DNA of 64,000 nt from Ceratodon purpureus (Eukaryota; Streptophyta; Bryopsida; Pseudoditrichales; Ditrichaceae). Each line of letters begins with the position of its first letter. The first letter of the stretch is position 1. The stretch lies in assembly GCA_014871385.1 (NCBI GenBank), contig CM026426.1, positions 38,023,776-38,087,775 of the forward strand, given 5' to 3'. A program made the position numbers and the translations under genes. Under the pieces are notes generated by a model. It searched no databases, was not told the DNA's origin, and was given only the letters and a program-made list of their open reading frames with translations. This document shows, in pieces, positions 1 to 64,000 of the stretch.

Positions 1-59
1 CAAATAGAGCAAAAACTAAAATTGAATGTTGAAGCAGAGAGTTGACCAAAGTAGGTCAG

Positions 60-1010
60 CAAGAAAAAATCTATTTTGGAGAGGTGAGATTCTTGTACAG
101 TCAATTTACGAATTCACGTCTGCAGCAGCAATGCACAGGGAAGTTCACGAACTTGTCAAAGCTGTATCATGCCCTAAAACAGTTCTATTTTCAAACCAAA
201 AGTCGAGTGAATTTGCAGGCTATTCCAATTCCTGCATATCCCCAATTCGTATGCTTCTCTCATCTAGTTCAACAAGCTTAGCTCGATGGACAGGAGCACC
301 ATCTTCCATTTGGAGAAGTTCATATGCTGCTATGCATTGAATAAAAGCCGAAGAGAATATTGTCAGACAGGTTTCACGATAGAAATTGCTGTTCGCTCCC
401 CTTCTGGCATCAAAACGAGAGAAATCTTGTCAAAATCTGTGAATGCTCCCAACACCATACCAGATGTTCTCCTTGATTTCAATGATGGCGGAAGGCATTG
501 GTCAGCATATCTTTCATGACTTTTTCTCCAATCTCGAATCTGTCAAGAATCTGCACCCAACTTAAAAAAACATTCATTGGTCCAAATAAGTTTTGACCAA
601 TCCTAAGTTGTCCAATGCCTATATCTACAAGCAAATGCTAATATCTTTTTTACTATAAATTACACTAAGGAAGGGTTTCATTACAGCTACTCGACTTCCA
701 AATTTAAGTCGTCGGATATGCGTCTAGATGGTGTTTCTATAAATTCCAAAACTCTCTGCAAGTGATACTAAATTTAATCAACAATCTCCATGAATAAGGT
801 GTGCTAGATCCTTAATTATACAATCAGATAGCATTGGCGGTCGCGGTTTAGGTTATTAAGTGGTATTCAATCCAAATTTCTTCCGCATAATCAAAACTAT
901 GCAACGGTAGAACGAGGTATTCCTAGTATTTCTATAATTTGTCGAAATTTTATCCTAGCATTTCTCAATTCTCTGATTAGACCTTTCTCATGATTGCTCA
1001 ATGTTTGTGT
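60..1010 (-). pseudogene. Tc1/mariner-like transposase relic
   Basis: This is a decayed cut-and-paste transposase read on the minus strand. From about 1,000 down to 700, pieces of two helix-turn-helix units are legible (RQIIEILGIPRSTV, then LAESFGIYRNTI and THIRRLKFGSRVAV). Around 600 is a trace of the DWSKLIW catalytic block. Then come GMVLGAFTDFDKISLVLMP and MEDGAPVHRAKLVEL, and finally LE-stop-PANS near 200, which corresponds to the LEWPANSPD motif of the DDE domain. The order and spacing match Tc1-type transposases (DDE_3). Several frame changes and stops break it, including TGG to TAG in LEW. No terminal inverted repeats or TA duplication were found, so the ends are approximate. Family assignment is fairly safe; the exact subfamily is not. 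Confidence 0.7.
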
Positions 1011-2079
1011 GCGCATGATTATCTATAGATTGCAATTAAGTCTATGAGAATTGAAGAAACATTTAAGAATTAATTATAACATTAGACCAAAGAAGATATG
1101 GATTTCAAACTCACCAAATATATATTTGAAGATGATGTGGAATCGAGAAGAAATAATTGAAGTTGAGCTCAAAAGAAGCTAAAACAGGTCAAGAAATCAA
1201 CAAACCCTACCATTGTGAAATACATTACTCCATGACAAACAAGTTCACTCATGCTAGCACTCGTTAACTAGGTCCTTCGCTCGAGTTTTCCGAATTAGTA
1301 ACCACTAGAAGCTGCCTAAACCAGCATCTTAGCCTCAGTGCTAGAACAGATCTATCAAGAAGAAGTCCACACGCGTTATCCTACAAGCATCGGCGCTGTG
1401 CAATTGGATAGTAATAAATACCCACTCCTCAAACTGTTGTGCATAATTGACAGAATCAGTAAGCATTTGTCTACTGTGTGTAGACCAATGATTTTGGTAA
1501 ATGCAGGGCGATGAAGCAGAGAAGATATCCTATCACTCTAGAACCTTGATGCCAAGTATGTATGGAGCATACATGCAATGAGAAATTGGGCATTATCCCT
1601 CAATCGGGAGAAGGATGGCAATAAGCATGAGAGGGCGGCGCGGCCACGTTAAGCAGTTATGAAATTTGCATTTTGCAGCCCAAAATGATATTGCATTTGA
1701 CGGCGGAGAGAAATGTCTTTGGACTAGGTCTGGCAGTGGGACCAAGTTACAAATTTTGGATATCAAAAGCCAACTCCACCCGTGTTGGCAAATGGTGAGA
1801 GTTTTGTAAATGGAAATTTTGCAAATGGTGAAAGGCTAGAATTTGTAAATGAAGTATACATGACTATACATGACAAGATTGGGTTGGAAATCACTGTCTA
1901 ACTATAAGAAACAGTTTTTTGTAGAGAAAACCCCCCAAAAAGCTATCATAGAATAAGAGATATTGCTATTGCAATCATGGGCATACTTCAACACTTAAAA
2001 GACTTTGCAATGCAACTGAAAAATAAGGTTTTAAACAAACCACACATTTGGAATAGAAGATTAGACTTGCCTTACTTCA
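1011..2079. other. no recognisable gene
   Basis: AT-rich unique-looking sequence without a coding frame, inverted repeat or RNA gene that I can support. It may be further eroded transposon DNA between the two transposase relics. Confidence 0.4.
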
Positions 2080-3080
2080 ATGGGATTATATTAGAAGGTA
2101 GGGGAGCATAAAGCGCATTACATAGAAGTTACAAATTGGACCTACTACAGTTTCGAATCGGAGGTACAAAACACATGCTGGGTCACGGAGCATTGCATGT
2201 TTGCAAGTCTCCTTAACTAAAAGCAAGGAAAGCAGGTTGGTGAAGTCCAAGCTGACCACCAAGCTAATGTTAGTGGAATAGGGGCCGCAAAACAATGCCA
2301 TGCAATTCATGAAGGTAGGAGGTAGTGCTTCATTAGCAGAGCTTGCGTACCTCGATAGAATCCATCACCTCTATGACTTTGGAACGACTACATGAGTTGT
2401 AGCCATGCGCGCCACGAGCTACCATACGCCCTGCTTACAACAGCCGCATGGAATAGCACTTTCCAGCCAAACAACAATGCCTACTCCCAAAGCCCCCTTC
2501 AGACTTGCGGTTCTTCGCCCACAAAATCTCCGCCTCTGAGCATCCGCTGCCCTCCAATGAAGGCTCACGTTGAGGGTGTGGGAGGCTGGGCTAGTCACAA
2601 AGTATTGCAACAATGAACTTTCAAAGAAATCATGCCAGATATAAAGACTCTTATGAGCAATCGCCTCTAAAAGAATAGATTTGGCACCATCTTTGTTCTC
2701 GTAATCGCCCTCCGATACGACCAAGTAGTTCTTCTACACGTAGTGTACGTAGTCAAGTGACGTAAATAAACCTGGAAACCCACAAGGCCGTATTGATCCT
2801 CAATTGGGCTTCGAAATCCAATAGCGTTGGTACTCTCAGGTAGTGCGGTCCAAACTCTACCCAAACAGCTTAACTAAACGTCTTCATTGATTTCATTGCC
2901 GTGCTCTCACCAGAGCCGCAAATACTTCTCTATGGCGTTGGATGTTACACCATAGGCAAGCATGCGCAACACTGCGGATCACTTCCAAATTGAAGACAAG
3001 GCCAATGAACCACATGCATCAAGCTTCTGCACATGCCAATTCTCCCGTGCACATATTGCAGCCAGAATTCTCAAGAATAA
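2080..3080 (-). pseudogene. PIF/Harbinger-like transposase relic
   Basis: A minus-strand relic of the plant Harbinger nuclease (Plant_tran / DDE_Tnp_4 type). Reading down from 3,000, SAVLRMLAYGVTSNAIEKYL resembles the conserved RMLAYGV..D segment. At 2,640-2,690, SILLEAIAHKSLYIWHDFFE matches the diagnostic LEAVAS.DLWIWHAFFG block that follows the second catalytic Asp. At 2,170-2,250, VKETCKHAMLRDPACVLYL resembles the C-terminal CRKDVERAFGVLQ segment. The pieces lie in different frames, so several indels are present. It is next to another transposase relic and outside the left end of the 10-kb MULE. No TIRs or TWA duplication were located. The identification rests on motif recognition only. 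Confidence 0.6.
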
Positions 3081-3626
3081 TGACCATTGCATTCTAAATC
3101 ATTGTCTGAATATATTGATGTAATATATAGGGATTTCCAAAAAGTATGCAACAAAAATCCGTTCGTGTCCTTGCTACTACTCCGTATCAGTGTTATGTGC
3201 TCTTTTTGGTTTAGATCCACGTGAAACTACTGTCATGCAAAGCATCACCACCAAAATTAAACTAGCCCGCTACAAGGTTGACCATGAGCTCATTTTCATC
3301 GTCATCTTCAAACAATCTCTACCTAGAGGCTACAAGCCGCATTTGCCAAGCTTCTACGGTGAACCAGACAACAAAAAAAAAACACACTCAAGCTCGTGGC
3401 CTGCAAACAGAGAGAGTGGGTCGCCAAAGTTTAAAGGGAAGTGGCGGAAACTGCTAGGGAGCGGATTAGGTGCAGTCAACGGAGGTGGGTGGGCCTCTAG
3501 AGGGCTGCAAGGCGGGGCAAGGGTGCGGAAGGGGGCATGCAAAAGCACTGACGCGGTGGCTCTGGGTCGAAGAGGCACGGCAAGTGCTCCTTGTTGGGAG
3601 CCTTTGCCGTGCCAAGGCTGCGGATG
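3081..3626. other. no recognisable gene; GC-rich left flank of MULE
   Basis: The region becomes GC-rich from about 3,470. Open frames here on both strands have composition-driven Gly/Arg/Pro-rich translations and no family motif. Nothing else was recognised. Confidence 0.4.
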
Positions 3627-3635
3627 CTTTCAACG

Positions 3636-3655
3636 GCGTCACGTTAATCACCCCC
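3636..3655 (+). repeat. left TIR of the MULE
   Basis: GCGTCACGTTAATCACCCCC is perfectly inverted at the right end. Beyond this the arms diverge, and the right arm has one extra C. It directly abuts the 9-bp duplication CTTTCAACG. Confidence 0.85.
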
Positions 3656-3890
3656 ATCCAACCCAAAAAAATAGTAATGTCAGAGAAGGAGGGGTTGCTC
3701 GCAAAAAGGCGGTTGAGATGGCCCCGCCGGGTCATGGAGTCAACCTTGGCCCGCGCCAATGGCCCACCCGTCCCGGTCCCACCGCCCAACCCGGGTCTTG
3801 GCTGGCAAACCCGTCCCTTTCCAATGAGGCCTGGTTTGTCATCCAGGATTTGACGAATTGGGAGTTTAGGGTTTTCATTCTTAAGTAAGT

Positions 3891-4822
3891 CTGTAGTGCG
3901 TATACCAAGACTGTAGTGCGTAGAGGTCATGAAGCACTGTGTTCACTGTAGCATTGGCTTAGATCTGGACTTGGATTTTATATAAATAATTGGTTTTTGT
4001 TATTGCAGTTTACTCAATATTGCAATGGAACGGATTTCTTTAGAAGGTGGCCATGTGGCTGAAGGATTCTTGGACTTCTCTTTTGGCGAAGAGAAGATCA
4101 GGTTGACTTCGGAGGCAAACATGTTGATTAAATTGTTGTGGAATAGGGTTGAGTCCTCCATTGATGGATTGGTTTGTAGCATGGTTTGAGGATAGTACTC
4201 CTCCTGGGACACTTATATACAAGATAGAGTTTGTTGTGTCACTAAGGGCCCTTACCGATCGTAGTGCCTCACTACATGTACTACGTGGATTTTATGAGGA
4301 CAACTCTTACATTGGGCCAATTTTAAGGGCAATTTGCTGAGTCATTCATGTATTTGACTGCATGCACTGGAGTTTGGCAGTGATATCAAGTGAAGGCTTC
4401 GTCAAGTTTGATTCGGGTTATCACACTAACCCCAACTTCCATGGCCCACAACATCTCCATGAGGCAATGACCAAGATCTGGTGCATGGCCAATGGACACG
4501 GACCAGGTATTCCTGAGTGGAAGAGAGCAACATCTATACGATTATGGATCCATGTCAGTTGTCCACAGCAACCACACGATTGGACGAGTGGATTTTATGT
4601 GGCGTGCTACATTGTCATGTTATATTCCTACTTGAAGGAAATCTCCGCAAACGAGAAGGATTGGGAGGAGGGAGTAGGTTATCTACTCATTAGGCTACTT
4701 AGATATTCGGGCTGTTGTATTGATTGTGTGTTGTAGTGACTGTAGTGTTGTAATGACTGAAGTGCTGTAGTGATTGTAGTGCTGCAGTGCAGTTTGTGCA
4801 TTGTCTTGTTGTGTTGTAGTGC
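3891..4822 (+). repeat. left cluster of GTAGTGC subterminal heptamers
   Basis: GTAGTGC occurs at 3,893, 3,913, 4,261, 4,776 and 4,816, twice in the longer form CTGTAGTGCG, with shortened GTAGTG copies between 4,734 and 4,790. The same motif in inverse orientation clusters near the right end. This resembles subterminal transposase-binding repeats of DNA transposons. Binding is inferred. Confidence 0.55.
4025..4736 (+). pseudogene. Ulp1-like (C48) cysteine protease relic in MULE
   Basis: Ulp1 proteases cut SUMO and related modifiers, and plant KI-type MULEs carry such genes. The reading frame starting near 4,149 runs to 4,736 with one in-frame TGA at about 4,338. The catalytic pattern is recognisable: HWSLAVI (His), VKFDSGYH (Asp) and SCPQQPHDWTSGFYVACY (Gln of the oxyanion hole, then the nucleophile region). 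The nucleophile position, usually D-C-G, reads T-S-G, so the cysteine appears to be serine (AGT). A further upstream piece, 4,025-4,189, lies in another frame and starts MERISLEGGHVAEGF. The gene sits just inside the left end of the MULE, opposite in direction to the transposase. It is clearly broken. Assignment to C48 rests on motif order and context. Confidence 0.6.
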
Positions 4823-4959
4823 ACGTGGCATTTGACTGATTACAAAGATTACAGTTTAGAGTTAATGAGATGTTTTCATGTGTGCAGATGTCGGAGTGTT
4901 TTGACCACAGGTCTACAGTTAGGTCTTTGTACTGCGGACGTCGTTGAAGGATCTGCATA

Positions 4960-5200
4960 ACTGAGCGGAATGGCGGGGCTCCGCAAGTGTATTGTTACCG
5001 TCAGCTTTTATAAGGATTGGGTTGGAAGCCCCTCATCATTGTAGGATAGATGCTTTAGAGCTTAAATGAGTTCAATCATTTTGCCACGATTTTGAGAGAT
5101 TGGCTGTAAATTTATTATTGCACATTTTTGTAAATCGGAAAAAATGTACATTTTAGTATGTACCTTTCAAGATATGTCTCTTTTATTTTGTAATTGGTCT
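4960..5200. other. no recognisable gene
   Basis: Spacer between the Ulp1-like relic and the purine-rich array. No motif was recognised. Confidence 0.35.
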
Positions 5201-5219
5201 ATGATGAATGTAATGTGAA

Positions 5220-7200
5220 TTTAAAAAACAAATCACAAAAATCCCTAAATACCAAAACCAGATTAGAAACGTGGGTCGCCAACTCCCCACTTGTTTTAAA
5301 CATATCCATGGGAAACAATGAAGGGACGCTAGGACATAAGAAGGAAAGGAATAATCGAAGAGGCAAGGAAAAAAATGCATAGGATAAATTAGGAGGAAAA
5401 CTAAAATGGCCGAAATTTGAGGAAAGACAATTAGAAGGCATTATTATGAATAAGAAAACAATTAGAAAGAAAAAAATGAAGGAATCACATTTTAAAAGCT
5501 AGACGATCAATGGTTTAAGAATAATAAGAAGAAAAAATAAAAATAAAAAATAAAAATTAGATGCTCATTTTAAAAATTAAGAATTTAAAAAAATCTAAAT
5601 TATAACACAAAAGGAAATAGGTAAGATCTTGTGTTAGGAAAAAAAAACAAAAAAATAAAACAGTCCACAATGGAGAGGTAAGATATTGTAAAAAGTGTTA
5701 AATAACTTAAAAAAGAGAAAAGGACAAAGGTTTAAGAATAATAAGAAGAAGGAAAAAAGAAAAAGAAAATTTAAAAATTTAAATGTCCATAAAAAAATAA
5801 AAAATAAAAAATAAAAAATAAAAATGGAAATTAATAAACGAAAAGAAACGTGGTAAGATCTTGTGTTAGGATAAAAAATATATGATCAAGAAGGTTAATG
5901 TTTTAAGAAAATAAAAAAAAAAAGAATAAAAAATAATAAGAACAATTTAAATGCAGAAAGTTCTTTGGAAAATTGTTAGAAGGGGAATAATTAGATAATA
6001 GAAGAAGTGATGCAAAAGAAGTTATTAATGGAGAAAAATATAAAAGAGTAGAAATAAATAGAAAAAAACAAATCGGATATTAAGGAGTAAAATCAATAAA
6101 AAAGAAACTTTGAAAGTGAAAGAGAACTTGAAGGAAACATAAAAAATAAGAGCATAATTAGAAGGGAAAAAATTAGACAAAAAGAGTGGTGATGAGTAGG
6201 AAGTTAAAGGAAAAAAACACACAATAATAATAATATTAAGGAAAATTGAAAAATCAAAAATAAAGTTAAAAATAAAAATAAAATATTAGTGGATGAAATA
6301 ATGAAGAGGAGAATAATTAGAAGGAAAAAAATTAGATAAAAGAGGTTGTAACAAATAAGAAGTTCATGGAAGAAAACATATACTAATGCTGATATTAAGA
6401 CATAATAACTATATATATATATATATATTTTTTAAAAAATAAAAAATAAAAATCTAATTTGTTATTTTTTATTCGTTACGACAATAATTAGATGGGAAAG
6501 ACTTAAATAAAACAAGCAGTGATGATTAGGAAGTTAAGTAAACAATACATATAACAATAGTAATATTAAGGGAAAAGAATTAAAATAAATAAGCAAAAAT
6601 ATTAAGATAAAAACTAAAAAATAAAAACAAAAAAGATCAAATATAGAAAAGACAATAACTGAAAGGGAAACAATGAAATAGAATAAGTAGTGAAGAGTAC
6701 AAAGTTAATGGAGGAATTCATATAATAATAGCAATATCAAGGTAGAATAAATAATAAAATAAAATAAAGAAGTAATAAGAAAATTAAAAGATTAGAAAAT
6801 GAAATAAAGAATAGAATAATTAGAAAATATAGATTAGTGAAAAATAAAAAATGATAGTACATGAAAATATAAGAAAAAAAATATATGGACAAACTACATT
6901 GGAAAAAATTGAAGGAAAATAGAGGTGTACAAAGATGATAGATAATAAGAGCATTGTAGGGAAGAACATAATAAATAAAAAGAGAGTGAAGGGAGAATAA
7001 ATTGATGGCTTTCGAATATTATCACTTGGAAAAAATAAAATGCAAATGCACACAAGGAATGTTGTTACGGAGGTAGTGGAAGTAGTAAAAAAAACCAACA
7101 TTATTGTAGAAAAGAAAAAAAAAAAAAACCAACACCACGTACTTAAAATTTTCATAAATAAAAGATTAGAAGAACAATAGGTGGAATATTGAAATAGTAG
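5220..7200 (+). repeat. 2-kb purine-rich (A/G) low-complexity tract
   Basis: For nearly 2 kb the plus strand is dominated by A with G, and C is very rare. Phrases such as AATAATAAGAAGAAAAAATA recur. The tract is internal to the MULE and holds no believable gene; minus-strand frames are Phe/Leu/Ser-rich artefacts of composition. It includes two degenerate tandem families, annotated separately in part, and a short (TA)n run at 6,408-6,427. Confidence 0.75.
5973..6990 (+). repeat. degenerate ~170-bp tandem repeat
   Basis: A repeating unit begins with ATAATTAGAAGGGAAAAAAT, then a GTGATGAGTAGGAAGTTAA-like block and AATAATAGTAATATTAAGG. Unit starts are near 5,973, 6,153, 6,313, 6,484, 6,654 and 6,815, giving a spacing of about 160-180 bp. 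Units are strongly diverged. A different unit, carrying GTAAGATCTTGTGTTAGG, occurs at about 5,621 and 5,851. Confidence 0.55.
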
Positions 7201-7442
7201 AACATGTTCAAAATAATGAAATATTGTATATGCAAAAGCTTGGTTATATTAACATATGATTTATAAAGTTTGGAGCCCGAGGTTTTTAGAAGATCTTAGC
7301 AGTGGTATATGGTGTGGGTGGCGTGGATGTAACAGTGCAAATCGGGGATTTCCGTAGAAGGGAAGGAGACACTAAACCGTGTGAAAGGAAATAATTAGAT
7401 AAAAACAAGCGTATGCCTCGACGGTTGCATTAGGGGAAGGTT

Positions 7443-7850
7443 GGGGTCTCCAAAAGGCCTTTTCTATGAAATCTGTGCCTGAATTTTTGCCATGCCCGTG
7501 CACTTTACCTGTTGGCACGAATGGTGCCAGCAGGTCGCCAAATGCTGCCAGCAGTGCCAACAATTGGCATTTGGGGGGTCCAGCCAATCGCATTAGGCGA
7601 AGGCATTGCCCACTGCTATCACCCCATTGGACAATACAAGCAGTAATGACACTGTCACCGAGCGTGTGCCCACTGCTGTCACCCCATTGGACAGTACCGG
7701 ATCCTGTTGTCAGCGGAGCAAATCCTGTTGTCAGTGCGGCGAATTTTGTTGTCAGCGGGCCAAATATCCACCAATGCGATTTCGCAGAGAAGTGTCAGTA
7801 GGCAGAAAGCTCACCTAATCCGGGCTGTCTTACAAGGCCCTTTGGAGACC
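7443..7850. repeat. 408-bp inverted-repeat-bounded (MITE-like) segment
   Basis: GGGTCTCCAAAAGGCC at the left faces its near-perfect reverse complement GGCCCTTTGGAGACCC at the right. Inside are a 62-bp direct repeat built on CCACTGC.GTCACCCCATTGG (about 7,608 and 7,670) and three 22-bp units on CCTGTTGTCAGYGG (7,701-7,760). No convincing target duplication flanks it, so an element boundary is only suggested. Confidence 0.4.
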
Positions 7851-8650
7851 CAATTTTTCCCGTAATGGTTGATTCATATAGGCACTCACATTCGTGGCCT
7901 TGTTTTGTGCTGCTTCACTATTGTTCTGCTGGGAGGCGTGGTTACCTCCGAGGGGGCGGTCTCTTGATTGTAGTCAAGACTTTCTCAACCAGCATGTAGG
8001 GCGGCCTTGTTTTTGAGGAGCGTTGGAGAGGGGTGCAACCTGAACACGATCCTACAAACCTGGGTTCAGGGTTTCAGGTAGTGTCATTTTAGAGGGAAGA
8101 GAGGGGCGGCAATGGTTGTTGGGGAGTTCGCTGCCAAGATTAGAGCAAGAGGATGGAATGAGGTGAGTGATAGGAAATCCAGAAACATGGGTTAGGGATG
8201 AGTGTGCCCTTCTCTTTCTTTTTGTTCTTTGCAGGTGGGTTGTTGAGGTGAGGCATTTGGAAGGCTCGTGTAGGGTAGCTAGGTGTTGCGCCAAGAATTT
8301 GATTGTTGGGTATTGTGATTGATCACTAAAGGTTGCATTTTAGTTTCTTTTTGTAGAAGGTTAAGGGTTATAGTGAATGAGACGGACTGCCCTTGATTTA
8401 GAGAGCGGATGAGATGAAAGGATTGGCAATACGTTGTGATACCACTGTTTGGTTCACAATGGGTGGTTGAAGGGATAAATGGGATCCTTCTGGTACAATT
8501 CGGAACTTCATAGTTCATGGTCACAAGTTCTGAATGTGGGTCTTCTCCCTTATCTCGTGTACTATGGATAACAGCCGTAGAGTTACAAGGGCAAGGTTGC
8601 AACAACTTTCTCTAGAAGGAACTAGTATATAGGCCGCAATTGAACCATGG

Positions 8651-9862
8651 ATGAGTCTTCGAGAGGGTGCAAGGGAATACAGTGATGCTTCTACAAACAC
8701 AGACCTCGTTTTTGAAGTATGTCCGCATAGTCAATTCAACCAGAGCCCGAGACGTAGTGGGACTAGAGGTGACAACAAAACACAATTGCCCCTTGCCATA
8801 AGTACGGGCTCCATATCTTTTTTTGGTGTTGGTGTGACAAGTTCTAGAATTCATTTTCCAGAGGACAAGAAATTGGTCGTCAACGAGGACAGGTGTGTAA
8901 TAGATGGGCTCAGACTTAAGACGTGGAAAATGCTACTGCTAAAGAGATGGCAAGGTTTGCAAAAGGTACATCACTGTAAAATGAAGGAGTTTTTTACATC
9001 ATTGAATTTTGCACTCAATGTTGTCAAGGAATGTGGTGTGGGCCTCTGAACCGCTGAGTTCCACATTGTAGGGGTATACAGTTGTAGACGAGAGAGAGAA
9101 GGGTATACAGAAAGAGCTGAGTTAAAGCAAGGTAGAGTGCCATGCGCATGTCTGTATATTGAGCACGATTACAAAGATCTTGTGGTCGAGGCGCACTACA
9201 CCTGCCGTTATCACTTCTATGAGAATCCATGCCAAGAAAAGCGCTATTATTATTGGTGCAAGTATTGTTATGAAGACTTTAGCAATAAAAATGCAATTTC
9301 TTATCATTGTTATAAGGATCAGTGTGAGAAGTGGAGGGAAGTTGGAATCGGAGTGTTGAAAATGTATCCTACATTTACTCGGAGTGAACAATACGTACTC
9401 AAAGGAATCTTACAGGAAGTAGATTTTACATTCCCAGAGAAACATGGATGCCGTCCATGGAACCCGAGGATACTAGTACCGCGTGTAGTGCACCCACAGA
9501 CCAAAAAGGCGAGAGACTTTCTTAAGGAAGCCAATCGAGGGAGAAGTAAGGATGCAGATCTTCTCAATGACAGGCCACGGAAGGAGGGATCTTGCACTAC
9601 ACGACAACTCCAGGTGACAAGGGTGTACAAGAAAAAAGGCTACGCAATAAAAGAGACGATTGAGAGGGAGAGGACCATGATAGTGCAAGACAAGTTCCCA
9701 AGGGAGAGCAAGTCTGGTGTGCAGTTCGACCAGGACTCTTCTGATTTGGGGGAGCCACATTTTTGGGTTAAGTATTCCAAACAAGACCACGACAGGACGT
9801 CGCCTGCTTATATGCATGCACTACACATAACTAGATATACATGCACTATAGAAAAGATATAG
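8651..9862 (+). pseudogene. Cys/His-rich ORF of the MULE, one internal stop
   Basis: A single plus-strand frame runs 404 codons from an ATG at 8,651 to TAG at 9,862. It is broken once, by TGA at 9,047-9,049, a possible CGA to TGA change. The middle holds a finger-like segment, WCKYCYEDFSNKNAIS followed by HCYKDQCEKW, with C-x2-C and His/Cys spacing like BED or C2H2 fingers. The C-terminal third is basic and carries KKKGYAIKETIERERT. I recognise no family. It lies between the Ulp1-like relic and the oppositely oriented transposase, so it may be an accessory MULE protein that binds DNA. That role is inference. Confidence 0.45.
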
Positions 9863-10099
9863 CCTATTATGAGTTGATCGTATACAACGGATGCAGAACA
9901 CTTGGAGCCCTAAATCTATTCCCGGACACACAATATACATGATGTTGCACTACAACCAAAAACGACGGGGCAGTTAGGAACTTACTTAATAACCTTCGCG
10001 GCACTCATGGCTTATATCAACATGTGATACTCTCTTCTGAGGACTATGCTTCCTTCGACCTAGGAGCACATGACAGCCATTCTCATCCTCCAGATCAAC

Positions 10100-13000
10100 A
10101 TACTTCACCATATGGGCTGGTAATTATGTTGTCCCTTCTTGCGTTTCTGACGCAACTCTACCTAAGGCATTTTTCCTCTCATAGTTGGAAGGACCTGTAA
10201 GATCAATGCAATCAAGTACTTGGTGCCGCACTAGAGATAGTATGCAGCACTCTTTGTTTTGCTTATGGGAGGAATCGAAGTGTGTATCATCCTCACTAGA
10301 ACAAGTAGTGCTAAACTCGACCACCGAGGACCCCTTTGTTGCCATATTAATCCTTAAATGTCAACCATATCAACAAAAAAATTAACAACTTCTCCTCTAC
10401 AAACATTTAATAGCAACAAATCTTTACGATGTAGACAAACATCAAGATTTAGGAAACACGGAGGACCATGGAATAAGTGGCTTGAAGCATCAATTTATCC
10501 CTTTAGTACTTGGAAGATGTAGTACCAGTTTCAAAATTCTTAGATCTGAAATTTCAGGCAACACAAAATTGTCATTGCACTACGTATCCACCATCGTGTG
10601 TAGGACAACTGTTATACAATATATCATAATAATCCAAAGGGCTCAATGCTACGCTATGCAGTACAATCCTATAAACTACATGGTATTTTTAGTACGAAAT
10701 TGGGATTTAGACGAATGAAGGAAAGGACGGTTATAGTTTCCATCATCGACAACACATACTGGAGCATAGCTATATTGTTAAACCATGTATTTTTAAATTT
10801 TGACTATGGTGTGGCAAAGACACTGAGTTTCTATGGGGGGTCATAAGCTACATGAGTGTTTGGATAAGTTATGGTATATGGCAGTTGGTGAGTTGGAGGG
10901 ATCACCGACATAGAATGCATGTTCCGACGCGAGAGCATGGACCTACGTTCGTTGCTCTAAACAACGCAAGAGGTGGTCATGTAGGTACTAAATCATGTGC
11001 TTTGTTATCAAATTTATGGCGTTTATGGGAAAGGAGAGGACACAGAGAAGACAACATATATACAGCTGAAAAACTATTTTTTGTTAGAACATGCCAAAAC
11101 TCAATTTCATTGTGTTCAGGTGTCATTGCTTTGTCCTGTTCATCAAATACTCGCACTACATGTGCACATAAATTACCTAATATGCAGATTTTTGCAGTAC
11201 AAAACTAAATTCTTGTCAAAATACGTCCCTTCTCCAGGATTGGCAATCAAAAACTCCTGCTTGATATTTCAAATAGAACCAAACTCCTTTAGGGCTCGGG
11301 CATACCAATACTATTATGTAACCTTGTTCTTGAGATCATCAGCTAATCAATCCCATCGGTGTCCTACGAAACTTTGCCTCTCCAGCAACAAAATCCTTCT
11401 CAAATTAGCGTGGAAAGACTCAATGCTAGCATTTATGTTTTGTCCAGCATGAGGGTAGTTCTGATTTGCGGCACACCACTTCCCAATTTTCTTCCTCCAG
11501 TGCTTATCGATGTATTTCATAAACTTAGCAACCAAAAGCAGTGCGTCCTTGATCATGTTGAGATCATTGTTAGCCCAGCTGCCTACGCCACAGGATCCGT
11601 TATAGCATCATACCCTAAACCATGCAAAATGTCTTCAACATCCTTCAGGTTATTCACCCTATCATCTATCCAACTTATTTTGCTTTCCCCATGCCTATGC
11701 TTTGCCTATGCCTTCTCCACATGCTTGAAACAGAGTAGGATCTTGGACCTCGGCCACAACTCCATGTAGTGCAGTGTGGTTGTGAGAAAGGTGCACTACA
11801 TGTGATCATTGAGTAATTACCATGCTCCAAATTCAAAAGAAAAGGAAGTCATACATCAGCTTACTCTAGGACGTTATATTCAGCTTGAGCGTTTCTACAA
11901 TTATTGAAGAAGGCTCTTAGCCAGACTTGACAGATAAGGCTTTCCACTTTAGTGCCCGTAGCACGGGTATCAAGGCGTTCTTACTGAAAGTAGAGATAAT
12001 GAAATAAGCAACCGGAATACCATTCCGCCATTTGTCAAACACCATAATGGTGTATAATGGATACTGCGTCAAATCATACTCACAAGGAGTTTGGTGTTAG
12101 ATCAAGGTTTAGGGACATGCAAAAGTTAGAAACTACATACTCCCCTTGCACTATACATACACAAACAAAATGACTACCTACTCAAATTTTGTAAAACTCC
12201 ACTCACCCGGGTGTGACTTGTACTAAACGTGGCGTCTACAGAAATAACACTTCTGTGGCCAAATTTCACAAGCATAGCCTTCTGTCAGGATGTCTGAATT
12301 CCGAGGGTGAAGGGGGCGTTGTCTTGTTCCTTCTTGTTGATATCTAGCATACCGAGAGCTTGATAAAAGAAAACGTCTTTGACGTTCTTGTCCTTCCAGA
12401 GCCTAATGCTAGCAGTCTCCTTGTGCTTCATCCAAGTCTCCTGTACAAGCTTGTTTGCTATGAAGCAGACGTCATTCACCTGGACAAAAATATCTCTACT
12501 AATTGGGGCATTCAATAGCGCTATCTCCATAAGCAATGCAAAGTGTTGATCAGGTTGGAAAAACACTAGGACTGGGTGACAATCTCTCTTAAAAGTAAGA
12601 TCAACAAATCAAGGTCTTTTGTGAGGACTCTACTTCCACCGACCAAGGACCACATGACAATCATAGTTCAGCATAGTTCAGCATATGGTCTAGTAAAGCG
12701 CTCATTCCATGTGTTTCTAACGCATGTTTACCTAGGACGTTCTTCCATTTGTATTCAGGTGAGCCGGTTAGGTCCCCTAAACTACGTAACTCGTGACGCT
12801 CTAAAGCAGATACCATGCACTCTCTATTTCGCTCATAGAGGTAATCACACTTTCTATCAACCTCGCTAGAACATGTACTACTAAACTCGACCATTGACGA
12901 CCCCTCTGTTGCTATATCACCCTTATATTTCAACTAGGTCAACAAAGAAAACTAACAAACTCTCCTATACAGACAAAAACAATCACTCGGAAAGAATCTC
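10100..13000 (-). pseudogene. MULE transposase relic (minus strand)
   Basis: The transposase of the 10-kb element, read from right to left. At 12,933-12,661 is an N-terminal piece (EGSSMVEFSSTCSSEVDR). At 12,566-12,285, the ORF ends NAPFTLGIQTS. It then continues through QKAMLVKFGHRSVISVDATF, where VDATF holds the first DDE aspartate, and after a GT-AG-like gap YPLYTIMVFDKWRNGIPVAY. At 11,700-11,350, KILLCFKHVEKA, KHWRKKIGKWCAANQNYP and NINASIESFHANLRRI match the MULE HV..AW and NN..ES.H blocks. Many frames are broken. No SWIM motif was recognised. Transcription would start near the right TIR. Confidence 0.65.
10124..10660 (-). repeat. direct duplicate of MULE transposase 5' region, copy 1
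   Basis: This segment and 12,661-13,210 are homologous in the same orientation. Both encode the EGSS-VEFS-TCSSE block and then share non-coding text, including CAACAAA, TAACAAACTCTCCT-like and TCAAAATTCTTAGATC-like stretches and the ACTACGTATCCA motif. Hand comparison suggests well diverged but unmistakable copies, about 2.5 kb apart. Confidence 0.6.
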
Positions 13001-13210
13001 TACACTTCAAACAAACCCCATGATTTCTAAAACGTGGAAGACGGTGGAATGTGTGGCCAGGAGCACTAATTTATTCCTTTCTTTTGTAGGGAGGATGTAG
13101 TGCCATATTCAAAATTCTCAGATCCGAAATTTCCGGTATCACAGAAATGTCCTTAGACTACGTATCCAATTACATTTGTAGGACAAAATGTTACATAATA
13201 TCTAAAACAG
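12661..13210 (-). repeat. direct duplicate of MULE transposase 5' region, copy 2
   Basis: Partner of 10,124-10,660. This copy precedes the transposase core, so it is the likely original 5' end. The downstream copy is then an internal duplication. Confidence 0.6.
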
Positions 13211-13287
13211 ACCTAGGAGGACCCGCAAATCCAGGATTACCACATACCATGTATTACAGTGAAACATTGTGCCGAGCATGGTAAATT

Positions 13288-13376
13288 GCACTACAGCTAC
13301 AATCGCACTACAGCTACGAGCGCACTACACTGAAATCAAATAGTCCACTAGGCATATTCTCTATGCTGGGTAGTGC
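13288..13376 (-). repeat. right cluster of subterminal heptamers
   Basis: GCACTAC occurs at 13,288, 13,305 and 13,322, as CGCACTACAG-like units about 17 bp apart, with one GTAGTGC at 13,370. The first three mirror the orientation of the left cluster. Confidence 0.6.
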
Positions 13377-13604
13377 ATCAAATATCATCCATTATATCTA
13401 TGTCAAAATTCCGTCCATGGCTGATGATGGACCCATCATTTGAATAATGGGTGCTAAAAGGGGCCCGGCCTGACAGCCAGACCCTTTAACGGATCAACCT
13501 TCCTTGACCCACCTCCAAACCCTGGGTCCACTATTGGGTAAAGGGACCCATCACCGGGCAGCGAGCCACGGGCAGCGGCTGTGCCCTCAAATAGGAGTTT
13601 GATG

Positions 13605-13624
13605 GGGGGTGATTAACGTGACGC
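13605..13624 (-). repeat. right TIR of the MULE
   Basis: Reverse complement of the left 20-bp terminal repeat, followed immediately by the second copy of CTTTCAACG at 13,625-13,633. Confidence 0.85.
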
Positions 13625-13633
13625 CTTTCAACG

Positions 13634-14229
13634 ACCTTTGTCTCTAGCACCCTTCCACTCGTCAACAATGATCTTATTTCTACTGTGGTTTTTTTTTTTT
13701 GTTATTTAACTCTACTGGTTTTTCTATAGTCTGGTTTTTTTCCTTCCTTCCTTATTTCGTTCCAAATAACAAAGATCATGCCACTACAAGATTCAACTCC
13801 AATACATCTAATGAACGTCGAACGCTAGGTTGACTGCGAACAAACGGGCGGCGAGCGACCGTGCCAACAAGCGACTACTCGTGGACTATGAAAGGAGTTT
13901 TTTCCTTACTTTTTCAGGAATAAATACTGTCCTAAAACTCTCTAAGATCCTGCGAAATTTACTGTAGTTCCCCCTGAAACCGCCCCAAATCCTGATCTTA
14001 GATCTGAAACTGTCAACTTAGATCTACTCAACTCATAGGGATATTTTCTCAGATCTAACACATATTCCTACTCCCCTTGGTCTGATCTACAATACCCACT
14101 TATTCAAACACGAGATCTATAAGACCAACCAGGTGTTTTCACTTTCCACCCCTCAAACCTCTAAAACATGCATTTTCATACATTTACACACAAATCTCCT
14201 CAACTCCTTTCCATAAATCATTGTAAATC
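13634..14229. other. no recognisable gene
   Basis: AT-rich right flank of the MULE with a poly-T run (13,688-13,699). It shows no coding potential that I can support. Confidence 0.35.
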
Positions 14230-14720
14230 CGTACAACATCCTGCGCCCTACTCATAGTACTGCCTGGACCCTCCTGCTGTACTGAATCTGTCTTGCCAGC
14301 AGCTCCTAAGCACTCCTACAACCTATCCTACACACTAACTACACACATACTGCCCTAACTCTCCAAAAATGAGAGCTTTGAACCGAAAACATAAGAGAGA
14401 ATGAAAGAGAATGGGCTGCCACAGCCCCTCCCCCTCAACCCCACCCAAAACCCTAGCCGCCGCCCCCAAAACCCTAGCCGCCACCCTAAATCCTAACAAT
14501 TTTCACCCGACCATAACAATTTTCATCCAACCACCAAACTTCATACAACCACCAGATCTAATCCATCTGGCAATTTTCATCCATCTGGCAGTTTTCATCC
14601 AACTGACAATTTTATCAAAAATAGAGTTACTGCAGGCCACGACAATAACTTAATAGTTTACTGTCTCCCCCTAGTAACAACAATTTTACTGCTCCCCTAC
14701 AGTTTTACTGCCCCTCTATC
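14230..14720 (+). repeat. dispersed repeat, copy A (inverted partner at 62.6-63.0 kb)
   Basis: The segment has CCTAGCCGCC repeats embedded in telobox-like AAACCCTA text, a run of TTTTCATCC units, ATAGAGTTACTGC and AGTTTTACTGCCC. The same ordered blocks appear on the opposite strand at 62,640-63,000. The short Pro-rich frame across it is not a convincing protein. It may be part of an LTR or the end of a DNA element. Confidence 0.5.
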
Positions 14721-15148
14721 CCACTGCCTTAAATCCCCGATTAACATGGACGTTGCAGCGGCCGTCATCCCAGAGGGCGACAACGGCTGTGGAAGCGATG
14801 GCTGCGGGGTGCTGACGACCGCGCGTGGCCATGAGGGGTCGATGATTGCGGATTAGATGGTCGGCCGCTATAAGGGTGCCTCACAGCCTCCTACGCGCTA
14901 GATTTCCCCCTCTTTGAGACGAACATTTCTTTGTGATAGGTATAAAAGACATTGCAAACAAGGTTTTGCCACTTTTGAAGCATTTTTCATGAGCTTTTAG
15001 TTGCACGAACATGTGTGTGTACGCGTGGCCTGGTGAACGTGGGCTTTTAAAAGTCCAAGTTTTTAGTTTCGTTCGAAAGCTCCGATATGTTTTTTAATGT
15101 GCTATCCATTTTTTTGCTAGATTTTCCATTGACTTATTAAGTTTGAAG

Positions 15149-16929
15149 ATGGCATCAAGAGCGGGCTCACCATGGTACATTGACATCAAGGCAGAGGGTG
15201 AAGGTTGGAAATTGGCAGTGCACTCTCTGCCACAAGATATTTGCAAAGAGGTTAGAGAAAATGCTTAGTCATTTGGGCAATGACCATGTATCATGGGTAC
15301 AAACTAGCGGTATGGACCTTTGCTCAAGATTGACATCTAGTGTACATGCTTTATTCAAGAATTGTGATGACAAAGTTCCAAAATACAATAGGGAGCTTCT
15401 GTTCAAGGAGTGTATGACACCTGCAATGCGGTACGACTTGGCCCCGGATATGAGTACCTCGAAATCCAAGGACATGGAGTCCTATATGGGTTCCACTCAA
15501 ATGACGTCGAAGGATGTATCAGCTCCAAATTATGAAGGTGTTTCTTCTATTTCTACTCATTTGGCTGAAGGGAGTGGAGGAGAGCGTATTATGAAGGCAA
15601 CGAGGCAATCTACTGTTAGTGAGGGCTTTGCGGAGGCTAAGCAGTAGAATGTAGACAAAGCCTGGGGTAGGTCCTTGTTTGAAGCTAACATTCCGATTAA
15701 CGCGCCTTGTAATCTAGCTTTCAAGGTCGTAGTGTTGAATATGTTTAATTTCAGGAGATTCTACCTATCGCCTTCTTATCATGATCTTTGGAGAAGGTTA
15801 TTAACAACAACAAAAAAAGATTGGGAATCTGTAATTAATGTCTGAATCGCGACAAGTATTAAACAATTGGGTTGCGCATGGCATGGACTTGATGTTGAAG
15901 GATTAGGCAAAGATGAAGTGGATTAAGGATTTAGAAAGAGCGAGGATGTTGGTGAAATTCATTAAGATTAAGCAAATGCCACTTGCTCTGTTTTAGAATC
16001 ATGAGGCAAAATTAAGCTTGTTGATGCCAAGTTAGACAAGTTTTGCAACTCATTGCATTATGATCTTGTGGTTACTATGGTCAACGAGCATTGGAGTAGA
16101 GCGTCGTGGTCCTTGAATGGAGGCAGTACAAAACAAAGAAGATCCTATCCGCTCGAGACACGGCCAAGATTTCTCGCGATGCAAAGAAGGTGGTATTGGA
16201 TGATGTATTTTGAGACCAATGTAAAAACTTTGAACAGATGGTGGCCCTTGTTGTGGTTGCGCTACAAGACTTTGATGCCAAGGATTTGGCCTTGGGTAAG
16301 GCCTATGTCAATCCCCGCAACTTTGAGAGCATGTCTTCTCCTTTTGCCAAGAACCGTTCAAATCGGATGTTAACATAGCTGATGTTGTAGAGCCTGTAGA
16401 GGCCCAATTTTGCGCTTGCAAGGAAATGATTAGCTCCAATTTGCAATGCATTGCTGCACTTCTAAACCCTTACTTACTACACGATGAGGAATTAGCCAGT
16501 GACCTAGAAGCAACGCAAGTAGTGACTTGAATATTGAAGGCGCTATCACCTCCATATGTAAAGGATGAAGTCACGCAGGAGTTCGTGGGCTTCCGCCACA
16601 AACTCCTCCATTTTAGAAGATGGATGACATGATTCAAATGTTGTTGCCTTCTGTTGGTTGGGGATCTGTTGATATATACATTGCCCAAATTGCTCGACTG
16701 CTGTATAAGCTCAACTGCTTTCTTCTCCCTAGTGCGAGAGGAATTGAAGTAGCTATTCCTTTAACCACCATAAAAAGCGGAATCGGATGCTTTGGGGGAA
16801 GGAAAATGATTTGGTGTTTGTGTAGACGAACTTCAATTTGATTGCTAATGCAAAGCTTACAGATGAGGCGAGGTGGTTCAATGACAATTTGGACATCGAG
16901 GATTCCAAAGGAATAGAGACCAGTGATGT
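15149..16929 (+). pseudogene. hAT transposase relic, 5' part
   Basis: It starts with ATG at 15,149 (MASRAGSPWY). A BED-type zinc finger follows in a shifted frame, GNWQCTLCHKIFAKRLEKML then SHLGND. At about 15,640-15,720, NVDKAWGRSLFEANIPINAP matches the W.R.F....IPFN block before DUF659. At about 16,140-16,330, ARDTAKISRDAKKVVLDDVF and DQCKNFEQMVALVVVALQDF match the hAT central region. At about 16,790-16,900, NDLVFV and ANAKLTDEARWFNDN mark the start of the C-terminal dimerisation part. Numerous indels and stops are present. A gypsy element inserted at 16,929 splits it from its 3' part at 23,977. Confidence 0.7.
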
Positions 16930-17363
16930 TGTTAACCGGAGAGCAACCCGGTCTCTCCCTTTAGCCCCATCCAGCCCCTTCTCAGTTTTACCCTTGCAGT
17001 TTTCCAACAGTCATCCAGTCTCTGTGGATGAATTCTGTCCAGCCGACTCGATAAACTCGGATTGGATGACTAGATGATTTCTGTCAGTTTTTAGGGCTTT
17101 TAAGAGGCAAGTTTAGGGTTTCTAAAGATCATTCCACATTAGAGCAGGTAGAGTTAGAGAGGTCTGAGAGCTGTTAGGAATTGTTGTACTATGGTTTTGG
17201 GGCTGCTTTGGCCCATTTTATGTAGCTTTGACCTCTTTTTGTACTTGTATTGTACATTTCCAACATTCTATGAGGGTTTTGAGTACTGAGTTTAGTTGGG
17301 CTTAGTTGGATTTTGATGGGATTGTGAAGACTACGGTTTAGTGGTTAAATCCTCTCTATACCA
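16930..17363 (+). repeat. 5' LTR of gypsy element
   Basis: 434 bp, starts TGTTAACCGG and ends TATACCA. It is immediately followed by the primer-binding-site-like sequence. Confidence 0.85.
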
Positions 17364-17364
17364 T

Positions 17365-17376
17365 TGGCGACCATGC
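17365..17376 (+). other. primer binding site of gypsy element
   Basis: TGGCGACCATGC lies one base after the LTR end. The same string follows the candidate LTR at 49,182. I did not match it to a specific tRNA. Confidence 0.55.
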
Positions 17377-19980
17377 TTTAGTTCGTACCATGTGATCTCC
17401 AGCTTGTTGTGGGCTGTTCCACACACTAGAGAGGTCCTAAAGTAGAGAAATTAGGTCTGCAGAGGTAAAGTAGTGATTGTCAGGAGCTTTTAGGAGTACT
17501 GAACTGCTGCTACTGTAATTCCGAGGTGTTGAACAGTCACTAACAGAGGGTGGGAGTCACTTGAGTGTTAGAACAGGGTCGACAGAGTGTTGTCCAGCCA
17601 TTGGTAGGGTTCCAGGAATTCTGAGTGAGAAAAGTGTTGTAGTAGAGAGGGCAGTGACGGCTAAGAGTTTCAGGTGTTTTTCGACGTGCAAACATTGGTG
17701 CAGAGACAGTTGCAGACCGTTTGCATTTAGAAGGCAGTAACAGCAGGTTACATGTGCTGCGAACTATTGGGCGCAGGTGTTGTGAGGAATTGAAGGGATA
17801 GAATTGCCTTGGCGTCAGCCCCTGTGAACTGAGGGTAGTTCAGGAGCGAAAAAGAGGATAAGGGCTGCTAGAGGTCAGATTTGAACTTCTCCTGTGAATA
17901 TGGGCAAAAGGTAAGTAACCCGGAATTTCAGGATTTTAAAATTCAAAATCTCATATCAAAAACTTCAGGATCTTAAAAATTTGAATTTTGGATTTGGAAT
18001 TTGAGGACCTCAATTTAGAACCTTGGTCGGCTCTGCGGACCTCGATTTGGGGATCTTGGTCGGTTGCGAGACGTCGTTCTTGGGTACGTCAGTTGACATT
18101 TGGGACTTGGACTTGAGGTTGGCACATGTAAGAACAAACTGGTAATTTTGGTTGCTAAGTGCATTTGGACAGATTCAGGGCGATATTTTTTTCAAGTATT
18201 GTTAGAACTGTAACCAGCACTGTAACCACTGGATTTGATTTTCTAAGGATCAGTACAGTGTGAAAAAAAAGATAGGAACTAGTTAGGGGCAATTTTGCCA
18301 AACCGCTTTGCTTTGTTTCTAATTGGTAGAAAAAGTGTCTATAAGCACTAATTAGGCCACATAGGCAATTGTTGGGTTGATGAGTGCTAAAGTGGGAGGA
18401 ACTACAAAAATGTAAGGAAAGGAGCCAAGTATTGGTAATTAAATGATTGGAGGAGGCCAAGCAGAGCCGACCATAGCAGATAGGGAGTAACAGGCGCCAA
18501 GACCATGAAGAATACACAGCCGACTGAACGTTGTCGACTGATTACTACAACACCGTCAGTACCAGCAGTTCACACCCATGGAGAAAGGTGACTCGAACGA
18601 TTTCAAAGCTGAGAGACAAGCCATGGAAAGGTACAAACGCTAGCTGCAACGTGAGGAGCACACAGCAGAGCTGACGTCACTGACGTGAGGTACGCTGCCG
18701 ACTTAGCTCATAGGGCAGTGCAGCTAAACAGGAGGGGGAACTTGTTGATATGGAGGTCGAAAATGACATTTCATCATTAGATGGTAGGACAAAGGAGAGC
18801 AGATTTGAAGAGGGAAGGGAGTTCAAAAAAGGGGATAGACTGGACAGTCATCCTAATCAAGCCAACATCCCTAGGAGATATCAAAGCAGGAAAAGAAGTG
18901 TGTCATTCAAGGGGGACTTCTCCACTGTAGTGGACAACTACAACACATTCCGTGAGGTGAGACGCTAGATGTAGGAGGTCTTTGCAGAGCCGACACAATG
19001 GCAAAGTAAATTTGCTCGCAGAACCGACTTGGAAGCAGAGCTGATTGTGTTACGCAGCCGACTAGTATCTCCGGTGCACCTGCCAAAAACTCCACAGACT
19101 CTGCTAGCAGCATTTTAGAACCAGAAGCAGAAGTTGGAGGAGACAAAGGGTCGATCAGTTCAGAAACAAGTTCCCGTAACCAATGCGAAGGCCCTCCTGG
19201 AAAGGATGTTCTCTTCTTGGATGATTTTTGATTTTAGGCTCAGTAAGCACAGGCTAAGGAGGACCAACTACTAGTGGAGGCGTTCAAGGCCGACATGTTG
19301 GCTTAGCGAGAGCGGGCCAAACTGCAACATACGACTCAAGCCGAAGGTAGGCCAAACCAATGTAAATATCTCCTATAGCTAGAAGCCTTGCAGTAGAGTG
19401 CACCGTCACACTAGTGGCATACAGAGCCGCAACGGCTGGTGGAGCAGCACCTGTCACTCCTGGAGAATGAGTTCAACCGTCGTGTATGGGAGGGAGCACA
19501 ATTGTTGGCAATTCAGTAGTGGGCAGCGCAGCAATTGGCAGCTCAGTAGTTGGTAGCCCAGCAGTTGGCTGCACAACAGAGGGAACAAGAATGGCTCAAG
19601 CGGGAGAAGTAGGAACTTGTACAACTGCGGAAATTGTGGGAAAACAACGAAGGAGGCAAGAGCAAGGAAAAACTGAAAGGATCATTGCAAGGCCCCCGTA
19701 ATTATTTACTCCCGCACCAGGTGTGACAGTGGACAGGAGTGTACCTGGACCACTTCTTGCCGCGATTTCCTCAATCGCACATCGACTCGTAGGATACGTG
19801 GATCATCTTACGGGCAACGTGTATTAGTCTATGCAGCCAACTCAGTCAGCAGGATATCCCGGGAATCAACAGAGTCGACCTTTGGGGGTCGAGTTCCTGG
19901 AACTACCCACGTGGGGCGGCCTACAGTCACGCCACTGTTTGCCGCAACTGTTGGCTACAGTACCGCCACAATCTCAGTAC
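17377..19980 (+). other. gypsy 5' internal region with Gln-rich coiled-coil relic
   Basis: A long leader lies between the primer site and gag. Around 19,490-19,680 a frame reads as a Gln/Leu/Ala-rich coiled coil (WAAQQLAAQ, LVAQQLAAQQREQEWLKREK). It is interrupted by TAG three times exactly where CAG is expected from the repeat. The DNA there is a loose 24-bp tandem repeat. GCCGAC motifs are scattered throughout this region. Confidence 0.45.
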
Positions 19981-20020
19981 GTTCCCACATTACGCCATCC
20001 GCTGCGCACATCCCAGCACA

Positions 20021-20794
20021 TTATCTAGTGACACGAGTGGTGCATCCCCGGTATTACCACTCATGCGTACAGCCAACTTTAGATTAGTTGCTCCACAGCC
20101 ACCAATCAGCGCACTGCAAAAACAGTTACCCTACGGAGCCTACAAGGAGGGATGTGATCTTGATGCACATTTCAAGTATTTTGACAAGTGCGCTTGGTTC
20201 AATGGTGAGACGGATGAAACTGTTATCATCACATTATTTGGAACCACCCTAGTGGACAAGGCCCAGTGCTAGTTTGATGATTGGCTGGACCATCACCCAT
20301 ACTGCACTTGGAAGGAGGCTAAGGAGGCGTTTAAGTTGCGGTAGAGAGAACAAGACTCTGATGAGCAAGTGTACATGACGCTACGGACTTTCAAACAGGG
20401 TGAAGGGAAGAAAGTCCACGACTTTTACGAGCGCTTCATGAAACTGGTCAAGTGTCTCCAAACCGAGGTGGGTGAAGGCTTGAAGTTGACTTATTTCAAC
20501 GCAGGACTATTGGATTACTTGAAGGTAATGACCAAGAGTTCTACACCCAACACCTTCACGGAACTGAAGGAGTTAGCACAACGCTGCAAGACTAACTATA
20601 CAGATGCTTCAGTGAACCTGTACTTTCAGACACGACGAGTCCAGACAGACAGAGCCGACCCACTGTCAATTAGAGATTTTGCACAATGTGCAAGAATTTT
20701 GGACATGAGGATGGATACTACTTCTTCAATCCTCCCAATCCAAACAACAGACTTCCCTGACCAAAAGATAAACCGACCGTGGGAGTCAACGTAG
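20021..20794 (+). pseudogene. gypsy gag (retrotransposon capsid) relic
   Basis: Gag forms the particle that packages element RNA. In one frame the protein reads from about SDTSGASPVLPL through ALQKQLPYGAYKEGCDLDAH, FDKCAWFNGETDETVIITLF, a second helix block WKEAKEAFKLR, and QGEGKKVHDFYERFMKLVKC, ending near 20,794. This is the usual order of the Retrotrans_gag domain. Nonsense codons (TAG at 20,270 and 20,342) interrupt it without changing frame. About 100 bp downstream a CCHC-like knuckle is visible in another frame (CYLCMGTDHQMHVW) with the last Cys replaced by Trp. Confidence 0.65.
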
Positions 20795-21445
20795 TTTCCA
20801 CTTATGAACAAGCGAGCAGCTAACGGAGGCTTGTCAATAGACAACCTGGAGGAAATTAGAATGGCGGTTCTAGCAGAAACAATGCCTGCTACCTCTGTAT
20901 GGGCACTGATCATCAAATGCATGTCTGGCCATTACAATTGAAGTTTCGGCAGTTACTGGCCTCTGAAAAACACTGTACTTATACTGTGGGTGTAAAAAGT
21001 GTGGAGTTGCAGGAGCTAGAGGATCCGGAGGTGGCAGTCACGCTGACTAGAGCAGCCAGGGTGAAGGCTGGTCTACCCTCGAAAGATAAGGAAGTTAACG
21101 GGCCGGGGCTCGGAACTAAGACAGCCTAAAGCGCATGCTCATTGGGAGAAGAAGGAGCATATTTGGAAGGAGTTCATTGCATTTACAGAAGAGATAAACA
21201 AGGAGAACGAGCTGGCTTGTCAAGCTAAGGAGGAAATGCAGAAGTCAGCCACGGCCAAATTGGAAGCCAATGCTCCTACAGGACCAATTTTGGATGGTGA
21301 CTGGGTTGGTTTTTCTGACCCTGACTACTTATAGGACATTGCAAAGGAGGCGCTGGCAGCACCCACTAAGGATTGTGCTCGACTTCAGCCTCAGACTCTA
21401 TTCCAGACAGTCAGACGCCAAATTCTAGGAACACTCATTAGAGTT

Positions 21446-22195
21446 TTGTTAACACAACTGCTGGTAGCGGCCCCTGACCTTTCAGAGTACATGAAAGCTC
21501 AAGTGTTCCCGGACTGTGCGAGCAAGCTGACCGCATCTGTAGACTTCGTCAAACCGCGTCCACTGTCTATCCTTACAGAGCCGACTGCCAATTATATTTC
21601 ACCAGATTTATTCACTGATTCTAAGGTATAGCCTACAGTAGTTGTGGGGGCTCTGGATATTGACCAATGTCTTCCAATGATTTCCATACAGGTGGAGAAT
21701 TATTCCTTGGAGAACGAACTTCTCGATGGCGGCTCTAAAGTCAACTTTGTTACAGAAGGGGCGCGGGTACGCCTTGGTGTGAAGGCCCCATCTCCAGCCC
21801 CTTATCGGCTCCGCATGGCTGATCAGGCAGTTGTTGAGCCAATTGGGTTAATTCGGAATGTAAGAATCCATATTCATGGTATTCCTTACAACATCAGTCT
21901 CACTGTTATTTGCAACCAGGACGTAAATGAGGCTTATAGTATGCTGTTGGGCCAATCCTAGCTCGTAGATGCTAAAGTGACTCATGACTCGGGTAACCAG
22001 TTGGTCACCATTCGAGGGCCTGGGGCACTCATGACGATTTCCATTAACCAGGAAATGGGGCCATTACCAAAGGTCTCTGAGGTGCTGGTTTGTTACAACT
22101 CTGCGGTAGGATTGACTGACAAAGACAAAGACAAACATAAATTACAGTTCAACAACGTAGTACGAGCCGACTTTGGACGGAACAACTCTGGATGA
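21446..22195 (+). pseudogene. gypsy retropepsin-like protease relic
   Basis: The same frame as gag continues as ALDIDQCLPMISIQVE, then NELLDGGSKVNFV, where the aspartic-protease D-[ST]-G is D-G-G-S, and later MLLGQS-stop-LVDAKVTH, which matches LLGRPWL.DA.V.H of plant gypsy proteases. The TAG stops at 21,629 and 21,959 are single-base changes; the second fits Trp TGG. No RT follows. The downstream 22.2-23.4 kb has only fragments with repeated Ala-Asn-Ser or Gln-rich text. Confidence 0.6.
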
Positions 22196-23536
22196 GCTGA
22201 CTATGGAGAAGCCAACTCTAGAAGCGCAAAATTGAGTGGAGCCAACTCTGGAACAACCAACTCTCGACAAGTTGGTTCTCGACCAACCTTGCAGACTCAT
22301 TTGATGGATTACCAGGTACAGGTACAGGCATAAGGCGACACCTTTGGATTCAAGAAGCAAAGAATAATTGTCAACAACAACTTAAGGGAGCACATCCTTG
22401 CCGCAGAGCCGACTTCACACCCACCAGAGGGCTCCTCCAACATAGGTCGACAATGCGGACGGTTAGTTGAATCAACATGGCCGATGGGTCCGTCCGCCAG
22501 AGTTTGTCTCAGCTACAACTAGAAAGCTACTTACGGAGCCAAATGGAAATGAGGCGTTGAGGAGAGACGACATCCAGCCACCAGAGAATGCCCATGCTGT
22601 TCTCATTAGTGGAGTCTCATTTGAGGGAGGTAATTCTCTAGGTTGCTTTTGCAAGCCGACTTCTTCGCAAAGTTGATTGCTAGAGCCTTCTTCAAGAGGC
22701 TCTAAGGGTGGTCATCAGAGTAGCACTACATCCAATCCTGCAGACACTTCCAAGAAGTTTCAGGTTTTGATGACAGACCTCGGAGTGATGGCAAATGTCC
22801 TAGTCAAGACACTCACTATAGCAAGGCAGTTGGAGCGGATCCGCCAGCAGACAAACCTTTGTGCTACAAAGCTTGGATCTCAAGATCAGCAACTGACCTG
22901 AGAAGCCAAGTCAGCAGCCAAGGCTGCAGAGACGACTCAATCGAGGCCATCGGTCAGCCACTTGGAGTTGGAGGAGTGCTAGCTCGCTTGCCTTCAGCAA
23001 GTTAACGACCTGATGATGGATAATCAACATTCGACTTTGGAGTTAGGCACAAGCACCTTACTTTGAGAGGACTTGAGCAGTGCAGTTCAGAACTACGTGG
23101 GGGGCGCAGCAGCACCATCTTTTGTCAGCCTTCGAAGCTTACAAAGCCGACTATGCGTGCCAGCAGCATAGATTCACTACGATTGTGAAAGAGGATCCCG
23201 ACTTTGCACCAAGGTTGGCGGATGATGAGTTAAAGAGGCCTAACCTGACTTTTATACAGCCGACTTTTGCACAGCGGATTGTTGCACAACTGACTATCTC
23301 CAATTTTGGCACCTCTATTGGGCTCGAGCAGCACCAACTTCATAAACGCGGAGCATCATATCAAGTGTTAGCATTAGTAGTAACCACCTGTGGCTTGGAA
23401 GTTCTTGTTAGTATGGCTTTTCTTGCTAGACATTTTTAAGTGTTGGCAGTTTTTTGTACTCTAGGACCTTGGCATTGTCCTCCATTTCCACTCTCCCTCG
23501 CGTTCTGCGGACAGAACTACCGGAAAAAAGAAATAA
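22196..23536 (+). other. gypsy 3' internal region without RT or integrase
   Basis: Short frames only, including a Gln-rich piece at 23,080-23,439. I looked for YVDD-type RT, RNase H and HHCC/DDE integrase motifs on both strands and saw none. It ends in the purine-rich run next to the 3' LTR. Confidence 0.55.
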
Positions 23537-23971
23537 TGTTAACCGGAGACCAAACCGGTCTCTCCCTTTAGCCCCATCCAGCCCCTTCTCAGTTTTACCC
23601 CTGTAGTTTTCTGACAGTCATCCAGTCTCTGTGGATGAATACTGTCCAGCCGACTGGATAAACTTTGACAAGATGACTAGATGATTTCTGTCAGTTTTCA
23701 GGGGGTTTAAGAGGCAGGTATAGAATTTCTGGAGATCATTCCACAGTAGAGCAGGTAGAGTTAGAGAGGTCTGAGAGTTGGTAGGAGTTGTTGTACTATG
23801 GTTTTGGGGCTGCTTTGACCCATTTTATGCAGTTTTGACCTCTTTTTGCACTTGTATTGCACATTTCCAACATTCTGTGACGATTTTGAGTACTGAGTTT
23901 AGTTGGATTTTGTTGGGTTTTGATGGGATTGTGAAGGCTAGGGTTTAGTGGTTAAATCCTCTCTTTTACCA
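23537..23971 (+). repeat. 3' LTR of gypsy element
   Basis: 435 bp, starts TGTTAACCGG and ends TTTACCA, followed by GATGT, the second target-site copy. Confidence 0.85.
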
Positions 23972-24415
23972 GATGTGGACTACTCGAGTGAGTTAGGTGT
24001 AGACTGACCATTCAATAATGGCATAGACCCTTTGGTTGACGGCCTAGAATGCGGAGACGTGTACCAACTTGCCTTTTCCTTAACATTGTGGAAGGCAAAA
24101 TATGATTTCAATGATAAGAATGTTGCTGATGGAAACAAGGAAGACTTGTTGCTTCTATCTTGTGAACAACCCTGCTCCAGAAGCGGCTCCAGTATTAAAG
24201 ATAAGGCAAGCTCGAGCCAGAGAACTTGAAGACAACATAGTATCTAGTGATGTGGACGTTCCAATTTGTCAGCTTTTCTCGACCATGATTGAAGTAGAAA
24301 AACCGGACACGCCTCCACCTAAGCCCCCTGCTAGAGCCCCAATCAAGGGAAAGGCCATTGAACTAATACTTCCTTTAAATTGCGGCCTAGCTAAGACTCC
24401 AATGAATGATTGAGT
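23972..24415 (+). pseudogene. hAT transposase relic, 3' part
   Basis: Directly after the gypsy target duplication the hAT text resumes: DYSSELGVD, then a stop, then PLVDGLECGDVYQLA and an acidic/Pro-rich tail (PDTPPPKPPARAPIKGK). Joined at the GATGT duplication it continues the frame ending NLDIEDSKGIETSD upstream. It shows that the LTR element landed inside an already existing hAT gene. Confidence 0.55.
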
Positions 24416-25325
24416 GACGGCAAAGAAATTCATTGTCCTTCCGGCGAAGAGACCCGTACAGAAATTGAATAGGGAGGCCATGACAAATGATGAAGATGAT
24501 CCTTTGGGCCCTAGCGAGGCTAAGGTTAAGGATGAGAATGATTGGGATTCACCAACGCTGAAGGGACATTAAGGCTTACGAGATACATTTTGATGTAGAC
24601 AGGACTGAGTCGTGGCGTTGATGTAATTACGCGCCATTGTAGAGACAATTCTATAATCATGAACATCATTGTTGTTTGCGGCGGTTCTTGCCTCTTTTGT
24701 ATTGTCATAAATCCATTTTCATTCAAGAAGTTAGACCTATAAAAATTTGTATGAGTGATGATATGAGCATCAACATGAGCGTCAACATAAGCATTTTTTT
24801 TTTTTTAAACATGAGATAATAGAAATGGTAAGTTGTTTTCTTTACTTCTATGTAGTTCACCGTACACTAAGCGTAGATGATATGTTAAATGCAACGAATT
24901 ATTGCTATAAAATTCACAGATTTGGCAATGAACTCTAAAGGTTTTTTTTCTGGATGGAATAATGAGCTACGCAACTTCAATAAAACTAACTAAATAAACT
25001 ACATCCCCGTCATGTAGTTGTTCCCAATGTTTTTTTTTTAAAGGGATTCATACGTTTTGTACAAACTCCATATGATGTCATTAAAAGCGTAATAGACACA
25101 TGAATATTTACAACATACATGCATTTCAATTTAGAAGATTGAGGAGGTAATAGTATTAAAGAGGTTTTTAGTACGTTGTCCTCTCCATTTCATAGTATAC
25201 GACCGTTCTACTTGTTCACTACTCCATTTTAAGGACTACATTTCTACATATCTCAATAGTCTTTGGAAATATAATATTGGTTTGTTGAGCACGGCGGGCC
25301 ATCTATAAATGAGCCCTTGTTGAAC
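24416..25325. other. no recognisable gene
   Basis: AT-rich with poly-T runs. No motif recognised. Confidence 0.35.
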
Positions 25326-25329
25326 TTTG

Positions 25330-28300
25330 CGTTACTTGATAATGGCTTGGCCTCGCAATCCTCCCTTCTTCATTATACTCTTCATTTACGGCTTGCACTT
25401 CTCATTGCATACTTTCCTCCTAATCTTTGTCGTTCTTCTGGTCATCGCCCTTCTTCCGCTTCTTTGTCCATCCATTGACCTTCTTTGCTTTGAAGATCAT
25501 AATCACTTTTTCGATCCATTCCACCACTTTCTTCACATACTATTCATTCTCTTTCACTAATAGCAACAAGATCACCCCTAGCTCTTGTGGTGCATTTCTC
25601 CATCTAGAAATGACTTCCTTAATTCTTGTATCAAACTTGCGTGTTGCCTTCTATAAATCATCTTCTAAATCTTTGAAATAATCCTTGTTCAAAGTAGAAC
25701 GCAAATTAGCATCCTCCTCTAGCTTCGCCAAGACTAGAGCCCTCTAGACACAGGTTGGGTTGTACTTTTGGTATTCCTCATGTTGCACAATGTCATCCCT
25801 TACTTGATGCCACGTAGCATCGTCTTGCTTCACGACCTTCAATGGGGGAAACCAAAAGAAGCATTCATGCTATATACTTTAATGCCCTCCAAAGTTATTG
25901 CAGTAGAACTCTTGCTCTTCCTCCTTGATTTCCTGTGCTTGCACCTCCACTTCATAATTTTGGGTCATCCATGAGGATGTTTCCACTTTGGTACCGCATT
26001 CTTCAAATAGTTGTTGAGTATATGTCTTAGAATTTCAAAATAATAGGTTTTTACCACTCACGCCAATACAAGATCTTCCTTGGAAGTTCTAACGGGAGGT
26101 TCTACCATACCTAGGCGGCATCAAGTATCGTAACCCCATCATCTTATAGAAGCAAGTTGATTCAAGATCGGCACACAAACCACACAGATTGCATTAAAGA
26201 GCATGCGATGATGCAAGTAATGTGAAACTTGTGATTGCATTGGCCCAAGTCAAAAGCCTCCTAAGGTCCAGAATGGTGTTGACACAGTGCGCATTTCTCT
26301 TCAAGGAATTCAGGGATGAGGTCGCGAGTGTTGATAAGCTTCTGCTTTGTTTCAACCAAGTTAGATGAGAAGACATTGTACAATGTCCATCCCTCCTCCA
26401 ATTCTAGAGCTCAATTGATGACGTCTCCTCTTCCCTTTGCCAAGTGTTTTGTGCGCTCCATCATCTCTTCTACATCGCCCTATAGAGTGATCATTGTGGC
26501 GTCATGGCCGCTTTGTGCTAGTGCGTGCTTGAATCGCTGCAAAGTTGAAGTGATAAGGTCTTTGAACACACATGAGGTAACTGCACATTTCTTCAGGTCG
26601 CGTTGAGCTTTGAAAATTATTGTATTGTTTATGAACCCAACGAAGCCAGCGCATCGTCTTGTCATTACCGAATGTATTGTCCACCATCTCTATAGTGCTC
26701 ATCAACTTCTATGGTTCATATCACGCCACATCTCTTTCCTTCTTGGCCATCTCAAATTTGTTTAATAGAGATTCAACATCCTCCAATTGTTCCATTGGCC
26801 CCTTCTCTTTCTCAAGCGGTTTTGTCTAAGCATGGCCAAAGTCTATTTCTAATGAACCATGGACATATGCGCTATCATCTATTTGAGACGCATTTAAGTC
26901 CTGCCGGCGCCATCTTGAGTTCCCTCATGGAACTTGGAAAGATCAAGGGCGTTTTGTTACTCAGGGTCACTATCCAAGTAAATTATATCTTCTTCCTTTT
27001 TCAACTTCACCGCTTGAATTCTCTTCACAAAATTTTCTTCCTCTGTTTTTTGTTTTCCTTTTCCTTTAGGTGGTACTTCTTGCATTCTTCCAATTGTGTA
27101 TCATACCATTCCTTCATTTGGCCCAACGCCATCCCCTCTCTTTGTATCATCCTTCCTACTTCAGCTGAATCGCTCCTCAGCACCATATTCTCTTTTGCTA
27201 TTTTAAGCCAATCTTCCAAAGGGGTTTAAAAGACAATATCAATGTCTCAAATCCAAGGGCGCCATGTAGCACACTTGGGGTGACATTCGCAGAAGCGTGA
27301 ACCATTTGTAAAATATTTGGCGCCATTGCACCTAGTATGATAGCCTTATCTTTCAGAGAGCAAGCAACCTTGAGCACATTATAAATCTCTTGCACCTTTT
27401 TAGAGTTCTCCTTCACCTTTCGTCCTACCTTGGTAGCGTCCAGACCACCTGCTCATTTTTCCCCGTACCTTTTTTGTCGATTTAATGCTGAGATCTAACA
27501 ATTCTCTAAGTGCTTCATTGTTTGGCATAGACTACAGCAAATACATTATATCATAAATAGAGTGCTTGGAATCTTTAGAGCCATTTGGGGACGTCTGTAC
27601 CTCCACCAATGCCAACGAGCTTGGTCCAACATCATTTGTTTTATCCAACTTCTAAGGCCACCGGATTCACCATATCATCATTGTCTATATACTCCTCTCC
27701 TTTCTCCAAGGTTCCCTTGCTTTTCTCAATGCTGGAAGGTTTTACAGCGAGCCGTAAATCTGGGCTAGAAATCCGAGGCTCCTCCATTTCAAATGTCGGT
27801 GGAAACATTGTTGCAAGAGTACTATGCACGGGACTTGGCTTTAAATCTTGAGGTTTGTGGGTTGTATCATCCGAACTTCTAGGGTTAGACATTGTAGAAA
27901 TGGGATGTGCAAGTGGCCTCCGAGCAAGCTTAGTCTTCAACTCTTCCACCACATTTCTCGTGGGGGTTAAATTGAGATGATACAAATCTGGAATATCCTT
28001 TTAATTCTTCTCAATTTGGAGCAGATCCCGTGCTGTGGTGGGAAATGTGCTCTAATCTATCTTGCGCTTTAAGATGAGCTCTATATATACCATACACCAC
28101 AAGATATAACTGAAATAGCCTTTGCTACTTCCACAATCCCCAAACAAAGATTGCCAAACCACAAATGCACGATGCATGAAGTGCTCACTCTTACATGTCC
28201 ATGGCTTGCAATAAAAAATCCTCGTATTAAATTTGTGATGATTCGGAGGCCATAGCTTCCCAATGTAGTACATCTTCAGATTTTTTTTGCACTCTCTAAT

Positions 28301-28472
28301 AGTCCAGTAGATAGGACCCATGGACTTCCATCCTTCTGTAGCTAGAACTTCTCGATGCTAGGATTATCCAATGTAGACCGTGACATGCACCCTTCTTCTT
28401 GCTCCTCCTCCTCGTTTCCATAGTTGCACCATTCCGCAAATCCTCCATAAAGGCCTCATTTCTATTCGACAT
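25330..28472 (-). pseudogene. unknown plant gene relic with RING-like motif
   Basis: A minus-strand coding relic starts at the ATG at 28,472 (MSNRNEAFMEDLRNG). Legible blocks in order are MHRAFVVWQSLFGDCGSSKG (28.2 kb), a Pro/Ser-rich region (27.98-27.64 kb), a helical region (27.42-27.0 kb; KENSKKVQEIYNVLKVACSL and LEECKKYHLKEKENKKQRKK), and KTMRWLRWVHKQYNNF (26.6 kb). A RING-like cluster near 26.3-26.2 kb reads CALC, then GQCNHKFHITC and a C-x2-C-like end. Further helical text continues to 25.3 kb. Frames shift repeatedly. The layout (helical body, then Cys/His cluster) recalls the better kept gene at 31-32 kb, but homology is not shown. No function is claimed. Confidence 0.45.
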
Positions 28473-28499
28473 GGTAAGATTTTTTTCTAGATAAAAAAA

Positions 28500-29880
28500 A
28501 ATAGTAGTTAATAATTCCCTATACAGAAAACAAACAAATATGACAAGATCAAAAACACCTTCCTCTAATATATAAGAAGGACACCCTTTAATTTACCTTG
28601 TAGGCCCAACAAGCACCTAACTGATTTTGGGCATTGCAGCTAATTAATTAAGCCAGATGAGGAGCTTGAAGTGAAAGAGGAATGATAGGTGTTGGAATGT
28701 ATAGGCCGACGATCCCCAAACCTATGACCGTGGCCGCCCAAACCTACAGATTGCCAATGGCATCCCGTCTAAACTTGCCATTGGCCCCTTAGCATCCTTT
28801 AATCGGGCTCGATGGAGCAGAGCCGAGGCTGTCCAATCCGTCGGCCTCGATGCCTCGACTCCACCTCCGGCTGTCCAATCGGGGCCGTTGGAGCGGGGCG
28901 GCAACCGATCGATCCGTGTTGATGAACGTAGGAGGTTGGCCGAAGCGGCGCTGAACGGCACGAACCCTTCTACTGTACTCGCGCAGCCATGAGCAGAGTT
29001 TCTACCTTATTTTCTTGAGAAAGTAGGAAAAAACTACCCTACCCCTAAGGGTGGGTAGGCGGGACATTCCTTTACAAGGCAGCTTTTATCACCTTCCTCA
29101 CCAAATTTCATTCTCAATCAGTCCATTCTCAATTCAAACCTAATCAAATCTGTACACTCTCTTCTAATTCCAAAGTACCAGTATAGACACATAGTGCTTT
29201 TCACCAGAGAATTCTCAATCAACACACTACTTACAATATAGTAGTGTATGACAAAACAATCCAAATAGTAGAGAAAAGTTTGTCTTAAAACTGACAATAC
29301 AAGATCAAACACAAAATAGTTTGAATCTCCAAAAATCTTCTCATCCTTTGAATATTGGTGTAGTAAAATAAGAAAAATCCAGAAGTAAAGGACCTCAACT
29401 GTCCCCATAAACACAACCAAAACCATAGTTAGGATTATGTTTGTAGACAAGGTGTCAACACCCCTTTACAGCTTGTTATTGCAGTCACAAGAAAAATCAA
29501 ACCCTACACCAAACATACAAATCAAAAGGAGAGATGAAAGAGTCTAATTGCAATCATAAATTAGAAGACCTGAGTAGTAGTTCCACCGGACTCAGCCATG
29601 TTGCACTTTGCTTCAGCTCCACACCACCATATACCAAAACTTCACAAGCTCTAAAAATCTCTCACACACATGTAGCAAACTAGAATTACTTTCAAAGTAA
29701 ACAAGTAAACAGATGCATATGACAAAGAAACTCCCATGGTTTTATACCTTCAAAGAAGTCTCTAGAGATTCACTTGTTTGATATATCGACATGAATAGCC
29801 CCGCTGGTCCAATCATCTCTGATCCTTAGATGAAAAATAACATAGATCAAATGGTCATAAATTAGTGATATGCTAGAGTA
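28500..29880. other. no recognisable gene
   Basis: A GC-rich patch (28,700-28,990) is followed by AT-rich sequence. Frames are composition-driven. No element ends were found. Confidence 0.35.
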
Positions 29881-30010
29881 AAGTTCAAGCTGGGGAAAGT
29901 TCGTATGTGAGCGAAGAGCGGAGAGCGGAGAGCACAAAATGGAGAGCACAGAATTGACAATTAGCCAAATTTTCAAAAGCAAAGTAGACCCTATAACCGT
30001 GGAAAGTTAC
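29881..30010 (+). repeat. inverted-pair repeat, left copy
   Basis: Ordered blocks AGTTCAAGCT, GTATGTGAGCGAAGAGCGG (with GAGAGCGGAGAGC) and CCCTATAACCGTGG recur in the same order on the opposite strand at 44,855-45,060. The GAGCGG/GAGAGC part is hexamer-like. Confidence 0.5.
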
Positions 30011-30059
30011 TAAAATAAGGCATGATTTTGTTACGTGGCGTCCTACTTGGAATTGCGGT

Positions 30060-30400
30060 GGCCCCGGACGGTGACGTGGATGTGCGGAGGAGTTCTGACG
30101 GCGGAGTCGGGCGGACAGAGAGGGGCAACCGATTTAGGGTTCAGGGGCGGACGTGTTTTCTCGTGGCGGACGATTGAGGAGGAATACAACCGTTGAATGC
30201 CGAGGAAGTCCGCGAGTGGGCCGGACTGGTAGGCGGACATGGCTCGGACGGGCCTGTAGGCGGGCATAATGCGTATCCGGGTGGGCGGACTTGATGCCGA
30301 TCGTATTGCGGACGGAGGTTGTCGGACCGGGCGGACGCGATGTGAACGAACACATACAGGGTGGTCCGCGATGCAGTGGGGTATTGGGAACATATTGTCT
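30060..30400. repeat. CGGAC-rich GC island, copy 1
   Basis: It contains about 11 CGGAC pentamers on the plus strand within roughly 280 bp, often as GGCGGAC. It lies downstream of the RING/coiled-coil gene and is similar in the same orientation to 32,960-33,250. No protein is supported across it. Confidence 0.55.
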
Positions 30401-30479
30401 TCAATTTTCACACAGCTCAACAGGTTCACGAGCAAATATGAAATTCGAACCATCCGACACTACTGAAGTGACACACTGA

Positions 30480-31130
30480 CCAACTACTTCTCAAACCGAT
30501 ATTGAATTCCATCAGATTATATATTGTAATCGACCTCTTTCCATTAAAACATGGTTGTCTTGGTAGAAATTTAGTCAGTGAAAGAGTATAGCTCTAAAAG
30601 TTCCTTATAAAAAACAGGACTTCCGTGATAGTAGCTTAGTTATCAAACGAGTATAGGTCCGAAAATTCCTTACAAATAGTCTGTGATCAAAATTTTCCTG
30701 GTTCAGGTACACAGTTGGGAGTTTAAAAAAGGTAAATTGTCTAAGCAATTGTTCGAAAATTCACTGCATAGTCACAATGTAATCCATTTCGTCGCTGAGA
30801 TACAGTCGCAGTCTTCCAAGAAATCGGAGGTGGAAAACACTATTTTGATTTCCGGCGGCATGTAGAGGTCGACTTGTCCTTGCGCGCATAATTCCACCCT
30901 CCAATGTCCGAGTTCAAATGCTTGCGCCTCTTTTCTCCCTCTCCGGTATCCGGCGCACTGCCAATCCCTACTCGCGCTGTTGTAGCAAAACTCAGATATC
31001 AGTTTCGGACCAACGCACTGGACACTCTAATGCACAGTATCATGTCAAAAACGAATTTCAATATAAAATTGCTTATCAGATGCAAGATACAGACGCATAA
31101 GTCGGAAGAATGTTATTATCGGTTCCATAA
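30480..31130. other. 3' side of RING-like gene, possible further exon
   Basis: No separate gene is visible. On the minus strand a possible acceptor (GTGCATTAG) near 31,026 opens a frame beginning CPVRWSETDI, which could continue the gene at 31.1-32.3 kb. Confidence 0.3.
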
Positions 31131-31135
31131 CGGAT

Positions 31136-32317
31136 TCAGCAATACTGGTAATCAATGCACATGCGCGACATTGACGTACCTTTGCACTTGAAAAAGCCGA
31201 AGCTGTTCAACCAGTTCTCTGCGAAATGCTCCCCGCATCTTGCGCAGTTCTGACCAAGCGAAGTCTGCATTGCAGCGCACCACGGGTGGTATGGGCAAGC
31301 GCATGACGCAGTCACGAGGTCCATCGCCGGAAACCCTTGGTTACAAAGGGAGCAACCTTGCACTGTAAGGGTAATTGAGTCGATGTTCTGAGTGGCCGCT
31401 GCGATTCGAGGACTGGGGGCACGGAACATTGATGTAGACGACCATATCTGAAGCTGGCGGAGATTTTCTTTCAAGCCCTTCACCTTGTCCTTTGCATCCT
31501 GCTTTGCAGAAGACAGGCGTTTCTCATCCTCGATGGCCACCGCGAGATCCCTCTCCGACGTTTCAGTTAAATCCTCCTTCATACGTTGCACTTCCTCCCC
31601 AGCCTCCAAGATTCTCTGCTCTTCGCCGTGGATTTCGTCCTCGAAGAACCTCAGGAATGTTTCATCAGCAGAGCCTTCGACGACGGACTTCATCGCCCCC
31701 CACTTCTGCAGTTTCGCCTCCGGGGAGTCTATAGTCTCCTCAATGCACCTCAGCTTGATCTGAAGCTTGTACCTGTCCATATCCGTGAGCGGTGGCTTGG
31801 CCGTCTGCCTCAGAAGCGCAGCCCGTTTGTGTGCAACACTATGGGCTGCCACGGCCGTCTCAAAGTCCTTCTCAGCGTCCGCAATCTCGGCATCCAGGCC
31901 CTTGCAGAGGATTTCGACGTAGGTGGCATTCCGGTCTGGGGTGCGAAACAGGACTGTGAGTTCGTCTCCGCTCTCGATTTTCTTACCCCTCCAGCGATCC
32001 TCCGCATACTTTGCCCAGTTCATTGGGTAGCGATGGAAAACCTCCGAAACGACCACTCTCGCGAAGCTCTCCGGGAGGAACAAACTAGCAGGAAGCTCGG
32101 GAATTTGAGAGATCGCTGGGTACAGCTCCAACACTCTCGCCTTGACCTTTCCTGATTTCGCTCCGTCGAAGAGATATCCCTTCCCAGGAACCCTCTCTCC
32201 GAATATGGACCTTAGCTCCTCATTGCTGACATGGTTGCAGTCGAAGGCGGGGTCCAAACCTGCATTTGGCAATCCAACCTTCACGTGAAAGTAATTCTCC
32301 TTCCCAACTTCTCCCAT
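31136..32317 (-). CDS. coiled-coil protein with C-terminal RING-like Cys/His cluster
   Basis: The longest uninterrupted coding frame in the cassette region, with no internal stop. I chose ATG at 32,317 (MGEVGKENYFHVKVG); the frame stays open a little further upstream but without an ATG. The first 130 residues are globular. About residues 130-305 are charged and helical, with a coiled coil rich in Glu/Lys (GEEVQRMKEDLTETSERDLA). The C-terminal region has CSLCNQGFPAMDLVTASCAC, PYHPWCAAM and NCARCGEHF, a C-x2-C ... C-x-C ... H-x2-C ... C-x2-C order like a RING or related zinc-binding fold. A good donor, AAAG|GTACGT, lies at about 31,183, so the last few residues are probably intron and more exons may follow. 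Ubiquitin-ligase activity is possible but not shown. Confidence 0.55.
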   Translation of the reverse strand: MGEVGKENYFHVKVGLPNAGLDPAFDCNHVSNEELRSIFGERVPGKGYLFDGAKSGKVKARVLELYPAISQIPELPASLFLPESFARVVVSEVFHRYPMNWAKYAEDRWRGKKIESGDELTVLFRTPDRNATYVEILCKGLDAEIADAEKDFETAVAAHSVAHKRAALLRQTAKPPLTDMDRYKLQIKLRCIEETIDSPEAKLQKWGAMKSVVEGSADETFLRFFEDEIHGEEQRILEAGEEVQRMKEDLTETSERDLAVAIEDEKRLSSAKQDAKDKVKGLKENLRQLQIWSSTSMFRAPSPRIAAATQNIDSITLTVQGCSLCNQGFPAMDLVTASCACPYHPWCAAMQTSLGQNCARCGEHFAENWLNSFGFFKCKGTSMSRMCIDYQYC

Positions 32318-32434
32318 TCTGACCCCTTTCACTCGCAAGAGGTATATCCCTCCTCTTCGATCGGACCCTTGCAACCTCAGACCAGCGAACTACAAATTGG
32401 AACCAAAATGCAATGGCGACTCCAATCAAAACTC

Positions 32435-32473
32435 TCAGCGATGGCGTGGATTGAATGGAACTGCCCTGGCCAT
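32435..32473 (-). CDS. possible 12-codon upstream ORF
   Basis: MARAVPFNPRHR then TGA, between a TATA-like TTAAATAG (about 32,498-32,505, minus) and the chosen start at 32,317. If the transcript starts near 32,470-32,480 or above, this upstream ORF could dampen translation. That is inferred only. Confidence 0.25.
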   Translation of the reverse strand: MARAVPFNPRHR

Positions 32474-32496
32474 GGCTACCCCTACAGGCAGCCGCC

Positions 32497-32505
32497 CTAT
32501 TTAAC
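32497..32505 (-). promoter_or_regulatory. TATA-like element of RING/coiled-coil gene
   Basis: GTTAAATAG on the minus strand, about 180 bp upstream of the chosen ATG. It is a weak match; start-site mapping is absent. Confidence 0.25.
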
Positions 32506-32939
32506 GCCAAGATGGTCATCTCATTATGGTGATTTGAGGGGTTAAGTTCGGATTGGCGACTGTGACTTGACAACATACCCTTCAGGACTTCATATCTTCG
32601 TACTCCTCCTTCTACACTCAGTGTATCCAAGTAGGCTCCATCATTGCAACATGAATATGGTGTTTCAAATGTCCTGTAGGCTGTGTGGTAATAGATGGTT
32701 TAGTAGATGGATCAACACGAAATTCATTGCATTCAAAAAAATCTATGCACCTTGTAATTCTACTGAAGTGTCACACCGATCAACTCTCGTGTTCGTAAGT
32801 TCTATTGGGAATTTTCGTTCATGAGTTGGTCACAGTTTGAATTTCACGTTGTTGAAGAGGATTTGTGACATTGTCTCTGCCTAAGCACGCGACACTAGCC
32901 GTATTTCTCGGCCAGTCGTCCGGTCTTTCCGACATTCTT

Positions 32940-33250
32940 CGTCGCCAGGTTTGAAGATGGATGTGGTTTAATGTAGCGGACGATTGAGGCCGGACAGGCG
33001 GATGCGGATCGGGGTTTAGAGTCGGATGGCAATGATATGCGGACGCGGCTGGGGCGGACTGGTAAGCGGGCATGATTCGGACGCGAGTAAGACGGAATGG
33101 AAAGCGGGCACAATGAGTACGCGGAGTGGGCGGACTAGATGTCAGACACTGGTCACTGCGGGAGGGTGTCGGATCGCACGGATTGGAGGTGAACGGGCAC
33201 CATCCGCGGGTGCAGTGGGCAAGGGGGTGGTCCGCGTCCCCGGACCATTT
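32940..33250. repeat. CGGAC-rich GC island, copy 2
   Basis: About seven CGGAC copies, plus shared phrases with copy 1 (GGGCGGACT, GCGGGCA.AATG, GTCGGA) in the same orientation. It lies between the RING/coiled-coil gene and the kinase gene, so each cassette is flanked by this repeat type. Confidence 0.5.
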
Positions 33251-33547
33251 TGAGAGGGTCCGGCGTGGAATAAACGTTGGGTGTTTAGGGCTCTGGTCAC
33301 AATATTGTGGAATTACAATCACTCTATCATGGCTTTGGGGTCAGGAATGTGACAAACAAACTCTATTTACAAATTGATCTGTTCAGAGTCGGTACATGAC
33401 CTCCTATGCGCCTAACCTGGGCGAATGCAAAGTCGGACCCTAGTGTTCAGAATGATATAGTTATATTCAAATTGTCAGACCACTAAGAAGCGGTACCTGC
33501 GCGTTGGACAAAACGATTCTAAGGAGTTTTGCATACTCACATGTAAT

Positions 33548-35482
33548 TTATGAATGGGTGTCCCGGAAACACATATTCGGTGTTTGCAGATTGTAAGGTG
33601 GTAACTTCAACGTCCTCACGACGTGTGTGACGGTTTGTCTAGCAGCCGGGTTGATCTGGGTCATTTCGTCTAAACCCCGCTCAAAGCGCATCTTAACCCC
33701 GTTAGGGTCGCGGTTGTGCTGAAATAGAACCGATGTCGAGTCGGAGTTGTAAATCTGCCTTGCGAGTACTCCAACGCTATAGGACTCTCATTTGTACGTG
33801 TGAGGGTGCTGCTTTGCCATGCGACGTGGGGATTGGGATGAGCCTCTAGAGCCATGCACATGGAACAACTCCGGAGCGGCACAACTGTACATTTCCATGT
33901 GCTTCTTTATCGCGTCTTCGCTCTGTACTCCGTAGTACGAAGGGGCCGATTCGGGCATGAAAGAAGCCATTCCCCAGTCACATATACCTATGAAAATAGC
34001 TCCGTCGCGGTCTGTTGGAAAGTGGAGCATGACATTGTTAGGGTGTAGGTCGCAGTGTAGCACTTCCTCGCCGTGTACCACATCCACAATGCACATGAGA
34101 GCCCAGGCCAAGTGAGCTCGATTTTTTCGGTAAACGACCAGCTTCTTCCGGGCCTCGAAGTCTAGACCTGCGTCTTTGAGGGGATCCATTTCATGGGTTT
34201 CCCCAAATTTCAAATCGAACGCACGCATGTTCTTCAACGAGCCCCCGTTCCACCATAGCGAGTACGACTCTAGCGTCTTCCGGTTTAGGTATTGTAGCTT
34301 AATCACCCCAGGGTGATCAACAGGACATGACATTGCGTCAATAGAGCGTTGATTGCGACTTGTCTTGAAATCAGTCACCTTCATGGTCTTCCCTGCAAAA
34401 TGAAGCCACTCCGGGATGAAACATGCCTCTGCAATTCGCACCCTTCGCACGATTCCAAACGAACCCTAAAAACTATTTTCGTCTACGGAGATGGCGTAAG
34501 AACCCTTCGGTAGCCACTTTAGACCGTTTCTGTCCCGAGAAGCGATGTCGTCGGCCAGAGCTCTCCCGACAAACTTCGGCAGTGTAGTCCTTCCCTTCCC
34601 CTTCGCGAGGATAGCACCTCTTTTCCAATTCTCCAGCTTCTCTAGGAGCTCGGAGTTTCCCCCACTACATCCCGAACCAGGTCCACACAACATGTTAAAT
34701 GGCACTGTTGAATTGAACAATGCCTCCTGCACCTGTTCCTCGATCCACTGTCCCCAATTGCTCTTCCCTCTATCCTCCTGGAACTCATCCCCCGCCATGC
34801 CCTCCTGCAGTAGTAGCCTCAGAGCATTCGAAGCTTTCTCGAGTCCCGCCGGACCATCATTCAAGAATGTACTCTCCAAGTATGGCATGTCGTGGCTTGC
34901 AAACCATTCGAGGATTATCTTTCTACAGCAAAGCCTAGCCTCCGTGGAATGCTGGTCACATGCGGCTACCTTCTTCCGATGCTTGTGCTTCCTAACCTCA
35001 GAACCGGAAGCGGTCGATCCAGACTCCGTTCCTTGCGACCCCCATGCTTGCTTAGTTCCCCTACGCTCTTCAGTAGACGGCGGACACTGGTCGGACGGTG
35101 CCGATGTCCACAATATCCTAGGTAGTGGTTTAGGTGGCGAGACGATTTCCATGGCGGGTGCTTGTACTCCGCTAGAACTTCCCGAGCTCGCTGGACCAGA
35201 CCTAGTGCCTTGGCTGCCGATGTTTTCCGCGGCGTGGCTCCCTATCGCGCCGTGTCGCCCCCCAGATCCATGGGTTACACAAGAGCCGTGACTCCGGGAA
35301 CCATGGCCACCCCGCGTTCCCCGCGCTCTCTCCAAGTGGCCTCCTCCGAGGTTTTCCATCGGGGTAAATTCCTAATTAAACTTGGTTCTCTCTCCGCCAC
35401 GCCCCCCGCCCACCCCGAGTGCTACGGTGGGGCTCCCGTCGGAGCGCCATTCCTGGTGTATGCGTCCACTCTCGTTTGCCAT
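33548..35482 (-). pseudogene. protein kinase with HCDLHPNN loop, three nonsense codons
   Basis: One frame of 645 codons runs from ATG at 35,482 (MANESGRIHQEW) to TAA at 33,548 without any frameshift. It is cut by TAG at 35,374, TAG at 34,468 and TGA at 33,790. The N-terminal 330 residues are Gly/Ser-rich, then helical. The kinase domain follows: glycine loop GSFGIVRRV right after the second stop, candidate VAIK lysine in TMKVTDFK, catalytic loop LHCDLHPNNVML (about residue 476, Cys in place of the HRD Arg), metal site ICDWGMA (DWG instead of DFG), CAAPEL for APE, then SYSVGVLARQIY after the third stop. CAG to TAG and CGA to TGA would explain the stops. A 5'-UTR intron is suggested by TTTTCCAG just before the ATG. 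It is probably inactive as read. Confidence 0.7.
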
Positions 35483-35599
35483 GGTACCCTGGAAAAGAAG
35501 AAAACACAACAATCAGCAATTGGTTTTTGGGTAGGCGAGTCAGTTCAGAAGCCTGATATAAATTAGCAAGGGTTTGTCTCTAAAATCGGTCCCGTGCTC

Positions 35600-35890
35600 T
35601 ACTGACCCTCCGGACCCGCGCAGTGCCGCTGTCCCGACGAACGCAACAGAGTCTCGGATCCCAACGAGAGGCCTAGAGAGGATGGGAAAGTAAGCGGAAA
35701 ATAAAGGGAGACCTTTATATAGGAGACGAGGAAGATCATTGATCTGGGACGATAACTGATTGCTTGGCGATCACCCTTGGAAGGGATCGGTCGGGTGGCA
35801 GACGTAGGATCTAGGCCTGTTAGCGAATTAGGGTTAGCGGGTTGGTCGGATCGCACAGTCGGACTTGGCGGACTGTGAATGCGGACGAGT
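35600..35890. repeat. CGGAC-rich segment, copy 3
   Basis: CGGAC occurs at about 35,613 and three times between 35,855 and 35,890, with the phrase GTCGGATCGCAC shared with copy 2. It lies between the kinase and the gene upstream of it, and partly overlaps the kinase promoter. Confidence 0.4.
35712..35724 (-). promoter_or_regulatory. TATA box of the kinase gene
   Basis: TCCTATATAAAGG on the minus strand, about 230 bp upstream of the kinase ATG with a probable UTR intron between. It is a good TATA match. Confidence 0.5.
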
Positions 35891-35896
35891 GCTTAC

Positions 35897-38800
35897 ACGA
35901 TAAAGAAACGCGATGAAGACTTTTGTTGGCAAGGTAAACCAGGAAGGAGTGGATGGTTTGTGATTCAATGATAATTGATACTCCTGTGGTGTTAGCAGAT
36001 CCTTCAATTCCTCCAATTTCATGACACCAAAGGAGCGAATACGAAAAAGTTTTGGCGGAATATTACTCTTCACGTGATCATTTTCTGTAAACCTGTAGAA
36101 ATGGACAGTAGTTAATAATATGCATAAAGTACGAGTTGAATTGGCAATCAAGAGGTGTGGTCAAAGAAGAGGGAGTTAATTCTTACCAAATGATGTCATG
36201 CATGGCATGAAGAAGGTTTCCCACATGACCACGTGGGTCAAGAACAATGCAATGCACAGAAATGTGCCACGCTAAATCGTCGCTGTGATGCTTGTTGATA
36301 TGTCTAAACCATGCGGTAAGGCGATGGTTACCTTCCTAGACATAGAACATCTTCCCAGAGAACTCCTTCCAATCGGGGTCGGCCAAGAGCTCATCTTCGA
36401 AAGCATCATTCACTTTCTGCCATCAAGGGCTCCACTTAGCCTTGATCTCCTCAGTGACATCGGCTGTATTCTCTTCGTGGTTGTACATGGAAATGTACAT
36501 GACTCGATCTCCATCTCTGTAGCCTTTAACAAACTCTCGCTCCAAATGTTGAACTCCCATTTCTCCTACAGGTCGAACTTTTGCCATTGAGAGCAATCTG
36601 CAAAGGGGAACTAGGATACGCGACTTTGTCATTGGGAGTATTCGGAGATTGTTGATGACGCCTATGAAGTCCACTTTGTACTGTACACGATGTCCCAATT
36701 CACTGTCCACCGCATTCGTCAAATCAGAGGGACAAGATGGCGCTGGTAACATATCATGTGTCTGAGTTACCTGCCATAAATCATACATTTTCAGACTTGA
36801 TTTTAAGATAAGGATCATAAGAAATGAAACAATTATGAAGAAGAATAGAACAATAGCTTCTTGTACCGATACATCGCTTTTGGAAAACCAATCATCAGCA
36901 ACAGTAGTAAGTAGTACATAGGCCACTGTGTACGTGGAGCACGGCTATAATACTCCCTAGCCTGTCTACAGTTCCAATGACGGCGCCTCCTCAAAAAACG
37001 CCTCGTCTCTTGCACCGGCCATGGTAAAATCGCCGGGAGGGCGAAGACAACATGGGCGGGCCTCCTCACTCTAATAGGCGAGGAAGGAGAAGGAGGAGAC
37101 ATCGGGGGGGTACCAAGTCGTGGAGAAGTAGGCATATAGCCCGGAGATGTAGGCTCATAGACAGGAGACGTAGGCATGTATTGAGGAGAGTGGACCTCGA
37201 CAGGTCCACTACCTAAACCTACAGGGTTTCCTAAATCACACCTACAGTAGGGCTAATCAAATGAATCCGAGAGGTCGCAAACATTGATCACTGTGATTGG
37301 GGAACTGATGGACAAGGGTGCATCTGAGAATACCTATAAACAGAGGAACAAACACAATGTCAATTTATCATTTAAGTTTACAAAACTACTAAAGAGAGTC
37401 TAATTGACAATTCCGTGTTTAATAGGAAAAGCAATTAAGATAAAATTACCTCAGTTTCTGCTGGAGTTGGACCATCATCTTCAGACGCAGTGAGTTAATC
37501 TCTGAACTCCTACAACACAAACAGTAAAAAAATTATAAGAATCGAAAAAATAACTCATATAACAATAAAAGAGGATGAGTTACAATCCAAACAAATAATT
37601 TCCCTCGCGGCCCAATCTCCCTCAACCCCAACAATCATTGCCTCGCAGCCCTCTCCAATGTCCCCCCACCCCAAAGCCCCCACATTCCGTAATGAATCCC
37701 TCCCCACTACCCCCGCGGCCCAATCTCCCTCAACCCCAACAATCATTGCCTCGCGGCCCTCCCCAATGTCCCCCCACCCTTCACCCACGGCATTATGTAT
37801 AGAATCACTCCCCACTACCCCCGCGGCCCAATCTCCCTCAACCCCAACAATCATTGCTTCGCGGCCCTCCTTTATGTCCCCCCACCCCGCATTTTGTAAT
37901 GAATCCCCCACTTCCCACTTCGCAAACACACATATTCTCTCACCAACAGAAACCCCAAAACCCCGCTTTCGAATCCTTACCTCGTCTGTTGCTCTCTCTG
38001 AAGGGTTGCGATCGGAGTCAACACCTGCAATCTCCATGTCCCCCGCCCCTCCATTATGCTCGCCCTCCCTGTCCATGCTCGCAGCTTCCTTCTGCCCAAC
38101 AATCGCAAACTCGAGAAGAGATGTGTTCTCTACAGTACCTCTCCCCCTAGCACCTCGACCTCTCCCTCTCCCACGAGTACTTCCTCTTCTCACTTGACCG
38201 CGACCTCTATCCCCTAACTGAATCTCTTCACAGTCCTTGTCTACGAGCTCCGCAATGGTATCCTCCGATTGGTCATCCTCCACACTCTTCTGAGAAGGAT
38301 TACCGGGGTCCCCTTGCAGCCATAGCCTCACCACCTTCGCCCGCCTCCATAATTTCGAGTCTCGCTCTCCGAGCCACTTTTATCAATGTCTCAGTATCTG
38401 ACTCCTCGCTCGCATCCACTTCTCGCGTCTTCTCCTCTACAACCTCTTGGTCAATTCTACACCAATCGACAATCTGCGCAAATATTTAAGACTATGCCGA
38501 GTATTACTACTTTGGATTCCTTTTTCTAAACAACCATTCGGCCTGATGTGGCATCATAATTCTAAACAGTAAAAACAAATACTCACAGCAAAGACAATAG
38601 ATATAACTAAATTAAATAGACCCAACTTGAAGACATAATTCACATTTAGGATACTTAAATATATTGATTATAAAACTTACCACATCCGAGCGAGAATGGT
38701 CGCCCGACCGTGAATCTGTCCCTCTTGTTGAACACTCCTTGAAACCGAAAGAAGGTTGTGGTGTCTCCAAAGTCGGACTGGAATTAAACCCTAATGCTTC

Positions 38801-39121
38801 CGACATCTCTATATGTTTTTCCCCGCTACTTATTACCTCTTGCTCCTGACGCTCATCTACGTTGTCCTCTAAAACCTCTTCTTTTTCCTCTACTATTGAC
38901 TCTAGAATGAGTTTATGAATGCTACAAAATTTAATTGCTAAAGGCAGCCCAGCTCCGCGAACCTTCAGAGGTGCACTCAGGAGGTTGCCTTTCGATTTTG
39001 CCTTCCTACGCGATTCTCTCCGCTTCCTCGCTCTCCTATTTGTAAAATCGGTATCATAGGCTTTTCTTCTAGGTTTAGGAGTGACATAAGTGGAGGGATC
39101 TGACCCTCCACTCTCCCTCAT
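35897..39121 (-). pseudogene. seven-exon gene: basic/acidic, RG-rich, CTD-like heptads, ParB-like motif
   Basis: Exons with GT-AG borders: 39,121-38,681, 38,473 to about 37,570, 37,509-37,450, 37,333-37,016, 36,944-36,867, 36,770-36,187 and 36,092-35,897. Exons 3 to 7 join in phase. Exon 1 encodes MRESGGSDPSTYVTPKPRRK and a basic tract. Exon 2 has an RGRG tract and a 36-residue repeat. Exon 4 holds three heptads, YMPTSPV-YEPTSPG-YMPTSPR, matching Y-x-P-T-S-P-x of the Pol II CTD. Exon 6 has NDAFEDELLADPDWKEF and EGNHRLTAWFRHI, resembling the ParB/sulfiredoxin-like D/E-G-x-H-R motif. Damage: one frameshift in exon 2, TAA in exon 3, TAG in exon 4, TGA and TAG in exon 6. I know no named family; function unassigned. 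Confidence 0.5.
37608..37910 (-). repeat. 108-bp in-frame tandem repeat in exon 2
   Basis: Unit starts at 37,608, 37,716 and 37,824: two full 108-bp units and a partial third. 108 bp equals 36 codons, so the protein repeats WGDI.EGREAMIVGVEGDW with a variable spacer. Sequence identity between units is high, indicating recent duplication. Confidence 0.8.
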
Positions 39122-39640
39122 GTGTCTAACTAACGAGAGAACTCTCCTCGCAATATAGCTCTCCTTCTAACTCCCCTTCTTCTTATATATCCCAAACCTT
39201 CAACCCCTCTGACTCAGCCCTAAATACTTACCTTATTCTTTACCTACTTAAATTAATGAAAACTATAAATAAATGCATTTTGAATTAAAGCTGATGAGAT
39301 TAATCTATATTGGAAGAAAATAAACCAAGCCCACAAAATAATAAAAGATTTGAATTAAGCACTGGAATACTTGTATTAAATGTCGAAGCAACTGACGGCT
39401 CACTCTAATCTCACCTAACTTCATATCGAATAGAATCGGTTCTACGATTCAAATATTAAATGCGTAGTTCTAAAAACTCCTACCTAGTATACTTGGGCCT
39501 GCAAAAAGCAACATTCTAATTAGTTAGCGACGTCTCTCTTTAATCATACATTCGTTACGTAACAGAATGAATCATTACCTAGTCGTCCACATGGACATTC
39601 CAACGTGAATAAAATGATCAACAGCGATGCATCATTCCTC
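39122..39640. other. divergent intergenic region
   Basis: AT-rich spacer between the minus-strand heptad gene and the plus-strand MULE transposase. It may hold both promoters. No clear TIR was seen. Confidence 0.35.
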
Positions 39641-39723
39641 TCACTTTGCTCTCGCGATACTGCTTCGCTATTACACTCACTCTTCTCCCTTATTCCAGTA
39701 GTACTACTGAGTTGCCTGCCAAC

Positions 39724-42700
39724 ATGGGGATGGTCTGTCTGTATGCCCAAGGCATGGGAATCCCTCTTAGGTTTCACGTAGATGACGATGGTCTAGCTAC
39801 AGTTTCCTCTCTTCGCCTGAGTCTCAGATTCCATTTCCGTGAGGATTCCATCAGTATAGAAGAGGAGATCTTTGATGACGTTACTGCCGAGGTTACCCAC
39901 ACCCTCAGACAACCTTCACTGAGAGATGAGAACAATATGTTGCACTGGAGACTTTTCCCTGGATCCTATAGAGTCTATGGTCTTACTGATTCTCTGATGG
40001 CTGCATCCACAGAGATCATCACCCGTCGCTCTTCTACTTGCACAATTCAGACTCCCTTACCTCGTGATGTCAAGGTCAAAGTCGAGCCTGGTACCAAGAC
40101 ATCAGACGTAGTTAAACCTCTTCCTCCGTCCGTCATATCTCTTTCTTCTGATGACGAAGTTAGTCCCGTCAAGCTGGTGCCTAAGGTCCACGCTGATGCC
40201 CCTCCTTCCAATGTCTCTCCTCCATTGTCCCAGGTCACAGTTAGCATTGTTCCGCTCCTTAAAGAGATTGCTAAGATGCGTGGGTCAAAAAACATTCTGA
40301 AGAAGATAGACTATTCCACTATTAGACACGAGAGAGTGGATGACTTGCCTGCGAAGTTTGATGGTCCGGTTCTTTTTGAGTTCCCACCAGCTGCTGCAGG
40401 ATCCTCTAAGCTCGCCGCCAAGTCTATGCAGGGAATGGACAAACGATACGACGGACACTTGTGGACCAAGACCATCACAACAAACATCAAAAACGACTTC
40501 GGACTCTCTTTTCGAAGTTCCAACTGCGTCGGATGGCTGCGTTGCACCAACGAGGAGTGTGACTTCCTGAAGCGTGTTCCCAAGATCTTCGAGGTTAACG
40601 AGACTGAGTTCGAAGGCTGTACCCTGCAAGCTTTTGTCATGGACCAGCCTCCTCCATCTGAGTCCACGCTAGTGTACAAGGTATGTAAAGAACCTCCATC
40701 ATGTGTAGCTACATGCGAGGCTAAGATTTATTATGTTGTGGGCAAACCGACTCAGACTAGAGCTTGTATTCACATAGGAACACATGATCATCCAGTGAAA
40801 GTTGGAGACTACAGAGACTCTAAAGCAGAGATTAGTAGCTTAATAGAAGAGCAGGTAGAGATGAACAACAAAGCAACAAAGAGCGCCGTCGTCTTGGAGG
40901 CGAGCAAACTCCTTATCGGGAACTATCTGCTACAGCCTGAGGATGCACCGCCGAGGAAGCTGACGATGGAGGAGCTGGTTCCTGTTCTGGATCGATGCAA
41001 AGACATGGCGTCACCAAACATCCGCAACTAAGTCGCGACATTCAAAAAAACACAGAAGGTACGGAATCATGGACGGTATCACCAAGCTCCGTGGAAACAG
41101 TCTATGGGCGTTTGTCCAAGAAAATAAGTTCCCCGGTCAGGGGTCTATGCGTGACAAAGTCTTCGTCTTCAAGATGTCGGAGGTCGGGCCGGGAAGTGGT
41201 GTCGACTTGGTCAGCCGAATGCAAGCTGGTGGAGACTTGGAGAATGCATGGATCATGTTCGACCATGTAAAACGCGTGAAAGAGTGCTCGACGATGGCCT
41301 GCCATGTGTACGACGCCACCTACTGCGACCTAATGACAATCGCCAGTTGCGATATGCAGTCCGAGGACAGGGAGGCCCAGCTCGTCTTCTGGAAAAACCT
41401 GAACCTGGTCATGGAGAACAATGGCGTTGCAGCGCCGAACTTCAAGGGGTTCATGGCGGATAACGCACAGGCGAATTGGAATGCAGTGCGAATCCTTTAC
41501 GGCAATGGCAACAAAGAGGACCCAATAGAGGACCGGGAGAGGTTGTGCTTGTTCCACTGGACACAGAACATGGTCCAGTATACGTAGAAGCACTTCCCCA
41601 AAGAACTCAGGGAACAGCACAAGAAGATGTGTACTCAGTACAAGAATGCGATTAGCATGGCAGAGGCGGAAACTCTGTACCACGCGTTGCGAGCATAGTG
41701 GGCATCGACCGTGGTCGTTGGCGAGAGCGGACTCATCAAACTCGATCAGTGGCTGTCATTCTTGCACCACCGCTTCCGCCAGTGGGGGAGATTCATGACC
41801 ACGGTATGATTTCTGCACTGCCTTTTGATGATTTTGATACTGGTTTCCTAGCCCTAACCGACAAAACTCTAATCGTTGAATCTAACGGCTCCTACTGTAT
41901 AATCTGCAAAAATTCACGGAAGAAGAACTCACAGAGGTGCCGACATGTAACCTTGCCGAAACAGTTCATAACAAGTGGCTCCAAGCTTCAGGAAACTACG
42001 GGAACGACCTCTACGTTGCTACCGTGGACGATTTCGTTCGAGCCTTTCTATAGGTTGTTAACTACTACTAGTTCCTCAAAGGTGACGTCGGCGGAACAGG
42101 ACCATCGAAGAAGGAACAGAGGCTCAGAATGGCGGAACGCAACGCGAAGAAATGGAGAAATCCTACACTGCTCGAAGACCCCATGCTCGATATGCCAGGA
42201 GCGGAAGAGTTCTGCACCCGTCAGCCTATCATGCCTGGAGCGGAAGTGTTTGGTTCACAGAAGCAAAAAGCCGACGTCTCGATTGGAGCTGACAAGGAGT
42301 CTCATCGCCCAGACAAGACAAACTTCTTACGCCCAAGAGGCCCAAGACGTGCCGTCAGGGCTCGCCCTATGCAGATGCCGTCATTGTGGAAGACGACTCC
42401 GAACACGACACCGACGTAGAAGGTACCCAATCTCCTGCCCAGGAAGTTGATTCCCCTTTACCTTCACCTGTGAACAAGGGCGGCATTCGCCATGTCAACG
42501 TGGTTGAAGAAACCAAGGTCGACGTTAAGGAGTGGCACATTTCGAGACTTCACAAAGCTTCTGCAAAGTGCTGTTGGACCCAAAGAGCTGGGACGAAGAA
42601 GAAGTGCACTGAGAGAATTGTCAGGGGGCCCCATTGCACTGCTGCACCAACCTACACTCGGCTTTGGACTAACTATCGCAGGAACACAGTTGAGAAGACA

Positions 42701-43398
42701 AAGTTCTTCTTTTGCTCTGACGATATTGAGCGTAGCGTGAAAGGTTCTAAGCGCAAATGGGTAGCGCACTACTCAAAGGACCAGGAATTCCCCTCCATTC
42801 CAGAGGTCTGGCCAGTGAAACTAGGTACTAACCTAAAACTCACAGAGATTCTTGCCCTCGAAGGTGCAGGCTTTCAACTTCCGCCGAAGAAGCCGGTCTC
42901 CCCAAGACGCCTCTTCTCCTCTGCCCCGCCCCCTGCAAATCTCAGCTCGGTGCTAGTCCTTGCAGACGCTGACCGCTACCCAGGCAAGAGAGACGGCAAG
43001 ATGGTGAAGCGCACTGCCACTTGTCCCAATCTGGCGCAGCTTCCATGGGCTCCTCCGAGTCGCTCAAAACGCGCCTCCGTTCCGTCACCATGATACCTGA
43101 GCCGGGCCACGGTTGCATCATTGGGCTGGATTCGTGCGTCGCTCCACACATCACACGGTACCAGATTACCATCAGTTCTTACCCTGGTTGCACTTGCCCA
43201 GCATTCAAGAAGACAATGACTACGTTCCGAGGCAGGACTCAGTTCACGTACTGTAAGCACCTTTATTACATACTCTTGAAGGTCTGCAACCGTGATCCCG
43301 AAGCCGAGCTTTTCATCCATGCGCCTACCTTTAGCTTCAACGAGGTCAAGCTACTCCTAGACGGTGGAATCTTGCGTCACCCCTTGGCGAAGAAGTAG
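39724..43398 (+). pseudogene. SWIM-type MULE transposase relic
   Basis: The first ATG in the frame is 39,724 (MGMVCLYAQGMGIPLRF). The N-terminal part runs intact to 41,031, with a zinc-binding-like block (CVATCEAKIYYVVG then HIGTHDHP). A frameshift near 41,035 leads into the catalytic region, 41,069-41,587: WIMFDHVKRVKE, ACHVYDATYCDLMTIA, GFMADNAQANWNAV (catalytic Asp) and CLFHWTQNM. TAG codons at 41,585 and 41,696 and more frame changes follow. A Ser/Thr/acidic segment (42.3-42.5 kb) precedes the C-terminal SWIM finger at 43,180-43,290, CTCPAF then YCKHLYYILL (C-x-C ... C-x-H). It is likely the transposase of a second, separate Mutator-like element; its TIRs were not found. Confidence 0.75.
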
Positions 43399-43649
43399 GT
43401 AGCCCTCCTACTTTAGAATTGCCATTTCCACAATGGCCATTGATCACGTAGTGAATGATTTTAGTAATATCCCATGTACTAAGTCAGCAATACAGAAGCT
43501 GTATTGACTTTTTCATTTTAAAGGCTTTGTCGTTCACATTGATTGCATTCTATTTCAAAACATTCTATCTTGAACAAATGCACTATATACCTCGTATCCC
43601 CTGACATGTACCCTTTATTACAGCAAACATATACTTGTTATTAGACGTC
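43399..43649. other. spacer between convergent genes
   Basis: About 250 bp, AT-rich, presumably holding both 3' ends. No hairpin or repeat was noted. Confidence 0.3.
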
Positions 43650-44102
43650 CTAATCTTTGAACCTAACAAGTTTAGGGTTGCCCACTACACTATCACCAGG
43701 ACCGCCAGCCTCTGACAGTACTACAGGACAAACTACATTCACGTTTACTTTCGTTCCCACACTTGGCAAGTGTCCTTGGTAAGAACGTTTCAGCAATGGC
43801 CCACCTCCCCGCCTCCGATTCACTGATTCCCTGCAATAGGTTCCCCTTGGGATCTTTCGAACCTTTGAGTATGCATGAGGTTGCAAAGGCACATCTGCGT
43901 CCTCCTCCAGCACTATGATATGATCCGAATTTTCTGAACGTGGAGGGTCAGCTCTTACATCCGGTTGTACGTCAACATCCGTTGTCGAAGGACGCCCTTG
44001 GCTGTTGGCCATCACCTCTTCTTCGTCCTCCACCTCAACATATGGTTGAAATGGACAAACATCGTCAGCGAGTGAAACAACAATATCTCTGACGTCTTCC
44101 AT
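43650..44102 (-). CDS. 150-aa ORF of unknown function, convergent with MULE transposase
   Basis: ATG at 44,102 (MEDVRDIVVSLADDVCPF) to TAG at 43,650 with no internal stop. The N-terminal half is acidic (VEVEDEEEVMANSQ; HIIVLEEDADVPLQ). The second half is basic (KVRKIPRGTYCRESVNRRRG), followed by KVNVNVVCPVVLSEAGGPGD. No membrane segment or known motif is visible. It converges on the transposase, an arrangement seen for mudrA and mudrB in maize MuDR. No sequence similarity to mudrB is claimed. It could be an accessory gene of the same element or an unrelated small gene. Confidence 0.4.
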   Translation of the reverse strand: MEDVRDIVVSLADDVCPFQPYVEVEDEEEVMANSQGRPSTTDVDVQPDVRADPPRSENSDHIIVLEEDADVPLQPHAYSKVRKIPRGTYCRESVNRRRGGGPLLKRSYQGHLPSVGTKVNVNVVCPVVLSEAGGPGDSVVGNPKLVRFKD

Positions 44103-44289
44103 AAGCGCTGTCCTGCACTACGGAAAAGAGCTTCACAAAACACCAACACAAAAGAGGAAGAGACATTCCATAATCTTATCTTAAATATCCCTGAAGAAGA
44201 TGCTTGGCGCCCTTGAAAATCGGCTTTTCATTCATTTAGAAGTTGTCATCCTCCTTAACTGAATGGAAAAGGATGAGGGTTGAGCAGAA

Positions 44290-44480
44290 GTCATTTACCA
44301 TTTAAAATTTTTAAAAAAAATTAAAAAAAAAAAAAAAAAATTATAAAAGAAAAAAAAATTAAAAAAAATAAATAAATAAAAATTATAACAAATGAAATTA
44401 AAAATAAATAAAAAAATAAACAAAAGCAAAAATAAATGTTAAGGTTGAAAATAATATGAAGGAGATTAAGAAAATGAAAG
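44290..44480 (+). repeat. A-rich low-complexity tract
   Basis: Nearly uninterrupted A with T and some G, including a 24-base stretch of almost pure A. It is composition-driven, without a gene. Confidence 0.8.
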
Positions 44481-44854
44481 AGAAAATAAAATGAAAGAAT
44501 ATTTAAATGACAGGACTCTTTGGACCCCTTTAACAATTAAAGTAGAATAAAGGAAGTTAATAAAAAATACAAGACAAGTATAAAAGTTGAAAGGCATGTA
44601 GACTATGGCGGATGAATTTTAGCAATGTTAAAAAAATGTCACGATATTAAATGTTACTTGATCCCTCTTAAGAGCTTCAATACCAATACATTTTAAGCAG
44701 TAATTTGCATATAAATGTGAGGCGATAAGGGGAATTAATGTATGCCTGAACTAGGTAGAAGGAGCTGGAGCATAGTAATTGGTGCACGTCAAAAAATTAA
44801 TCACCAAGAAAAGAGAAAACGAACTACAAATTCAATGAAAATACTGTAAATTAG

Positions 44855-45060
44855 TCCACGGTTATAGGGTCAAATAAAGTACTTAAATTAGTAAATTTCT
44901 AAAAATGTACAAAGAATATTCGAATCTTCTAATTTTATATTTTATTTTTAGTAAAAAAAGTGTTATTTTTAGGTTCTGTCCCCTATTCTCTGCTCTCCGC
45001 TCTCCAAATCTCCGCTCACCGCTCTCCGCTCACGTACAAGCTACGTCCAGTTCAAGCTTG
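44855..45060 (-). repeat. inverted-pair repeat, right copy
   Basis: On the minus strand, the blocks CAAGCTTGAACTGG, GTACGTGAGCGGAGAGCGG and CCCTATAACCGTGG lie in the same order as at 29,881-30,010, with an extra AT-rich insert between the last two. Relative to the island in between, the two copies are inverted. Confidence 0.5.
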
Positions 45061-45063
45061 TAG

Positions 45064-45135
45064 TAAGCCCCAAGTGAAGTAAGCTCCAAGTAAAGTAAAG
45101 TAAGCCCCAAGTAAAGTAAGCTTCAAGTTTGGAGT
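45064..45135 (+). repeat. ~16-bp tandem repeat
   Basis: About four units of AAGCCCCAAGTAAAGT with small length variation, next to the inverted repeat. Confidence 0.6.
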
Positions 45136-47560
<2,425 letters not shown>

Positions 47561-47639
47561 TTCCCTTCACTTTCAAGAACATGTCTAAAATTTGATGTTC
47601 TAGAATGCACGTGCATTTCTGGCATCCCAAAATTGAAAA

Positions 47640-48060
47640 ATGTTTTGTCCAAGTTGAGGGTGCCTAACGATTTGAGAGAAGGCCCAAAGGGAGTTTGGGT
47701 GGAGAGTGAGGGGAAAGGAGGCAAGGTGGAAGGCCGAGGCCGTTGCCGTTCGGGCGGCCATCTGCTTGTCTACTTGGTGTCGGATCCATAGGCCGCGGCA
47801 GCAGGCTCGCATAGTGTCGACCGCTGGATGTATGCGGCAAATGGATCCAATGGCCGTGGTTGTCAAATTAGTTGACAACGGCCGATGGAGCAAACATTGG
47901 GGGTCGCAGCTAACGGATCGGATGGCCGCATCCGTTGAAGCAGATGGCGGGGGTAGCCGGGGAGTCAAGGCTCGTAGGAGCCATCGCTGCCCTGCCCAAT
48001 CCAACTAGCGATGTCCTATCAGCGTTATATTCAAGGACGGTCGCGATCAGACAACCAAAC
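47640..48060. other. GC-rich island, no gene supported
   Basis: Abrupt GC-rich stretch with GGCCG and GGATC phrases, in AT-rich surroundings. The long frames on both strands are composition-driven (Ala/Arg/Thr) and lack motifs. It resembles the GC patches at 28.7 and 13.5 kb in character only. Confidence 0.35.
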
Positions 48061-48558
48061 CGGGCCGAGCCACTTCAATTGAAGGTCGTACGAGGAGGTC
48101 GCATGCATTAAAGGTTGGGTCAAGTTGGGTTCTTCTCACTTAGGTGGGCGTGCCAAATGTCTCGGAGTTTACTCCAAGTCATTTTGCCCCCTTCAAGCGT
48201 TGTGATAGTTCCACAAAAATTGTAGGATAGTTACCTCCGTTTCTAGACCAATTGTTTGGATATATTGAAATCAATGGCTGTGGTGAATACTTTAATCAGA
48301 GTATGGAATTGTTTGTTTGATTTCTGCAATAGGGATTTGGTTATTCTGCAACCATTTATAACTGTGAGAGCTTCATATTGTGTGCAAGATTGTTGTCCAA
48401 TTCTTTGAGGTATACTCCTAGTTGTCTTACAACCATGCTTTGAAAAAATGGACCCCCAACTCCCAAGCAGCCGACGGAAATAATTTTAGATGGTAATAAT
48501 GATCTTGATTGCATAGTAGAGGATAGGTGGCATGATGAAGAAGAGGAACCGTGGACGT
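48061..48558 (+). other. unassigned coding-like fragments
   Basis: In plus-strand frames there are fragments such as FGYSATIYNCESFILCARLL and QPTEIILDGNNDLDCIVED, ending in acidic text just before the candidate LTR. They may be the 3' end of a retroelement or gene. I do not recognise the family. Confidence 0.25.
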
Positions 48559-49535
48559 TGTTACGCCCCTTTATATGACTCCAAGCGGACACTCTAATTT
48601 TGAACGGCAAGGAAGTGGACAACTGCGGAAGACCGAATTTCAAGGAGCTAATCAGGGACGATAAGAAGCATAAGTTCATAGACAAGAAAGTAGAGAGCAA
48701 TTAGTTTTGGGCTAGGACGGTAGTAGTAGTATGCAGCTAGGATGTATCCCATGTCTTTTGTACCTGAACCCTCGGGATCATCTGGTCAATGGACTCTCTC
48801 TTCTCCTATAAGCAGCCTTTGATAGAACTCTGTTTCCTTCCTTGTATGTCTTTCTTTTTACTAACTATGACGCCATGGACTTCCTCTCCGTAACAATTTG
48901 CATATTCTAGGACGCCAAAGTTCCTCTTCTAAATCCTCCCTCACACAAACTCCACACTCCTCACAAACTCTCCGTTTTTCCTCTTTGACCTTCCACTCCA
49001 AACCCTAGGTCGTTATCGTCCCTGTCCTAGGACATTATGTGGCCATGACTATACGTCCCCTTCCCTTGGACTTCCTTTGACATCCCAAGATCAACGTGTG
49101 CCTTTCAATATCCAAGACCATGGTCTCACTTCCTGAACTTTGTCTCTCTTTCAATCAACTCCACGCAGAAACCTAGCTAACATTTTGGCGACCATGCTGG
49201 GGATGATTTTTTGGAACTGGACAAAGTTAAAAATCCAGGACCACGATAACCATGCCGTCTAAGAAAGTGGCTGCCGAGGCTGCACGAAACAATGAAGCTG
49301 AAGAAACTACTGTACAAGACGACCCTGACGTAATTAAAGAATTTCTACAATGGATGAAACAACAAATGACTGACCTTGCTCCCAAAGACGATGCTACCAA
49401 TGCCAAACTGGAAATACTGAGCGCCCAGTATCAAAACCTACAAAGCACCCAAATTCAAAACCCTGCATAGGGGTCTCAGCCAGACCTTGCCGGCCAAGAC
49501 TCCCAAGCACCATTGGGCGTAAAAGCACCCTAAAC
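48559..49535 (+). mobile_element. truncated Ty3/gypsy-like element: candidate LTR, PBS, gag start
   Basis: A candidate LTR at 48,559-49,182 (624 bp) starts TGTTACGCCC and ends CTAGCTAACA. It is followed by TTT and TGGCGACCATGC at 49,186-49,197, the same primer-site string as in the gypsy element at 17,365. An ATG at 49,252 opens a short gag-like frame (MPSKKVAAEAARNN) to TAG at 49,470, readable for about 20 more codons. No second LTR, protease or RT follows within the window. The start of the LTR is a guess from the TGTTA/TAACA symmetry. Confidence 0.5.
49252..49470 (+). pseudogene. gag N-terminus fragment
   Basis: 72 codons: basic start, then acidic/helical (EFLQWMKQQMTDLAPKDD) and Gln-rich (LSAQYQNLQSTQIQNP), stopped by TAG where CAG would be natural. 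It sits about 55 bp after the primer site, a normal leader-to-gag distance only if the leader is short. Confidence 0.4.
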
Positions 49536-50300
49536 AATGCACTTGTCTTCATCATCTGTACATGACAAACCTTGGATGTCATATGGATGTGACTTTCAAA
49601 TGTACTCATGTCTGGAAGAATGATGGCTACTAGTATAAAATCATAGCATTTCGTTATGGACCCCATAACTGAGCACTCTTTACTTTTGGAACAGAAAAAT
49701 AAAATTACAGTAGTGGAGTTGGTGAGTCTTCTCACACCAAGTAGCAATGCACTGTCTCTAGGACATATGTGGAATCATGTCCCCCGTTCCTACGGTGACT
49801 GGTTTCTATGTACATATTGTAGCCTTGTGATGTCAGACGAGAAGTCCTAATGGTTGACATTTCAGTGTGTCTTCAACTTCTAACAAATGACGCTCAATAT
49901 CAATTCAAAAAACAACTGACTGAATATCAATGGATCAGAAAGGATAATAAGGAAGTATAATCATGCAATTATACTTGTAAAGATTGAAGTCTGATATGAA
50001 AGCAATTTTGCATAAAAGGAAAAGAAAATAGAGCACGCAGTGAATAATTCGCCCATGGCAACAGGGACGAAATCAGATGATGAAGAAGAATCTCTAACGC
50101 TTCTGTAGATTATAAATCATATGGCTCATCGGGCTTATAAACTGCTGATCTTTCTCTCCTCGTTTGACCTGATTGAACAACTGTCTACCGTCCAAGTCCA
50201 CTCCATCGGAGCTCATCCACAGTTGACATGGAGCTCCGGAAGTCACTTGGTTTGAGAGAAGGGTTGAACAGGCTTGCTGCAGCGTCGTGGCTTTAGCTTA
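49536..50300. other. no recognisable gene
   Basis: Nothing recognised between the truncated gypsy relic and the MITE. Confidence 0.35.
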
Positions 50301-50565
50301 GAGCATCCCTAGTAGTACTGTAAACCTGTAAGCCTGTAATCATGAGAACATTGTTCTCCCAAACCTGCGTGCCTTTCCGAAGCAAAACATTCCAAAACTG
50401 TTAACAGATTTACAGGTTTGCCCCAAAAAACCTTTCAAAATCAGGTTTCGACCTGTAAATTACAGGCTTACAAGCTCGAATACAGGGCTTGGTCTGAACC
50501 GCAATTCACGTCTTTCTACATCTTTCCGTTTACAGGTTTACAGTTCACGCCTTACTGGGGATGCT
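50301..50565. mobile_element. 265-bp MITE, GAGCATCCC ends
   Basis: Ends GAGCATCCCTAGTA and its inverted partner TACTGGGGATGCTC; ACTGTAAACCTGTAA-type text is mirrored inside, so the whole can fold back. The flanks are TTA on the left and TTG on the right, close to the 3-bp TWA duplication of PIF/Harbinger MITEs, with one mismatch. It carries no coding capacity. It lies only 33 bp beyond the stop codon of the WAT1-like gene, in its 3' flank. Confidence 0.6.
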
Positions 50566-50597
50566 CTTGTCGATGGATTTGAAAGTTCAGCATCACA

Positions 50598-51985
50598 CTA
50601 GATCCATCGGTAGATGTGCACGGTCATTATCGCGAGCACCAAGATACCACCGAGCACACTAGACAAACAAAAGACGGGGTCACGACAAGGGGTTATTGAA
50701 AACAAATGAAGGTTAAATCGTGTTCACTATGAATTAGTGAAAGCATATTAGGACAGAAATCATGCAAAAATGTTGCAAGTAATTATTTATATATGACTAT
50801 ACCTGCCTAGAAAGTACGTCTCTTGAAAGAGAACAAGTAAAAGCAGCGTTTCAAATATGGATTGAAGCGGGACAAAAATGGTCACCATGATATGTCCACT
50901 TTTATAACAACAGCAGGTCTGTACCAAAAAAATTATTGCTACTCTAACAATACCCTGAGAAGTAAATAACAGATTGTCATCATCAGGTTATGAGCCGAAT
51001 GAACTTAGCAATTGGCTGGTCACTTATTCTCAACAAAAACGTTATTGGAGTATACCACGTATGTACCAAAGTAGAGTTCATCCACGTACCGCGTATGCTA
51101 CAGCACTGAGAGACGTTGTTTCAGTTAATACCTAGTCTGACTGTCTCTTGACTAGGAAGAATCCCGAGAAGACCAGCCGCACTGCTCAAATCTGATATGG
51201 AAAAGCCGTGATTGACACCAGTGCTGGATATTTCTTCAAGATAGGTCTCTGGTGACAAGAACAATACTTCGAATGCATCAGATTTGTGAGCTGAAATGTT
51301 GATGGTAGGAGCAAGAAATCAAGTGAGATACACAAGTAGTTCAAAATTTTTCACTGGACATCAAATACCATTCCAGATCTTTTTTTAAGGTTTCTTCTGT
51401 CCAGATAAGCTACTCAAACAGAGTTAGATATCAAAGTCAAGTAATTTAGTGTGCTGTAAAGGAACTATTACCTGAAGATTGACATACAGTACAACGCAAT
51501 TGCAACCCACTCCCAAACAGAGTGATCCAGATATCGACGATTCAACCTCATGCCCTGTTAGGGTTCGAGCAATCACCAGCGAGGGTTTAATCCTACTGAT
51601 TGGATCTCCAAGTGTAGACGGCAACTGATCAGAGCCAAAAAAAATCTGGTCCGCGGTACGAAGTCATTTCCATTCTCTCTGTTATGCAAGCAACGACTCT
51701 TAGCACCTGAGCCTCTCCGTCGCGCCTCGAATAACAAATAACATCTACTCTGTTGCAGTACGAGGCATCAGATTCTAAATTTGGAGTTCGATATATTGTT
51801 ACAATTGAATGAGAGTGCGAAAGATAGATTGCAGACAAGTTGAAACCAATTATGGGATTGAACAAATAGTCAAATGAAGGAAATATACCTCTCGGAGACA
51901 TATCTGGCAATTTTACGAGGATGTCGCAATGCAGGCAGCGATACCTGCTGTGGGATAAAGCAACCAGGATTTGGTAGAAATCCAT
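50598..51985 (-). pseudogene. WAT1-related (EamA/DMT) transporter relic
   Basis: WAT1-related proteins are ten-helix membrane carriers made of two EamA halves. On the minus strand the end of the first half is legible at about 51,780-51,650: SRRDGEAQVLRVVACI then SYRGPDFFWL. The second half follows as three exons with GT-AG borders: 51,290-51,132 (ILKKYPALVSITAFPYQ, stop, AVRLVFSGFFLVKR), 50,954-50,813 (SGHIMVTIFVPLQSIFETLL then LFQETYFLGS) and 50,658-50,598 (VLGGILVLAIMTVHIYRWI, TAG). The pattern K.GP.FV..F.PL...F....L.E..YLGS is diagnostic. In-frame stops occur in the 51.2-kb exon. The only clearly host-type metabolic gene here. Confidence 0.65.
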
Positions 51986-52015
51986 TCATTGCTGTAGACT
52001 GATTCAATGGTCACA

Positions 52016-53425
52016 TGTCGTCGAAGGGTGTGTTGTCTGCCGGCTAAATCACGACATTATTGCTAATGTCTTCTTCATCATCTGCTTCCTCGTCAAATTA
52101 GTCGTCGACGAGGTCGATGTCTTCATGGGCGATATCATCGTCAGGCTTCTCGTGAGCCGGGACGTGCTCAACGTCTACACGAATTCGCTGGAGGCCACGA
52201 CTTCTTTAGGATGATTGTTGTCGGCAACCGCTATGTTAATCGCAGCATCCATGCGGCCTGGTGCACTCAGATGCTCGTCTTCCGAATCTCTTGTGTATCG
52301 TCTTGACCTCGGTTCTTCGTCGCAAACTATTTTCCATTAGGGATCACTCAAATCTTCAATAAATCATACCTATATCAATGCACTCGTATGTTGTTGACAA
52401 TTTTTTAGAAAATAACCTATGGAATATATCAATGCAGCAACCCTCACATTTTGAAATCCACATTTTTCCAATTCGTGGTGCAGGCGTGGAAGTAAGAGTA
52501 CCGTACCTGCTTAACATGACTTGGCATCACATACGGCTCTACTGGAGGGTATTGTCTGGCAGCATATTTAACGGACCAAAATCCGTGCTCGTCCATCCGA
52601 ATTGTCGATGACTCTTCTGTGTCAGGCCTTATTCGAGAACATCTTAGAGTTACGTATTTAATATGGCCGTACTCTACCTTTAAGATATCCTTTATAATTC
52701 TCACGTACTTGAGAGACGCCTTGACCGGATTTCGGTCCGCTCTGGATGATCTACATACCTGTGTCGCTGTGCATGCCACTCCTGAGTCAAAAGATACGTG
52801 ACCTTGTTCAGCTTCATCGTCTACTCAGAAATGATTGCCGTAGGTGTACATAAGGTAATGCTGTCAAAAACCGTCCCGGCCCAAAAACCGTCCCATAGGC
52901 TTTTACATAGGCTGTTCCTGAAACTGTACAAAATCATTCTAATTCCGTCTATGGCTGCAGAAATTGAGTGCTTGTGATTGGTGCAGAAACGTCCTATTCA
53001 CAGAATCCAAGTGGTCATATTAACCATGACTCTAGGGACGGTTAGTGGAGCACCTAGGGCTGAACATTCAAAAATTCATAGAAAATTGTAGACTTACTCA
53101 AAAAATGATTTTTTTTTGGGATGACTTTGCACTAGCTTTGCACTTCATCCAAAAATTATAAAAAAATTCCACCACTAATCCAAATGAGCAAACCTGAAAT
53201 TCGGACGGTTTTTGACAGCATTACTTTAGATGGGTAGTGGCTTACAATTGGGTTTGGCAGCTTTGACATTGTCACCAAAGAGACGTCGGGGCATTCACCA
53301 TTATCTGACATTTGTAGGACGTGGTCCTCTAGCCACTGTCGGAAACAAGTAAATCTTCTCCGAGTTCTGGCCTCAAAGGCCATGGACAGAGCACTGTACT
53401 CTTTGCGCAGGAAAACAGAGCCCAT
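52016..53425 (-). pseudogene. CACTA TNP2 transposase relic, C-terminal part
   Basis: Read leftwards: FEARTRRRFTCFRQWLEDHV then VSLVTMSKLPNPIVSHYPS (53,360-53,225) is cut by a MITE. It resumes as TYGNHF, stop, VDDEAEQGHVSFDSGVA (about 52,835-52,765). A GT donor follows, then the DUF4216-like exon, 52,740-52,490: IIKDILKVEYGHIKYVTLRC, MDEHGFWSVKYAARQ, PYVMPSHVKQV. An acidic tail (DDEEDISNNVVI) ends at TGA near 52,040. Exon borders and order match plant TNP2 genes. Stops and the insertion make it inactive. Confidence 0.6.
52858..53221. mobile_element. 364-bp Stowaway-type MITE inside TNP2
   Basis: Perfect 19-bp terminal inverted repeats, ATGCTGTCAAAAACCGTCC at 52,858-52,876 and its reverse complement at 53,203-53,221, are flanked by TA on both sides (52,856-52,857 and 53,222-53,223). 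A TA duplication suggests a Tc1/mariner-type source. It has no coding capacity. Removing it and one TA restores the TNP2 reading across the junction. Confidence 0.8.
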
Positions 53426-53645
53426 CGAAATTAATTACGTGGACAACAATCACAAGCAGCAAAGCTAAAAAGCTGCACTTCAGACTAAATAGTAACGGGG
53501 ACTAAATCAACAATGACCACAAACCGTACAAGAACAATTGCTCTGTGATAGCAGGGTGTCTCAATTTAATGCTTGACTATAGCTTTTTCATTGATTTCTT
53601 GATTGATTCTATATTTGTCAAAAAAAATTTGACTATATATGGGAA

Positions 53646-53670
53646 GATTATCCTCGAGTCGAGGATAATC
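53646..53670. repeat. perfect 12-bp-arm palindrome
   Basis: GATTATCCTCGA and TCGAGGATAATC flank a single G. It lies in an AT-rich intron-like part of the TNP2 relic. It could be a hairpin in RNA or a footprint; no function is assigned. Confidence 0.6.
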
Positions 53671-53699
53671 TATAATTAGAAAATCGAAAAAAAGTTCAA

Positions 53700-55283
53700 A
53701 TTGTCTAAAAAAAATTGCTGAAATTGTAGGCAAAAAATCTCAAAGTTCTGAAATTATCTCAAAATAACGAATATGGTCATTTATCAAGATTTAACAGTTT
53801 CTCGAAGTTTGCGCAATGCCCCGAAGGTGTGTGTACATTCTTGATGGTTTGGAGAAGTTTCCGGTTGTTGTTTCTTTGGAGCACATAAGGGGCATGTGGC
53901 TTCGTAAAGGTCGACGTTGAACAATCTTGCACGAGGTGGAGCTCTGGCATTACCCTGTCTGTTGCATGTCCTTGCGGACAGCTATGGTGTCCGCCTCTCC
54001 CAGAACAAATCCCATTGCATTCAATGCCACGTTCTTTTCAATGTGCATTATGTCAAGCGTGTGCCTTACTAGTAGCTCATGCGCATTGTAAAGAAACTGT
54101 ATTAGAAAACATTCACTGCGCTATAGAGTGAGCTCCCAGTGTGTATGCTAGAAATGACTCTCTGTTGTTACAACGTTTTTAAATCACATGTATGTAGTAA
54201 CTTTCAGGGAAGCGGCATCCCGAGGCTTAGAGATTGCTTCACCGTATAGCTACACAACCACACTTCTCCCCCACCATTGGGGAATATACCGGGTAGGCAC
54301 CTTTCTCTAAGACATCCAGTACCGACTTCACTGTTATATTAATTCCTCGATCATGAAATACTAAACAATGTGATGAGTAATCTGTGCACACAGCGAGTGA
54401 AATTCTGCAGTTCTACGACGAAACTAAAAGTCAGAGTACATATGAAATTTAATTGCCATAATTAATGATATTTGTCTCTCTTCAAAACAAAACCTCGGTA
54501 CTGAAAGTCTGAAAGTGATACAAGTTAGATTTGGAGGCTCCATAGTATGCAAACAATTGATTTCGTGATGTGACACTTACATTTAAGGTTAACTCAGGGA
54601 AAAAATGAATGGGCTCCGGCAACACTCATAAAATGACAATGTCGAATATCATGGCACTTATCTCGAGATAACTATATATCGCCGAATAAGAAAGATGCGT
54701 TTCTAGCAATATCCAAACTATGACATGCGTATCTCATGACAAACTATATTTTGCCGAATTTGATATGATATTGACAGAGAATATGGCCCGGGAATATTCC
54801 GATTCCAATGTCTGCGACAATGTATTACTACTGTGCCCAAAAAAATAGGTATCAGTGGAACTGCTAAAATATACGTTTATCAAAATTCGTGGAAGAAAAT
54901 AAGCTAAAATGCAAGTCCGAGAGGTGGATTTCGGACTAAAGTCACCTACATTGTTCTCTTGGAGCGCACACAAAATGTAGTAGTACTGTAGAGATATTAG
55001 GCACTGAATGTTGGGACTGATACGATGTGCATGTGCGGCGGCGGAGCTGGTGTAGGGGCGAGGAAAATAAAACTGTGGATTCTTGGACTGCTTGACATCG
55101 GAAGGTCCTACGTTATATTTAACAGGGGATTTGAGGTGCGCCACGAGATTATACGACATTCGCATCATGTCACAGCCATGCTAATTATTCAAGGGAATTC
55201 AATTATTTTTCAAGTTCAAGGAACTTACTCGCCAGCAGGGAAGTTGGTAGAAGCAGGATACTCGCTTAATGCTTGACTTCTGC
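53700..55283 (-). pseudogene. CACTA TNP2 transposase relic, middle part
   Basis: From the copia target site the TNP2 text continues leftwards (AEVKH, stop, ASILLLPTSLLA), ending at a donor GCGA|GTAAGT near 55,225. The clearest block is at 54,080-53,760: LVRHTLDIMHIEKNVALNAM then GFVLGEADTIAVRKDMQQTG, a stop, and after a frame change APYVLQRNNN and HTPSGHCANFEKLLNLDK. It matches LR.NLDVMHIEKNVCDN and TPSGY.SN of TNP2. The intervening 54.1-55.2 kb is intron-like or diverged. Confidence 0.6.
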
Positions 55284-55288
55284 ATGGG

Positions 55289-55432
55289 TGTTCACAATAT
55301 TAGAAGTAAATTAGGGTTTCTAATTTTAACCGACCTAAAGTCGTCGCCGCCATGGCTCCGCCCTGGCTCATGTATAAACTCCTTCTCTTCTAATTCATAG
55401 CTCTCTCTGAGCTGCTTTTCTCGATATCAACA
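55289..55432 (+). repeat. 5' LTR of copia element
   Basis: TGTTCACAAT ... GATATCAACA, 144 bp. Very short for an LTR, and contains a TATAAA-like ATGTATAAACT. Confidence 0.92.
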
Positions 55433-55444
55433 TGGTATCAGAGC
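55433..55444 (+). other. primer binding site (initiator Met tRNA)
   Basis: TGGTATCAGAGC directly abuts the 5' LTR, the usual site in plant Ty1/copia elements. Confidence 0.9.
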
Positions 55445-55494
55445 TGTTTTATTGAAAAACAGATCCAAAGTCAGTCTCTCTTCCATTTCTCAAA

Positions 55495-56367
55495 ATGGAC
55501 TCTACTCTGAGAGACATGTCCGACTCAACGAAGCTTGAAGGACAGACTAACTATCTCCTATGGAGTTATAGGACTAAGATGATTCTTTTGCAGGAAAAGT
55601 TGTGGTGTTTCATCGAGGTACCTGCTAGCAACGCCGGCACCAGCTCTGGAAGTAGCTCCAGCACCAGCGGTGCAACCTCAGGACATGCCACCTCCGGAGT
55701 AACCGCAGCCGCTACAGCCACCAGCACTCCAACATCTGCGCCTACACCTGCTTCCGCACCAGACGAGGCCGAGCGCAAGATCAAAGCCTGCAGAGTCATC
55801 ATATCAACAGTTAAGGATCACGTTATCATTCACATCCTTCATTTAACTGACCCCTTAGAAATCTGGAACAAGTTAAAGACAATGTACGATATTCAGTCTC
55901 CATCCCGCAGATTAGCACTTAAGGAGAGACTCAATTCACTTCGTATGCCAGAAGGAAAGACATTAGACTCACATCTCCAAGATGTAAACTCGATAGTCAC
56001 CCAGCTAGTTAGTTTAGGAGTGACAATTCAAGATGAAGATTTAGTGGACCAAATGCTGTCCAGCTTGCCCAAAAGCTGGAGCACATTTAAAGCAATTCAA
56101 CAAGGTAGGGAACGGAGCCCCACCTTCTCGGAATTGCAGGGATCTATGCTGCATGAAGAGAGCTGACGTATGACAAAGCGGCGCGAGACAGATGAAGTCC
56201 TGTACGCACAGCAGTCTGACACACATCACCGCCACAATCCTTCCCGGGGCGGACGCTTTGGCAGAAGAGGCCGAGGCCGAGGCAGGAGCTTCCACGGTCC
56301 ACGCACCTGCAGACGCTGTGGCTCAACAGCACACACTGAGGCACATTGCGAAACCACGAAGATTTAA
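55495..56367 (+). pseudogene. copia gag with zinc knuckle, one nonsense codon
   Basis: Gag packages element RNA. ATG at 55,495 (MDSTLRDMSDSTKLEGQTN), then NYLLWSYRTKMILLQEKLWC of the N-terminal block and a long Ser/Thr/Ala/Pro linker (about residues 45-85). The UBN2-type capsid region follows (IWNKLKTMYDIQSPSRRLAL; MLSSLPKSWSTFKAIQQ). TGA at 56,164 interrupts the frame. Past it, in the same frame, comes an Arg/Gly-rich stretch and the CCHC knuckle CRRCGSTAHTEAHC at 56,308-56,349. TAA at 56,365 and TAG at 56,395 then separate it from protease, again without frame change. CGA, CAA and CAG are the natural precursors, so all three stops fit C-to-T. Confidence 0.85.
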
Positions 56368-56499
56368 AGACAAATTCGCGACCTCTAGGTACAACTGTCA
56401 AAGCTCAAGACCACTCATTCTACATCATACTCATCTATCGACGTCTTACCAAGTGACGAGTCTGAAGGCGACGATACACAGGCAGCGCTAAACGCGTGC

Positions 56500-57042
56500 A
56501 TGTCCGCATTTACAGTCGATGAGGAACCCTGGTTTCTGGACTCTGGCGCCAGTTGGCATGTCACGGGGAATCCTCACCTCTTCACCGACAAGTCTCATTC
56601 CTCTATCACTAGCATTAGAACCGCAGCAGGCCAGGTTCTCCCTGTAGTACACAAGGGAAACATTAATTTCTCTGACCATGAAGTAAAAAGTGTACAAGAC
56701 ATTCTCTACGTCCCAAGAGTGAAAACCAATCTTCTATTAGTCGGCCGGTTTGCAGATTTAGGCCACACCATTTTGTTTAATTCAAACAAATGCCTCATCT
56801 ATGATACTTACAATCCCAAGGCTGTGTTTCTGGAAGCTCACCGCGATCCGCGTACCAAGTTATATCGACTAACTGCGAAGCCTGTCCCAAAACAATCAAC
56901 AGCCCTCTCAGTTAGTGCACCATCAAAAGTTTCCATTGAAACTGTAAATCTCTGGCATAGAAGGTTAGCTCATGTTAATCAACAGAGCCTCTATCATCTA
57001 TCTAACAGAGGACTGGTAAATGGGATCCCCAGAATTCCCTGA
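56500..57042 (+). pseudogene. copia protease and GAG-pre-integrase segment
   Basis: Same frame as gag. The active site is WFLDSGASWHVTG (catalytic Asp at 56,539), followed by the copia-type IRTAAGQVLPVVHKGNI and DILYVPRVKTNLLLVGRF. The pre-integrase zinc region WHRRLAHVNQQSLYHL follows near 56,955. The frame ends at TGA 57,040. The zinc-binding Cys pair (HCMSC) and the rest of integrase are in the next frame, consistent with one lost base near 57,035-57,050. Confidence 0.85.
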
Positions 57043-57044
57043 AA

Positions 57045-58010
57045 CGCCATTGTATGAGCTGTATTCTGAGAAAATCCCATCGACAACCATTCCCGAAGAC
57101 GCGCTCCACTTTTTCCGCTGCCCCGCTCGAACTTGTGCACAGTGACCTCTGTGGCCCGCTGTCTACACCCACATTGGCCAACTGTAAGTACATCTTAACC
57201 TTCATAGATGATTTTTCACGGAAAACATGGATTTACTTTCTTCAAACGAAATCTCAGACACTAAGCTACTTTCTTCAATTCAAGGCACTGGTAGAGACAC
57301 CTACCAGAAAGATTCAAAGCCTTCGGTCTGACAGGGGAGGCGAGTATCTCTCCTCCGAATTTGAGCAATTCTGCAAGGCCCACGGAATCCACCATCAGTT
57401 AACAGCTGGATACTCCCCCCAACAGAATGGAGTGGCTCAGTGCAGAAATCGTTACCTGCTGGAAGGGATCAGGAGCGTCGCTTCAGGCACCCGAATTCCC
57501 AGGTTCTTGTGGGATGAAGTTGCTCGAACTGTGAATTACATACAAAACCGACTACCTTGTAGAGCGCTCAACTTGAAGACACCTGAGGAAACCTATACAG
57601 GTCAGAAACCGAACATCTCTCTCTTAAGGGTCATAGGCTGTCTTGCATTTTGTCACAGTCCGAAAGAAAAACGCTCTAAGCTAGATCCAAAAGCCATCGC
57701 TACCCTATTCTTAGGCTACGATGAGTCATCAAAGGCTTACCGCTGCTATAACCCTCTGACCCGCAAGATTATCCTCAACCGCAATGTTACATTTGAAGAG
57801 TCCCTGTTTGTGTTAAATCCTCCTCCTGCACAAACCCAGCCAGTCTTGTTAGAACAACTTGATCTTTCTACTCTGCAAACCACTCATCCAGCCAATAATA
57901 CAAACCTCTCTACACTCCCTACTGCTCAGCCCCGGTGCTTACCCCAAACGATATTCCCTGATGTCCAGCCTCCTTCTCCTCCACGGTCCCTGTTTCTGCA
58001 CAACAACCAC
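57045..58010 (+). pseudogene. copia integrase, catalytic Glu replaced
   Basis: Integrase inserts the DNA copy. Catalytic residues: Asp in HSDLCGPL (57,144) and Asp in RSDRGGEYLSSEF (57,330). At the exact D-35-E position the codon is CAG (57,438), so NGVAERKNR reads NGVAQCRNR, with Glu to Gln and the next Arg to Cys. The GKEL-like C-terminal region is legible (YTGQKPNISLLRVIGCLAFC; ATLFLGYDESSKAYRCYNP). The frame changes again before 58,010 to that of reverse transcriptase. Without the Glu this copy could not integrate by itself. Confidence 0.85.
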
Positions 58011-59809
58011 TACAGGTATTAGAAAATTCTCCAATCGCCTCTCATCCCATAGAGCCCCGTAGAAGATCCAGGTCCCGGGCACCCAGCGTCAAGCTGGGTG
58101 ATTACTATGTATATCTCACTCAGGACTCTCCAGATTGCTACGCTGCTCTCGTTGGCACTTCAGAATCTGTACCAGCACAGGTTCCAACTCCCACCGATCC
58201 ATTAGAACCTACCTTTCAGCAAGCAATCAGAGACCCAGCCTGGACTGAGGCTATGAAAACCGAGATGAATAGCATTTACAAAAATCACACTTGGAAGTTA
58301 GAACCCTTACCTCAAGGGATAAAACCCATTAGCTGTAAATGGGTCTTTAAAACCATACCAGGCCCTCCTGGATTCCCTCCTACTCGCAAGGCAAGATTAG
58401 TTGCACGTGGATTCCAGCAGAAGCCCGGCCTCGACTACCAAGAAACGTTTGCACCTATTATCAAGTGGGTAACCATTCGTGCAACAGTTGCCTTAGCAGC
58501 AGCAAATCAGTGGGACGTCCATCACATGGACGTCCGCACTGCATTCCTCCACGGCAAATCAAAGGAGGACGTCTTCATGTTGCAACCGCCTGGATTCATC
58601 ATTCCCGGCGAGGAACACAAGGTATGCCACCTGTTACGCTCCCTCTATGGCCTTAAGCAATCCCCACGCGCCTGGTACAAGAGGATTGACGCTTCTCTTC
58701 GTCAAGTAGGACTCCTGAGAAGCTCATATGATCCGAATCTGTACTATCTGCACAAGAACAACCAGATACTGTTAGTAATGCTTTACGTAGATGATCTTTT
58801 TATTACTGGTAGCTGCAGAAATCTGATACAATGGATCAAAACCTACCTAACTGAGGAGTTTGATATGACTGACCTAGGGCGAATCCAAAAATACCTGGGG
58901 GTTGTCTTTGACTATCTCCCCGATGGTATCTTGCTCCACCAGACTCAATACGCATTATCCATCCTCCGAGACTTTCTGCTTGCTGACCTCCAGTCTTCTA
59001 GAGTCCCTCTTCCTGCAGGGCAAATCCTCATCTCCGAAACCGGGACTCGACCTGTGGATCCCACACATTATTCCCAGTTAGTTGGGAAGCTTATTTTTTT
59101 AACAATTACTAGACCTGATATATCTTATGCGGTTAACCGCGTTGCCTCCTTCATGGCCAGTCCGCAGCAGCAACACCTCGACTCAGCCATCCACATCTTG
59201 AGGTACCTGAAACACACTCCAGACCACGGTATCCTTTATCAGAACCAAAAACCAATCTCATTGACAGGTTTTACTGACGCTGATTGGGGATCCTGTACGG
59301 AAACACGAAGGAGTGTAGGAGCTTACATGTTTCAGCTCTCAGGATCTCCCATTAGTTGGAGTAGCAAGCGGCAACTGACAATTTCAAGGTCCTCGACAGA
59401 ATCCAAATATCGAGCTCTTAGTGACGGTGTTCAAGAAGGTGTCTGGATCTCCAGACTCCTCACCGAACTTCAGGTACTTCCGAACCGTCGCATCCAAGTT
59501 TGCCACAAAACAAGTCCTATTAGCACAGAACTAGACACCCTAGTTAAAATCCATTGTGACAACCAAAGCGCTATTAAATTAGCTAAAAATCCTGTATTTC
59601 ACGCCAGATCAAAACACATTGAGATACACCATCACTTCATCCGTGAGAGGGTTCTAGAGGGGGAAATAGAATTGCAATTCATTAGTACCGCACTCCAGCC
59701 GGCTGATATTCTCACCAAACCCCTGGGTCAAATAAAATTCGAACAACATAGACAGAGCCTGAACCTCCTTTCTCTATCTTTTCTCAAGGCTAAACTATGT
59801 AAACCCTAG
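58010..59809 (+). CDS. copia reverse transcriptase and RNase H
   Basis: About 600 codons without a stop. It runs from the linker (SPIASHPIEPRRRSRS) through AIRDPAWTEAMKTEM, WVFKTIPG and ARLVARGFQQKPGLDYQETF to the polymerase active site YVDDLF (58,784-58,801), KYLGVVFDYL, and RNase H (TGFTDADWGSCTETRRSVGA; SSTESKYRALSDGVQE; KLAKNPVFHARSKHIEIHHH). RT copies element RNA to DNA and RNase H removes the RNA. As part of a polyprotein it has no own start; the first Met (58,253) is internal to the RT region. It ends at TAG 59,807-59,809. It appears intact, although the upstream frames are broken. Confidence 0.9.
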   Translation, partial: LQVLENSPIASHPIEPRRRSRSRAPSVKLGDYYVYLTQDSPDCYAALVGTSESVPAQVPTPTDPLEPTFQQAIRDPAWTEAMKTEMNSIYKNHTWKLEPLPQGIKPISCKWVFKTIPGPPGFPPTRKARLVARGFQQKPGLDYQETFAPIIKWVTIRATVALAAANQWDVHHMDVRTAFLHGKSKEDVFMLQPPGFIIPGEEHKVCHLLRSLYGLKQSPRAWYKRIDASLRQVGLLRSSYDPNLYYLHKNNQILLVMLYVDDLFITGSCRNLIQWIKTYLTEEFDMTDLGRIQKYLGVVFDYLPDGILLHQTQYALSILRDFLLADLQSSRVPLPAGQILISETGTRPVDPTHYSQLVGKLIFLTITRPDISYAVNRVASFMASPQQQHLDSAIHILRYLKHTPDHGILYQNQKPISLTGFTDADWGSCTETRRSVGAYMFQLSGSPISWSSKRQLTISRSSTESKYRALSDGVQEGVWISRLLTELQVLPNRRIQVCHKTSPISTELDTLVKIHCDNQSAIKLAKNPVFHARSKHIEIHHHFIRERVLEGEIELQFISTALQPADILTKPLGQIKFEQHRQSLNLLSLSFLKAKLCKP

Positions 59810-60355
59810 CCTAACAGATAGCGCTGCGCTTCCTCCAGCGATCCAAAGGATCGAAATTCAGCACCACGAAACCTATGCACTTGTAGCTTACACATCTTCC
59901 AACTTGTAAAAACTCCTACGATCCTCCCTCTACGGACAGCGTAAAATTTACCCAAAACCCTAGGTACCTCTTCTCGGTCCAGGATCCTCCAGCAACCTTC
60001 ACCTTTCTTCGCCAATTGAGTGTCTCTCAATCCGATCGTATCTCCTACAGATTTCACCCACGGCTTAAAAACCCAATAGAAATTTAATTAAGCAGAAACA
60101 CAGAAATCATAGGGTTCCAATTTTACCTGATTCGCAGTTTACTTGGAGTCGCTCCAATTCGGCACCATCGACTCGCTCTCCCTCGTCATCTTCAACAGCC
60201 AACTGTCTCGACACACGAGCATCAACCCAAGAAACGATACCGCCAACAACGCAGGAGATCAACCCTGCGATTCCCAAGATCACCATCGCGACGTAGTCCA
60301 ACCACGACCGATCAGTTCTCTGACGCGGCATCTTCCCTCTCCTGATACTCGACAT
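59806..60355 (-). CDS. antisense two-exon gene: TM segment plus RNase H1-N/viroplasmin-like domain
   Basis: Exon 1 is 60,355-60,127 and exon 2 is 60,044-59,806. The 82-bp intron has CAG|GTAAAA and CTGTAG|GA borders and joins the codons in phase: 468 bp, 155 aa plus stop. The start ATG gives MSSIRRGKMPRQRTDRS; a second Met follows at residue 9. Residues about 20-43 (YVAMVILGIAGLISCVVGGI) form one membrane helix; acidic text follows (VEDDEGERVDGAELERL). The last 50 residues, GKFYAVRRGRIVGVFTSW then CKLQVHRFRGAEFRSFGSLE, match the RNase H1 N-terminal (caulimovirus VI, PF01693) domain that binds RNA:DNA hybrids. No catalytic RNase H domain. No internal stop. It shares CTAG (59,806-59,809) with the pol stop. 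Its job is unknown. Confidence 0.7.
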
Positions 60356-60410
60356 CGACAAAATCAGAAATAGAGATATCCAAACCGACAATGCGATTCC
60401 GACAATGCGG

Positions 60411-60422
60411 TTTGAGAGGGGG
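60411..60422 (+). other. polypurine tract
   Basis: TTTGAGAGGGGG directly before the 3' LTR; primes plus-strand DNA synthesis in LTR elements. Confidence 0.85.
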
Positions 60423-60566
60423 TGTTCACAATATTAGAAGTAAATTAGGGTTTCTAATTTTAACCGACCTAAAGTGGTTGCCGCCATCGCTCCGCCCTGG
60501 CTCATGTATAAACTCTTTCTCTTCTAATTCATAGCTCTCTCTGAGCTGCTTTTCTCGATATCAACA
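60423..60566 (+). repeat. 3' LTR of copia element
   Basis: 144 bp; four substitutions relative to the 5' LTR, three of them clustered in the GTSGTYGCCGCCATSG stretch. Confidence 0.92.
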
Positions 60567-60571
60567 ATAGG

Positions 60572-63556
60572 ATCATTTTGAGCCGGTGCACCTTCCTCCC
60601 TTATCCACCATTCGCGTTCAAGTCCCCATCGGAGTGCAGCCTCGCCGGAAACAGGCTCAGGTGGTCCTCGATTTTCAATGGATCTAAAATTTGCCACGTC
60701 ATTCCTCATATGATGATCGTCGAGAAGAAATCGGCGAACACAGTTTTCGAAGACGTTCTTGTAAAGAAGTTTGGCCCTTCTTGACGTGAATCCCTCCCCG
60801 CAGACTGCGCAGCTGTGAAACCTCTTTGTTGCACAGCCCGCCATAAGCCCGTAAGCAGGGAAGTAGCCAATTGTCCAGATAACCATTGCCCTGAAAATAA
60901 AGTTTGACGAGTTCTTGTACTGTGATGCATCTTTACAGTAGATGCCGTAGCTCCAAAGATCAAGTAGCCCGTCCATAAGGATGACATAAATTCGTTAAAG
61001 TAGTCTGCGGTTACAGATTTTGGCCCAAGCATTAACAATGGAAGCATAATAAAGTATTTTTTTGTTGTGCACCATGGTGCAATGTTGTAAATTCAAAAGC
61101 AACACAGACTTGATTAAATATGTACTTCTCTTATCAGACGATGGATTGAAGCCGTCCGCAATGAGCGCCATTTGAATGCATCTATCGTCGTATGCAAACT
61201 CGTTAGCCCAGCGCTCGATAATCCACCTCCCCTGCGTGAAGTGCGACACATGCCTCATAATGCTATTGTCACATTGTTGAGTCGCCCACCAGGTCATGGC
61301 TATAGCTTGCATTGGGCTTCGAAATATACGCTTCAGTCTAGGTGTGAGTGAAAAAAATCTCAGTATCTTGTGAGGCACCATAGATTTCCCATACCTCTTC
61401 TTCCTGGGAGCATGGCACTTGAGACATGAAATAGCGTTTTTAAGTCCTTTCCTTCATAGCCGACAACTGTTAGGGCAAACATTGTAGCTTTTATAGGAAT
61501 GGCCCAATTTCTTTATGTATTCTAAGGCCTCTCGATAGGATGAAGGCAATGAGTTCGGTTTAGACAATACTGATTTGCTAAGAGTTCTAAACAGCTCATC
61601 CATATAAACATTGGTGCATCCATGTAGCTTGCCAGAGTTTAGTAGAAGATACATGGTACCCATACTTGACAGCTCCGAACCGCTGAACAGCGGCGTTGCA
61701 GCTGCTTCTTCGAGTGCCCTTGTAGAAGACTCCGTCTCGTCATCTCAATTGTCCCAGTCGGTTTGTCTTCAATAGAGCTGGTATCGTCACCGGAATCTTT
61801 GAGTGGTCCATCATCGACGTGTTCAGTGTCGTTGCCTTCGCCATCTGTGTCCGTTTCATCATCAGGCACATGTTCCGGGGAGCCTATGATTCCCTCATGC
61901 CTTGGAGACATTGCTGAAACGGGGACTATCCTATTTGTAGCCAAAGAAGAGAGAGAGCTTGATCTCTGCCCAACTGATTGTGGTGCAGTGTGCGAGCCAA
62001 ATGATTCAGCCTCCCTTTCGAAGTCGCGATGTTCTGGCGCGTCTGCTTGAAGCCGGTCTCTTAAGTCGTAGGTCTCCGTTATTATGTCCACCAAGTCGAT
62101 TCCGGGATCTAATCTTCTCTGTCTGACCCTTCGCAGTCTCTCAGTTGCTACAGCTCCATGATACCATTCTATATGGGCATCCCACTCTGCGTCGGAATCG
62201 TCCGCCTCATAACCCTTGCAGTATGGAAAGAAGTAGCAACTAGAAATGTAACATCTAAGGGGGTCATATACTAATCATTTGGCTTCTAGGTACACTTGTT
62301 GGAGAACGGGTGCCCAATTCTCCAGTGTGTAAAAAGCTGATATGGATGAGGACACATTAACATAACAAGCAGCACAATCCAAATCCCAGTTCAAGTTAGT
62401 TGGTGATTAAATGCCAAGTAAGAAGTATACCTGTGGATTTGAGGATTGCAACGACACAAATCATGTTTCAGTTTCTCAAGAAATAGGGCATTGAAAGTAA
62501 CAAACACCAGCTCACTAACTCAAAAAAAAGTACGAGGGATTGTTAGAACAGAGCTATCACTGAGAAAGACATAATTAAATCAATAAAATGTACCCTAGAG
62601 CTCCTGAAGAACCACGGGTGTTAACGGGGTTTTCACCAGTAGGCTAGAAGCACAAACAGTAAGTAGGGGCAAAACAATAATCTAGGGCAGTAAAACTTCC
62701 AATTACTGTTCTAAACAGCAGTAACTCTATCATGGATGAAAACTGCTAGACAGATGAAAATTGATGATGGATGAAAATTGATGATGATGAAAATTGGTGG
62801 ATGGATGACGGCGACCAGGGTTAGGGCTGGTGGCGGCTAGGGTTATGAAGGTGGCTGCTAGGTTTCAGAGGGTGGCGGCTAGGTTTTGGGAGGGGGTGCT
62901 AAAGTGGGGCTTGAAGGGCTCGTTCTCTCTCTCTTTCTTTCTTTTGGACTGGGAGCTCTCAAGTCTGTGTAGATGTGTGGGCAGACCAAGGCTTAGAGGT
63001 AGGCTATGGAGGTTAGGCAATGGAGGTTAGGAGTTAGGAGGATTGATGGTACTAGGACAGACCTGGAGGGGGCAGGATTGATTGTACATTTATAGGAAGT
63101 AATGACAAGTACAAGATCATCTTGGTCAATGTGGATTTTGGGTGTTAAAAGTTAGGGATTGAATGAGGAAATGAGGTTGTGTGTGTTGCATTAATTACAG
63201 TCAGGGGCAGGAAGTTGAGTCACCCGGTTCAGCTTAGGACAGGAGTGGTAAGAATTAGTAAAGAGTAGGGTTAGTGCTAATTTTTTTTCAGCAATCAGTA
63301 GGAGCAAGATAGATTTTCAGGGAGTAGAAAAATCTCCCTTTAACAACGGGTGCCTCCCATTCCGTGCCACACACCTCCAGTTTGACGTAATGGTGAGGGT
63401 AGACCTTTCACCACGTACGTGGAGATTGCAAGGGCATCTCATTTTATCCAAACCTTGCGATGTCACGTTCTCGATTTCCCGCTGCAGCAACCTCGCTTCA
63501 CGCCGTCTAATCCTTCCTTCATCTAACACTTGTCTTCTTATGTCTCCCACCATCAC
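60572..63556 (-). pseudogene. CACTA TNP2 transposase relic, N-terminal part
   Basis: The gene starts on the right. At 63,556-63,317 KMRCPCNLHVRG and VARNGRHPLLKGDF match the N-terminal transposase-associated zinc region. A long gap with a dispersed repeat follows. At 62,265-62,050 FFPYCKGYEADDSDAEWDAH then LDPGIDLVDIITETYDLRDR; 61,640-61,460 LFRTLSKSVLSKPNSLPSSY and YNVCPNSCRL; about 61,440-61,300 CLKCHAPRKKRYGKS and VPHKILRFFSLTPRLKRIF; 61,150 LIADGFNPSSDKRSTYLIKS; 61,040 MLPLLMLGPKS; 60,900-60,640 FRAMVIWTIGYFPAYGLMAG and CAVCGEGF. These are the ordered TNP2 blocks. Several frames are broken. The copia element cuts it at 60,571. Confidence 0.72.
62640..63000 (-). repeat. dispersed repeat, copy B (inverted partner of 14.2-14.7 kb)
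   Basis: On the minus strand CCTAGCCGCCACC units, TTTTCATCC runs, ATAGAGTTACTGC and AGTTTTACTGCCC occur in the same order as in copy A. It sits in a TNP2 intron-like gap, so it is probably an insertion. Upstream on the minus strand a TATA-like CTATAAATGTAC is present near 63,095. Confidence 0.5.
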
Positions 63557-63559
63557 AGA

Positions 63560-64000
63560 ATGCCTGTAATATTGTTGCCGGTTGTAGCTACTTACACGTC
63601 ATCAGCAATCTCTCAAACAAGGAAGGATAGCCGCATAGATCTTCCGACCTATATTCCTCCAAGGTTATGCACTATAGTTCTGGTTTCTTAACACATCTCA
63701 ACTTTCGTCCACGTGTATGACTGGCAGAATTCCACGCCTGTTTCTTGGACGATGTGTCGTGCATTGATCAACCCAGTTATACCAGCCACGCTAAAGAACT
63801 CAATCTAATAGCCAGTGTGGTCCTTGATGCGACTTACATCGTTGTTTTCCACCATCCGAGACGCGGAGCAACAAACACATTTGCATAATCCACACGGCCC
63901 TACAGGTACTTGCCTCCGTGATTATCCAATACCGCACCGCACGGGGAGGGGCAGAATTTTGGCCCCCGCCGAACCTGGCAACCAAGCCACGCTCGATGGG
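63560..64000. other. no recognisable gene
   Basis: Right edge of the window. No motif was recognised; it may hold the 5' end of the TNP2 gene or its promoter. Confidence 0.3.

Follow-up and report, generated by a model that had tools for sequence, protein, structure and literature searches.

The antisense gene and its copia element

The window analysed here is a 64,000-nt stretch of contig CM026426.1 of Ceratodon purpureus, to which all coordinates refer. It contains a long terminal repeat (LTR) retrotransposon with a pol of copia order, the integrase preceding the reverse transcriptase (RT), and, on the opposite strand (60355-59806), a gene of two exons that encodes 155 amino acids when these are joined. 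The features of the element and its surroundings are as follows.

53798-54078, (-): piece like the DUF4218 part of a CACTA gene (29-52% identity), on the other flank of the copia element
55289-55432, (+): 5' LTR of the copia element, TGTT..AACA (detected as direct repeat 55286-55432)
55433-55444, (+): primer binding site adjoining the 5' LTR, read from the sequence
55456-59809, (+): gag-pol, broken by stops at 56164, 56365 and 56386 and by two frame changes
59806-60044, (-): exon 2 of the antisense gene with the stop codon of the joined frame
59818-59949, (-): RNase H1 N-terminal (hybrid-binding) domain, PF01693, a C-terminal profile match
60045-60126, (-): 82-nt GT-AG intron with conserved splice sites
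60127-60355, (-): exon 1 of the antisense gene, 229 nt, ATG at 60355
60233-60289, (-): hydrophobic (probable membrane) helix, residues 23-41, as read from hydropathy alone
60414-60422, (+): polypurine tract, read from the sequence
60423-60566, (+): 3' LTR, direct repeat
60569-61744, (-): piece of a CACTA transposase (tnp2) beside which the copia element is inserted, recognised by sequence comparison

An earlier note on this DNA had described a spliced frame of 155 amino acids with an 82-bp GT-AG intron in a copia element, and the joined frame was confirmed; unspliced, the antisense reading frame runs into a stop at codon 83. The note had placed this frame opposite pol. Instead, the gene follows the pol stop (59807-59809), overlapping pol by 4 nt, and precedes the polypurine tract, and its ATG is found 67 bp on the inner side of the 3' LTR. 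The three nonsense codons and two frame changes previously reported in gag-pol are present at the positions listed, and there are 4 differences over 147 nt between the two LTR copies. The copia element of the window is dead. It is nested in a CACTA transposase gene, two parts of which (53798-54078 and 60569-61744) are extant on either flank, and such nesting is a possible path for genes between transposon classes. Elsewhere in the window, at 62829-62896, a 26-nt unit occurs three times at 21-nt spacing.

The exon 2 frame matches PF01693 with a score of 68.3 bits (E 6.6e-19), the cut-off being 21, and the solved hybrid-binding domains of human and yeast RNase H1 match the window domain with E-values of 5e-10 to 8.3e-10. 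A single-sequence AlphaFold2 model of exon 2 has a strand-strand-helix-strand-helix order, with a mean pLDDT of only 54.7. The domain ends 3 residues short of the C-terminus of the protein, while the single hydrophobic stretch (residues 23-41, mean hydropathy 2.53) is encoded by exon 1. PF01693 is the sole Pfam family above cut-off in the whole exon frames, in which neither the nuclease domain of RNase H1 nor TRP28 (PF04195) was matched. The earlier description of a C-terminal PF01693 domain with no nuclease is thereby upheld, the domain by its significant profile score, while the described membrane helix is a probable one by its hydropathy. Compared to RNase H1, the hybrid-binding domain is alike, with the Tyr, the Trp and the basic residue kept, whereas the window protein has no nuclease domain and possesses an added helix.

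In a set of 41 domains collected from the genome (see below), the Tyr, the Trp and the next Lys/Arg are each conserved in 41/41. A human RNase H1 mutant carrying W43A, K59A and K60A is called non-binding in the account given in PMC6868509. The window domain has kept the Trp at the position of W43, and has Arg and Ser at those of K59 and K60, respectively; the K60 position is occupied by Ser in 29/41 domains and by a basic residue in 2/41. The Ser at the K60 position speaks against binding, yet the nature of the domain and its kept residues make it probable that the antisense protein binds RNA:DNA hybrids or dsRNA.

Occurrence among copia relatives and selection on the coding frame

The 362.5-Mb assembly was searched with PF01693, the best 150 of 261 candidates were scored (all over the cut-off), and the 40 best-scoring loci were read in detail. 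In 26 of these 40, a copia pol adjoins the domain on the opposite strand with its RT end nearest, while no pol was found on the same strand; the RTs of the copia domain loci are about 30% to 89% identical to the window RT. Thirteen copia loci were taken as ten-kb stretches; a pair of LTRs was recognised in seven of them, and in those seven the domain precedes the 3' LTR.

As to chromosomal distribution, 83 of the 150 listed domain matches are on contig C6, whose 110.5 Mb make up about 30% of the 362.5-Mb assembly and which may be a sex chromosome; the sex chromosomes of C. purpureus are described as being over 100 Mb, about 30% of 360 Mb (PMC8000587).

With the window RT as query, the best 71 of 1093 first-look candidates, the window included, were scored. 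In 48 of the 71, a listed domain match follows on the 3' side of the RT match at a distance of 4-782 nt; it is antisense in all 48 and sense in none. No domain was found 5' of the RT match, which is a weak control, since that side is pol itself. The first 20 of the remaining 23 loci were read with a profile built from the 41 domains already collected; 16 have an antisense domain at 47.6-69.1 bits, one has a match of 14.3 bits and three are without, while the last three loci carry the domain at 58.0-66.3 bits. In total, a clear domain is present in 67 of the 71 scored RT relatives and a weak one in one more, always in antisense orientation. The RT matches of the three domain-less loci end at residues 470, 576 and 525 of 615; truncation is likely behind their lack of the domain, yet other loci with short matches have it.

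The carriers of the antisense gene fall in four supported deep copia clades of the RT tree. Distances between the domains correlate with those between the RTs (Mantel r 0.55, a value that none of 2000 shuffles attained), which is what one would expect of a gene that for the most part moved together with its elements. "Cargo", the word used in the earlier note, is too weak for a gene extant in 67-68 of 71 relatives; as judged by these comparisons, copia elements in this genome carry it as a conserved accessory gene, and it is no one-off capture.

The splice sites and the reading frame were compared in an alignment of ten members, all near relatives of the window gene. The acceptor AG is kept in 10/10, the donor G in 9/10 (lost in locus L036) and the ATG in 9/10, and the intron measures 79-85 nt. 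Indels in the exons are of 9 and 3 nt, except for one of 2 nt at the lost L036 donor boundary, while those in the intron are of 1, 2, 4, 7 and 8 nt, none of them a multiple of three. Only on the antisense strand do the conserved splice sites form GT-AG, which fits the earlier suggestion that the intron may persist because sense RNA cannot splice it.

All 45 pairs of the ten-member alignment gave dN/dS values of 0.12-0.55, which are rough, many dS being >1. These are well under 1, the value near which the earlier note would have expected a chance or one-off capture. For exon 1 the range is 0.15-0.94, where 0.94 arises from a pair with an overall dS of only 0.036, and for exon 2 it is 0.08-0.59. 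Between the window and L036, dN/dS is 0.19 in exon 1, 0.13 in exon 2 and 0.07 in RT, which implies that the antisense gene evolves faster than RT yet is constrained. Other copia pairs show 0.03-0.45 for the domain and 0.2-1.06 for the upstream part, the latter being a mix of exon, linker and intron; two pairs with dN/dS >3 were excluded as artefacts, L036, L042 and L046 being misregistered by 1-4 residues. Ranking of the loci by PF01693 score means that the conservation of the domain is partly selected for; exon 1 is free of this bias.

Complete stop-free spliced frames were found in four of the ten members (the window, L069, L072 and L075), L070 is open over its aligned part, and a stop or a lost site occurs in five. 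The pol frames of the L069 and L072 copies are open over 1509 and 1460 amino acids, respectively. A chance ORF or a one-off capture is ruled out by the 71-locus count together with the dN/dS values. The conserved splice sites and frame make it very probable that we are dealing with a conserved, spliced and protein-coding gene.

The gene in CACTA elements

CACTA transposase sequence was found near the domain in five of the seven non-copia ten-kb loci (L010, L013, L017, L018 and L019), and the tnp2 transposase (PF02992) was confirmed by Pfam in L013, L017 and L019. L017 and L018 have tnp2 and the gene in common over about 9.5 kb, and L016 duplicates part of the L017 unit (99.5%). A transposase fragment is present in L034, and L045 includes a stretch resembling the 5' part of the L017 transposase, the printed E-value being that of linked pieces; L030, L031, L043 and L048 were assigned by resemblance only. 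Mobile elements are associated with 34 of the 40 domain loci read, 26 of these being copia and 8 having CACTA evidence. L027 and L040 are a close pair of helix-plus-domain genes, possibly a non-element copy; neither copia nor transposase was found nearby, over 10 kb in L027 and over 1.9 kb in L040.

The placement of the gene relative to the transposase varies: it is divergent in L010, L017, L018 and L045, upstream on the transposase strand in L013 and L034, and downstream on the same strand in L019. The helix-then-domain plan is kept in the three commonest types outside copia. In a control, 2 of the 13 copia ten-kb loci were also seen to have transposase pieces on their far side. In a crude search of nine ten-kb loci, no terminal inverted repeats of CACTA type were seen around the gene. 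Among 150 scored CACTA transposases, only two are within 20 kb of a listed domain match, and the gene is thus rare and optional in CACTA.

A tree of the domain only (51 columns) had too few columns and was replaced by one of helix plus domain, comprising 95 columns and 29 of 41 rows with the window included. The helices were picked by eye, and the copia group labels were set before the tree was viewed. Rows without a clear helix (L013, L029, L031, L034 and L046) and near-duplicates (L017, L018, L021, L025, L032, L038 and L039) were omitted. Copia and non-copia rows are intermixed in this tree; the copia locus L014 pairs with L016 (support 95/88), and the copia locus L047 with the CACTA-like L045 (support 100/100, 76% over 89 columns). 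Copia as a single clade was rejected (p-AU 2.6e-37 with the 29 rows, among which there are long branches), and its monophyly was still rejected with only three CACTA rows (p-AU 0.0016). It is thus quite likely, judging from the trees and the carriers, that the antisense gene has been shared and exchanged with CACTA, i.e. between class I and class II elements.

Known counterparts and possible function

Antisense additional ORFs (aORFs) between pol and the 3' LTR have been described in plant LTR retrotransposons, such as gene23 of Grande, RIRE2, TRP28 of Retand and PvRetro13 (PMC7264820, PMC11963269), and their function is presented as an open question (PMC7264820). The window gene is similar to these in its location between pol and the 3' LTR, its orientation and its presence in most copies. 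The Retand study deals with Ty3/gypsy elements carrying TRP28 and a small number of other domains (PMC11963269), whereas here the host is a copia element, the intron is conserved, a helix is combined with a hybrid-binding domain and there are relatives in CACTA. Antisense extra ORFs are already known in plant retrotransposons, and the window gene adds a strong variant.

The capE gene of a Pleurotus Helitron, described as captured (PMC4289320), is likewise a DNA-transposon gene for a protein with PF01693; it is one captured gene in one fungal Helitron, in contrast to a conserved gene common to two classes. In those parts of the literature that were searched we found no description of a gene with PF01693 from either copia or CACTA elements. 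P6 (TAV) of caulimoviruses, compared by description, has a similar PF01693-type domain, while the exon frames of the window match no further Pfam family above cut-off. P6 is read from the sense strand, and its length far exceeds that of the window protein. The domain of P6 is reported to bind hybrids and dsRNA in vitro and to lie in the TOR-binding part; P6 is a silencing suppressor, although the PF01693-type domain is reported as dispensable for that suppression (PMC5902531).

We propose, with a probability of roughly 0.55 for the explanation as a whole, that the antisense gene is a spliced copia accessory gene whose product is a membrane-anchored binder of hybrids or dsRNA, serving both transposon classes against silencing. 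The strand opposite to gag-pol would be the one transcribed, the promoter probably lying within the 3' LTR or next to it, and the spliced antisense transcript would yield a protein of ~155 amino acids with a hydrophobic helix and a nuclease-free RNase H1-type domain. This protein would bind RNA:DNA hybrids and dsRNA and, by holding element-derived dsRNA or hybrids at a membrane, could blunt the small-RNA silencing of the host. Taken by itself, the counteraction of silencing is a tentative part of the proposal.

The CACTA carriers and the class-mixing tree suggest a job that both classes need. DNA transposons have no reverse-transcription intermediate, and a role shared by the two classes is thus required; dsRNA and R-loops arising where elements are transcribed, along with the small-RNA defence fed by them, are found with both and form a candidate common target. 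More speculatively still, the gene might be a selfish module that crosses classes, having spread among copia and CACTA elements through a membrane-anchored, nuclease-free product that binds hybrids and dsRNA and disarms a common defence, as the plant transposon counterpart of a viral silencing suppressor.

A different role would be that of a helper of reverse transcription, in which the membrane-anchored domain holds or shields copia RNA:DNA hybrids or tethers particles. Its near-universality in copia relatives, its spread over four deep copia clades and the conservation of the hybrid-binding residues agree with such a role. CACTA DNA transposons, however, do not reverse-transcribe. The presence of the same gene in some of them, as well as the mixing of classes in the tree, make this role rather unlikely and weaken the tethering or shielding of hybrid intermediates suggested in the earlier note, from which the conserved antisense coding gene with a hybrid-binding domain is retained.

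Self-restraint or a benefit to the host, with the protein limiting copy number or a former host gene being now element-borne, would be in line with the domain loci lacking an assigned element (L027 and L040). The mobile elements at 34 of the 40 loci read speak against this improbable alternative, and no host source gene was found among the PF01693 loci read. Slightly less probable again is that the antisense RNA itself matters, pairing with the genomic RNA so as to curb or modulate the element, with the protein being secondary. Such control was raised as a possibility for other antisense ORFs by Vicient and Casacuberta (PMC7264820) and is compatible with the antisense orientation in every copia case placed, but not readily with protein-level selection in both exons or with the other placements of the CACTA copies. 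A passenger, i.e. a piece of a host gene that was captured a single time and has drifted since, might be imagined from the dead window element and the broken gene in five of ten relatives, but is refuted by the presence of the gene in 67-68 of 71 relatives and dN/dS values of 0.12-0.55.

The proposal of a membrane-anchored binder of hybrids or dsRNA that acts for both classes has consequences for the study of aORFs. A recognisable nucleic-acid-binding domain, a conserved antisense intron and near-universality among the relatives together render the function of an aORF directly testable. An exchange of the gene across the two transposon classes would point to a common host target; if so, it would be a candidate anti-defence gene of transposons.
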